Translations under genes and position numbers: made by a program
Notes under the pieces: model-generated
Told to the model about the DNA's origin: nothing
What the model saw: only the letters and a program-made list of their open reading frames with translations
Databases searched by the model: none
Part shown: positions 1 to 64,000 of the stretch, piece by piece
Layout of the letters: each line of letters starts with the position of its first letter
How positions within the stretch are numbered: position 1 is the first letter of the stretch
NCBI RefSeq assembly: GCF_000003605.2
Contig: NW_003134352.1
Span: 1 to 64,000, forward strand
DNA: 64,000 bases
Source of the DNA: Saccoglossus kowalevskii
Lineage: Eukaryota > Hemichordata > Enteropneusta > Harrimaniidae
Reading direction: 5' to 3'

Positions 1-310
1 CGTTGTGTTGTGTTGCATACGATGCGTTATGTGAATTGTGTTGCGTTGTGTTGTGGTACGTACGATGCGTTATGTGAATTGTGTTGCGTTATGTTGTGTT
101 ACGTACAATACGTTTTGTGAATTGTGTTGCGTTGTGTTGTGTTGTGTTACGTACGATGCTTTATGTGAATTGTGCTTTGTTATGTTGTGTTCGTACGATG
201 CATTATGTGAATTGTGTTGCGTTATGTTGTGTTACTTACGATGCGTTATGTGAATTCTGTTGCGTTGTTGTCCGTTGCATTATGTTGCATTATGTTGTGT
301 TATATGTGAA
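1..310. repeat. 43-bp minisatellite array, about 6.5 units, open at the left edge
   Basis: Units of 42 to 48 bases repeat head to tail, each holding a TACGATGCGTTATGTGAATT-type core followed by a TGTTGCGTTGTGTTGTG-type spacer. The array runs off the window start and decays after about base 250. The open frames through it (repeating VNCVALCCV-like peptides) come from the repeat composition. The period is not a multiple of three, so no constant peptide repeat is encoded. Confidence 0.92.
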
Positions 311-379
311 TCATTCCGCTGTGTGTAATGGGTCGTACTGCCAGTGTTGTGTTTTTTCGTAATACGCGTTGCGTTGTAT

Positions 380-582
380 TACTGTAAAATACTTCATTTT
401 CACTGGAATTAATTTTCGCTGAAAAGACTTTTTAGGTGTTTTGTATGGAATTTTTTTTCACTGATTTTTGGCGAGTTGAATGTAAAAGATAGGAAAAAAG
501 GTATATTCACTGGATTTTATTTTCACCGAATCATTCCTTCAGCGAAAATTAATTCCAAGCGAAAATAAAGTGTTCTACAGTA
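380..582. mobile_element. TA-flanked MITE (Tc1/mariner-like) with about 42-bp terminal inverted repeats
   Basis: The left end CTGTAAAATACTTCATTTTC and the reverse complement of the right end CTGTAGAACACTTTATTTTC agree for about 42 bases, including a shared GGAATTAATTTTCGCTGAA. Both ends abut a TA dinucleotide (380-381 and 581-582), as expected of a TA target duplication. The element is about 199 bp and has no coding capacity. Flanks on both sides still carry GCGTTGT/TTGCGTTATG pieces like the neighbouring minisatellite, so it seems to have inserted into the array's degenerate edge. Confidence 0.85.
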
Positions 583-2232
583 TATTATGTTTTGTTGCGT
601 TATGGCAAATTTTTCTTCTTTTCAGTGGAAATTACTTTAATTTAGATTCGTTTACTGACTACTTTTTTTAATGAGAAATTCACCAATATGGAAACACGGA
701 GATATAGGTATTTTCTGTTAATTGCAAATTATATAACGCTAGCACATAGTTCCCAATGCTTCAGATTTTGCAGATTCATAAGCAGAGACTAAAAATGCAC
801 TGGACCCAATTATTTATATTAAGAATTCACTAATTAAAAATCATCCGATGATTAACTTCATTTTATTACTTACATCAGCCGTTTCCCTAAGCCCGATTCC
901 TATTTATAATATGACCTCGGCAGAAGATTGAATGTTTTGTATACGACGAAGGCATTGCAATCTAAAGATTGGGTTTAACAACGCAACCCATTTTCATGCG
1001 ATTATAATTATTTACGTAAAAACTATTCATTGCTGTATAAAACATACAAACGCATAGAAAACATAATACAACTTTCAAAGTTGTGAATTTTTATCGCAAA
1101 ATGTGGCACAATGTTTTTTAAAAAAGGCCAAATTACAGGTTGTATTTTGATGGTATAAAATATGTATGATCTTTCTCTGCAGTAAGACATGAATTTGTAT
1201 CAAAACATCGAGGTAATGCAGAGGTGACACACATATTTACTGCTTGTCATTTGAGGCATTGGCGAAAGTGCCAGTGACGTCATTGTCGAGTTTATGGCGG
1301 ACCTTACAGACAGTCTTTGATTTCACGCGTTGCGAACACGCGCCTGATTTCCAAAGAGCGAGTAAAATGTACCGAGTTCTCAGGACAATATCATTCAAAG
1401 CCACTATATCTAATACATTGACGGGCAGTTATATCAGACTACAAAAGTGGCAGAATAATTTTGAAATTATGCACGTGAAGTAGTTTCCATTGATGAATAT
1501 TTCTGAGACTAGTTGTTATGACAACCGCATATAAAATATTCTAATTCCCGAGCCATGCCATTTTGCCGCCGATTTGTTATTCTTGTTACGAAATCATGAT
1601 TCAGAGCTTAGTTAAATTCGGGAGAAAAAACAGCACGACTTTTTCATTGTTATTTAGAATTGTATATTTTTCTTAGAAGATTATTTTGTTACACTGTTAT
1701 TTTATAATATAAGAGCCCATTTCGAAGACACCACAAAGCGTGAACGGAAACAATACAGTTGGTGAATTTCGGGCGACGCGTCGATGCATGACGGCGTACT
1801 GTCTGGTAGTTTATTACTACTTTGCACATGTTCCTGATCTACTCGATGTACTATGCCGCAAATAAAACAATATCGCATGCTCTAAATTACTATGAAAATA
1901 CACTGACGGAACATAGCTTGTATATCCTCATCATATGTGTAAATTTTGTGTCGGGATTTAAAACGTTTCAATGAATCGTAATACAATTTGGAAAACGTTG
2001 TGTGCCACCAGACTTTCTCGCCCAAATTGTTCTGTACTTTTTTTCTTATAGTTTTCAATATTTCTGGAAATAAACCCCAATTTTGAAGCCAACAGACAAA
2101 ATTAGATTCAATTTTCAGCTTTTCCTCAAAAAAATTTGCTATTTTTTCCTAATATTCTGAAGGAAAGTGCAGACTATAAACGGGACTGTTTTGTAAATTT
2201 GTGCTGAAAAACGGGAACTGACGGTGGAAAGA
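583..2232. other. Non-coding stretch, no gene recognised
   Basis: AT-rich sequence with scattered stops in all frames. A palindromic CRE-like octamer TGACGTCA lies at 1275-1282 inside a slightly CpG-richer patch (1260-1370). The open frame over that patch lacks an ATG and convincing splice sites. Confidence 0.6.
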
Positions 2233-2365
2233 TTAAAGGGCAGTGGTCGTCGCACCGCGTCCTGTTCGATATGGGACCCATAGCGACGTATGCAACGCGT
2301 GTAAAATACATTGTTTATTTACATGAAATTCGAACACGCGCTGCGCGACGACAACCGCCCTTTAA
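2233..2365 (+). mobile_element. MITE family 1, copy a (133 bp, TTAA-flanked)
   Basis: The element starts AGGGCAGTGGTCGTCGC and ends GCGACGACAACCGCCCT, imperfect inverted repeats of about 28 bp, with TTAA on both sides (2233-2236, 2362-2365). TTAA target duplication is the hallmark of piggyBac-type transposition, so this is probably a piggyBac-derived MITE. Two more copies of exactly 133 bp lie at 53166 (inverted) and 60116. The 40-bp centre is identical in all three. Confidence 0.88.
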
Positions 2366-2658
2366 AGTAAAAGTTATCGCCCAACTGACTGGAGGTACTG
2401 CAAGAAACTTGGGAATTACATACGTCCAAAAATAGGTATGTCCTATTAATTAGACATGATAAGACTTGAGAGATTGGAGTATATCATACCAATATACTTA
2501 GGGAGGATGTATATAATTAAGTAATTGTTTTTAATTAAAGCGCTGTTTGTCAGTTGCCGAACATCTAACTAGCAGAGTAGTGATCGGAAATGTTTAATAC
2601 ATCCGGGTATTTGACGGAACATGACACTCACGTATTCACAACGTATCTCGTGACACCG

Positions 2659-2666
2659 TATATAAG
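2659..2666 (+). promoter_or_regulatory. TATA-box candidate (TATATAAG)
   Basis: A canonical TATATAAG sits about 120 bases upstream of an ATG that is quickly followed by a strong splice donor. A start site near 2690 would give a roughly 95-nt 5' leader. The inference rests on this spacing only. Confidence 0.3.
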
Positions 2667-2785
2667 TTTAGTTATTGATACTTACTATTAATACTTTGCT
2701 TGAAAGTTGGTCTCTTTTATTTCTTGAAAAGTCTACTACGCACTGACGTGATTTGTAATATCTGCTACTCAATAGATCAGCAATA

Positions 2786-2811
2786 ATGACACCTGGCAAA
2801 CATCCCCTGCG
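2786..2811 (+). CDS. Candidate tiny first coding exon, MTPGKHPLR...
   Basis: An ATG with A at -3 opens eight codons (MTPGKHPL plus two bases of the next) and reaches a strong donor, CTGCG|GTGAGTAA. The TATA-like box at 2659 is correctly placed upstream. If real, the intron is phase 2 and the protein continues elsewhere. I could not find a convincing phase-matched partner; joining it to the exon-like stretch at 4614 gives an early stop. A chance ATG next to a chance donor is quite possible in so short a stretch. Product unknown. Confidence 0.22.
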
Positions 2812-4613
2812 GTGAGTAAATATTTTCTTAGTACTTACCATCTAACCCTTTGGCGTGATACAGTATATGGCTTATACTAAAATATCATATGCGGGTTTCA
2901 TTGTCATGTGATTTTGATCGAGTACGTAGTCAAATCAGCCATCTTGGCCTTGTTCGTTTGTAGTTGAAGTGAGGGTATTTTAATCACCGAAATTGACCCA
3001 TCTATTTATTTCACAATTTTGGTAGTCAATCATTCTGAAATGAATTACCGCAAATTCTCGAAAATATAGCAGCAGCTTGTTGGATTTGGATAGGCGTGTA
3101 CGCGTTCGATAATTTGACGCTTACCAAATGATCTACTGGACAAATTCTTCCACATTCTAACTATATTCAGGTTCAAAATTTAAGCAGACGGTTTTCTATT
3201 ACAATTGCTATTTCATCTGAATAATCGCGTTCTGTATTTTCCTTGTCTATGGAAGATATTTATTCCATTTCACTTAACAACAAAGGCGAGCGCGATAGCG
3301 TCGTTACAAATCACGCACACTTTGCATAATAACGTAATAATTTGCATAATCGGTTGGTCGCAGACATTCGTTTGTGTTATCAGCACTTTCTTAATACCAT
3401 TCAAGAGTTTAATCTGTTTGAAAAAGCAGTTACCAAGGCAACATACACGTCGTGATTAAATATGGCTACGAGCACTAGATAAAACTAATGAAGGCACGTT
3501 TATTAGATCTAGATGCAGTGCGTCTTGGGAGATTATGCAATCTGTAAAATCGCGTTTATTGATTGGAGTAATAATGACCCAAAATATGAGTCAATTTTGT
3601 ATTGAAGGATTTAGCCCACTGGCGTTTGTTATTATCATTTCGATTTACTAATAATATAAATGATGTCACTAGTTAATGACGTCACTAGTTTACGTGTAGG
3701 CGATACAAATTTACCCGACAACCAGCTCTTTATTGTCGTGAGTTTACCCCAGTCATTGTGACAATACCAGCAACTAAATGTAGTTTATTAGATATAATTA
3801 TCAAAAATAAAAATATTTCAAATCATTTCATTATTGTTTATTTTGTCCAAATTAAATTCATATTCCCTCTTACGTAACATATTCCATTGATTGATATGCT
3901 GTTTTCCGCCAATATGATTCCTGTTATGTTATGACATCGAAACACGTGAATGTTATAACGTTGTACAAATATGAGTGATTGTACGAGTTCGGATAAACTT
4001 ACAATCCTAAACCTCACGGTTACTGGTAGACGTATAGGAAACACCATGGGACAGAGGGCATAGCCCGAAACAACTCCCGGCGTTCCGTGGTATTAGCTAG
4101 CATACACTGACTGCTTAAATTCAATTTTCAGTACTAGGCAGGTCAAAACATTTTAATCATCAAAAAATCATCCTCTCGTTTCCGTCATCTGTTGACACTC
4201 TGACCACTCAGAAGCTATGACCACACTCCATGACTTCACTGCTTAAAATAACTACTCTTTTAACCACGCTATAAAGTTTGTAGTGGGGACTTATGACCAC
4301 TAACACCCAGGGGCAGTTGATACATAGCTGGGTAGGGAGGTGCTCCTGAGTGCTCAAAAGTGTGACCATGTTTATACCATTTCTGTCATAACTGTTTATT
4401 CCAAATAAAACAGTTACCATATTTGTTCTATTAGAAGAGCATCTCCAATAGAAGCACATGCAACAGTTGCATTGTATATTGTTTTATTAAAATATGTATT
4501 TTGACCATAGAAACACCCCCGTCACTTAAATAAGCATATTATTAACACAATGTTCAGGTTATTTAGGTTGTTAAATGAGAAACAACAATTCGCTTTCTCT
4601 TTGATCTCCTTAG
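2812..4613. other. Non-coding stretch with a 16-bp duplication around a CRE-like site
   Basis: No gene recognised. At about 3661-3692 the sequence GATGTCACTAGTTAAT is followed by a near-copy GACGTCACTAGTTTAC, the second creating TGACGTCA at 3677-3684. A minus-strand open frame at about 3838-4085 contains a GATT|GTAAGT donor-like site but has no supporting acceptor. Confidence 0.5.
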
Positions 4614-4741
4614 GGGTCCGCTATCAGAAACTGGGGGTTGAACAAGTATACCAAATCGGAAAAAATATCACCGATATTTATACCTATCCTGACCAGGGCA
4701 CGTCCCCATTAGGCAAGTTCTATGTATTGCCCCCGGGCTAA
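4614..4741 (+). CDS. Candidate terminal exon, 41 residues, product unknown
   Basis: A very strong acceptor with a long pyrimidine tract (TTTCTCTTTGATCTCCTTAG) precedes an open frame reading VRYQKLGVEQVYQIGKN... and ending ...GKFYVLPPG before TAA. About half of third codon positions are G or C, above the AT-rich background. The acceptor would be phase 1. The open frame also extends upstream to an ATG at 4550, so a 63-codon unspliced ORF is the alternative. No family is recognised, no polyadenylation signal is obvious close by, and no upstream exon with a matching phase was found. Confidence 0.28.
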
Positions 4742-6234
4742 CACCATGGTTTGATCACAAGCTGCATGCAGCGCAGTCGCTGATTGGCCGGGCGTTGAAA
4801 CAATGGACATAATTTACCATTCACATGTCATGATTATTTTCTTTGAAAAACTATTATGCTGGTTTATTTTGTGAAAGACAACACAATTTGACATTGACAT
4901 TTGAAGGGTTAATGAAATTGAACTTTAATCGCCCACATGCTGTATATTTTTGATTTAATTTAGCTACGATCTTGTTTCATATTAACCATTTGGACGCTAA
5001 AGTCGCTTATTTGTTTATACTATTTTTTTCCTGCATCCGCATTTTGGACAAGTTATGGTGTACACAGGATTAATAAATTTGATTTTTGTATTCTGATAAA
5101 TATTTGGATAGACAAACAAGAAAGCGTGTCGGTTTGTTCATATCTATTTTCGTTTATGTGCCACACAAATATAATTGAGACAAATCCACCTCAAAAAACC
5201 GTTACCACACACGAGATATACCATGATGATCGCCCACAATTACACTTCCAAAATTATCCCATTAATCACATATACATAATACAACTGATGAATATCTGCA
5301 ACATGTACAAATATAAAATATCATGGATTTTTTTCCAAATATAAATATTCATTCCATAAAATGATGAAATGAATGACGAAACGTTTTTGTTTTAAATACA
5401 GTATTGTCATCTTTAATGGACACGTATGTACAACAAAGGGAATTTATTTTGGCCCTTTCAAATTTTAATTGGTAATAATTACAAAATACCTGTTACCCGA
5501 CAGTGTAAAATAAATTAATAATTAGTTTGTAGTTAAGACATGTTTAGTATGTAACTATAGTATTGTACACTGCGATACGGGAGAATGCGATATACTTATT
5601 ATGCAATGTCTTGATTTGCTCAAGTAGGGCCTAATTGACACGTTTTTTCTACAAATATACAAATCATCACTTATAGCATTTTTTTTGCTGAATCTAACTT
5701 TTCTGAATATTATGATAGGTTTCAGATGAGTTATCAGTTTTAGAAAATAAAGTGTGACTTTATTGTTTTCCCCATCACAGCGTTGTGTCCTAATATGGGT
5801 AAGATGTGTTGCAGAAGTTGTAGTTGGAAATCAAAGCTGACTCTCACTAATTAAATAACACACCCAAGAGTTATAATTCTGAATTACCCGGGATACTTTT
5901 GTTTCCTCTGTATACATTGCCACAGCCATTTCGTGCAATGAGCATGGCTCACTTTAAACATGTGAAACAGATGTAAAGGTAACACATGGACATTTTTCTT
6001 TAAATGATCAAAACATTACATAAAAGTGAAAGTTTCTCTGCCATATTGAAACATCTGTGTAATCTCAAATGGCGTATATGGAAGTACGTTTTACATAACG
6101 ATGATGACGTATATTAAATACTAGTCACGTAAAAATCATGAATTCGGTTGTATATGTTCATTATTTAATACGCATGGTTGGCGGTAACTCTTAGAATCGT
6201 TTTCAGTGTTGATAATATTGTCAATATTAAGCGC
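4742..6234. other. Non-coding stretch
   Basis: AT-rich, no gene recognised. One strong acceptor-like site (TTTTCCCCATCACAG, ending about 5780) is followed 18 bases later by GG|GTAAGATG, which could delimit an 18-nt microexon; nothing else supports it. Confidence 0.5.
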
Positions 6235-6418
6235 ACTATACCGTCTTCGCCCACAGTCACTTGCGGCTGAAAATCCATAAATACTATTTGTTTGAAAAAA
6301 AAGTCATCCGCTATACGCATAAATTTATATGCGTATAGCGGATGACTTTTTTAAGAAAAATAGTATTAATTTTCTTTGATTTGCAGCTCTACAAGTGACC
6401 GTGTCTTCATCTTACCAT
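6235..6418. repeat. Foldback element with a perfect 25-bp stem
   Basis: Bases 6297-6321 and 6328-6352 are perfectly complementary (GTCATCCGCTATACGCATA against its reverse complement) around a 6-base AATTTA loop. Outside a short mismatch the arms continue to pair imperfectly: AATACTATTT against AAATAGTATT, then CAGTCACTTG against CAAGTGACCG. This gives a foldback of about 180 bp. No clear target-site duplication was found. It is most likely a foldback MITE. Confidence 0.85.
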
Positions 6419-8023
6419 AATAACGTCTTCATTTCGGCGTGAAAATTAATTTTTGATTTCTTGAAACTTCACATTTGCACACACGCTATGGTGTAATGAA
6501 CAAAGTCGTATTTTAATCTGAATAAGAAGAGAAAACGGAGATGAGCTCTTGTTTTAGAGATATCGATGGACAGGAATTATGTCTGGACGGATGACCTCAT
6601 TGGCAGCTCACAGTTACATTTAGAAACCGCCGTGTCACTGAAATCACCAGAAACAATTACTATATGCACGCATCCATCTTTTCAAGTTCGGGTTCAATAA
6701 ACTGTGTAATTTTCACTACTCCTTACTTTTCAATAGAGTCTACTTACTATTTTTGATTGGAATAAAATACTAGTAGTCATTGCTTGGTGATCACGTGTCA
6801 GGGGTTAACAAATGTGTTCTGTTGTTGTATTGGCGCGTCAGATGTGTTCGAAATATTTAAAATCTCTCGCTCCTAATTTTGCTACTTTTTTTGCTTCCCT
6901 GAAGTCACTTGCATATTTTGTGTTCAAATCAATGGGCTATGTTTTCTAGTATTGTTTCATTCCTATATAATATTTTCGGTGGTTTGGGAGTATTTTTGTA
7001 CTCGAACAGACTTATTGAGACCGGAACTTAGCAGCTGTTATTCAATACTGTCTAGCTGAGTTCACTGACAATCATTTCTTCTCACAATGGTTACATTTTT
7101 TCTTTTCTTTTCAGTACTGATAGTTTTGACGCTGAAGAGATCTGAAATTACCAGATCCAACGGCGCGCTGGGAACGGTCACGTGACTCTGACTGTCACTA
7201 CAAATAAGTGCACTGAGTGGCAACGCATAGCTCTCAGTATCAAGTACCAAAGGACTTGCTACTCATTTGAATGTTAAACAATCCGTATCACAGCACGGTA
7301 CACCGCCAAATCCCAGACATATTACCGACGTTACTGCCTTGTAACGCTTGGTGATAGCCAAAACGAGGCTGACATCGGCGGACGATAACTAGGCGCAGCG
7401 AGTATTCGTCACTCTGTATTCTCAGCTTGCTTGCAGACGACATTTTGCCGGATCGCGGGAAGTGGCCATGCCATGTAATTTATGGATTACTACATCAACA
7501 TGGAGTTACTGTTCCACATTTTTCTCGTATAACACAAAGAATTGTTTCGTAGCTCAGATTGTGTGCGAAATGATGAGATTATAGAAGACGTAAGGTCTGA
7601 CAGCTTGTATTATACCGGGAAACTACACGAGCATTGCTGACAAACAGCGTGGAAACACGCCGGTGTATAAACGAGCATCTGAGTGATGACCCTGCTTATT
7701 ATTGATACCGGTAATGTATATGTGGTTTTACTGTATTTTATGAAAACTACGGTGACTACTTATGATATGATTGGAAAACCGTTATTCTGTGCCGTTCACG
7801 ACTGACTGGTTCAATTAGATGGGTATTTGCGTGCCGTTCACTGGTCTAAGCATAAGCATACAACACTTCCGCGTTTTTAAACTATCTTGCTTCAGTCCAC
7901 AGTTTAATCTCAGGCGAATTTCAATGTGTTGATGCTCTTGGTCGAGCAGTTCATCACATTGGCGACAAAATCAATTAAACTTCACTGATTACTATTACTC
8001 GTAGATAGTGAATCGAACTGATT
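6419..8023. other. Upstream region of the 8.1-kb exon, CpG-richer from about 7290 to 7480
   Basis: Bases 7290-7480 and parts of 7610-7700 carry many more CpG dinucleotides than the surroundings and lie about 650-850 bases upstream of the ATG at 8134. This could be a promoter or 5' untranslated region, but no initiation signal proves it. No coding frame was accepted here. Confidence 0.35.
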
Positions 8024-8036
8024 TATATTATTTATA
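8024..8036 (+). promoter_or_regulatory. Weak TATA-like sequence upstream of the 8134 exon
   Basis: TATATTATTTATA lies about 100 bases before the ATG at 8134, placing a possible start site near 8060. AT-rich background makes such motifs common, so this is only suggestive. Confidence 0.25.
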
Positions 8037-8133
8037 CACGGGCGTATTGTGAGGCCCTTTCCCGTTGATTGTAAACACGCTTGCCGGGAAAGCCGGCGTG
8101 TTGTGTTTTATCCTGTTTCGACGTCGTTCAACG

Positions 8134-8563
8134 ATGGGTGCCATTGTCAGTAGGAACAGGGACAAGCCCGTTAATCAAACGGGAGTACTGACAAAACATG
8201 TCAAGGAGGACTACACAAATTCGACTAGTACACGGAAGCGTGATTTACATTCAAACCAACATGCGGCAAAACCTTCCGGGTCACGGGATAAAAATAAAAT
8301 AAAAATAGGGGATAACTTAATGGTTACGCAATCGCTAGTAACGAAAAAAATTGAGCCTATTCAGAGACCGGAACAAGTGGCACCAAACGCGAGCAGGAGG
8401 AGCAAAACCGACTCATTTACTGAAGATAAACACACGAAAAGAGCAAGTGACAGTGTCAGCAACACGAGTAAAGGGAGTAAAAAAAGGGGAGATTCGACTA
8501 GCGACCCAAAGCGAACGAGCACTACAAGAAATAGTAATGACAGGAAAACGTCTCAAGAAAAAG
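8134..8563 (+). CDS. First coding exon of an unknown protein: myristoylation-like, basic, disordered N-terminus
   Basis: The ATG at 8134 has a good initiation context (ACGATGG, A at -3 and G at +4) and no in-frame ATG upstream. The frame stays open for 143 codons plus one base and ends at the donor AAG|GTTAGT (GT at 8564-8565); the next in-frame stop lies inside that donor, as expected of intron sequence. The product begins MGAIVSRNRDKP, fitting the N-myristoylation pattern (Gly2, Ser6, basic residues after), so membrane attachment is plausible. The rest is rich in Lys, Arg, Ser, Thr, Asn and Asp with almost no hydrophobic runs (for example SGSRDKNKIKIGD, KHTKRASDSVSNTSKG), typical of an intrinsically disordered region. 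No domain is recognised. The intron would be phase 1; the next exon was not identified. An unspliced 145-codon gene is the alternative. Confidence 0.6.
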
Positions 8564-9764
8564 GTTAGTGCAATTCGTATTCTTGAAAACAATCAGATAC
8601 AAGTGTCTAGAAATAATAGAGACACAAGTCCTTCACGCGTAGTAGGCGGAAATCAGTCACTGAATCCACCTAGGTGTCTTCTGTCATTACACTCGCCAGA
8701 AACCGATAATGCATTTTCACGTATTTCTTTATATTTGATTTGACACAAATGGCGACAATGTTTCCAAAGATTTTTATATTCCCTGATAGTGGTTAGTACC
8801 ATCTGCTTTCATTGCCGAAACTGCCATATTAATAAGCATTGGCGTTTGTTGAAGCTCTGTGTTCATGGTCGATTTTGAATGAAGATTTGCCATCCTATTG
8901 CCCCTCTGAGGAAATATATTGAAGGCCTCCCATTCATATATAATATTAATAATTATCACAGCGTTAAGATTGTTAGTCTTATTAAAAAAGTGTTGTCTGT
9001 CGAACGTTGTTCAATGTTATATGTGGGCGCTGGATACAAATAACTTTGTTTCGCCTCTAGCATGCACGAGTTACGCGCGAACATAACGTGATTATACTTT
9101 GCAGTACCAAACGTTAAGTTGCTGTGTCTTTGAAGTTCATGAACCGTGTCTTGCGCGGAACTGCGTTTGAAAAGATAATATGGCCACGCTATTCATCTGA
9201 CTACCTCAATTGTTACACAGGGCCAGAGGGAAAACCGAGTGCAGCTGTTGCCATGGTGACGCATTGCCAGCTCGCATCACTATACTCATTACTGTTATTA
9301 CCGACAAATTGCGATTTAAAAATTAATCTCAATATTTGTAAGCTGTAGAGCGTTTGTTTGGTGGAATGTCTCTACTCAAATAACGCGTCTCTCCACATCA
9401 ATCTCTGTTATATTTTGTGTTATCTGCGTCATATATCGCCTCCAAATATCTATAAAAAAAGATCGACGTGTGATGCACCAACACTGCTGAACTGGAAGCA
9501 ATTTTTTCAAAATAATAACCTTTTGATACCATAATCTTTATAAAACGAACATTATGTACACATTCCATCTGGCTTACGCACGTTAACTTCGTTATAAGTA
9601 TTCCGCGAGTTTAGAAGCTGGTATGAAAAATATAAATGTCATAAAATGAGACACGTCGAAACGAAGTCATGTAATCTTCTTTTTAACTAACACATTGTGT
9701 AATGTACAATAACCTCCTAAATAATGCGTATGTACATGTGTTCCTGTACTCTTTACCATGTGAC
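8564..9764. other. Probable intron sequence after the 8134 exon
   Basis: The donor at 8564 opens this stretch. A second frame stays open across the donor to 8743 but lacks an ATG and is judged a shadow. No other exon was recognised. Confidence 0.4.
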
Positions 9765-9931
9765 TTAAAGCGGAGGAGTCGTCTCCTGCGCGTGCGTTAG
9801 GTGGTCATAGCGTGTCATTGTTTACAAACAAGCGTCCAACCACGAGCCTTTGCGTTTATATAACGTGCGTTAGTATCGTCGCTTGGGACTCAATTCCCGC
9901 GCGTGCGCAGGTGACGACCCTCCCGCTTTAA
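9765..9931 (+). mobile_element. MITE family 2, copy a (167 bp, TTAA-flanked)
   Basis: Starts AGCGGAGGAGTCGTCTCCTG and ends CAGGTGACGACCCTCCCGCT, inverted repeats of about 28 bp, with TTAA at both ends (9765-9768, 9928-9931). The centre contains CATTGTTTACAAACAAGCG. Related copies lie at 19424 and 56164. Non-coding, probably piggyBac-mobilised. Confidence 0.88.
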
Positions 9932-10030
9932 TAAATATTATGAAATAAATATTTGAATTTTGTTATAAACATTCCCGTCAATTGAAATTCAATTGAAAAT
10001 AATTTGAATGATAACATTGCTCGGCTGAAT

Positions 10031-10147
10031 ACCAGCAAGAGTCGACCCCTACCCTGAGTGAGTGTACACAGACTCAATGGGAAGGCCAATTCCACTGGCC
10101 AAGATTCATTCACTAACGAATGCAACTTTGGGGGAACCTTGGTTAAT
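10031..10147 (-). repeat. Dispersed repeat R, copy 1 (about 115 bp)
   Basis: The reverse complement of this stretch matches 36187-36301 over about 115 bases, sharing TTAACCAAGG, CGTTAGTGAATGAAT, TTCCCATTGAGTC and GGTCGAC in the same order. Similarity stops abruptly at both sides. No terminal repeats or coding frame are seen; it may be a fragment of a longer transposable element or a SINE body. Confidence 0.7.
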
Positions 10148-12119
10148 GCTTAAAATATATACATTTGTAAAACTACGCAATAATTGATATATACATGTGT
10201 AAAGTCGTTCTTATTTAATTATTGTATTGTTTATTATCACTCAAATGTGTGTCATGTTTCTACAACATTGAGTGTTCAGTAAGAGACTTCTTTACAATGT
10301 TCTGAGGAAATTCAAAATATGAGTACTGCGTTAAACGTTAATAAAGTATTGTCAACCGTCACATTGATCACTACATTATTTATTCTGAAGAATTGTTGAC
10401 TGATTTATTAACTTCGTGGTGTCTTGATAATATTATTTCCATCTTATTATTGACATTATTACGACTGCTGTGTCAGGATGACCTAAATGTGTTATCAGTA
10501 TTCATTGTAGTTCCGTAAATTATTCAAATGAATAGGAATGGCGATGGTGTGTTACGTTAGTTCACTTGACAACCTCAGACTAAAATTAAACGGACTCTGT
10601 CAGTTATCTAACCACAGACACAGCATTGGACCATTTAAACAGGTTGAATGAGTTTAATGAGTATTTTATATTATACAAGGTGCCATAGATGAATGGCACT
10701 TTTAGTACTAATCAATTCAGATTAGTGACCACCACGTGGATCCCTGTTGCCAATAACACAGTCAAGCATCAATGAATAAGCTACACTCAGTACAGATGCT
10801 TCATTATAATTGTCATGAGTTTGACAGCTGTATCCAATAATGAGGTGTCCGGAAAAAATGTATTTGTCAGTCTGATACCTTGCGTTTATTCAAAAAATAT
10901 TATCTATTTATATAACAATTGCTATAACCATATATAAGACTGTATCACTCCGGGCACTAGTCTTAACAGATTACGTAGAAAACAACTCAAAATTCCCATT
11001 CTTGTAATGATAGTGTGAGTTAAAAACATGTTATATTATGCTTTTGTCAATTTAGGTTATGGATCAGTATCCCACATAACAATTGAAATCAATTTTTAGA
11101 GGTTTAGTTTGAAGTTGTTTGAAGTACCTTTGCTGGACTAAACTCATTTACATATCAATCTCCTTGTCGCTAGAACATGCTTAGTGTTGATGTTAAATCA
11201 GCTGAAAATGTCATTATTTTTTTTAAAAATGGAACTAATAATACTTTATAAATATATTGTAGATTTATTAAGTACTTATATTCATCTGTCTCTACTTTGA
11301 TTCTCAAAAATTATATATCTTCCTTTTGCATTCGTGTATAGCATATACCTATTTTAAATTTATATTCAGTTGGATTATTTGGTTTGATTGAAGCAGTTAA
11401 ATTTATCAGCTTAGTATTACTTTGAACTCATTGATATTATGTCTTATTCTACGATAATAACTGAAATTGAATCCTGTCTTAGAGCACTGATTAGATCCAA
11501 TCTGACCCGAGAATATCGATCACTGCCGAGAGTTGAATATAATATAGTATCGTATCATCGTCGTCTGAAATTGTGGAACTATATAATCAGACTCATATGT
11601 CACAAAAGCACCATTCTCAAAATGAAAAATAAAAAGTCTACGAGTCTACTACATTCTTAATAGTTTCAAATAAATAAATTTAAACGTTTTCAAACATTAG
11701 GCTGGATTATAATCCATTGCGAATTAATTTCTCCTTCTATCACGTTTCAACCTACTAAAACAATTGTAACAACGTTGTTCAATTAGACAGTTCCTGGTAG
11801 TTAGAGTACCTGTAGCTATTGATTCCCAATGCTAAGTCATAGTTGGAATCCGACTTTGTCTAATTTTTAAATATTTGAAAAATATCTCCTAGTCAAGCTC
11901 AGAAATGCCGGACAATAAACAAAAAAAAAGTGTGCGAGTAACTAATATGCATATTCAATGCCATGGCGAATACTACTGTGCATATGAAAAAACTGTGCCT
12001 GTCAATAATATACATATAAAACATCTCCAGCGATTACTAATCTACATAGAGACAAAATACCCTATGAAGTTACAGAAATAAACGCATGGCCAGGACAATG
12101 GGTCACATGGCCAAGAGTT
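10148..12119. other. Non-coding AT-rich stretch
   Basis: Stops are dense in every frame; no repeats or signals were recognised beyond short AT-rich runs. Confidence 0.5.
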
Positions 12120-12260
12120 AAGAGTTAAGTGGACAAAATAAAAAATAAAAACCAAATGAAGGAAATAAAAAATAGGGGAAATTGAAAAATACTAAAATGC
12201 AATAAAAAAAAATAAGACAAATCGAGAAATAGATAAAATGGAAAAAAAATGTTAAAAGGG
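12120..12260. repeat. A-rich low-complexity block
   Basis: A run dominated by AAAATAAAAAATA-type sequence, containing GACAAATCGAGAAATAG and ATGGAAAAAAAATG. Part of it is loosely complementary to the T-rich block at 12672-12900, so the two could be remains of one foldback, though low complexity explains much of the match. Confidence 0.6.
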
Positions 12261-12671
12261 CTCACTGATATAACCACCAAACGTCCGAAACACGTTGCTC
12301 ACAGGTGTTCTCCGAGACCAAGAATGACGCATCAATTAAAGGAAAAAATTATGGGATTTTGTGTTTTTGTAATTGTTGTTTCCGATTTCTGCTTTTCTAC
12401 GTGTCGTTCCTTCTCATGAACTGTATAAACATGTCTGTCAATGAAGGGGTGCCGTCAAGCCAAAATGTAAATCACCCATGCCATAACCATGTGCACAGGG
12501 ATGCCCAACCTCCGGGCAGCAGTACTTGCACAGTTGCATGTGACACATAATAAGACTGAGGCTGATTACATGGCGGGCATTGTACCTAACAGTGCTCCGT
12601 CCGTGTAAAGACGGAACGGGTATATTAATACTACTTAATATCCTCACCACGAGGCCTATGTATCATGTATC

Positions 12672-12900
12672 ATCCTTTCATTTTTTTTTATTTTTTTTTT
12701 GCAAACCGGTTTTTGCTACGGTTTTTGCTACGTTTTATTACTTCCATTGTAAATATATAACTTCAAGTTTGTTATTCCCCTCTCTTGTTGTATTTTATTT
12801 ATCTTTATTTTGTTTAATTATGTTATTTTGTTTATATTTCTCATTTTTCTATTTTATTTTTTCCATTTCACTTTATTTTCTGATTTGTCTCTTACAATCA
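12672..12900. repeat. T-rich low-complexity block
   Basis: Long T runs with TTTTTTCCATTTCACTT and CTGATTTGTCTCTTA. These pair imperfectly with the A-rich block at 12120-12260. The 134-codon frame across it encodes only Phe/Leu/Ser-rich low complexity and is not a gene. Confidence 0.6.
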
Positions 12901-15900
12901 TTTGACTCTGTAATAACCTGCTTTCGCTTGAGTGATTATTATCACAATTTTAGCATATCAGTCTTGGGTTTTAATGTCGTATGACGTAACTGCACACTTG
13001 CAAATATTCGCACAATTTTGAGATTTAGCTGAGCAAAAAGTTATATGAAATATGATTTAATTATAGCGCTATTACCCAGCTTAGCGGCCATTTTGTGTAC
13101 GGTATTGGTCATTTACTATACAGAAAGTACTTTCTTTTTTTAAGACAACAATGAATGAAAGTTATACGTTTTCCTCAAGCTAATACTAACTGATAGCTGC
13201 GACATCGACGAAAGTTCGACTAACTCATTCAAGTTCTGCATGGCGTTGAACAATAAATTCATATGAATAAATCTAAATAAGCAAGTCCTGACTGAATTGG
13301 AGAGGGATAACTGATACAACGGTCGTCTGACATTCAGGGTAGCTAGCCGCTTTCCTCTGACCGGCCGACTATTCGTCCTGGCTTATATTTGAAGACCAAA
13401 TCGGGAGGCTCAAAAATAATCCTAAGAAAGTGTCTCGTGTCGATTAGCGCGTATGTCACGTGTACACTCGCTGGCTATTTCGATGTACGCCGATAGGCTT
13501 TTGAATTACGAAACAAAACGACGTGCATCGAGACACGAAAATATAATCCATAGCTTATAATAGTTTTCACTAACATTTTCATAGAAATCGTGAAAATCGA
13601 TCAAATACGTATACATCGTTAACTCCACAAAGCCGCTGAATACTGGTCCATTTTTTTCTTAATTTTAATGCTGCCACCAGACACAGCACGAACCAAAACT
13701 CGAACAAAACCATTACACTGCAATCCATCAATTTGCAGTCCACCATCCTCACGCTGAATCTAATAAATTTAATTGAAATTAAATTTTCATTTCTCGCACG
13801 TATGTCGCAGTTATCCATCACTGATAGGTAATTTGATTTGACCATAAACCCAATCAATATCGGTACTCGGTCATATCAGTCTTCTATAACAACCAAGATG
13901 CCGAACACTATTTACTGGTTCAAATCACCCCAATATTTAACGGAATCTATAACACAAAAAAACGTTGCTAAGCAACCGGTACCCTTTGTACGTGTCGAGT
14001 AATAAAAATAGTTCACACGAAATAACATATATTGCTGGTGGAGCGTTCCATTCATCAATACATCAGACAATTTCCTTTATTGGTCCCCCAAAGTTAGCGT
14101 AATGTGGCCTACATTCATTGTATTAGTATCGAAAATACACGTATTCCATTGAATGGAAATTAATTAAGTAATTGTATGCCGTAAGGATTGTGATAATTTC
14201 ACCCCTTCTCAAACACGTCCCATGCATAATAAGCTATCTTATAATGAAGACTAACATAGTCAAAAATTTTAATGATATGACATGACATATGGAGTATAGA
14301 AATTAATAATTTAAAAATACATAATTGGCCACATAAAAAATCACGCGTCCTTCGCCAGCATACATCATTATAACAAACATGATAATAGAGATGCTATTAT
14401 GTCGCCCGGTTATGTTAATTTCCTTTCTCGGAGTGCCGAGTGTCAATCCCATTGACATATCTAATAATTTAGAGTCGTGGAACGTTATTAAAATGCATAT
14501 TGCAGTACGTGTTAAATGTACCGTACGGTACGTAAGGTCACTGCAATTGGTTGACCTCCGTTCCCTTTAGGCATAATATAAATATTCGAATTCAGGATTA
14601 TTAGAAGTGTATGAAACAAATGAAATGTATGATGTGTGTAGCTACAGAAAAAATAGACTCAGAATGACTGATTTATCATGGTATATAAGCTCTATATAAT
14701 AACCATACGGGTGTACCTATATTGATTTTTGCGAGTTTCTTGAGTGCGTGGTATTCGATTTCGGCACTTGAGTGCAGACTCGTTCATGACGCATACGGAA
14801 CATAACCATTTTTTCAAATGAATATAAAGTTACTTGGAAGACCAATTACCGTGGCGCAAATACGTTTTACTGTTTGTACATGTATAAGAACACTCACTAT
14901 ACGAAACACGTTATTCGGCTTTCCTCAGACCGGAACAAACTGGAACCGGAAGGTTTTCTGATGTGTTTACATGTTTTATTTGCTCTAACCGGCTTATGCG
15001 TCGACCCAAACACGCGTAGCATGCATTGAATACTTAATGGTAAGTCGGCGATCCAGGTTAGCGTAGTATAGATAAACATACGCTACATCTAAATATAATG
15101 TTCGAATAAAGATACACACAAAAAGTTTTGTTATGCAGTAAGTCTGATTATAATTTGGCACCTACTGATGTACTTGACATTCTGAAAACGGAATGCGTCA
15201 TCAGTTAACTATAGATGTTGTTTCTCGGCAGTCAATCATATCATTTAATAATCACTTCAAATCTCACCCAAGTGTTAAACTTTCCTGATTGTTAAGTATT
15301 TGAGCGCCACATCCCTCCCCGTTAATGTTGGTAGTTTGTTCACATTTTCTGAAATGTTCACTGAATTCAATTTTAATTTTGGACCGAACAGAAAAAAAGT
15401 GACATTGCGTCTAGTTCTTGATCAAATATTTTGAAAATCTTGCAATATTTTATTTGGAAAAGAGCTGACTATAAATGGAAAGTGCTTGAAGAAGCGACGT
15501 TGAACTTTGACCTCACGCTTTGAACAGCAATGGTTGCGAAAACCGTAAACGGATAAAATCTTTAGTTAATTTAAAATAAGAATATAGAAAGATACACAAT
15601 TACACTACTTTGCGTTATTTGGTGTTCTGATTCACGCGTACAATGAGTAATGCATACCAACGTATCATTTTTTTAGAAAGCTCATCAATACAAGTTTTAA
15701 TACATCCCCATATATGTGAATATATATCGTTTATTTGCAATTCACAACACATTAAAATCATGAATGTGTAATGCAAGAATGTTTAGCAGATTTGAAGAGA
15801 ATATGTGTGGTATCAACATAACATTCATTCGATTTATTGTATCTAAAGTGGGACTTACGCGACACCATGTATGTATATTTAACATTTTCCGTATATTATC

Positions 15901-16006
15901 GTTTAATTGTGATTCCAATGTGAAAACACTGTCTGTTATAATTATTAGTTTTTTTATTCTAGATGTTTCTTGAGTTGCTTAGTTTAATACTATGCTAATG
16001 TGTTTT
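12901..16006. other. Non-coding stretch; perfect 14-bp palindrome at 14518-14531
   Basis: No gene recognised. GTACCGTACGGTAC at 14518-14531 is a perfect palindrome, CpG-bearing and unusual in this AT-rich context. The 92-codon minus frame at 13579-13857 has one hydrophobic segment but no splice support. Confidence 0.45.
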
Positions 16007-16514
16007 AGCTCCGCTGTCGACAAAGTCGACACAGCGGAGCTGTTCATATCACTGATTATCCGTCGTCGTCCGTCGTCGTCAAATTTACAATCTCAACTTC
16101 TTCTTCGAAATCGCAAGTCAGAATGTTTTCAAATTCGATATGCAAGTACCTTGGAGGGTTCTTTCTCAGATTTGTTCATTTTATGTCAATATCTCAAATT
16201 CTCTATTTTTGGTGATTATTTTTGTAATTTTTGGTAAAAAGTTCTTGTTAAAACCGCAAGTCCGATTGCTTTGATATAACATATATAGGTACTACACGTG
16301 GACCTCTCTCAGATTTGTTCATTTTGTGATATCTTTAATGCTCTAATTTTGATAAATATTTTCGTCTTTTTTGGTAAAAAGTGATATTTCCGAATTCTTA
16401 TTGAAAACAGCAAATCCGATTGCGTTGATACTATACATACTGTTCATTTTCTAATGATATCTTCAGTTCTTTAATTGAAATGTGCATTTCTAATAGCGGA
16501 GCTATCTCAGCTGA
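16007..16514 (-). mobile_element. Hairpin-led tandem element A (Helitron/Helentron-like architecture)
   Basis: It begins with a hairpin, AGCTCCGCTGTCGAC / GTCGACACAGCGGAGCT (16007-16041). A CGTCGTCGTC microsatellite follows (16061-16080), then about 2.7 imperfect tandem units of 143-154 bp (phased on GCAAGTCAGAATG 16113, GCAAGTCCGATTG 16256, GCAAATCCGATTG 16410). A single inverted arm AGCGGAGCT (16495-16503) comes next and, three bases on, the palindrome TCAGCTGA (16507-16514). Read on the minus strand, it starts with TCA, ends with the hairpin, and is followed directly by CTAA. Helitrons end with a hairpin and CTRR, so a non-autonomous Helitron/Helentron-like element is my inference; flanking bases do not show a canonical A-T target. 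Non-coding. Confidence 0.65.
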
Positions 16515-17956
16515 CAGGCTGCTTGTTTTCACATTTGATATAGCTTCCATATCTTGAAAATTATTTGAAATTTATTAACTTTTGCGACACCTTGTATGTG
16601 TCTACATGTCGGTAATGTAAATGAAAGTTAAATATGAAATACATATTTCTATTAATGTGTGGCGGCAACACGCACAGTTATTTCATTTAAAACCAAATAA
16701 AAAATTTGCTATATATATTTGTTTTTACCTAAACATATTAAAAATAATCATTGGTGTTCTTCATCGTTTATGCGTAAAACTAGTTTCGATACGTGAACCA
16801 ATATCCCAGACAGATATATTCCCACTTTGAGAACTAGTTCCAATAATAATGAGGATTTTAAACATATATTATCAGTATATTTAATATGTCAAATACTAAC
16901 CTCTCGCTTTATAAATTTGAAGAGATCTATTTGATCTATACTAATTTATTGTAATACTGCTTGGATGAGTATTTGACGATTCTGTCAAATCAGTTTATTC
17001 TTTATCAACTATTGAAATACCTATACAATTTCTGAATTTTCAGTTGAAATACTATTGTTCAATTGTTTTATATTCCATTTTCACTTATAGATCAATACTA
17101 AGTCACTTCAGTTTTAAAACTACTCTGTTTCAACAGACGGAAACACATGTCTGGTACATATATCACCTAACACCGACAATCACCAGTATCACATTATTTC
17201 TAATAGCTGAAACATGCTGATTATAATAGGTACATCAACTCTCCACGGTCGAATATCGGTAAATGTGAAATTACAATGTAATGATCCAAGCTGAATACTT
17301 TTATTTGGGTTCGCTTTGCTAGTTAGACTAATGGAACAACATGATATGAAACTAATAGCGTCGTTTAAACTCATACGACAATGACAGAAAATCACATTAG
17401 CGTGAATTAATGTAATACTATTATGTTGAGAAAAAGGTTTCAGAGATAATGGTGACTAGAATCAATTTTCCTTTATCAACTTTGGTTACATACAATCCCA
17501 ACCCGTTTTATCTATTATCCAACGCATTTTAGCGAAGATGAAATAATTAATATATGTATTTGTTAGTTTAAAAAAATCTATATTATCAATAATATTTCCA
17601 TTTTTAAACAACATTGCCCCCAATTTAGTTATTATAATTAGACGGTAAACGAAAATATTTAGTAGCGTATACAGCAAATCTCTGGGGAAATTAAGTATAT
17701 CTGTTGGGAGATAATTGTCAAATGTATTTACAGAAAAATCAAACGAACCCTCTTCAGGAATTATGAAAATTATACTACTCATGAATTAACAACATGACTG
17801 TATCAGATAATCTTTTTTCCCTAGATGTATCTCCATATTGTAACCGTAGATTACTAGGTCATACTCATGGTGATTATCATGTACGTCAAAACAGTGGTTA
17901 TATCCCCAGGGGGTATGTTGAAGTCAGTATACTGAAATCGCGGTATGAGTCCAGAG
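16515..17956. other. Non-coding AT-rich stretch
   Basis: Only AT-rich shadow frames (for example a 98-codon minus frame at 17486-17782 with Asn/Ile/Phe-rich composition and no splice support). Nothing recognised. Confidence 0.5.
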
Positions 17957-17988
17957 TAAGACTCTCCGCGAAGTAGAGTCTTATCTTC

Positions 17989-18282
17989 TCATAAAGCTTT
18001 AGGCATGGATTTCGAACCGCGTGCTTCCCTGCATAATGTCTCGAGGATCGAAGTGTGACAAAATGTATCCAATGTTGCTTTGCGTATTCCGGATACACTA
18101 CACGTGGTCCCTCTACTCATTTCCGTTCCACAGTTCCAAATCTTCGCGTTTTGGTAGCTACCCGTTGCGCTTCGTGGTATTATCCTATATTGTTCAGATA
18201 CTTTAAACCATGAAACATCAATCAGACGAGTAACAGTTTCCCCAGTTTTGTCGTTAATGTAGACAACTACTTTAATGGTCAT
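17989..18282 (-). CDS. Candidate 97-codon ORF of unknown product
   Basis: An ATG at 18282 (weak context, T at -3) opens a frame reading MTIKVVVYINDKTGETVTRL... with mixed polar and hydrophobic residues and seven prolines and cysteines spaced as in an ordinary folded protein, ending ...SMPKAL before TGA at 17989. The composition is less AT-driven than neighbouring shadow frames. Immediately after the stop on the same strand lies a 9-bp perfect stem (AAGACTCT...AGAGTCTT, 17957-17983); it does not match the histone mRNA stem-loop. A second minus frame overlaps it (17898-18098), and no promoter or splice signals are clear. It could be a relic of a transposon gene. No family recognised. Confidence 0.22.
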   Translation of the reverse strand: MTIKVVVYINDKTGETVTRLIDVSWFKVSEQYRIIPRSATGSYQNAKIWNCGTEMSRGTTCSVSGIRKATLDTFCHTSILETLCREARGSKSMPKAL

Positions 18283-19423
18283 CTACTCTCATTTTGTCAT
18301 TGGACAAATAGAAATAAACCAGTCAACGTAAAATTGCGGCAGTGCACTAGAATGGAAAAGCTTTGAGACTCAGTCATGAATAATATATGTTTCAAAAAAA
18401 TAGTATTAATAAATTATGTCTCTTCTCTATAGGAAGCCTAAGATCACTTGTAAGATATTGAAAATTGTTTTACGTTAACAATACATGTTCGTGCAATTCT
18501 CAGTACTCCCATCTAGTGGCGATCATGTGACTTTCAGTCTACCGGAAACGACACAATTGGCGTTCCACAATACGATATACATTGTTTTTTTAAAGCTATT
18601 GCAAGAAATACAGGATAATAACGGCAGTCTTGTTACTTTGTATGTTGCCAATAAAACGTGGCACAAACTAGACTTTCAATTTTTTTGTTTACTTGCTGGT
18701 CTTTAACGATTATCTTTTCCCGTGCAATTTATTTATACAAGTTCGATTGTACTTTACTCTGTGGCATTATTTAGTGTCATGCATATGGTGAAATGTAAGT
18801 GTCTGAATGGTGTATATAGTTACACATTACAGAATACACACCAGTTTTATTTCATAAAAATGCATGATGTAATTCTTTGCGACTTGGGCAAAAATGTAAA
18901 GGTGTGGCTTTTCAAATTCAGGGTGGCTTTCAATTAAAATGTTAAGACAGTGTATAAGTGGTTACATAAATCCTGCTTATCAACAAATAACAGAGGGTAG
19001 TTTACCTCCTACGTTACAGTAGTTGACAAGAGTGTTCATTGTGTAATTGTTCTCAAACTTGTTTTTCTCATGGATGTTAAAACATACATTGGTGGCAATT
19101 ACATTTCTCCCACTATTTTGTATTGCTCACTGCAAGTAAAGTAGTATATACATTACGATGAGTTCCAATTGTTCTTGCTCTGCTCTAGTAATAAATCTTT
19201 GTCCTATTTATTGACTTGGCACCGTAATTATTTGTGCTAGTTCACATATCAATGCACTCACAGTTGCCATTGGTCACGATTTAAATTATTAAACACGCAT
19301 GGCGTCATTTAGCTATTGATGCTATTATTATTGCTTGTAACGTTTCTGTACATTGTGTCAAATATATCACGACGTGTATTTTGCAATTGGGAATCATAAA
19401 ATTCGTGACAGGAGAAGACTTTT
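18283..19423. other. Non-coding stretch
   Basis: No convincing exon. A 73-codon plus frame at 18485-18706 lacks flanking splice signals. Confidence 0.45.
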
Positions 19424-19587
19424 TTAAAGCGGGGGAGTCGTCACCTGCACATGCATCAGATGGCCATAGCGTGTCATTGTTTACAAACAAGCGTCTACCT
19501 ATGAGCCTTTGCGTTTTAGCGTGTGTTGTTATCGTCGTTTGGGACTCAATTCCCGCGCGTGCGCGGGTGACGACCCTCCCGCTTTAA
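19424..19587 (+). mobile_element. MITE family 2, copy b (164 bp, TTAA-flanked)
   Basis: AGCGGGGGAGTCGTCACCTG at the left and GGGTGACGACCCTCCCGCT at the right form the inverted repeats, between TTAA 19424-19427 and TTAA 19584-19587. The middle GTCATTGTTTACAAACAAGC is shared with copies at 9765 and 56164. Confidence 0.88.
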
Positions 19588-21857
19588 CAGGGCACGTCTC
19601 TCACATATCACATAGAGTTGACCGAATACAACAGATACACAGCATGACAGTTTTCGCACACAGTTGGATTTTCAAACATTGTACTTTTTGAGGGCATGTG
19701 TATGTTCTTTTCAAACTGTACAACCTACTGTTATGGCCCATACAATAAACAAAAAGAAAAATGAATCATGAACGGAAGTAGAGATTGGTGGGTGGATTGA
19801 TAACACGATTGACGTATGTTATGTATATGTTAGTTTGATCGGAATCCCAAACCTACAGCAGAAACAGTAAAGCAGATTTACAATATATATAAATGTTACT
19901 GATTCTCGCGACCATGTTTACCAGGCATGTAAAAATGTAACATAGAATATTATAGCAAATCTGGTGTAAAACTCAATCGAACTGTCCAATATGGGGATGG
20001 AAAAGATACGTGTTGCATTCCATGCCACCAGTCCATGTCATGAATTAGTTTGAGGAGGAAATAAACAGGAGTAGTAATTGTCTTTAAGTGACCGACATAG
20101 ATTAAGAAGAAAAGAAATTATTACATTTATTTATTATGCTATGGAAAATATCTTTTACCCGATTCTATTGATCAGAGAAAAAATGTCAAATAGAATGCAT
20201 GAGTATGTTTCGTTTACGCCGCAATGAACAGAGTTAACACTGTCAATGCATAATATCCCGGATGAGTTGTTTTCTGTATGCACTTTCAAGGAATGAGGAA
20301 CTTATTTTAAAAGTATCTAATATAGCCTCGCATTGACTTGCCTGTGATGAAAGTAGTGCATATAAAGTAGTGAAAACTAATTAGAAAGCAAGTTCGGGTG
20401 TGTAATATTTTTGTTTCACATAATAATTTGTTCAAAAGTTTTATTTGGCGTTCAAAATGTCCACACGTGCGTCCTTTTGTACTTTCTTCTCGAATTATAA
20501 CATTCAATAGACCAGTATTTCGGGGACATTTCCATGCTTAATAATGTGCTGTCTACATTTGATGATAGGCAATTTTGATTAAGTAAGGGTATTCGGAAGC
20601 AATATTCCTCTGTCGAAGATCGGCCGGTCAATGTAAGCTACGAAATAAAGAAATTCTAGTTCAAAATCAAATCGTTCGATTTTTGCGGCAGACGTTCGAC
20701 GCGCGTCTTTCATGCATCTCGCGAGATCTCGCAATTGTACGGAAAATCTAGAATATTTCCATAATTTCCACTATTCCTAATATTCGACATTTTTTCTATT
20801 TCTACAACAATCGTCGAATGAACACACTTACTATTCGGTAAACACAATGAATGCACATTGTGGCGGTCGTACTGTTGTAACCATAGAAATAAACATAGTT
20901 ATCATATATCGCTAGGAAACTCATAATTTGGCTTATTATCTTATGAACTCACCCTTTGGCAAGTCATTATTTTAATGCGCGAAATTCGTTGACGTAGGCC
21001 TTCTAATTTAACCTTATTACCTATAAGCATTATGGTCAATGTTTTCCATTCATACATTAGTTGTCATCTGTCACTCAAATCTGGCTAGTTGTGTTAAGAC
21101 GTGAGTGCCCTTTTTGTATGAAAACACAGTTTCAATTGATACAGTCTTAATTCAGATAACCAAAGTAGAACTTTGCAAGCAAGTTGCTACAAAATAATGA
21201 AATCACTGCTGTATTCGAATGCCAAATTTAGCTATTGGCGAACTCTTTTGACAGATACTTGGAATCACGCACATTATACATGTACAATATTTTATAACGT
21301 AAACGATATAAAAAGGACAATACGTTTTTTTTTTCATTCATAGTCTCTCTTTACCAGTCTGTCACTGACGGCAGATGTATTCTGTTTTTGTTTTTGTATT
21401 TCCAAATGCGCCATGTGTTCACGGGTGTATCACACTTATGTGTAGGTATTGTGAAATGTTGCTACATTCACCAGCACTTCATTTGTGTGATGTTTAAACA
21501 AGCACAGCTGGTAACCTATGGTCACTTAGAACTATCATTTGGGAGTAATTAGTAGCGTTCCTTAAAAGTTAACCAACGAAGTGTTCTTAATTGACATACT
21601 ATGATGACTAACTCAATATAAATGCTTTTAATTTAGCTATCCTGGTATGGCACATACTTATCCCTAAGTGTTACATTTCTGATAAATAAATAAATCGATA
21701 GTAATACCCACTGCGGATAAAATTCCCATATGGTACCATTTTATTTGATTGAAATTAAATGACAAATAGTATATTGGTGTGAACATTTTCGTATGCGATT
21801 AGACATTGCTAAGTGAGATGCAACTAATATGCCTCAAACAATGTATGTGATGGATAC
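19588..21857. other. Non-coding stretch
   Basis: Nothing recognised. A CpG-containing patch at about 20670-20740 has no coding frame. Confidence 0.5.
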
Positions 21858-22100
21858 CTTATTTACTTACATTTCCATCCTGGTTAGCCTGTTGCCATTG
21901 CCATTCGTGTTGCGATGTACGTGGTATTTACGTACGTTTCCATCTAAGCCACCCTGTACTAAGTATATTCTCATCCCGGTTTCCATGTACAAGTATATTT
22001 CCATCCAGGTTACCCTGTACATATTATTCAAGTATATTACAATTCAGGTTACTTAGCACATATTATTTGCGTACATTCTCATTTAGGGCACCTTGAACTC
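21858..22100. repeat. Degenerate minisatellite, about six units of 30-40 bp
   Basis: Units of the type GTATATTTCCATCCAGGTTA + CCCTGTACATATTATTCAA recur with GTACGTTTCCATCTAAGCCA, GTATATTCTCATCCCGGTTT, GTATATTACAATTCAGGTTA and GTACATTCTCATTTAGGGCA. The units are well diverged, so the array is old. Confidence 0.8.
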
Positions 22101-23129
22101 AATATAATTCTGCTTTCTAAAAAAAATAATGGTGCATTCAGAATTAATCTAGTGTGTCAATGCTCGTTAATGGAAACCGCTTAAAATAGCATCTAAGTAA
22201 AGCAGTAACATTTGCCATAAACTTGAACTATCAGCTCGAATCTTTAGTTTTATGTTCAATCTGCAACTAATTTGTATAAATGGGTCGCCCATAATGGTGA
22301 ATTAAACAATATGTTTACACTCATGATAATTCAATATACCTGTAATTTACTTTGAAATTCGTTGAAATTCAATTTTCTATCTACCCATCATGCATAGTTA
22401 TAAATACTTAACTATTGCAAGGTAACTGTTTTTTTCATGCACGCACTGTTCTACATAGACAGAGCCAAATTATTGTAAATCAGATTCAACATTGAATTAG
22501 TATTCTCATTGCTTCATGCAGTGAACTCATCTCTGTGCATTTCTGCATATCGCGATGCCATGACAGTCATGAGCAAATATACGTGTCAGACAGTCGCGAT
22601 GTGTAAACACCACTTCAGTAGTTTCATTGACTTGACATGTGAATTTGGTTAAGTGACTATTAGTGAAGGCTTCAATTTACATATGACGTACGTGAATCAA
22701 ATATTGTGTATCCTATTCCAATTTAATCAAGAAGTAACATGTTACAATGATATACTTACTTAACCTAGTTGCGTTTAGAAAAAAAAATCATTTCAAATTA
22801 CGTTTTGACCTTTCGAAGCGACGGGAAACGCAATTCAATTTACACACAAATCACGTATAGTGCCCTGCAGCGGCATGTCATGCATTAAGTACTTGTTGTC
22901 GATCATTTGCGTTTTGCGTAAGGAATGGATTTGTTGACAACTGTAACCTACTTCGCGATGTCATTGTTTCCGTCTATGAAATGGGACTTATTATATTTAT
23001 ATATTTAAATTATTATAAAATTAACTTAAACAGCGTCAATGGCACGTGTTAATGTAACTTTCGTATTTATATCAGCATGTTGTTTATTTACGATATTCCT
23101 CAAAAAGTCTCTCAATATACATGATCTAG
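22101..23129. other. Non-coding AT-rich stretch
   Basis: No gene or repeat recognised. Confidence 0.5.
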
Positions 23130-24620
23130 TACATATATATATATATATATATCTGACGTACATATTTCGAACTCGCCTTGTACATGAGTATGTAATATAA
23201 TAATATATTAATGATTTATTTTCTCTCGAATAAAATAAAGTAGCACAAAATGTGCTAATACATCGAGGAAAAAAATCATTGGAGAAATACATTAAAATAA
23301 GTGGGAGAAAATTAAAAAAATTACACAAAATAAAAAAAAATGACAAATATAACCAGTTTAAAAAAAAATTAAAAGCAATCTGTTCAATTTTAGTTGCAAA
23401 AATAGTAAGAATATAGGCTGATTTAATATCAGCTCAAAGCACTGGGATTGTTCCAAATATAGGAGGCTTTAGTAAATGAGTAAAGCCCATTAGAAGTATG
23501 TCTAACAGCTGGGATTTTCTACTCGACAGTAAGTCCTGAATATAACGCGGCGCCTAACCAGAAAAAGATTTGTGTACTAGGGTACATATATTATGTTGCT
23601 TAGAATAAAACTGAGAAGCCAACTTCCTGCAGATGTTAGAAATTTGCTGATCGATAGTTTTTCGTCTATATCCAATAGTGCAATGGAGTTTTATCTGGTT
23701 ATTTCAGGTTTACACATATATTAGTATTATTTTCAATGGTTTATGATTACGCCAGTCTGAGACACTTATTAGATCAACCTCCAATGCTCTTTTAATATTA
23801 CAGAAGTTGGAATTAGCACTGTAATTAAAGCTGTTTGTCGTCAGCATATGAATTCAACTTTGAATATTTGATGAAACTGAAAAGGTCATTAAGAAATGTG
23901 TAAAACAAGATTGGACTCCAATTCAAATCCTTGAAAAACGCTTTTTAGTATACTGCTGGTGAACGGCCACCCTCTTTCTTACGGGGTTTTAAACTACTGC
24001 CCTGAATGCAATACGCTGCTAAGTTTGAGAAAAGAAGAATACTTTTAATAAATCCATTACCGTAACGCTAATTGCTATTTTTTAATTAAGTTTAATTAAT
24101 TAAGCTTCCAATCCTCACTAGTCTTAGCAGTATTGTCTCACAGCTATGGTGTTTGTTGAATGCATACATATATAGGGATACGTTAATTTTGTTTCCCAGC
24201 TGATTAGCTATAACTTGCTCTTGACACTTGTAGTAAAGATCTACAGAATGGCGTTAGGTCTATAAATAGATGTATCATTAAGATAGCTTTTTGCGAATAG
24301 GTCGAACTTGCCCTTTCTTCCAGCCAGCAGTGAAAGATTCAGTTTGTATTCATTCGTGAATAATGACAGAAAGTGAATAACAGATCTCACCTGCTGCATC
24401 CTTAACAACTTTAACCGGATTCATATCACAAAGCCAGCGGATTTGTAAAGATCTATCCTGCTAATGAGCTTAAAAATTGATTCCGGTGTTACTGGAATTG
24501 TTGTTATTTGACAGAATCGAGGTAGTATTGAAATGATTGTCACAATTTATGTCTACGTTTGCACTTGGCAGTCAAGTATTCATTACTGCACTTTTAAAAA
24601 AAAAAGTTATTAAACATTTG
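23130..24620 (-). mobile_element. Decayed LINE with reverse-transcriptase remains (CR1/L2/Jockey-like)
   Basis: On the minus strand, 24385-24510 reads PVTPESIFKLISRIDLYKSA, then after a +1 frameshift DMNPVKVVKDAAGEICYSLS, matching the conserved RT start of CR1/L2-type LINEs (usual form ...LKSLDPSKAxGPDGIP...LLKEAAxEI...). About 520 bases on, WSPILFYTFLNDLFSF (usual GPLLFxxFINDL) leads to the catalytic motif SYADDKQL at about 23836-23850. Further remnants such as NICRKLASQFYSKQHN match the post-catalytic region. Stops and frameshifts are frequent, so it is dead. The 3' end probably lies near the AT microsatellite at 23131-23152, a common LINE tail feature. Endonuclease and ORF1 are not visible, consistent with 5' truncation. 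Confidence 0.8.
23131..23152. repeat. AT dinucleotide microsatellite
   Basis: About eleven AT/TA repeats next to the presumed 3' end of the LINE remnant. Confidence 0.85.
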
Positions 24621-27600
24621 AGCAGCTTTACCTTCGGTCGAAGGTTAATAAAGTAAAAAAAAAATGATAAAGGATACTTACAAATATGAAGAAATATCGT
24701 GCCAACGTTTTGACGGCAGCAAATATGGCGTTTATAAATTAATATTTTCAAGATAGGTAATTATATAATACGAAAGACTGTGGCATAATAAAATACCATG
24801 TATTGCCCATTATAGAAACGCGGTGCTCTCATTAGTTGATTGGTAGCACGTGCACCCCTGTTATCAGACGATAGCGTCAGTGATTGGTTGCACAGATCGA
24901 TTAAACAACAAACCCTAATGTTTCTTTCATGTTAAAAAATAAAAAATCCTAGTTTTTCTCATCTGGAAAATCGCCGAGTTTATTATTATATTTCATATAT
25001 TATATTTGCTCGTGGACGTTCTATGCGTAACTGAAATAAACTTCTATGACTCACTTACAACACTGTCGATTTTTTTATTCTCAAGCTACAACTGTACGTA
25101 GATATTCAATCTTTAGACATTTCAGGATATTTTAATTGAAATAAAAGAATCCGTCTTGGCTATTATTGCATGATAACAGACATCGAACGGGATGTTCGCC
25201 TAAACAATGGACTCCATGGCGTCTTTTCTATTATTGCTCACATCCCATCCTTTCCCTGTTATCACACAATAATGGGAAGCGCGTCGTCCTTTATCCCGCC
25301 ATTAATTGAATAGCTGTGGTCCAACTAGTGATCATCTTGTCGTTCGGAAATATTGAATATTAAGCTTTCAATACAAATTACCTCCTGTGTGTGCAATATA
25401 ATGAGTTTAGTATGCCTGTCTGTGTTAACAAAATCTAAAAATTGTGAGCGAATTTTAAACACATTTGGTTATTTCCGGATAGTGGTAAGTCATGATTAGT
25501 TTTCAGGCCGTGTTTGTAAATATTTAGTAGCTAATTTGCATAATAAGTTACTCATTTCTCAGGCTAATTCACTTTATGAATTTCAAATACCAATTTATTG
25601 TATATATTCTGTAGATTTAACTTCGATTTTAGCTTTAGGTACGTCATAGTTTTTGCGTTACGTAAACGACGTGTCGCATACATCAGCTACGTATTTACTC
25701 GAGTCTGGTTAGAGACAACACGTGTTTGTCATGACGTCATTCATCTTGGCAACAACAATCTCTTATCAAACGAGCATACTGATACATATTTTGCTTTCCA
25801 TCTGTCCAAATTGTTGGTTAATTTTAAATTAATAAATTAAAATTACAGTGCGCTACAGTCCTCCCGTGGAACACGTGAAGAAAGAATTGTGTATATACGA
25901 AGGATTACAAAGCGCTGTATGCATCGTCTGGGATCCATATAGTATATAGGGTTAAGCAAGCTAAATGCGCATACAGGGGAAGGGAAAGTGGAATATGTCT
26001 GTTTACGGTTTAGGGACACCGCTTTTATGGACGATCTAAGCCGTAAAAAGGGATTATTCATCTACGTAGTTCCACTACAGGGCAATTCAACCAATCTCAT
26101 CGAACGTACGTGATCATTGTTAGTTTTTTTTTGGTATCGAGGAAGTATAAAGGTTTAAATCGTCTTGAAAATTTGACTCTGAAACCGTATAATATAAATA
26201 CCCTATAAATGATTATTGTTATAATAATTATTGGGTCACCCGTAAGATATATAATACCTTGATATACCCGGTGCGTAAAATTCAAATTCCTCGCAGTGAG
26301 TTGCCCGTATCTCAGCGACGTCAATATTTCGATTGTCAAATAACTTTCCCACCGTTTTTATTTGACTGATTGATTGTATATACCTATATCCATGACAACA
26401 CAAACACCATATGATATTCTTTATTGCTTTAACCTTTCAGATCTATTTTTAAATTAGAATCGTAGTAAACTGTGGACCGTAGTGACGTGTGGTGTATATT
26501 TGAATGAAGTCATAACAGGGATGGTGTAAATACGCACACTCATGTCATATATTTGTACTATGATACAAAAGTCATAAATTTATAATTTCGATAAGGTTTG
26601 AAGTAACTAGTCATACGCATGATCAGTTTCTTGCACAAGCTTCCTGAAACCATCCACCCTCTTCTGCGAGGGCTAATTATATAAAGAAGCTTCTGTCGTT
26701 CATTACGCGTAACTAGAGTTATTTAATTTTATACCAAGCTTTTTCTGTCGTAGTTTTTAATTTTCCGTTCTAACTTTAGCAAAGTGTTCGTGCCAGTGGC
26801 CAATTAACTCTTCGGGAGCCTTGAGACTCCATTTGTGGAAAACGGTATCCTAGCGCTGTAATTGATATCAATACTCATTTAAGTTTTATGGAATACATCA
26901 CATCAATGGGCGATTATGTTAAATAACGATTGTACATTACTGGATACGATAATATAATGGGTATAGCACATTGTATGTTTGTTTTCCATTGAATGGCCGC
27001 TTTATATATGTATTTGATTGGTCTTTAAAGTTTTCGCTGGATGGATAAACAGTTCCTTTAAAAAACCGCTATATGTACATTAAATTGATAGGTTTTGCAG
27101 AAAGTGACAAAAGCCGAAGTAGCTGTGAACGGGTTGATATGAAAAATATCTAATTAATATGCGCAGACAGGAATATAACTAAGTTGTAATGATCAGTTAA
27201 TATGCAACAATCTGCGGGAAATTGTCACACGCACACACTTATTTACAGTAGTTGACATGTAGTGTATTGACAACAAATTATTTCCTTAAAAATCCTTGAC
27301 AATTTTTACCCCACTGTGAATACCTATTAACTTTTGGTTATCAGATTCTTCGCCCTCGTTCAATAAAGGGTCGGTCATAAAATGTTGACATGTCCTCGGG
27401 AATTCGGCTTTCAACTTCGCTAATATACTGGAAGTGCTGTCACAGCGCTAATTAAGCTTGAATCAAGTCATGCGAGCGAGTAATTATATACTACGTCGTG
27501 TAATTTCAACTTGATGATGTTGTTGTACAACGGGCTTACTCACATTCCTGTCGAGTAGTACTTTGTATTGAATCGTATTGCACTGTATTGTGCTTTTTTG

Positions 27601-28416
27601 TTTACGGGTAAAATAAAAGACGATCACGTAACAGTACAAAAACACCTTGAAACCTCGTAGGCAGGCCGGTGACACCAGTTTGCACATAAGTTAATACCAA
27701 CATTCTGCCACGTTCCAAAAGAAAATTAAGATATTTAAAGCACAGAATAATATTACATATATGGGCTACTGCGGGTGTGGGCAAAGATAACCCGCCAAGA
27801 GAATGGAATGGAACATCGTGTTATTTATGATATCAAAGGGCCATACATTTCTAAAGACGGTAACTGTTGGATTTATACATTGTTGCACTATAACATCCAT
27901 CATGGCGACATTCCAATTTGTTCATATAACATTATTAACGTTAATATATATAACTGGTAGACCCCAATCTACTTTTACAATAATTATAGCTCATTGACAA
28001 AAATATATCTTCTTTGTCTAATGTATATTAACACTGTGGCTGTTGTGCAGCGTGTGTAAACAAACAATTGAGTGTTTTACATTTCACATACATGCACGGG
28101 TCGAAATGGCGCGACGCGGCGAACACCGTCTTTTCACGTCTACATAATTACAACTTCTGCAACGATTAATTATCGAAGTGAATTTTGACAGTGAATATAA
28201 AAAACGACATTTGGATGAATTATACTTCTTGTAAAGGTAATCAATGTTCTCCACATGATCAAAAGTGTACTTCCTCTTTAATGAATGTATCCCTACACCC
28301 CCTGTTGTCACATTTGTTATGAATTAAGTGCATGTTTATAGTTGCCTATCTGTCGTGATGTGTTACTAGTAGGTCAGATTGTCAAAATTTGTCATCCTTG
28401 TTTTCGTATGTAACGC
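24621..28416. other. Non-coding stretch
   Basis: No gene recognised. A TGACGTCA octamer lies at 25732-25739. Minus frames at 25843-26061, 26097-26339 and 27484-27784 have no splice support and are treated as chance. Confidence 0.45.
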
Positions 28417-28477
28417 ATGGCAGAGCTCGGCACGAAATATCGTCTTAGTTTGGGTACTGTTGATCCCAATTATCCCA
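28417..28477 (+). CDS. Candidate first coding exon, MAELGTKYRLSLGTVDPNYP...
   Basis: An ATG with G at +4 (ACGCATGGC) opens 20 codons plus one base and ends at CCCA|GTAAGTCG, a good donor, giving a phase 1 intron. An upstream CAG at 28421-28423 (after TTGTTTTCGTATGTAACGCATGG) could instead serve as an acceptor, making this an internal exon. A different frame over the same DNA is also open (28379-28666) and carries its own acceptor-like site ending CACTGCAG at about 28533, so the assignment is ambiguous. No family recognised. Confidence 0.22.
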
Positions 28478-31038
28478 GTAAGTCGATGCACCGATTTGAT
28501 CTCATCTCTTAAACCTGACCTGCGTTCACTGCAGTTTCATTTGGGTCAAATGAATTTCGCAAACGACATGATTGTCAATGAGTACAACTCTCGGATTTTG
28601 CCTTATTACCTGACTGCAAATCACCACTCTCACTTCAGGCAGAAATTTGACAGTATAATTGTATAATCATCGTAAATTGGAGCAAAGGTAATTACTACCT
28701 TGCTATTGACGTTACATCGATTCGGGTGGCCGTACGGTATTACTACAAAGTAATGCTTCCTTCATCTTACTTATCTCTCAATTTGATTGAGTTCACAATA
28801 TTTTCTTTTAACTATATAATTTAAAATTGTTCGTCATTGTTATCCTTTCAGCGTTTTCCCAAACCATCCGTCCCTACATATTATTTCCGTGTATATACTT
28901 GAGCGAAACGCGGACAATTTAACTATAATTACGGGAGAACGCTTTTGATTTATTTTCCCGGGTATGTAATTACATTGATCACGTGGACACGTTTTCAGGG
29001 TATGTAGGAAAGGTTCTCATTTAGTTTTATACTAAACGCAAATGCCCACAAAATTCTAGTTGAAAGCGAAAGAGCTATGTGAAAAGATGTTCAATTTTCT
29101 CCTGTCATCGCGTCCACTGTTCTTTCTATGTATTACTAACCATATTATTTGGAACAGTGAATGCGAAACTGTGAAAGGATGCGACTATTTGCGCCTATGG
29201 TCTATTAAAAATGTGTCAAAATCTTTACATTTGGTGTCTTTCGCCACATTACAAATGCCATTCAAGTCTGGGAACACGCCAACTATCGGTGTGATTGTAC
29301 ATCTAAAGGATTATACATATAGCATAATAGTATGCAAGATGTAACTACATGTAATATAATGTAAACTAATGATCTAGATTCGTCGTATACCATTATCCTC
29401 ACCTATGCAAACTCTTGTGCTTTAATGCCCCGGGCGTATATCGTAATATTACGTTCTTTTTGGGAATGACGGGGGAGGGCAAAGGCTTTATTCTATATGT
29501 GGGCAACATGCCAATGGGAATAAATTAATGGGTCGTGGTATCAACACGTATACAGAATATAATTGGAACTTAACACGCATGGAGATGCGTCTTTGAAACC
29601 AACAGTGGCACCATATGGCCACATTTTGAAATGTATTCAACTATTCAGCAAGCATTTGCATACTGGTACATGAACATAATATAGAGGTCAGTGTAATGTA
29701 TTGTTACGATTATATATGGCCAACCAAATACCAGGAAATGTATGTGCCAATACGCGACAAGCAAATAGGTAGCTGGCATATGTTAGGTTTGGTATACACA
29801 TAGGTGTGTATGTGAAATATTGTTAGGTATGACTCACTATATTCGATTAAAATACCTGTAGCCCTTTCATTACTGTAAATTTCTCAAATTACAATCATAA
29901 ATAGAAGAAAATAATATAGTCTGATATGACTTGCTTGTTGTATGTAATGAATGCCTGTTATGTTAATTATAATATACATGTACCGACATTAAATTCATTA
30001 AATATAAGGTGGTGTAATGAATTAAAAGTACCGTGATAGTAAACAAAAGATACTATGGTACGAATTGATTTGATTACACACTTTACCAAATTAAGTAAGT
30101 TTTGAAAATTAAAAATTAATTATTTATATCAAAAAAATAGATTATGTGTATATACTATGGCAACGGATCAAGTATTTATTATATACTTATTACTGAGGAC
30201 AATTATGTTTGTGTGTATCCGTTTTACACAATAATGCCCGCTTTGCCTTGCCAACATTTCTAGAATAATGGCCTCGTTTGTACGTATATTCTCCAAATGA
30301 TGCGCAAAGTACTGTGAATAAGTTCCACACACATATATACATATATCTTTTGAACTCTATTGTGAATTTTTGTCATTTTGCACAAAATATATAGATCTCT
30401 AGTAATGAGAAATGATGGAGCAAAATTAACAAAAACAATATTGAAAAATACATCAATGTGCAAAACATTACAATATATTGTTGGCGGCAAGGTTACAGTG
30501 TTCAAAGATGTAATACGTTAATAATTAACATAAATAAAAGATACACTACCCTGTTTAAAATCGCTACAGAGTAGGACATCTATGTTCCGCTAACAGTGTA
30601 ATCTCAAGATGAAAAAGTCTAATAACTCATGCGATATTGGCCTTGACACCACACTTCGGAATATAACTCATTCATGATATACTGTTAAATCGATATGTGT
30701 TTGCGTGGTGGTGGCTTAGTATTTTCAGTACTTGGTTCAAGGACTTTACTAATCTTGTGACATAAGCTCGGTACAAGCATGCGCAAGTAGGGAGCATTGG
30801 GTCACACTAGATCACAGTCATTTTTTTCACCGACAATCCATAGCTTCTCTTGAAAGAGCACACGTTTTACTCTGTTCTACTCATTGCATTATAATAGTAA
30901 ACACACTCAGCGAGAAGGCGTTTGCCTCGAGCGAAAACAGAAAGCCTCAACAAATTGTATGCGTGCTATATTGCAATAACTAAAACACAATAGGCTACAT
31001 TGCGGACATAACTGTATTGTGTTGTATCCAGTCATCAC
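28478..31038. other. Non-coding stretch
   Basis: AT-rich, nothing accepted. The plus frame at 29060-29344 is open for 94 codons without ATG or splice support. Confidence 0.45.
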
Positions 31039-31129
31039 CTTCTTTGCATGTTCGCCACCTCTTTCCAGCAAAACAAAGGCTGTTTTGTATGCGTTGATTC
31101 TTGAAGTCACGTGATCGTCGTCGAACCGA
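31039..31129 (-). CDS. Candidate internal exon, 30 residues, minus-strand gene
   Basis: Flanked by an acceptor (…GGAATATTGTACGTCAG|T) and a donor (AAGAAG|GTGATG). The frame starts in phase 2 and ends in phase 0, reading RFDDDHVTSRINAYK then TAFVLLERGGEHAKK. The peptide has a balanced, globular-helix-like composition unlike the AT-driven shadow frames. Its phase 2 start matches the phase 2 end of the candidate exon at 33302-33368, which would join through a Tyr codon. No family recognised. The donor is moderate rather than strong. Confidence 0.4.
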
Positions 31130-33301
31130 CTGACGTACAATATTCCATATAATAAAATGAAAATTGCATTAAAAAATGTTGTAACGCAGTCATGCTCCTG
31201 AAACAGGTATATTGAGAAACCATTGAACTGCAGTGCGTGCAGGCATCTTCGTTATGGAGATGAAGTCGTGTAAAGGAGGCCATACGAGTCAATAGATTCG
31301 TGAGAGTGTGGTTCTCAACAACGTAGCAATAATACATGCGAACTCTTCTAGTTTGGCTCGTGTTCATATTAGAACTTGCGAGAATCACGATGACTCGTTC
31401 ATGTGCTTTTATTGAGCACAATCTCTAACTATTTCCTACAATTATTATATAATCTACCAATCCATGGCAGACATGTAATACAAAAAATAATTTTCAGAAA
31501 GAATATTCATTTCTTATTATTGTTGTTGGTTTAACGTTTTGCACATTTTTTTTTTAAAAAAATCTATGATTTTTATTTTGTTAATATATAAACAAATAGA
31601 CACAAATTCCCACTGGCAACAGACATTGGTCAACAAAATATAAAAACAAGTATGCTAATATAGGTTGTAAAAGGTTTACATGCTTTCAAAGGGTTTATCA
31701 ATGTTTAACTTATTCTATGTAATTCAAACTGTTTTTTCTGTTAAGCACGCGATGATATGACATTTCCGGTCATAGGAAGAAATCTTGCTTTTTAAACTAT
31801 TCAGTTCTTAGCGAAAAAATAAACCTGAACATCTTGATTGACACGAGTATTCAGTTCCTTCTGTGATGTAATATTTCCAAATAGGCAAACCGACACCACA
31901 ATGCAGATCTGCCGTTTGCAACTTTGCAATACATTGTATAGTGCAAATATATTGTCCTTTGATGCGTGACATGGTACAATTCCTTTCCTTTGTACTCATT
32001 TATATAGACACGTAATCTGCGTGACTATTGTAAATAGACGCTGTTTGACATTAGATTATTCAGATAGAGAGAATACCTTGATTACCACTATCACTGTTAC
32101 TGATGCTTACTTTGTGCGTATGTCCAATTATTTAGTACACATGAATATAAATTATAAATAACCAAAACTCTACACACACAAAACGACACATCACAGACAC
32201 GCATATCACAATATGCTGACTAGTGGTTGCTTTCCATATTTCGATTTTTTTTTATTGTTTCTAGTTTGCGTATCGTATCTTTCGTATCTCAAAGAAGATG
32301 AGCTTTAAATCAAGTCTTCTCATCAAATTCGCGGTTGTCAAGGAAAGTTTCATCATTTCAATAGATTAATTGATTGATTGAATTATTGATTGTTGATTGA
32401 TTGGTGGAAGAAATATTATCATGTACGATGTTAAAGACAGATATTTATACATATATAATTTATACATTTTTTACTATGCTAAATAAACGACATCGCATGG
32501 CTGACCTAACAATGCAATGTATAAATTCATTAAAAATTTAGAAGCCTGGAAAAAGATTATTTCTAATAATAAAGATGAATCATAAAAAACATTGTCATAA
32601 ATTATTAATAAGTTCGACAAACCTTATCAATGTGTCATGTTAAAAGACTGTGATTGCGAGCAACACCCTTTTTTCACAATAGTATATGGATACGCGCATA
32701 TAAAAGTGACGTCATTGCCTATAACTAAGAAATCCCTGTTTGTGTGTGAAATGTGCAGACATGTTTCTGAAACATCTTTTCATACATGAACTTTCCAAAA
32801 ATGTGCAATAATTCGAATTTAATTTGAATGTTGATTCTTGGCGTTTTAAATCCAGCGTAAACAGTTACATCTGCAAATACATCGTGACCAGTACATTGTG
32901 AACTTGTATTTGGGCGACAAATTGCTCCTTTAAGTTCAACTCGTGCATTGGCGGAAAATACAGAAAAAAACTAATAATCAAATATAACTAAGTGCGTGAA
33001 TTCGACACATAAAATGGCTTGTATTGTCTGTGTAACTACTGAATATTCATTCCCAAACAATTGCCATTAACAAAGTCGTGAACAAGAAAAAGGACGGCGT
33101 TATTGTTAACAATTGTCATCCACAATTGCGACGTCATTACGAAATGTAAGCAATTGAGATACATATATCATTGATATTGAACACGTACTTGTTACCTCAC
33201 GTTCGTTCTTTAATTGATGACGTCAGTGCATTCAAAAGTATTGGTGTTATGCTTCACCAATTTGTTCCCACATTTCGTGCTTCGGTGCGCGCCGTGAATA
33301 C
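31130..33301. other. Non-coding stretch (possible intron of a minus-strand gene)
   Basis: Contains a GATT-rich microsatellite (32364-32404), a TGACGTCA octamer at 32707-32714 and another at 33218-33225. A 63-codon ATG-started minus frame at 31808-31999 with several cysteines lacks clear splice support. Confidence 0.4.
32364..32404. repeat. GATT microsatellite
   Basis: Imperfect ATTGATTGATTGAATTATTG run of about 40 bases. Confidence 0.8.
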
Positions 33302-33368
33302 TAGGCAGGAAAACACATCTCATTCCATTGCTTAGAGAGTGCAATGACCGTTTTACCATATAAAATAG
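33302..33368 (-). CDS. Candidate internal exon, 21 residues, minus-strand gene
   Basis: A strong acceptor with pyrimidine tract (TTATTTTCTGCCTTACAG) precedes a frame (phase 1) reading ILYGKTVIALSKQWNEMCFPA and then TA before GTATTC. The donor is weak. If spliced there, the phase 2 end fits the start of the 31039-31129 exon, giving ...WNEMCFPAY|RFDDDH.... Without splicing the frame stops at once with TAG, so it could be a terminal exon instead. Another frame here is open for 74 codons, which weakens the case. No family recognised. Confidence 0.27.
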
Positions 33369-33580
33369 CTGTAAGGCAGAAAATAATGATGTTACGTAAA
33401 TTTCCTTTTTATTTGTAGCTGTAGTTTGTAACAAAGCACGAGGCCTAAATATTTCAAGGCAACAAAAATCGCGTACATAAATTTATAATTTTATTATTAT
33501 TTTAACAATTTTGAGTCTTCAATCAGAATAAACACACCAAGCACTTAAAATGCAAATGCGTTCACAATAACAATTGTTTA

Positions 33581-33763
33581 TATTTAATTTCAGTGTGTTT
33601 ATCTTTAACATTTTTATTCATGTCCGCTAATTAAAAACATGTTACAGTCGCACCTTAAGTCACTTCAAATTTACTTAAAATGTGTGATAGTTAGTATTTG
33701 TCAGAGTAATTCACCGAAAAGTACAATAAATATTCAGACTATAATATATAATGTCATACCGCT
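33581..33763. repeat. Duplicated segment D, intact copy
   Basis: Starts TATTTAATTTCAGTGTGTTT, passes through CACCTTAAGTCACTTCAAAT and ends near ATATATAATGTCATACCGC. A second copy follows in two parts at 33821-33885 and 34186-34303. Confidence 0.75.
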
Positions 33764-33820
33764 TGTTTTTTTTTAGGGTTGGGTAGTATATATGTACTAT
33801 TAGGGAACATATTATTTTAT

Positions 33821-33885
33821 AAATTTAATTTTAGTGTGTTTAACATTATAACATTTTTATTAATGTTCGCTTGTTAAAAATGTTT
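33821..33885. repeat. Duplicated segment D, second copy, left part
   Basis: AAATTTAATTTTAGTGTGTT ... ATTTTTATTAATGTTCGC matches the left third of the intact copy. The match then breaks off. Confidence 0.65.
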
Positions 33886-34185
33886 AATATACCAAAATAA
33901 TAATTTATATTGTTATTATGCATTTCAGGGACGTCAATGTAGAAATGTTGTATAATCCTCACATTAGTTTGGAGCTCATAAATAACAAACAATCAACACA
34001 TTTTCCACTTTGCTGGAAACATGTTCTGGGGGTAGTTTTCAGGCTTTGATTTAGTCTCGCACAGACATATTTACAAGGATACATTCAATATCAACAATGA
34101 AATTACGAAGCATCATTTAAAAAAACAATAACTTTTAAAAACACAATGCAGTACTAATTTTCCGACAAACCTCCATGATCCTAAA

Positions 34186-34303
34186 CGTCAGCTCCACCTC
34201 AAGTCACTTCTAATTTATTTAAAATATTGTTAATGTTTGTCAGAATAATTCACCTCAAAGCACATTATTTATTCAGACTATCGTATATAATGTCATATCG
34301 CAC
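34186..34303. repeat. Duplicated segment D, second copy, right part
   Basis: CCTCAAGTCACTTCTAATTT ... TTTGTCAGAATAATTCACC ... TATATAATGTCATATCGC matches the right two thirds of the intact copy. About 300 bases (33886-34185) separate it from its left part. Confidence 0.75.
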
Positions 34304-34603
34304 GCTATAAGTATATGTCATCTACAATTAGGGTAAAAAATTATTGAATCCTAAACCTTGTCTAATACAGATAATGTGTGATTGGCAAATGCTTTTATTA
34401 GTAGTAACGTTTAGATATTTTGAGAAACAGCCAGGATTATTAAATATGCTTATAGTTAATTTTAATTTGGTGTATACAAACTTGTGCATAATTGTTATGT
34501 AACGTTTGATAATATTATTACCTTATTAGGACGTGAATTCCAAATATGGAACGATCGTGTGACATTATATATTACAAGATTACAACATATTTCAAAACAA
34601 AAT

Positions 34604-34654
34604 TTATAAGGAGTAAATTCCACTGATTGTCTCTACTTTGACAAGTACTTGGAT
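34604..34654 (-). CDS. Candidate terminal exon, 16 residues, minus-strand gene
   Basis: A long pyrimidine-rich acceptor (TACATCCCCCATACCCAACTACAG, positions about 34678-34655 on the minus strand) leads to a phase 0 frame IQVLVKVETISGIYSL then TAA. Phase 0 matches the end of the candidate exon at 35347-35439, so the junction would read ...VDRLTSPR|IQVLVK.... No polyadenylation signal is obvious shortly after. It might instead splice onward from ATCA|GTGGAA (phase 1), which fits the phase 1 start of the 33302-33368 candidate. Confidence 0.28.
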   Translation of the reverse strand: MQVLVKVETISGIYSL

Positions 34655-35346
34655 CTGTAGTTGGGTATGGGGGATGTATATAAAAAAAGGTTATCACAGA
34701 GTATTCACCACCACTGCGACATATCGATGTTGAGTGAATTAGAAGCCGCAAATCACACACACATTTCAAGGAGAAACAAGTTTAAACCGAAGAACATGTG
34801 TATTGCATATACTTATGAAATACAATTAAAAGAGGTAAAAGTCAAGCTATGTCCACGAATCAATTATGTGGTTTATTATTAAACTTTATGTTTGAAATAG
34901 ACAGTTTTTCAAGAATATTCGGTAAAAAATATCCCCTTTTCATAGAAAATGTGTATCCCCCACCGCATTTTAAAAGAAAGGGAAGTTTATGTATGATCAA
35001 ATCCAACACATCGTGCATGACTTATCGGAATGGAAATGGATATAACTAATAAAACTATATAAATCGGGTTTGAAATACAATATTCATACCCGTTTTAATA
35101 ATTAAGAGGGACAAACAAATAATAAAAGACAATAAAAGATTGAAAAATACAACTATCTATCCCACTACCGACTACCGAAATCTAAACCCGCGTCAAAACA
35201 TCTATAATAATGTTGATCTGAAAGAATTCTAAACAATTAAGTCACAATTGGATACAACAAAATAAAATATATTTCTTAGAAACGAGATATATGTTACATT
35301 TGCAATATATGAACGAGATATATATCAGATTACTGGACAAAGTTAC

Positions 35347-35439
35347 CCGTGGTGATGTTAAACGATCTACTGCGACGATTAACTGATAATACTCCGGGTC
35401 GACGTCGCCATCTAGCCAGGGGTCAACTAGCACAGCGTT
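35347..35439 (-). CDS. Candidate internal exon, 31 residues, minus-strand gene
   Basis: A clear acceptor (TCCTTCGTACTGTGTCTCCAG|AAC) and donor (CCACGG|GTAACT) bound exactly 93 bases, a symmetric phase 0-0 exon of 31 codons reading NAVLVDPWLDGDVDPEYYQ then LIVAVDRLTSPR. About half of the third positions are G or C in a roughly 36% GC neighbourhood, and the acidic DPWLDGDVDPEYY stretch looks like real protein. This is the best-bounded exon candidate on the minus strand. It probably belongs with the candidates at 34604, 33302 and 31039. I do not recognise the family. Confidence 0.47.
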
Positions 35440-36186
35440 CTGGAGACACAGTACGAAGGATTTGTCAAAGATGACGCAAGCTCTTTTGTGTTGCCATAAC
35501 AACACCATCAAAACCGTGTTATCCTCGTGCCTTTAGGGAAATCTTGTGTTCTTATATATAAGGTGTCGTGTCTTGCGTATTCGTGGGGTTTCGGGGGCAA
35601 GCTGTGTTAATAATGTTAAGCGAGTTCTTTTAAAATGTTATAAATATAAATAATACTAGAAGTTGTTATAAGGATAGAGTCCAATCATTCTATTCAAATT
35701 AAGGTATTGTATCAAGATACAAAGCAGAAGAACGTGGTTGTTGTTTTTCCAATCATTATTTGGAGTGCCCCAGAAAAACACGTCATTATATTTGAATGAG
35801 AATTTGAGGTATCGGGATATTTTTTGTACCTTTTTCTTTCAACCAATGAGACGACAACGTGTTTCTATTTACTTCTGCTGCTGCGTTTTCTAAGCCAAAC
35901 ACGTCTACTTGCTCAACACTATTATTAAACAAAACAGTCGTGCAAAATAATTGACTTGGGTAGAATTGTGAATATTAAACGATCTCATTGTTACTTGGCA
36001 ATATTTTATATATTTGTATGAGCAAATTGCAAGTGTTGATGCTGACACATAGTGCATTTTTGCCACAGAAGTCATATTCATTTGGACGACATGACAGGGC
36101 TGTGCAGCCATATCTCTATCACATGGCAATTTCAATGCGCTATCCTGGTGTCAACCATCCTCGGTCGAACACAAGCACCTGCGTAT
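35440..36186. other. Non-coding stretch
   Basis: Nothing accepted. A minus frame near 36010-36110 spaces cysteines somewhat like an EGF module but lacks a pyrimidine tract and donor (see rejected list). Confidence 0.4.
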
Positions 36187-36301
36187 TTTAACCAAGGCTC
36201 CCCGAAATTTGCACTCGTTAGTGAATGAATATCGGTGACTGAAATTGCATTCCCATTGAGTCAGTAGCACATCCACCTAAATTAACGGTCGACCCTTTTG
36301 A
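36187..36301 (+). repeat. Dispersed repeat R, copy 2
   Basis: Matches the reverse complement of 10031-10147: TTAACCAAGGCTCCCC, CTCGTTAGTGAATGAAT, ATTCCCATTGAGTCAG, GGTCGACCC. It ends abruptly on both sides and lies about 180 bases before a candidate exon. Confidence 0.7.
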
Positions 36302-36479
36302 TGATCAGTCTAATTGTAGGATTTGATGATACAAGCACTATGCTACCAGTGACCGGTTACACGATGACATTAATATTCTGTTTCATCGTGATTGTTTTCT
36401 AATTTACCCATATGCGAACAATGAGTATTACAAATCGAGTATTGTTTTCGTGTTTTTTGTGGCTCAACTGAGTTTACAG

Positions 36480-36699
36480 GATTTGGTGGTGGCTTGTTTT
36501 GAAGTTTTTATCTCTTGCTAATGCTACTGGATTTTCATTAGCGGCAATCATTCCCACGTTGCTATTATTTGCTGGTCGTGATACCGTAGTGTCATTGGCT
36601 ATGGCTGCTTCTAAGAAAGCGAACCGTTTAAAAATGTCGATGCAAGACGACGACGCACATCTTGGCGAGACACCCATTCTGATTAAAGTGAAGATATGA
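36480..36699 (+). CDS. Candidate terminal exon of a membrane protein
   Basis: An acceptor (TTTTTTGTGGCTCAACTGAGTTTACAG, AG at 36478-36479) is followed by a 72-codon frame ending in TGA at 36697-36699; an in-frame stop just upstream (36469-36471) means it must be spliced in. It reads IWWWLVLKFLSLANATGFS, LAAIIPTLLLFAGRDTVVSL, then a polar tail AMAASKKANRLKMSMQDDD ending ILIKVKI. That is one or two membrane segments followed by a basic then acidic tail, typical of the C-terminus of a multi-pass membrane protein, the tail probably cytoplasmic by the positive-inside rule. The entering intron would be phase 2. MITE family 3 begins 48 bases after the stop. Family not recognised; upstream exons not identified. 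Confidence 0.45.
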
Positions 36700-36747
36700 G
36701 GCAATCGTTTGTGCATTGCAGTGAAAACATTGTAATTGAAAAAAAGT

Positions 36748-37047
36748 CTAAAAGGCAGTGGTCGTCGCGCTGCGCATGCGCGACATTTGTGTTGATAAAC
36801 ATTGATTTTCCCACAATCCAATGCGCCTTTCTATCGAAATCACCAGTACGGGTTTTGACCTGGGCGCCATGTGCTCTAATTACCGCCGGCGACTTCTTCT
36901 ATACCTTCCACTCACTAAAGAATTACCTAATTAAAGCTCGGTAACCTCCCAGTTTGTACTCTTTTGTTTGCGCAACAGTCAAAGTCGCCATCTTTATATG
37001 AGACTCATATCTCACGCATGCGTGGCGCGACGACCACCGCTATTTAG
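36748..37047. mobile_element. MITE family 3 (about 300 bp, TA-flanked)
   Basis: The left end AAAGGCAGTGGTCGTCGCGC and the reverse complement of the right end AATAGCGGTGGTCGTCGCGC agree, followed by a shared GCATGCG; both ends abut TA. The terminal core GTGGTCGTCGCGC is shared with MITE family 1, but the length and most of the interior differ. It contains GATAAACATTG, the reverse complement of the CAATGTTTATC motif similar to the family 1 and 2 centres. It lies in the presumed 3' untranslated region of the 36480 exon. Confidence 0.8.
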
Positions 37048-37457
37048 GTTAGAATTGTATGGCGTGTATGAATTGATGACAAATACGCTGAACAACGCAG
37101 TAGTGTCGAAAGTAGCACACCTTAAACAAATCGTTTGGTGTTAATTTCACGCGCGTTGTCTCACGAGACCTATATCGAACATGACGCATCACGGCGATAC
37201 AAATGACCCATATAAATACGCATGATCTTCAAGTACGTACCCATTCAATCCACACGTGTAAATATATTTAAAATATCGCATACATAAAGTTATCATTATA
37301 GTACACGTATTCTCATATTAAATAATATTAACATTATATTAACAATAAATACTTTACTATTATACTTGGTTTATTATTTATTTGTTCACTATTTCACTTC
37401 ATTCAGTTTAATGGAGACGTTTGTAAATATTGAAAATATTGCCACAAGCTCTCACAT

Positions 37458-37459
37458 AA

Positions 37460-37490
<31 letters not shown>

Positions 37491-37491
37491 G
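37458..37491. repeat. AT dinucleotide microsatellite
   Basis: About 34 bases of almost pure AT repeats. Confidence 0.9.
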
Positions 37492-37545
37492 TTGTATCAC
37501 AGACCCTCTTTTAGAAGGTCTATAGTTGAAATGTGTGTCACATTG

Positions 37546-37654
37546 TATGTGACGCGTACGCCATCAACGGACTATAATTATTCATAACCTCGATCGTATT
37601 GTTTTCACCGAATAACCCGTGAAATGTTATAGCGCCACCTTTTGTTCATAACAG
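37546..37654 (+). repeat. Direct repeat E, copy 1
   Basis: About 110 bases repeated 385 bases downstream. Shared blocks are CGTACGCCATCAACGG / CGTACGCTACCAACGG, TATTGTTTTCACCGAATAACC / TATTGTTTTTATTAAATAACC and AGCGCCACCTTTTGTTC. Divergence suggests an old local duplication or two copies of a transposon fragment. Confidence 0.7.
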
Positions 37655-37930
37655 TGTAAGTAACCAGAATGTAATAAGGATTACTTCCTGTGATTCTGAA
37701 GTTTTTTTTTCCCTAATTATATTTTTTTCCTGTTTTCGTCTGGTCGGTCAATGCACTGATTGGGTGACAGTTGTTATTTGCCGCGGAAATAAACTGTAGT
37801 CTCGATGGCACGTTCGGGGGTCTGCGTCGGCATAGCTACCTATATGTGTGGTGTGCTGTGCGTGTTGTTGGTTGCGTGTTAATTCTAGATGAGACAAACA
37901 TGTGTATTGTATTGTAGATTATATTACAAT

Positions 37931-38041
37931 GGATGTGCCACGTACGCTACCAACGGTCCGTAACTACTCGTTTCCCAGATCCTATTGTTTTTATTAAATA
38001 ACCCTTGAAATGTTACAGCGCCACCTTTTGTTCGGTTTCAG
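37931..38041 (+). repeat. Direct repeat E, copy 2
   Basis: Second copy of the repeat at 37546-37654, ending in ACAGCGCCACCTTTTGTTC. A looser match continues for about 30 bases beyond. Confidence 0.7.
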
Positions 38042-38334
38042 CAAAGCTGGTAATAGGAATAACTTTCCGTACATTTATTTATTTTTGTTATTAAATGGTG
38101 GCGGTGACTAGTTGACAGCAATAGTCTATATATATAGTAACGGTTAATTAAATAAATCGAGGAATGCAGTTGATGATGATTGTAGCAAGTATTTGCACAT
38201 AAACATTGAGTCACGAACTGCCAATGAGAGAGTATCTGTTCTCATGCCATGTTTATGACGATGTTTCTTATTTAGTCACGTGTTTTGGTGTAACAATGCA
38301 CGTACCTATATACATTCACTCACGCCCATATGCC

Positions 38335-38465
38335 GGCTTGTCACGTAGGGCAGCAACAAGGGTTCGCCTGTCCTGCCTGTCCCGTGTCATCTTCTATATG
38401 GTTCCCCGGGATGTTGGAAGGTCCTCGTCTCCTCAGCTGGATACAATGCACACAGTTCAATCTAT
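38335..38465 (-). mobile_element. Possible LINE C-terminal tail remnant
   Basis: On the minus strand one frame reads QLRRRGPSNIPGNHIEDDTGQ and, after a one-base shift, RRTLVAALRDKPAYGRE before a stop. The pattern (RRRG-P, a short spacer, a DTG, then a D-x-x-x-x/R terminal segment) resembles the extreme C-terminus of many LINE polyproteins (GRPxxxWxxxxxxDTG...L...DRxxWR). No reverse transcriptase is visible beside it, so it is at most a fragment. Low certainty. Confidence 0.25.
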
Positions 38466-38780
38466 TAACTCATATTCTACGAGCCCAGTGTATTTTTACA
38501 TTGACTTGACCAGATAATAGTTTATGTGGTAGGTGTGGATTGCGTCACAATTTCAATAATCGATCACATTATACAGATATATGGGCATATATTTATATAC
38601 TTACTGCCTCTATAACTATCAACAACATTATTTATATTTACACACATTCAATCCGATTGTACTTTTCTATACTTACATATAGTTTACGATCTTACAACTG
38701 CAACAGATGAAAAAAAGTCATTGCATTTTTCTCATCTAGTCTTCGAGCTGTTCTTTGCATAGTAAACCTTACTAAGCATG

Positions 38781-39110
38781 TATCCTCGGGGGCGGAGCTA
38801 CGTCACGGACGTTCTACGTTGCTAAGACGCGCACCACTGTGCCACGTATTTCTATGGGCTTTGTGCGCGCTGCTGTAGAACGCCGGTGGAGCCGGTGAAA
38901 ACTCGAGAAAACAACACAAATTCAACTTTGACGTAACCCTGAACAACCAAATGCATACATGTTACACACGTAGGGCTAATCTTGTTACACTGTTCATGGG
39001 ACTGTCAACAACCATCGCAAAGTACCGTTTTCTGCGAGTTTTTGGTCTTTGTTTTCACCGCGAGGGTTGCCAGACGGTAGAAAATGCCCGGATGTCCGCC
39101 CCCGAGGATA
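38781..39110. mobile_element. GC-rich TA-flanked MITE (330 bp)
   Basis: The ends TCCTCGGGGGCGGA and TCCGCCCCCGAGGA are perfect 14-bp inverted repeats abutting TA at 38781-38782 and 39109-39110. The interior is markedly more GC- and CpG-rich than the surroundings (for example GACGCGCACCACTGTGCC). No transposase is encoded. The 61-codon frame running out of the right end is judged spurious. Confidence 0.82.
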
Positions 39111-40813
39111 CCCAGCAGGCGAACGCATTCAAATGATCACAGAACAAGATATACATCCCAAAGATAACAAGGAAAACATATCAACGCCAACGTATACTTT
39201 GATATGTCTTTAATTTGAAATTATAGATACAGGGTTACTCGTCTGAGACTTTTCTATTTACAACATACCCTAGACGCAAATAGACAGCGAGATCTCGTTT
39301 AATGCGAGAGATCCACGAGGCTCCTTTTAAAGTTTTTATATCGTATATATAATTTTGTACGTTTTGACATATATCTCAAATTCGGACAATGAATGTTTTA
39401 AAATTCGATTAGAAATCTTTTAAAATGCTGGAAAACTTTAAATAACAATTCGAATACAAATTGGTGGTCTGTATGGATATTGTACTGTGAATTGTTCAAC
39501 ACATTACAAAACAGTATAAAACTATCCCAATAATCAATCGGCAAATGATGTGTGATCATAAAAACGTGTTGCATCATATATAGTCGGAAATATACAATCG
39601 CTTCTTTTGAAAAAGTGACACTCAAATGTAAGTATTAGTACGGCGAAGTATTTGATAGTTTTGAAGAGGAAAAACACGGTCGAAGAACAGCGCCATGACC
39701 GTTATTCCGAGCACAACCTTCCCTTTTTATTCATTGAAAAGTCCGAATATACACCATCCCAATAATTAGGTTTATGTGTGTAATTGGTATATTCATGTTC
39801 TGGGACACATTATGCATGCATTAATTGTGAATTTAACTTTGTTTTACTGTCCCATATTATATAAACATAAAGTGAACAATCGATTTTTATGAATACGTTT
39901 AATACGAACACCTCTGTAAATCTGTAAGCAATTTAATCTTTGGTTCAGTTTGGACAGTGTTTTCCTTAGAATGAAAGTCATCTATATACTGAACACCTTT
40001 GTAAACGGAAAAGATTTTCCTGTCTTTGTCATTTTGTTTTAAACACGTTTCACTGTTTATTCTGTTCTGTTCTATTCTATTCTTTTACCAATAGAAAATT
40101 TACATGTTCTGACAAATTCACCAGGGACCACAGCGTGTTGCAATTGAAATCACATTTGTCATGCGCCATACAAGAAGTATACTTGTGTGTAAAAGAAAAA
40201 ACCTGAAGCGTAATATCGGAGAGTTAAATGAAGCGAAACTAATGCTTATGATATGACAATTAATGGTCGCCACCTACATCTCAACGAGTGTTCCCTTGGA
40301 AACCATTTACCCTTGTGGTGTCGCTAAATTTCCAAAGAGATATCTACATAATACTAAATTAACATGTGTGTTTGCCGCGGATCACGTGATTAGTGTATAA
40401 TGCGAGGCTGCGCGAGCTCTACGACTTATTGTGCTTACTGAACAACCTGTTTGAGCAGTAGCGGCGTATTATTGAGGACCCTGTGATTGCTATTCCTCTG
40501 ATAGGGGAATACTTTATAGCGAGCCATTACGTTGATTTATATTCTGGTCGCGTGGCGGAATTTATTTATTTTTTATTTATTACTATTCTGATCACACGAA
40601 CACGATCCTTTGGCAAGAAGATTGCTAGAAATATAAATACAACATTCACTACAGTACGTTTTAGAGAGACAACGAAGCCACGTTCAACGTTCACCGCCGG
40701 CCTCTTAGACAATATATAGTGATTGCGTACTGTGTCGTCCAGCGTATTACCATGACGCATCGTAGCCCGCGACTCTTCCGAATGAGAGGCAGTGGAAAAG
40801 GTAATCGCATTTG
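39111..40813. other. Non-coding stretch
   Basis: No gene accepted. A TTCTG/TTCTA pentanucleotide run lies at about 40058-40085. A 75-codon minus frame at 39398-39625 lacks splice support. Confidence 0.45.
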
Positions 40814-41464
40814 NNNNNNNNNNNNNNNNNNNNNNNNNNNNNNNNNNNNNNNNNNNNNNNNNNNNNNNNNNNNNNNNNNNNNNNNNNNNNNNNNNNNNNN
40901 NNNNNNNNNNNNNNNNNNNNNNNNNNNNNNNNNNNNNNNNNNNNNNNNNNNNNNNNNNNNNNNNNNNNNNNNNNNNNNNNNNNNNNNNNNNNNNNNNNNN
41001 NNNNNNNNNNNNNNNNNNNNNNNNNNNNNNNNNNNNNNNNNNNNNNNNNNNNNNNNNNNNNNNNNNNNNNNNNNNNNNNNNNNNNNNNNNNNNNNNNNNN
41101 NNNNNNNNNNNNNNNNNNNNNNNNNNNNNNNNNNNNNNNNNNNNNNNNNNNNNNNNNNNNNNNNNNNNNNNNNNNNNNNNNNNNNNNNNNNNNNNNNNNN
41201 NNNNNNNNNNNNNNNNNNNNNNNNNNNNNNNNNNNNNNNNNNNNNNNNNNNNNNNNNNNNNNNNNNNNNNNNNNNNNNNNNNNNNNNNNNNNNNNNNNNN
41301 NNNNNNNNNNNNNNNNNNNNNNNNNNNNNNNNNNNNNNNNNNNNNNNNNNNNNNNNNNNNNNNNNNNNNNNNNNNNNNNNNNNNNNNNNNNNNNNNNNNN
41401 NNNNNNNNNNNNNNNNNNNNNNNNNNNNNNNNNNNNNNNNNNNNNNNNNNNNNNNNNNNNNNNN
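40814..41464. other. Assembly gap, 651 N
   Basis: Unresolved bases. The long open frames that cross it are artefacts of N translation. Confidence 1.
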
Positions 41465-43957
41465 TTGATTGTATCAGATTTCTGCCATGCGGCATGAAGG
41501 CCAATGTTAAGGATTTTAAATCTCGGATCAAGTTTATCTTACCGTTATGATATCGATATTGCAATACACCTGCTGCCCTTCTTTGTTGGACGTTCTAGTT
41601 TCAGAATGACCTAAATGAAATTAATGGTACTGAGATGGGACAATGCGTGAATGATATAATGAGAAACGGCCCGAGAGGTATTTACATTATTGACATTCTC
41701 GTTGTCAATCTGTACATTAAATGTAATCAGTTATTCGGTTTGATTCTGTGCGTTCTTACCGATACGACTCGACCAATAAGTTTGATATGACAGTTGATGT
41801 GAAATGCATAAATGAATTTTGATGTAACATACAGACTGTCTCAAAGTACAATTACTATAATAGTGAATGAACCATATACACGCATAATGCCTAAAACTTG
41901 TACAGCGCAATCGGTCGATCGGAATTGCGTGCCATTATTTGAATCGTTAAAGATAATGAACTAATTTTACTGTTTTACGATATCCATGAATTATTAATTA
42001 TATAAAACATTCCAATCGACATACCCGTCACCAGGTATATACATCAACTCATATGCCAAAACAGTGCAATGATACAGAGGTCATCCAGGGCTGCACATCA
42101 GTTATTATACGCGATCTCGTGAAAACAAAACAGCTCTGCAAATACTTCATCAATTTAATTGGGTACCCGGGAAACTCATACAACTATTAATTGACTGAAT
42201 ATATACACATATTCTTCAACAGCAGTTTAAACATTGATGTGTAGATACGAGTTGGCTAGTAAATTACAAGCACCTGAGTGCTTGCAATAGTAATGATTAT
42301 ATGATGTATTATTACATTACATACACGTGTGCTAACATCTGGTTGCCATCAAATATCTTCTCATGTGACTTTATCTCGAGATGAGAAACAAGTATTGCAA
42401 TCTTCTAAACTGAATCTTTCAAATTATACCTTACTAACTCGGTTACATAGACTACTCGTAGCACGTCGCCAAGATGAGGACTTATTCTACCATACATATG
42501 CAACGTATTCAATTCAAAGGAATCCGATTCTATGGATTGCATCTCATCTCTTCGTATCTATATCGTTAGTCTCTACGTAATATCTGCGTCGGTGGTATAA
42601 TATAAAACAAATACCAGTACGTAAAAACCCCTGGTGTTTTCATATCTGCTAATAACACATATGTTATGTCCATAATAAATTCGTGAATGTTTTATTCCTT
42701 TTATTATTTTCTATAAAAATTACTTAGATTTGGGGATTTCAATTTGAAAACGTCATAAGGATTATAAAACTGATCTGACTTAGCTCTAAGGTATGTAAGA
42801 TTATCCCTATCACGACTGAAAGATTTCCTAGTCAGCTATTCCGAAAGATTACATAAATATACCTTAGGCAGTGTTGGTTGTCATGGAAACTATAATATAT
42901 AACAGGAATTGCCCTGCATTCTCCCGATCCGTCGTCGTTCTGTATATTAAATATTTACTTTGAAGCATCACGCACCGGTAACGTTAAATATGGCAGTGGA
43001 TCAGCGAACATGCAAGATAAATCACACAACATGTGAAAATTTATTTTGAACATCATTGTCCGTTATGTAGACTTTCATTTCACCACTGCCACGCATGTTA
43101 ATTAAAGAGGCTCGAGGCCCCCAGTCCACGGGATTGCACTAAGCAACATTGCGGCGATCACCAATATCTGCGATGTTTAACGTACAATCCGTGTATTCGT
43201 GCTTATTTCATAATGTCGTTTTGATTTAGTAAATACAGTTGCTCCTGGGAAAGAAGACCCCTAAATTGTCACATAGCATTAAATGACCTTAATTAACTCA
43301 CTACCATGATGTCTAACCTTATTCATATGAGTGGGTATTATTTGCAGTGACCTAGTAACCTCAAATGGATTTTTTTCTATAATTATCAGGTATCTTATTT
43401 ATAGATTTACTAAAATGTTCGTCGTACCCCTCAAATTATGTATTCTCTCTGTGCAAATATAATTGGTACTTTTATGCAAGGGGCATACTCGTGAATTGAA
43501 AGATCTCTATAATGGACATTTTACTCAAAATAAGTCGTGATATGATCGGGATAACGACTTGTAGTGGTATTAACTGTAGACGTTTATTCGGGTGATGATA
43601 ACGGGTATACAAAGAATAGAAAAACAATGTTTGTCTCCAGGCTTTGCTCAAAACGCCCAAGCCCTGAGACTTTCAAGTCTTTCTTGTCTGTCTAGTTTCT
43701 AATGTGTCCAAGGTTGAGTGTTTTTCTAAGCCAGATCAAAGGATTGGGAAATGTTTCAATGCAGCTGTATATGTTTCAAAAGCGATAAATTGAATTATAG
43801 TACCATAGCGTGCTGAGCACCTGTTATCTGTGGAACTGCTAATGTTGTGCATTTGCCCGTGTCACTCACGCTTGTTTCCAGCATTGACAATGGTATTGTT
43901 TCCAGGTCACCGATTGTTCGTTGCACTGAGAATACGAAACTCGTATTGTTTTAAAAC
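41465..43957. other. Non-coding stretch
   Basis: No repeat or exon accepted. The plus frame at 42329-42580 has plausible composition but lacks an ATG and splice signals. Confidence 0.45.
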
Positions 43958-44043
43958 ATGGATCCTCCGTGCGAAATGTCGTACCCAAGTCACGAGCACT
44001 CTGACTCTTTTACACCCTGTAAACAATACATGAGCTATGCAAT
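43958..44043 (+). CDS. Candidate first coding exon, MDPPCEMSYPSHEHSDSF...
   Basis: ATG in a fair context (AAACATGG) opens 28 codons plus two bases, reading MDPPCEMSYPSHEHSDSFTP then CKQYMSYA, to a donor GCAAT|GTATGTC. If unspliced it continues ten codons to TGA. Two acceptor-like sites with pyrimidine tracts (…TTGTTTCCAG) lie upstream at about 43880 and 43912, so a 5' untranslated exon could join here. Third positions are about half G or C. A second frame over the same DNA is also open (67 codons). Function unknown; could be chance. Confidence 0.22.
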
Positions 44044-45724
44044 GTATGTCTTGTGTCCGCATTTGGTAGTGTGACAAAAGTATTAATTCTGTTGTGACAT
44101 GGTAAAAGATTGCGATCTAACCTTTGTAAATACCCTATTAACTGCGAATAGTGCATTTGAACATTCATTCTATGTTAAGCGAAGCATAACTCAAAATATT
44201 TACAATTGAAATATACCATCGGTAATTGTTAAGCTTGGTATATATATACATATAAATTATACTGTAATTCTGTCAGTACCATTCGCGTTCTAGCTCGAAA
44301 ACTAAAGCCAGGATATATGTATCAGATTTCGTTTTGGTGATATTATCAATAGGACATACTAGTATATACTGCCAGTCTCATCGATCATCCAGCGGGTGGT
44401 GAATATCCGTATTAAAGATATGATTATTCACACGTGATAGCATCAACGACGACTATTAAAACGGTCTCATAACTCCAATAATATACTCTGTCTCCAACAA
44501 TGTAATTCAGAATATAGGAGAACAACTTTAATGAGCATTTCGATTTTATTGCAATTTTCATTTTTCATGTTCAACCATAGGGGGTTCTCGATGGGTGTCC
44601 TTGGTATGCACATATATTCATGACTGTTATTGATTTGTTTGGAACTTTAATACTGTGGCCCATCATAATCTTAGATAAATCTTCGATGCATTTGTTCATG
44701 ACAGCTTTAATCCTAGATCTGAAATTATCGATTTGCGTCACTAGGCTCATTTCAATCACGAATCCCCGCTAATGTTGAGATTTTACCACAATAGGCCAGT
44801 TAATATATACTTAAATTCATCACAACTTATCACCATCAAATGTGTATAGAACATTATTAAATGAGGAAATATCCCGAAAATTGTTTCTCCTTTGTCAATG
44901 CGATGTGTTTACGCATACAAGACCCTAGGCCCATTATTCACGTTCGATTTCAGACATAACTCGCCATCTTGCATTGAACATGGCCTATTGTAATAACTTT
45001 GTATTACAAGAAGGTGTACTACTGCTTTGTTACTCAATTTCATTTAAGATGTCACTTTCACCAAGATATATCGATATCATATGTCAAATCCAATGCATAC
45101 AGGACTAACAGTGACGAAGTAGTAATACGGTTAGGCGTTTATAATTACGCTTCCCAGTCTATCATCATTGTTCACTTTCCACTCAAACTGGCGAATGGAC
45201 ATTTGTCAGGATTGCAGATAGAAGACATGTGTATCCTCTGCAAAGTATTAGACAATTTTGTTATTGGAAAGGTTTTCTCTTTCTAAGCTGCTTTCAAACA
45301 AACTTGTTTTAATAACAGAGTAGAGATCAGGTGGGATAATCAGAATGAAGCGACATATATAACAGAAATATTAAACGAACGCAATCAAATATATGGTCAA
45401 ACCAGGGGGAAACATGGGACATTGCATTTTTTATTTATTTATACTTGACACTTCTTTAGAAAGCTAGTATTTCCGACGGGACCGAGGTGATAGACAATTT
45501 TAGCCATCCCAAAGTGACCGGCTAGTTGTTAGAGCAAGGATACAGTGAATGTTTGTGTGCACATGGGATTTCCAGCTGTGAATGCTGCAAGCCAGGCAAA
45601 TGTGTTTTTTTCCGCTGAATTGACAGTTAACCACGGGAATGGAAACATCATTCTCCCTGATGACGGGCTGACACATCACATCCAAATCACTTGCCAAATG
45701 CCCTAATCGCGACGTACTCTTCAA
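44044..45724. other. Non-coding stretch
   Basis: Nothing accepted. The minus frame at 44571-44759 (…RSRIKAVMNKCIEDLSKIM…) has protein-like composition, but its acceptor is poor and no donor follows. Confidence 0.4.
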
Positions 45725-45895
45725 ATAGGAAGTAGTCTTTATTATTAACAAGACATCCACCATATTCTGTGACATAATTAGAAAGTAGTCTTTATTAGGA
45801 GTTCGCCCGCCAAATGTCAATATGTGAGACAATTAAGAATTTGTCTTTATTAGGAATTCACTTGTCATGAAGTCGAAGCTGACACTACACAATAT
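45725..45895. repeat. Degenerate tandem repeat, three units of about 54 bp
   Basis: AGTAGTCTTTATTATTAACA (45731), AGTAGTCTTTATTAGGAGTTC (from 45784, first 20 bases shared) and TTGTCTTTATTAGGAATTC (45841) start successive units, each including AATTAGAA/AATTAAGAA before the next. A 110-codon minus frame overlaps it and is discounted. Confidence 0.65.
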
Positions 45896-47526
45896 ACGTT
45901 GCAGAATTTAGTGGATGGCCTCAACAAGGCAGTTAGTTAATTGAGTGGCGCTCTAGATTCAGAGTTCGTGCACCTTCATTTAACGTACCGATAATTATAA
46001 GAATAATTGTGACTTAAACATTCTCAAATAATTGTGAAAATTGACACATTGCTAATGTGTACACGTTACTATATCATTTAAGTTAATGGATTTTATCTTC
46101 ATGTAATTACCTGGTTGCCAAGTAAGGGGAGGTTTCAAATGAGCTTACATTAGATTGTTACGTGCAATATGGTAAAGTTCAAAGTTCTTTGACGCTTCAT
46201 AATACTGTGCTGATTATCAGATAGATAATAACAATGATGTTGGTTGACATTCACCTGAAACAGGTCATATTGGGAGTCTACCGTTATCTAAGTCATATAA
46301 CACAAAAATCATTACTCGCTGTTTAAGCGAAATACCGAAGTAATATTATGGTAGATCATAGTTTTACTGATTCATTAAAAATGCCAACGCATAATGTATA
46401 AAAACGATGGTCCTGAAAATTCTATCAAAATATAAACTCTGAAAACAAACATCAGGAACACATTGCACATACATTATAGAAAATCCCTGATCTTTTTGCG
46501 CACCAACAAAACTTCAGATTATATCAAAGAAATCACCATGATTTAACTTGTTATTGCCTATGCTGCTTTGTTAATGTAACCTTGTCATTTACTATGTATA
46601 TGGTCCTGACAGTAGATTTAGTCTAAGCTCTTCAGTGAAGTATCCACCCACGTGGAGTCAAAAACACTCTTGCATATTGAAGACAGTTGGATACTTTTCA
46701 CTTCGAGAAACATATTCGAATTGATGTATAGAAGATTGGAAATGCGAGATGAATTCAATTCATTCGTGATCCTCGTCTGTACTATTTAACCTGTTAAAAT
46801 ACCGTTACTGTAATGCATTCCTTTCAAATATATTGGTTGTCAAGTATTCTTATATTCACTGGTATGCGGTGGGTGCTTTGATGTATTTGGTTAAGTGTTT
46901 GGATTTTTTTCCTACTTAAATCCTATAATAGAAACGTACATTAGTTTTTTTCGTTAGATTGCAGTCTATTGAATCACTGGGACTTTGGTATGGTGCGAGT
47001 GCGTGAGATTTATTAAGAGGAACAACCACAATATTCTGAAAGATTCATGACTCGATACAGTTCAGCAGGAAACACTAAGTGAATATAATATACCCCGTCT
47101 GCAAAAGACAGGTTATAAACTGGACTGATAATGTGAAGTCATTAAAACCGTTAACAACCATTAAATGCGCATTTTTCCTCAAATAGTAATCATCCATGCG
47201 AGTATCAAGTCATTATAATTTCCCTAGCAGCAATACTATCTTATCCATTAATTAATGTTTACACTTAAGTTATGGTCAAAATAAAAACTTGTCACTTATT
47301 GTTTAAAATTTTCTACACGCGTATCAAAAAATACGATATCAGCATAAATTTAGACACTGTGAATGTAACATTGAACATATTTATCAGTGAATTACCCAAA
47401 TTGTTTATGTATATGTGCTGCCAACATGCATTTACACTTTCTTGTTTCAGTGACTACGTTTTACGACTCGTCAATTTGACTTATTCAGTCATTATTGTTT
47501 CCATGGTTTCGATCTAATCTGCTCGT
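45896..47526. other. Non-coding stretch; small inverted repeat at about 46633-46709
   Basis: AGTGAAGTATCCA and TGGATACTTTTCACT form a short inverted repeat around an unrelated 50-base centre. No gene recognised. Confidence 0.45.
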
Positions 47527-47784
47527 CTAGTTAGATACGACTGAATAATCTAACTGGTATATGAGATGTTGTGTAACTTTGAATACATTGTAAATGGTCT
47601 CATCGTCTTGTAAATCAGTCATAGACGCACATTCTTTCACTGATTTGATCATGTTTTGTAATGTATATTGTGGTTGTAGTTGTTTGTGTTTATGAACGTG
47701 TTCTGTGTGCGATTTTTGTTTAATGATCGACTGTCGGGTTATTTGCATTCCGCTTTTCCTATTTCTTATACATACAATTTTCAT
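47527..47784 (-). CDS. Candidate 85-codon ORF or terminal exon, product unknown
   Basis: ATG at 47784 begins MKIVCIRNRKSGMQITRQSI. The later part, SVKECASMTDLQDDETIYNV followed by FKVTQHLIYQLDYSVVSN and TAG, looks most protein-like: amphipathic, with an acidic DLQDDE cluster. An acceptor-like ACCCGACAG at about 47727 could make the latter two thirds a terminal exon (phase 0). The pyrimidine tract is short, no promoter is visible and no family is recognised. AT-rich chance ORFs of this size do occur in 64 kb. Confidence 0.22.
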   Translation of the reverse strand: MKIVCIRNRKSGMQITRQSIIKQKSHTEHVHKHKQLQPQYTLQNMIKSVKECASMTDLQDDETIYNVFKVTQHLIYQLDYSVVSN

Positions 47785-48837
47785 GAACTTGATATAGGAT
47801 TAAGTGGAATAATTATTTACAAAATTACTTGCCAAGACAGTCGAACATATTAACCAATGCATATTACTCAACATGTTTATTCATTTTTATATTTTTTATA
47901 GACATTTTAAATGACTGACATTTTAAAATATGAATATAATGGAACAATACAAACTGTGCGGCTCATTAAGACATCCTACAAAAAGCACTGAATGTAGTTC
48001 AACTCTAATACCGGTCGTCTCATTAAAATATCAATTGGAATTTGTGATTTGATAATGCGAGAATAAAATTCAGTCAAGCAAAAATGTATATATAATATGA
48101 TGGAAACACCAGTAATAAACGAACCGTGTTAATATTCTTGATATATTTCTCAAAATTATTGAAACATTTGAAAATTTGAACAACAGATAAAATAGTAAAT
48201 GCAATAACTGTTCACGAAATATATTTATTATTAATAAATGCGACCCTTAGAAGTGTTCTTTGTATGCGCAAACTGATAAACATTATACTCCATGGAAATC
48301 AAAAGGAATGTACCTGGGAGTTGATGTGTGCACATTCCGGCCTCACTGTATATAGGCCATCCTGACTTTCTGTATATTGCAAATAATATTAAAAAGAGAA
48401 TATGCTTTGATTGTATTTCATACTGATCAGACCATGTTCAGTCGCGTGGATATACCTTATTACCTGCATTCATTAAATCAAATTGATCACAGGCTCGCTC
48501 ATACCATGCATGGTCACTGTGTCAGGCACATATTAAACACATATCTTTTCAGGGCTAATTTTGGAGTGCACACATTTACCTCTATGCTAGTCGATATTAA
48601 ACTACTAACGTGATCGAATGAAATGAAGAATTATGTGATGCACAGCAAATGTAAAATTTCCAATAAGCCTAAACTTGTGCATAGTTGACATTTTGTATAT
48701 TTAGCTCATTTGGGTTCGAAACATTTCAGCCTGTATTTGCAGATCCATTTGTCAACGACGAGGATCATTACATTCTCGCCCGTGATAGAGAATATGAGAA
48801 AACATATGTGCTTACCACTTGTAGAAGCCGTTTACAA
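47785..48837. other. Non-coding stretch
   Basis: Nothing recognised. The 69-codon plus frame at 48710-48919 runs into a MITE and is rejected. Confidence 0.45.
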
Positions 48838-49068
48838 TAGACCACTTTTTCGGAAGTCGAAACAACGGCGTTTCGCAATCGCGCGCAAACCGTTTTGGGA
48901 TGTAATTTTGCTCGCATGATATTGTGATTCTGTTTATACCAATCGCCGTCACAAAATTAAAATCCCTTCAATCGACTATCACAAAACTGAAATGTTTGGA
49001 TATTTCCGCCAATACAAAGCAGGAGTATTTTTGCACCTCAGTTTCGCTACTTCCGAGAAAGTGGTCTA
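48838..49068. mobile_element. TA-flanked MITE (231 bp)
   Basis: The left end GACCACTTTTTCGGAAGTCG and the reverse complement of the right end GACCACTTTCTCGGAAGTAG match, continuing into GAAAC on both sides; both abut TA (48838-48839, 49067-49068). The element is a Tc1/mariner-type MITE by target duplication, with no coding capacity. Confidence 0.85.
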
Positions 49069-52000
49069 TAGGAAATGTGTGATTTGCTTGTCAAATACAC
49101 CGAGTGATAATTTTTTACTCCTATTGTCGAATTAACAATTAGTGAAGATCAATTAGTAAGCTATCAACAATATTTGATCTGGTCTACGATTGTATTAAAC
49201 ACTGTGATAAAGGTTTGTTTTACGAAATAAACTTGAGCTATTTAATGTTCTAGAAATAATTTTACCGGAAGACGCTTGGAATACTGGGCAGTGGGTTACA
49301 ATAGCATATTAAGGATTACTTGGTATGTAACGCAATTGCAACAGCGACAACGAAACAGACAAGCATTAGCTAAGTTACTTGAAACCAATTCACTATACCT
49401 ACAACTCTTAGTGAATTACCAAGACATATACATTAATGTATACTGCACAATCATTTACTAGTCTCGTGCCAAGAGTGTTCATACTATATTATTCTCGCCT
49501 CGATGCTAGAATTGGGTTGTGCGAGACATCAAAGATAACAAGCTATCGTGCATTTCCTCGGGCAAAATTTTGAATAATTAATTCGATACGCAGTATGAAT
49601 ATTAAACATGTTGGTCTAATTGGTCACAGACATACAGACAGTAGTTATACTGACTTCAATGCATGCAAATAAATAACAGTACTTAATTATATTTGTTTTA
49701 ATAATATTTTTCAAAGCTGAAACGATTGAAATATAAAACCCACATATAGCACATTAACAAAGGCTTACTAATATGTTTGTGCCCACGATATGCATTTATA
49801 ATTCATGCTCATCTGTCGAGTGATCGTATTAATTTTCTTCCATGGAAAAGATAATATTAATATTTCTTTAACATTTTATTTTGTATCATATTGTTTATAG
49901 GTAAACGATCTATAACAACGTTTTTTCATTCTCTATACACTGGGAAGTGTTTCTTGGAAACATCAACATATAAGAATGAATTGCGTTTAGTGTTTATCAA
50001 AATAGGGACTACTGCCATATAACAGACTTTATAACTACTTTATTTATTTACTCATAACAATAATTATTAACTTTACATTTCACTTGTGATGAGGAAAAAG
50101 GAATAAAAAAAATCACTCCGACCTCCTGCTATGGAACTTCACGACAATCTATCATTTCTCTATTTCTATTCAGCTCTGTGAGTCACGTGTATATCATAAA
50201 CATACTAAACCTACTAAATAATAAATTGTAGTCGTAACAAATACGTCAATCTCTGTACGATCTCTTCACTATTCGCTGTATACAATGAAACATTGCAACA
50301 TCAAAGCATTGTGATCTAATCCATTCTCATATATCATTTCAAAATTGTAAAACCTGGAATTTTTAGAGACCATTAAAATGTTACCTTTCATTTCTTCATA
50401 TCTTAGACGGTATGATTTATTGAAGACTATGATGTAGGTATGAATGCGCTATTCGATGATGATGATAAGCGCCTAGAATCGAATATTCATTCAGAGATTA
50501 CAATGATAAGAAATATGATATTGAGGGTGTAAGGATATTACTCTAGCTGCGTTCTAAGTTCATGTGTTTGGCGTACAACTCACGTCAACTTCACTTCTTT
50601 GACACTGACTTATATACAATGACATGCAAATAGAACAAATATTATTATATATATTTTATTTTCATAAAACTGCTATTTAATTAAACATATTTTTTTTATT
50701 TGAGGAAAATATTTGGGTCATCAATGAGTTATATTGAAATAAGTGAAATAAAATGTCACTATGCCTTTCCCATATTTGTGGGGAATGTATGAATAATATG
50801 AATATGAATAATATGAATATGAATAGATCATCTAAACAAATCAATTATGCTGTGTGTGTTTCAGTTGTGTTCAGCGTTGCAAATATTATCACATATATTC
50901 TTATGGCAACTAAAAATAGATTATAATATATGCAACAAAAACATTGCTGTAAATATCGACGTACATTATTTACATTTTATCCATGGCAACTGCTTAATGC
51001 ATATTGTTGTAACGCTCTATGAATGGCGAATAAGGACCTATACTGAAATAATGGCTCCCTCGCTGTGATAGTATTTTTACTACACATCGTCCACTCTGTC
51101 TAAAAGGTTTTTACGACAAAAATGTTTGTTGTCATTAATATTTACGAGATAATAATGCATTTAAGCGTGACATCATTATTAATAAATGTATGAAGACACA
51201 CTTAACAAAATGCCTTCCTCATTCCTGCAGCATTCTCCCTGAAGATTTAGAGTTAAGTATGAAACACGCCTATCCGCATAATGATATGGTGCTACTAAAT
51301 CGGAACTCATAATTTCTCGCTCAATTTAATGTAATTCGCTGGGAAAATAATATAATAGGATGGTTAAGGCAAATCGGTGGACGATATTTCCGGATAGATC
51401 GGTATGACGTCATACTCTCACATTGTTTCGCTTAATACAAAAAGGTAAAGTTCAAGCAAGGTTAGCCACATTGGTGTTTAAATAAGTAAGCCTTTAATTC
51501 TGATGTATGCAGTTTGTCATGTGTGGCATTTAAAGAAAGTGACAGAAATGACAGCTACAGACATTGTTGATTTATTGGGGTGTGTATACCTCTGATATAT
51601 GGGCTTCCTAATTGTCTTTGATTTTATTCGCGTTCGTATGTGCAGAGTAGTCATGGGATGCCAAAAAGGTTATATTACATTTATATTCTGTCGCTTTTGT
51701 TCCGAAATATGAGTACTAACTCACGATCATGTAATCAGTCGAAGACGATATTTTTACTGAAATATGATCTGAATCGAATGAGCTGCAACAACATAATATT
51801 TACTATAAATAAATTAATTCCAACATGCCGGATATATTTAACTTAAAGCGATTTTCACAATAAACTACTACCGTGTGATTGGACTTAAATGAAATTGAGA
51901 TCATTCCCTATTGTGTAACATGTATGATCAGTCGTTGTCGCATTGAAACACACTACATACTGCTGTATTCGGGGATTCCAGTACACGTCTGCACTGGATT

Positions 52001-52261
52001 GCGTTAACCACGTGTGCCCATGTTAAGAACAAACCAAAATAAGTGTTTGCTGTTTTTAGTATTATCAGATGGTGTCCAAGACGAGTTTTGTGACCAATAC
52101 AATTAAAATGAATATCCATAGCACACGCACTGTGACAGATTTCTAAATGTTATTTCAATTACAAACAGTGTTGCATTAATCGTATTTGACAATACATGTC
52201 ACGTGTCCATTACATCAATATTATCCTCACTTAGTAACTGCTCAAAGTGCAAAATCAGCTG
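49069..52261. other. Non-coding stretch with a 15-bp tandem at 50788-50826
   Basis: ATGAATAATATGAAT repeats about 2.5 times at 50788-50826. TGACGTCA lies at 51405-51412. The ATG-started minus frame at 51928-52119 (63 codons) includes GCA|GTATGT, a possible donor, but nothing else supports it. Confidence 0.45.
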
Positions 52262-52280
52262 TCTCTCTCTCTCTCTCTCT
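52262..52280. repeat. CT dinucleotide microsatellite
   Basis: About nine CT repeats. Confidence 0.9.
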
Positions 52281-52620
52281 TCGTCTCAGTTGAGACTCAA
52301 ATAATAAATAATAAATGTAACGCAGCATGTCATTACTCGTTTCGAAATTCCGCATTTGGCTGCGTTAAATAATGGCTGAAGTTTACGTTGGGTGTAAATA
52401 TAAACCAATTATAGTTGCCCTGTAGAGTTTTATCATGTGTTTGATTTTATAAAGAATATTTGATTTTCTATATACAAAGAATCACACTGAAACTATGTAT
52501 ACGTAATTAGGTTGTATTACTCTTGTCATGATATGAATATTTTAAAAATCATTTAATACTGGTGATGTGGTGTGCATTGTTGACAAAACAATGTTATATA
52601 CTAACGAAACGCAATGACAC

Positions 52621-52735
52621 TGTCACAGTGTAAGCAGGCCTTACACTGTGACATTTTGTATAAAAATTGCAATTGAGAGGGCCACCGACAGATCCCCCTG
52701 TCCAGGGTGAGTTCTGCAGGCCTTACACTGTGACA
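52621..52735. repeat. 14-bp perfect stem plus 20-bp direct repeat
   Basis: TGTCACAGTGTAAG (52621-52634) and CTTACACTGTGACA (52640-52653) are perfect inverted repeats around CAGGC. The right half with its spacer, GCAGGCCTTACACTGTGACA, recurs identically at 52716-52735, 82 bases on. The interval between is GC-richer (CAGATCCCCCTGTCCAGGG). One left arm can therefore pair with either right arm. Confidence 0.9.
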
Positions 52736-53165
52736 CACATACGCTTAAATGTCGTTAGCATATTTTATCGCTCGCACGTACGCACGTCAACATTTTCCCA
52801 GATTCAATGAGAAAACCAACAAAATTTATATAAATAAAATTGTCATTAATTCTTTTATATTAAATGTTAGAAACAAAGCCCGTCATTTTGTAGGTAATAT
52901 AACTATGTCTATTCATATTCTTCGATATATGAATTTACGGGTTACCAGCGCAACTGCTTTAATATGGGATGAAATTGCGTGAATTGTCAAACAAACGTAC
53001 AAGTATATTAATACTAGGGGGGCTGCGTTGTGTTTGTCTCAAGTTGTTTAACTCTGTCCCTTTGAACGATTGTTCGTTTGTGTTTGCACATTCGAATAGT
53101 TTCAGTCGTCCATGTTATGCTGTGACGTTATTGATCAGGAATAGGTTAAATTCAATATATATATC

Positions 53166-53298
53166 TTAAAGCGCGGTGGTCGTCGTGCATCGCGTGTTCG
53201 AATTTCATGTAAATAAACAATGTATTTTACACGCGTTGTTTACGTCGCTATGAGTCCCATATCGAACAGGACGCGGCACGACGACTACCGCCCTTTAA
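53166..53298 (-). mobile_element. MITE family 1, copy b (133 bp, TTAA-flanked)
   Basis: Same element as 2233-2365 in inverted orientation, between TTAA 53166-53169 and TTAA 53295-53298. The 40-bp centre (containing TGTAAATAAACAATG) is identical to the other copies once inverted. Outer arms differ mostly at CpG sites. Confidence 0.88.
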
Positions 53299-53928
53299 TT
53301 TATCTACATGTTACATATATTTAAGCTAGTGGTTAGGTTATGTCTAGCTCTTATTCACTATGCAAGTGTGTTTAGTGGATGACATCTCGACTCAAAAACG
53401 ATATATGTATATAAATCAATAAACAAAGCAAGCGCTGTCTGCCTGTCTCACTGACATCCGATAAGGCGTGATTGGGCGTAATGAGCTGACATTACAAAAC
53501 ATAAACCATGTGTAACTGTATTAACGAGAGTGCAGAGCCGATATTGCTCCAATCTGCTCTTGATAGCAGTGTTGAACCAAGTATATGATGTAAATCACTA
53601 TGTCAGTCCTATTGAGTACTGTATTGCTATGGCAACCAACTGACAACAGCAGAAAATAGAATCGTTTTGTATTACTTGAAATTCTGCTAAGGTGGGCAAT
53701 TACGGACACGCATTAGATTTAATGTATGTTGTGGTTAATGACAGGGAAACTGTATAACTAGTGGATCATCTACTCATCTTACTTTCCTCTGAGATTTCTA
53801 CTCTATAATCAACGTTTTTCAGACGAACGCTTGTTATCTTCGTAAAAGATATTTGTGTATTCTGACGGGACCTTCGAATGATCGAATGTGAATTTCTGCC
53901 CTCTAGACGATCCGTAGTTTATACATAC

Positions 53929-54008
53929 ATGCCTATATCGTGTGTCACTTCCCTGATATATCCGCTCGGCTCTCATGTAACATGCGGCAGTCCTGTGTTT
54001 CCGGGCTA
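53929..54008 (-). CDS. Candidate internal exon, 26 residues, product unknown
   Basis: A good acceptor (GTCTTCATTATTTTATGTCATACTAG split over its tract; AG at 54010-54009) and the donor GGCAT|GTATGT bound 80 bases that read ARKHRTAACYMRAERIYQ then GSDTRYRH from phase 1 to phase 0. The frame remains open on both sides (53809-54099), reading on into VCINYGSSRGQKFTFDHSK, so a longer exon is possible. The composition is basic and mixed, not AT-driven. No family recognised, and no phase-matched partner was identified. Confidence 0.27.
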
Positions 54009-54144
54009 CTAGTATGACATAAAATAATGAAGACGCTGGGGACACTAGTGTATGTTCAATTAAAGATTGTGTAGCCTTACTACTGCATTTTAAATGCAAA
54101 GATAGGGAGTCAAATATATATAAAATAGAATAGGGAGATCAAGT

Positions 54145-54262
54145 TTATGTGCGATAAAACGTTGGTAATCCCATTTGTTTTACAATAAAACGTTGGTAAA
54201 TCTAATGTAAAATATAATGTTGGCCAGCCTAGTGTTATTTATAATATAGCGTTGTTATATTG
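54145..54262. repeat. Degenerate tandem repeat, four units of about 30 bp
   Basis: ATAAAACGTTGGTAATCC (54154), ATAAAACGTTGGTAAATC (54185), ATATAATGTTGGCCAGCC (54212) and ATATAGCGTTGTTATATT (54243) mark successive, increasingly diverged units. Confidence 0.7.
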
Positions 54263-55312
54263 TATAAAACTTTCGGTGTTAATTCCGATGTTAGAGATTC
54301 GAAATAACATGCTAGGGAGTCTAATTTGTTTACATTAATATGACAACACGTCTTGTGTATTGCTAGTATAGTGTATATTTGTGTATGTTTCAATACACCA
54401 ACAACGACATTAACTATACATTAATAATATCTCATTTACATTACTAGCAGTTACAAAACATCGTGTAGTATATGCTTGTCACAACGCCGTTTATGTAGCA
54501 CCCAGTACATGCGCCAATGATGTTCAAATCTGCCTGTATAGTTTATGTTTGTATGTGTCATTGGATCTTAGATGAACGACGAACCATTAAGCTAGGGAGA
54601 TTTGCAAGTCATACACCCTAACAGTGTTTCAATTAACCAATACATGAAATTCGATGCAGTTCTGCTTCTTCGCTTACGAAAAGAGGTTCACTGTTTGTTC
54701 TATCTGAGGCGGAGAACATATTTATCGGGTAATTTACTAGTAACCACTTTTCAGTCAAGTGTTGAGTCAATAAACTTTAACTTTTCAATTAGTTTATACT
54801 GAAATTAAAGGTTAATGGTGGCAGTTTATAATTAAATTAAACCTGGGCAGCGATTGAATCGTTCTGAAGTCTTTAAAAGCAGTAATGAATTATTGTAATG
54901 CTATAAATATGGTTATATTGAGTTAAAGAGAAATAAAGTGTATATAACTAGAACCTTCGAAGACAGACTGATTAAGTTTGTTCATGTTACATAACTCATA
55001 CCGTGATTTTTAATATAGATGGTACGCTTGCATTGGCTGTGAAAATGAAAACCTTTATTCGATAGAGTGGTTTGTCACTAGGTGTCATAAAAACTTGTTT
55101 CAATATAATGTTAAAGTAATATTAAATACAGAAATGACGTAAATAATTGAGCGTTCTTTTCGTCATTGATCAGCTAAAAGGTAAATGTATACAATACACC
55201 CTGAGAATTGCAAAGATGATGCAACATTATATGCATTGTGTTCAGTAATGACTTGAAATGTCTCAGCTGTTTAATTGCCCGATCTAATCTATATATTTAA
55301 GTCGTGTACATG
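54263..55312. other. Non-coding stretch
   Basis: Nothing recognised. Confidence 0.5.
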
Positions 55313-55505
55313 TCATGTGCCAGTCACCCCAGTCACGTGCCTCCTATGTGCTAGTCATCCCAGTCATGTGGACGTCATGTGCCAGCCATGTGCTTGTCAC
55401 CCCAGTCATGTATCCGTTATGTGCTAGCCATTCTAGTCATGTGCCAGTCATGTATCCGTCATGTGCTCGTCATTCCAGTCTTGTGCCCGTCATTCGTCAG
55501 TCATT
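55313..55505. repeat. Short-unit minisatellite (10-20 bp units)
   Basis: Repeats built of GTCATGTGCCAGTCA, CCCAGTCATGTG and ATCCGTCATGTGCTCGTC blocks in variable order over about 190 bases. The CCA/GTC-rich frame across it (MCQSPQSRASYVLVIPVM-like) reflects the repeat. Confidence 0.88.
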
Positions 55506-56163
55506 CTCTTTGTGTTTTTGGTATAATTGACAGGTGATCTGTGAGTAAGTGGAACTGAATGAATAATACTCTAAATGTGTAAATCATATATTGCCACGAA
55601 CTGTAATAGAATTGTTCAACTTGACAAGCACATCCCAGAGATCTTCAATCGGTGATAACGCCCGGGAACAATCAATTAACTTGACCTGAGTTGACCTATA
55701 TGAGAATTGATGAACACTCATTATAAGCTTAAACTCGCCGAAACATTGAATGTCAAAGTAGTCTGCTACATTTTAGGGGATATTAGGGCATAGTAGATGT
55801 ATAACTATGTAACCCAGCTATCTCACTAGTATGCTATTGGTAGACAGATTTCCTACGAACAACCTCGTTGTATTCATGATTATGTGTTTACGTAACAAAT
55901 CTTTCAAATAATCGAAAAGATTCTATGACGTCACATTGCCGAACAAACAGACGGACATGTTTGATTGTGTAATTGTTCAAATTTTGAATATAGCTAATAT
56001 AACAAAATACGTCATCATTACGTCATAGACGTGCTACATCGCTAGAAGATGCGATTCATAGCAATGACGCAATCTTCTCAACATGGTGATTAAGCCGAAA
56101 AATCTCGATATGTCACCTGAGATGCACGAGCAACGCGATTATCTGCACTGTGACCGGATATTG
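55506..56163. other. Non-coding stretch with a CRE-like octamer
   Basis: TGACGTCA at 55926-55933. No gene recognised. Confidence 0.5.
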
Positions 56164-56324
56164 TTAAAGGGGGGAGCCATCACCTGCGCATGCGTCAGAT
56201 GGTCAGCGTGTCATTGTTTACAAACAAGCGTCTACCCATGAGCCTTTGCGTTTTAGCGTGTGTTGTTGTCGTCGCTTGAGACTCAATTCCCGCGCGTGCG
56301 CAGTCGAAGACTCTCCCGCTTCAA
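56164..56324 (+). mobile_element. MITE family 2, copy c (161 bp)
   Basis: Left TTAA (56164-56167) followed by AGGGGGGAGCCATCACCTGC; right end GACTCTCCCGCT followed by TCAA, probably a mutated TTAA. It keeps GTCATTGTTTACAAACAAGC in the middle. More diverged in its arms than copies a and b. Confidence 0.85.
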
Positions 56325-57939
56325 TTGTACAATCCATACGTGACCATACACGACTGGTTTCATCAAACTAGTTATAACTAAGAACATGGTTGCTGACTAC
56401 AAATTATATAAAATATATATTGCGTTAACCACATGTAATATTTATATATATATATATATTATTATACATCTGTCAATCAATCTACCAAATACCTGAACCT
56501 CCGTGAACATACTATTATGGACTTCCGACACCGGAACAAAATACATGTAGATGACGAACAAAAACACGTAACTAGGACATGTAAATGACGCAGGAAGACA
56601 TATGAAGGACGTACCTCTGGCACATATAGGCGTGCGTGAAGACGTAAGTAGCATAACTAGGACAATGAACATTTATACGCGCTTTTTTGTTTATGTAAAT
56701 GTCTAATGATTATTAATTTAATAGTTTTTTTGCGTACTATTTAACTTTTCTGCCTGTTCAATTGTAGTTTGTTCAAATGATTTGAAGTGTACATTGTAGG
56801 TGTATTTAAATATCAACGAGAAATAATTAACTATTTTCAACTTGGTTAATTTTGTATCGTAATACTTTTGTCAAATGGAGTAAATAACTGGGTGAATCAT
56901 TCTATAAAGCAGCATGACCAATGCTACGACAGAAATAACTGTGTGTTAGTTTTCAGTAAACATCAAAAGATATTGAATTGAATTCCCTTCACATGGGAGC
57001 ACTTTCTATCATGTCGATAAACTGAAAGCATTTCTTAACTATTAAAACATGAAATGCCTGTAGTGATTAGGTAATGTGACGTGCGGCTCCATGCTTGTTA
57101 TGTTTAAGTACGTGTACCTTGTTTTCGTATTTCGTTATTACAGGCTACATTGGCATGCACTAGCACCCCTGAATTACGTTTATCGGATCGATAGCAATTT
57201 GGTTTACGAAACCTACTATTTGGAGATATTCATATGAGTCCCTATTATATAGGAATGTATAAATTATTGTGTTTATTGTATCGTATTCACTGTAGCCATT
57301 TGCGAATATTGTCACCAAAACAGCCATTTTGTTGTAATTCTAGCTTGTAAATAGCGCTATAAACAACAAATTAATGCTCCAAATATACCACGACTCGGCA
57401 GGTAAACCTCGACATTCTGGAAAATTGGCGTGGGTATGTACGAGACTGTCGTAAACCACCTTCGTACAAGCCTACACGTGCACGTTAGGAGATGAGGTAA
57501 TGGAACGTTACAATATGCGCACCGGAAAAACGCAAATGGATTATTCAAAACTTGCCATAGAGTGGGGTATGCAGTTATCCGGAAGCAATTACGAAATTGT
57601 CTTCAAGAAAGGATGTATCCAGCTTACTTTTCATCACGAGTTTCATTGTAACCAATGTATTGCACAGCACAGTATTTAAGGGTGACGTCACGAATCCAAT
57701 GTATCTGTTGTCCTTGTCAACTGTCATGTGCGCAGAAAAAATATTCCAAAATCTATTTCCTATCTAGTTACGTTTTTGCAAGGAACGTTCAAATTGCAGT
57801 AGTGCGGAATATTGATTTGTCGTCGATTGATGTGAATGTGTATTTACAAGTCTGTGACAGTTCCTTGGTGACGTATTCAGAAAATCACGCGCATCAAAAT
57901 GATATATTCATACAAAGGTCGGTCTCTTCTTGATCGTAC
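56325..57939. other. Non-coding stretch with an AT microsatellite at 56441-56461
   Basis: No exon accepted. TGACGTCA lies at 57683-57690. Confidence 0.45.
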
Positions 57940-58122
57940 CTGTCTGATACTGTTGTCATAAATTGATTGATAAAGAAAACATCCATTAATTGTTTAATGG
58001 CATCGTTGTTCGGACGTATGTATAGATTCATATCATCAGATACAGTGCAATGGGTTGCCTTGAGATTTAACGTCGTCAGATCAATTTTCTTTTTTCTGAC
58101 GGTAATGGGTTCTGGTGCAGCG
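57940..58122 (-). CDS. Candidate internal exon, about 60 residues, product unknown
   Basis: The minus frame reads EPITVRKKKIDLTTLNLK, ATHCTVSDDMNLYIRPNN, DAIKQLMDVFFINQFMTT and VSD before the donor GACAG|GTACGA (intron phase 2). The mix of a basic start, an acidic-polar middle and an amphipathic helix-like DAIKQLMDVFFINQF is protein-like. The weak point is the left boundary: candidate acceptors ATCAG (exon from 58122) and ACCAG (exon from 58111) have almost no pyrimidine tract. The opposite-strand 101-codon frame is hydrophobic because it is the antisense. No family recognised; membership in the same gene as the 35.4-kb exon is unproven because phases do not match directly. Confidence 0.35.
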
Positions 58123-60115
58123 CTGATAGTTTTATTTTTTTTATCGTTAACGTCATTCAAACCGATTTTTCAAAAAATAATACAATATATTAGATGCTGC
58201 GATTTTGTGGTTTCACTTTCACTTTTCACGGATGTCCAGTTACAAGAGATCTATCCGGTAATGAACACGTGATGTAATTTGCACTTTGCACACTGGCAAA
58301 TGATACTAAAAATAAATGTTTTCGTCAGAATTATATGTTCAACAACTGTTCATCCGTTAAATGCTCAATGATGAAGCTAATTAGAAAGGGGGGAAATCTA
58401 TTCAGAGAAGTGCAACGGAGTTTGTCCTGCCATGGGGGAATTAGATGCAGTCTGGTGCACACTCCACACCGAAAACCAACTCCATCCGACAGTGAATGTA
58501 CTAGTATATTGTTCGCGTACTTCGTTAGTCTACTCGGACCTGCTTGTTCTCGCCGCTGACATGTGAGAGATCTTTCCCAACAATGTTAATAGAGCGCCCC
58601 CTATTAATATGGAGAACACACACATACAATTAAGATGTAACGTAATTCTAATTACTAAAACCAAATAACAAATAGTTAAATAATTAAACACAATTGATTT
58701 ACTTAACAATACAGCTACAAACTTCGAAGTCATAGATCTTGAGGTTTGTGGGTCTATGACTTAACAGACACATAGTGGTTTCTATAAACGCACAGTGTAG
58801 TTGAAAGAGACCTTTGTTGACGTGGGGAAACCCTGATTTCCGTCCAGACCTTTTTTGTCCTTCCTGGCCCTTCCCTGGCATCAACATTCAGTGAAATAGA
58901 TATCTTTTACTCTCAGAATACAGTTCAAGTTGAAACGCACATTGATTGATACAGTCCATAATTCTTAAAAATGTCCAACTGTCATTGCAGTCAATCGTAC
59001 AGACTGCACACATTTAGTCTCAGACTGGGTTAAACCGGAAGGGCTAAATGAATTACAACCTCCTACAGAGCAGAAAAATATACATGTCTGATTACACATC
59101 ACGGTGTTCATTACAGAGGTGATGTCACTCAATTGTGTGTGTGTGTGTGTGTAACCGTTACTCATTGCAAATAACCTCTGTACAATGTGAGATATGGCTT
59201 TAAATGCTTATTAAGTATCCAGCTGGCAATGGTTTTAAGAGAGTGGAATAGACTTCTCTTGATTGGGTCTTGCTGACGAGTTCAAAATCTGTTATTTCAA
59301 GTCTGAAATATAACAGTTTATGTTCTTGATAATCGATTCTTGGGTAACTGTTTTACGGAGCATAACGCATATTGGTAGCTCTTCATCTATTTATACATCT
59401 AAAACGAGTGATTTTTTAAGAGAAGAAACAATTATAAAATGTATAATACGACATGATTTGAGTTCACATGCCTCCTATTTTGGCGTATAATACCCCATTT
59501 ACACAGCATTGTCTGCAATCGAATACCTCGACCTCAATTATGAGACAACCTTGTAAACGGAATCCCATCAGCACTCTTCATTTATGGAGAGACTAAGCAA
59601 ACATCACCTGCAATGTAATCGAGATATTTTTGAAACGTGAATCGCCAGGGGTGATTTGCACTCGTTGAATCTCGAAATTTACAAGTTAGTTAATTCACCC
59701 ACAAGTCATGTTTTCCACGATAAAAAGGAATGCACTTCCTGCCTAGAAGGTATTCGCGAAAAATGCAATCAACGCGTGAATTATCCAATTGCCTAGTTTG
59801 TGTGCGATGTATATTTGGGTATAACAAAGAGGTGATTAGGACGCTGTTCGTTGTTTGACTCCGATCATCTTATGATGTATGTAACGCGTTGACGGCAGTC
59901 GTATCGTGTTTCCCGCTAAGTGAGAAATTATGCTATTTCTGCCCGGGGGAGTACACATGAATTGTGCGTAGCTTGAGTTAATACCTCATGATTGTCAGTA
60001 AGAATTGTTATGAACAGCACGCTATTTCCGTAACTTGTGTAATGTTTTGCGGTGTTGTAGTACGAGTGTTCTTTTAAATGTGCGTCCATTTTAGCGTATG
60101 TGAAAATAAGGATAT
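58123..60115. other. Non-coding stretch with a GT microsatellite at 59137-59153
   Basis: Several open minus and plus frames of 60-90 codons without splice or initiation support. Nothing accepted. Confidence 0.4.
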
Positions 60116-60248
60116 TTAAAGGGAAATGGTCGTCGCGCTGCGTCCTGTTCGATATGAGACTGATAGCGACATATACAACGTGTGTAAAATACATTGTTTA
60201 TTTACATGAAATTCGAACACGTGCTGCGCGACGACTACCGCCCTTTAA
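60116..60248 (+). mobile_element. MITE family 1, copy c (133 bp, TTAA-flanked)
   Basis: AGGGAAATGGTCGTCGCGC to GCGCGACGACTACCGCCCT between TTAA 60116-60119 and TTAA 60245-60248. Its centre is identical over 40 bases to copies a and b. It ends 20 bases before the hairpin of tandem element B. Confidence 0.88.
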
Positions 60249-60329
60249 TGTCATAATAACTATAATTAGTCCCCGTTCGGACGTAGTCCGAAAACGAGGA
60301 CTTATATGTTTTGCCCTGTGTGCGTCCAT

Positions 60330-60354
60330 CCGTCCGTCCGTCCGTCCGTCCGTG
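60330..60354. repeat. CCGT tetranucleotide microsatellite
   Basis: About six CCGT units just after the terminal hairpin of element B, in the same relative place as the CGTCGTC run in element A. Confidence 0.9.
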
Positions 60355-61654
60355 ATCACCTGTATCTCGAACATGCATGGACCGATTAAGTTCAAACTTC
60401 ACTCATACATCACACATTATATGGGACATATGCACATGCATTTTTTTCATGATCCGATTAACGATAGCCGAATAGCGGCCATTTTAAGGCCGAAAATGCA
60501 TCAAAATCGCACATTTTCACCATTCCGGACCCGGATCTCAGTTATGCATGGACGGATTTTCTTCAAATTTGGTACATACATTAAACATAATAGGACCTTG
60601 ATGCACGTCATTTCTTTTCCCGGATCAAGTTCGAAATGGTTGACTGGTGGCCATTTTGTTTTAAAAAAATCAGTTCTTGATCCGTACTGTCCGAGACATG
60701 CCTGGATTGATCGAGTTCAAACTTCACACACACAAGGTACATCATGTCACAAATATGTATGTGCATTTGTTTCATGATCCGATTAACGATAGCCGAATAG
60801 CAGCCATTTTAAGGCCGAAAATGCATCAAAATCGCACATTTTCACCATTCCGGACCCGGATCTCAGTTATGCATGGACGGATTTTGTTCAAATTTGGTAC
60901 ATACATTAAACATAATAGGACCTTGATGCACGTCATTTTTTCCGGATCAAGTTCGAAATGGTTGACTGGCGGCCATTTTGTTTTAAAAAATTCAGTTCTT
61001 GATCCGTATCCGAGACATGCCTGGATTGATCGAGTTCAAACTTCACACACACAATAGGATCATCGTACATCATGTCACAAATATGTAGGTGCATTTGTTT
61101 TATGATCTCATTAACGATAACCAAATGGCGGCCGCTTTAAGGCCGAAAATGCATCAAAATCGCACATTTTCACCATTCCGGACCCGGATCTCAGTTATGC
61201 ATGGACGGATTTTCTTCAAATTTGGTACATACATTAAACATAATAGGACCTTGATGCACGTCATTTTTTTTTTCCGGATCAAGTTCGAAATGGTTGACTG
61301 GCGGCCATTTTGTTTTAAAAAAATCAGTTCTTGATCCGTATCCGAGACATGCCTGGATTGATCGAGTTCAAACTTCACACACACAAGGTACATCATGTCA
61401 CAAATATGTATGTGCATTTGTTTCATGATCTAATTAACGATAGCCAAACGGCGGCCGCTTTAAGGCCGAAAATGTATTGAAATCGCACATTTTCACCATT
61501 CCGGAACGAGTCTCAGTTATGCATGGACGGATTTTGTTCAAATTTGGTACATACATTAAACATAATAGGACCTTGATGCACCTCATTTTTTTTTCGGGTC
61601 AAGTTCAAAATGGCCGACTGGTGGCCATTTTGTTTTTAAAAAATCAGTTCTTGA

Positions 61655-61704
61655 NNNNNNNNNNNNNNNNNNNNNNNNNNNNNNNNNNNNNNNNNNNNNN
61701 NNNN
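61655..61704. other. Assembly gap, exactly 50 N, inside the tandem array
   Basis: The sequence before the gap ends at CAGTTCTTGA and that after it restarts at ATCAGGTTTGAAATGG. In intact units these points are about 265 bases apart, so the gap is probably a placeholder and its true size larger. Confidence 0.95.
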
Positions 61705-62078
61705 ATCAGGTTTGAAATGGCCGACTGGCGGCCATTTTGTTTTAAAGAATTCAGTTCTGGATATGTATCTGAGACATGCCTGGATTGATCGAGTTCAAAC
61801 TTCACACACACAAGGTAGATCATGTCACAAATATGTATGTGCATTTGTTTCATGATCTCATTAACGATAACCAAATGGCGGCCATTTTAAGGCCGAAAAT
61901 GCATCAAAATCACATATTTTCACAATTCCGGAACCGGATCTCAGTCATGGATGGATGGATTTTGTTCAGATTTAGTACAATGTGTTGTACATATGCAGGT
62001 GCATTTCGGTCATGATCTGCTTTGAATGTATATTTCACTCAAATATGAACGGAACGGGGACGTGTCATTGACAATGAC

Positions 62079-62867
62079 TTGTTTAATAATTCCTTCTGTC
62101 TTCACAATAAAAACTAAAGAGAATTTTTCAACACTGGTAAAATTATCTCAATGGATTGATTTATAACAAAGATTTACAAGAAAATGTAAGCGTCAACCCT
62201 ACCCAACTGTTTCTTGCTAATATTCTAGATATTTTCATTTATGTGGCTTCCACACTAAGGCGATGTACACAGTCTGGTTGCTGATTCATCGTAGATGGAA
62301 TAGGGATTTAGGCAATACTATAATGTTTCATCATTGATTGGTTCACGTCGGTGGCATTGGAATTCCATGATGTAGAATACTGATAACCTAAAACACTATT
62401 TGAATGATAAGTAATGTTTTTTTACGTTTAATTCCCGATTTAGTGATTATTTATCGAAAACCTAGGTTACGCAACCTGGAATGAATTCCTTTGCTGTATG
62501 ACAATAGACAATGTGCGGGTTTCAGTAATATTTTTGTCCAATTCCGCCCTAAAATCCGCCATTGCATTGTCGAATTATGTTGCATCGATCACAGTAGCTA
62601 TAACTTGGTGTTGGATACAGAAACATGTTTAGAACAGTTTAGAATAAATCTGACAACGTTCGGGTTCTAGTTCGAAAGAAATGTGATAGTGGTGACCGAA
62701 TGCTACAACGCTTACGCGTACTATCGATCCACACTGTACGCATATGAATAAATAAGATTAAAATCTGAAATACGTTAAAACAAATGTAGCTAGAATCAAT
62801 TGCATTTATTTTTAATGCAACCTGTAAGATGTGTTATAAAACATTTATGGACATAATACGGCTTATG
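62079..62867. other. Non-coding stretch
   Basis: Nothing recognised. Confidence 0.5.
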
Positions 62868-62945
62868 CGGTCCTGGGTCGCACGGGTAACACATCCTCAT
62901 AATCTCGAGCGCTTCCGTCGTACGAGCTCGGGTTACAAAGATCAT
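62868..62945 (+). mobile_element. Possible tRNA-derived SINE head
   Basis: GGTCGCACGGGTAACACATCC resembles an A-box region (first 20 bases TGGGTCGCACGGGTAACACA) and CGTACGAGCTCGGGTTACAA resembles a decayed B box (consensus GGTTCGANTCC) about 40 bases later, the spacing of a tRNA-type promoter. A cloverleaf does not fold cleanly, so this is not a working tRNA gene. SINE body and tail are not obvious. Confidence 0.35.
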
Positions 62946-63487
62946 ACCAATTATTAAAAATCAATATAACACTACACCAAGTAAATGTTTGATTTGAAAT
63001 TCTTCCTGGATGGTGTAGGATAGTCGCTTGGTGTGAATGTATGTATTGTAGCTTGTAGAGTAAAATTAATTGATTAATTAATAACTGATCGAACCAAGAA
63101 AAGCGTCTAAGACGCTTGAAAATGTGTTTCTCCTATTGTTCAATTATAAATATTATTATTATTGTGACAGCCATTAAACACGTGATATAACTCAACCAAA
63201 GAACTGCGAGGTGTCATCATTGCCAACCATTGTATAATTAATGTGTCATATGCTTTTTCCCTCTCATTAATATGCTGTGATATTTTCATATACCCCAAAC
63301 CTGTGTGTAATTTGGTTCAAAATATTGAAGAAAAAAAACTCTCAAATTGTAATTATCTTAACTAAACACCATAAAATATTTGAAATTGTCTGTTATTGTT
63401 GAATGTCTTATGTATTGCAGTCATACTGCAACACGTTATTAAAGTACTACATATATAATAACATCTTTGCAATAATTTACAAATTTG
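62946..63487. other. Non-coding stretch
   Basis: AT-rich; nothing recognised. Confidence 0.5.
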
Positions 63488-63577
63488 GTTCGAATTTTGT
63501 GTAAACAACGAAACAACAAATGTATTTCGCACGCCTTGTCTACGTCGCATTCCTATATCGAACACGACGCGGAGTGA
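63488..63577 (-). mobile_element. MITE family 1, decayed partial copy
   Basis: GTTCGAATTTTGTGTAAACA, CACGCCTTGTCTACGTCGC and TATATCGAACACGACGCGG follow the order of the inverted family 1 element. Both ends and the TTAA target sites are lost, and about 20 to 25% of positions differ, so it is older than the three full copies. Confidence 0.65.
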
Positions 63578-64000
63578 TTATTATGAAGTACATTTACAGG
63601 AACAGCCCCTAATTTTGTGTTGCACCATTGTATGAACTGACTGGAAATATGTTGATATGTGGTTCTGAATCTTCTGGAGGTGTAGCATATGTTAATAATG
63701 GTGACAGAAGTTTTACATAGGTAGGCAAGATATTTTAAACTTTTCTTTCGACGGAACTGCAATGACAACAATCAAGACATCTTGTATCTCGATTCCTAAT
63801 TTATATTCAAAAAATATCTCCTGGTATCTTGTCAATCTTATCTATAATATCTTTTGACGGATTCCACGAGTGTTACTGTCAGATAAAATAGCGTTATTAT
63901 CATCACTATTTGTCCTTTGTGGCATTTACGAAGTAGACTTGGGGCCTGAGTTTGCAATCTGCAGGGCAAACACGGGTTTGATTACTCTGGCTTCGTCAAA
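63578..64000. other. Non-coding stretch to window end
   Basis: Nothing recognised. Confidence 0.5.

Follow-up and report, generated by a model that had tools for sequence, protein, structure and literature searches.

HINEs are non-autonomous Helentrons that, in the excerpts of PMC4067079 (Thomas et al., 2014) cited here, are described as having subTIRs, an inverted repeat (IR) or a palindromic subTIR, and a 3' palindrome, together with a T-rich or TT target that is left unmodified; some copies also have microsatellites or tandem repeats. The same excerpts define a Helentron family by identical subTIRs of at least 11 bp, describe Helentron structure as significantly different from Helitron structure, and connect HINEs with autonomous partners, in which the protein mostly lies in the plus orientation. 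In the oyster, 11 elements are described with a 5' subTIR, IR, microsatellite, central repeats, 3' subTIR, and palindrome, and those of group 3 are reported to be unrelated in all modules inside one genome (excerpts of PMC7492417; Vojvoda Zeljko et al., 2020). The DINE-1 microsatellite is given as (CCGT)n(CTGT)n, and D. willistoni is reported to carry three subtypes with differing subTIRs and central repeats (excerpts of PMC2374699; Yang and Barbash, 2008). By the convention found in the cited parts of all three papers, the end with the hairpin and microsatellite is the 5' end, and the 3' end is the one that carries the lone arm and palindrome; PMC2374699 (2008) noted that, for want of ORFs, the 5' and 3' labels are arbitrary.

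In the 64-kb stretch of DNA analyzed here (the window), an earlier note had reported two elements, A and B, with one architecture and unrelated sequence. Both contain the HINE parts in the published order (5' subTIR, IR, microsatellite, central repeats, 3' subTIR, and palindrome), and we consider it highly probable that A and B are non-autonomous Helentron derivatives (HINEs) belonging to different families and both lying in the + orientation.

Parts of the two elements and the chance level of their layout

The features of element B are as follows (slashes mark the inferred limits).

60268..62081, + strand, HINE-like non-autonomous element B, probable limits TT/AG...CTTG/TTT
60269..60278, + strand, B 5' subTIR GTCCCCGTTC, the sole + strand copy in the window
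60293..60301, + strand, B inverted repeat AACGAGGAC, complement of the B subTIR with one mismatch, closing the 5' hairpin
60323..60353, + strand, B CGTC/CCGT microsatellite (TRF period 4, 7.8 copies)
60361..62040 (both ends approximate), + strand, B central array of alternating half-units (dimer of about 325 bp; ten half-unit anchors)
62052..62061, + strand, B 3' subTIR GAACGGGGAC, the lone inverse arm
62065..62077, + strand, B 3' palindrome TCATTGACAATGA, a 7-bp stem in the 20 bases 3' of the lone arm

Element A has the following features.

16007..16525, + strand, HINE-like non-autonomous element A, probable limits TT/AG...CTTG/TTT, inferred
16007..16015, + strand, A 5' subTIR AGCTCCGCT
16033..16041, + strand, A inverted repeat AGCGGAGCT, closing the 5' hairpin
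16060..16080, + strand, A short repeat CCGTCGTCGT of two units, absent from the TRF list at score 50
16090..16494 (limits approximate), + strand, A central repeats, about three diverged copies at spacings of 143 and 154 bp
16495..16503, + strand, A 3' subTIR AGCGGAGCT, the lone inverse arm
16507..16514, + strand, A 3' palindrome TCAGCTGA, where the fold prefers CAGC-TGACAG-GCTG

The limits of B were drawn from the published TT target and the CTTGTTT common to A, rather than from empty sites. On the + strand, the 5' boundary of B reads as a flank ending in TT, then AG, then subTIR GTCCCCGTTC, and its 3' boundary reads as palindrome TCATTGACAATGA followed by CTTG/TTTAATAATT. A run of 50 N at 61655-61704 conceals part of the B array. 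The common layout claimed for A and B was borne out in its main parts: each has TTAG, a strong hairpin, a microsatellite of the CGT type, tandem units, a lone arm in inverse orientation, and a palindrome, and the two elements are also alike in their T-rich flanks, with TT/AG and CTTG/TTT in both. CTTGTTT at both 3' ends is only suggestive, because the window contains this 7-mer 13 times on the + strand and 9 times on the - strand. No copy of A or B was detected in the window beyond each element's own array.

In each element, the subTIR pair consists of exact inverse copies (10 bp in B and 9 bp in A, slightly shorter than the published 11 to 15 bp), with the 5' copy near the terminus and the 3' copy internal, and the IR is complementary to the 5' subTIR. 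Both elements also have a microsatellite and central tandem repeats, which are common but not obligatory in HINEs. As in HINEs, coding capacity is absent from A and B. Stop-to-stop ORFs of at least 110 amino acids overlapping B numbered three, one of which spans the N run, and a Pfam scan of the two N-free ones gave no family at its cut-off; none overlap A.

One explanation for these arrangements is chance, which would have placed inverted words on either side of tandem arrays. The expected number of lone arms was 0.0004 for B (1,850 bp) and 0.0006 for A (600 bp), each below 0.001. The 5' hairpin of B folds as DNA at -10.4 kcal/mol (z, -4.1) and that of A at -16.2 kcal/mol (z, -7.5), and 0 of 200 dinucleotide shuffles folded as well in either case. 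We also scanned the whole window for a word with a nearby complement and a lone complement 150 to 3,000 bp on, using 9-mers with at least 5 G+C. This filtered scan gave five rows on the + strand (two in A, one in B, and two GGCC palindromic words in the B array) and zero on the - strand of the window, and 30 shuffles of one strand each gave 2 rows in total (mean, 0.067 per shuffled strand). Without the G+C filter, the scan was noisy, with 34 rows on the + strand and 17 on the - strand against a mean of 11.7.

The earlier note had also pointed to a short palindrome 3' of the lone arm. A palindrome is present in both elements, but its stem length is unusual only in B, where it was matched by 47 of 9,034 window stretches of the same length; that of A is ordinary (3,011 of 9,034). 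At the two 3' ends, folding was not beyond that of shuffles (35 and 33 of 200 were as good). The ordinary palindrome of A and the noise of the unfiltered scan speak for chance, yet hairpin, microsatellite, array, and lone arm co-occur at two places, and the trio of subTIR, IR, and lone arm is well beyond chance in both A and B. We therefore regard an origin of the whole layout by chance as extremely unlikely.

An outside control used 77 stretches of a viral collection, in which 78 sites had five or more CCGT units; these gave one loose match to a hairpin with a lone arm, situated in a stretch of 70% G+C. A 15-base pattern found 13 further viral stretches, which were excluded from this control; the pattern is so short that chance matches are expected. 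Searches of viral and prokaryote collections, which carry little weight here because the DNA has a eukaryotic look, returned no relatives of the B unit patterns in viral_contigs or genome_contigs, no match to the B hairpin in genome_contigs or to the A hairpin in viral_contigs, and no match between B and phages.

The description of A and B as unrelated in sequence stands, as the score of their interior local alignment was reached by 129 of 200 shuffles. With B reversed, the score was reached by 145 of 200 shuffles, and the stretches after the two microsatellites aligned with scores reached by 79 of 1,000 shuffles in semiglobal mode and 327 of 1,000 in local mode. Hidden homology between A and B was thus rejected, with neither interior nor post-microsatellite alignments beyond shuffles. 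A profile search was uninformative on this relation, since it found no match for A, the B unit, or most shuffles.

Several other repeats were observed in the window. A MITE-like family of about 135 bp has three full copies, at 2233-2368 (+), 53166-53298 (-), and 60116-60251 (+), and a partial one at 63488-63572 (-); the full copies have TTAA at both ends and long terminal inverted repeats, and one copy stops about 19 bases before element B. These TTAA ends presumably reflect a piggyBac-type target. Another MITE-like family, about 165 bp long, is present at 9765-9932, 19424-19587, and 56164-56325, all on the + strand, with copies 84 to 89% alike. Its ends are of the TTAAAG...CTTTAA type, one of them altered in copy three, and by eye they look like the ends of the 135-bp family. 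A perfect 25-bp inverted repeat with a 6-base loop and A/T-rich flanks lies at 6297-6352. A perfect 14-bp hairpin lies at 52621-52653; its lone inverse 9-mer is absent from the scan described above, so by that test it is not a third HINE. Minisatellites were seen at the window start (1-303; complex, with units of about 43 bp and a higher-order period of 133 bp) and at 55299-55504 (nested periods of 20, 22, 31, 42, and 73 bp). No tRNA was found in the window, and no Rfam family reached its gathering score.

Class assignment and proposed mechanism

Read on the minus strand, both elements start with TCA..TGA and finish with a hairpin and CTAA, which the earlier note had likened to Helitron ends; A and B would then be minus-strand derivatives of canonical, non-Helentron Helitrons with a TC start and a hairpin-CTRR end. 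A canonical Helitron has a 5' TC, a 3' hairpin about 10 bases before CTRR, and an A-T target. It resembles A and B in having a hairpin near one end, but in A and B the hairpin lies 0 to 1 base from the inferred end, like that at the HINE 5' end, with TT and not A-T in the flanks. Canonical Helitrons are also not known to have a subTIR pair with an IR and microsatellite. We consider this reading quite unlikely. Canonical TC...hairpin-CTRR ends were the wrong comparison, with Helentrons described as structurally distinct in the cited part of PMC4067079, and the minus-strand polarity has to be reversed, because the published convention puts the hairpin and microsatellite at the 5' end and so places A and B on the + strand.

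A further alternative is a MITE-like, cut-and-paste origin, in which A and B would carry subterminal repeats and have duplicated a TT target. Single copies cannot separate a TT duplication from a TT target without duplication, and DINE-1 is itself named a MITE in an excerpt of PMC2374699. Against a MITE-like origin, the ends are asymmetric, with a strong hairpin on one side and a lone arm on the other, and a microsatellite and an array follow in a fixed order. We judge this alternative very unlikely.

The other comparison drawn before, to Helentron-derived repeats with tandem cores, holds, as the published description of HINE, DINE-1, and Cg_HINE elements matches A and B part by part. Weighing against it are the single copy of each element in the window, subTIRs slightly shorter than published, the ordinary palindrome of A, 3' ends that fold no better than shuffles, and the lack of a Rep/helicase among the 7 ORFs scanned. 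The proposal of a family defined by structure fits the published HINE layout, but this is an established class and not a new one; families of unrelated sequence with a common layout are already published. Shared design without shared sequence is thus a known property of the class, because oyster group 3 and the D. willistoni subtypes display it. What the window adds is two probable HINE families within one 64-kb stretch. Unrelated HINE members are recognizable by layout alone, as already described in oysters and flies.

Going by published work on HINEs and Helentrons, A and B would each owe their copying to an autonomous Helentron at another place in the genome, whose Rep/helicase/endonuclease is predicted to act on the subTIRs and hairpin at their ends. 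Termination of rolling-circle copying may be aided by the 3' palindrome, and insertion would occur between two Ts in T-rich DNA without target duplication. The central satellite-like array would be cargo able to expand and contract. No Rep/helicase was seen among the 7 window ORFs scanned, none of which matched a Pfam family at the curated cut-off; the best match was YgbA_NO (E value of 0.00044; 21.1 bits against a cut-off of 25).

The dimeric array of element B and its possible origin

The B unit of about 325 bp is a dimer of diverged half-units of 170 to 180 and 148 to 154 bp. Successive half-unit anchors are spaced at 171, 154, 171, 148, 180, 152, 170, 257 (a stretch containing the N run), and 171 bp. 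Odd halves can be aligned with even ones for most of their extent, with a score reached by 0 of 500 shuffles for each of two pairs. In a multiple alignment of 9 of the 10 half-units, which left out the stretch with the N run, likeness was 77 to 99% within a class and 50 to 63% between classes, and it looks as if the dimer formed first and was afterwards duplicated as a whole. The last half-unit, which begins at 61929, is 58 to 65% like every other half-unit. By eye, its sequence (61929-62040) has an even-class start and an odd-class continuation, as if a crossover or deletion had closed the array. The earlier contrast between units of about 325 bp in B and about 150 bp in A largely vanishes, because the 325-bp unit is a dimer and the copies in A are 143 and 154 bp apart.

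Similarity of the B array to its later units begins at 60361-60362, about 8 bases past the microsatellite, and the conserved block of DINE-1 sits at the corresponding place after its microsatellite. We compared the 95 bases after the B microsatellite with a presumed stretch of DINE-1, and the score was reached by 0 of 1,000 shuffles in semiglobal mode and 11 of 1,000 in local mode. Among 24,531 background stretches of the window, 39 matched the score to this DINE-1 stretch in semiglobal mode and 689 did so in local mode. For the other B half-units, the scores were reached by 1 to 4 of 300 shuffles for the four even ones, 154 to 233 for the later four odd ones, and 56 for the last. Element A had no likeness to the presumed DINE-1 stretch (435 and 833 of 1,000 shuffles). 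The apparent likeness of B to it is weak.

The diverged halves of the dimer, and its start so near the microsatellite, would be consistent with an array that grew out of the element itself. That the satellite array of B grew from the element's own conserved core is an idea we offer tentatively and think improbable. If it were true, HINEs of distant animal groups would hide a common core behind unrelated arms, and HINE "satellites" would be amplified element core and not captured DNA.

Comparison with known systems

The closest counterparts of A and B are HINEs of other animals, here compared by the descriptions in excerpts of the papers cited. Cg_HINE of the Pacific oyster is like A and B in its 5' subTIR, complementary IR, microsatellite, central repeats, 3' subTIR, palindrome, and T-rich target, and its microsatellites are GTCY, GTCC, or GTCK in several elements versus CGTC/CCGT in A and B (PMC7492417). 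Cg_HINE central repeats have a consensus length of 138 to 181 bp, near the repeat spacing of about 143 to 180 bp in A and B (PMC7492417); unlike in Cg_HINE, the unit of B is a dimer. Cg_HINE group 3 has a common layout without common sequence, as do A and B, a likeness by description and not by letters (PMC7492417). The Pearl, MgE, and DTC84 elements of bivalves, again by description only, have an architecture comparable to that of A and B, with Pearl repeats of about 160 bp (PMC7492417). DINE-1/INE-1 of Drosophila matches A and B in its parts and their order and has (CCGT)n(CTGT)n as its microsatellite; it differs from them in its subTIRs, which are 13 bp long with another sequence, and in its conserved core of roughly 90 bp (PMC2374699 and PMC4067079).
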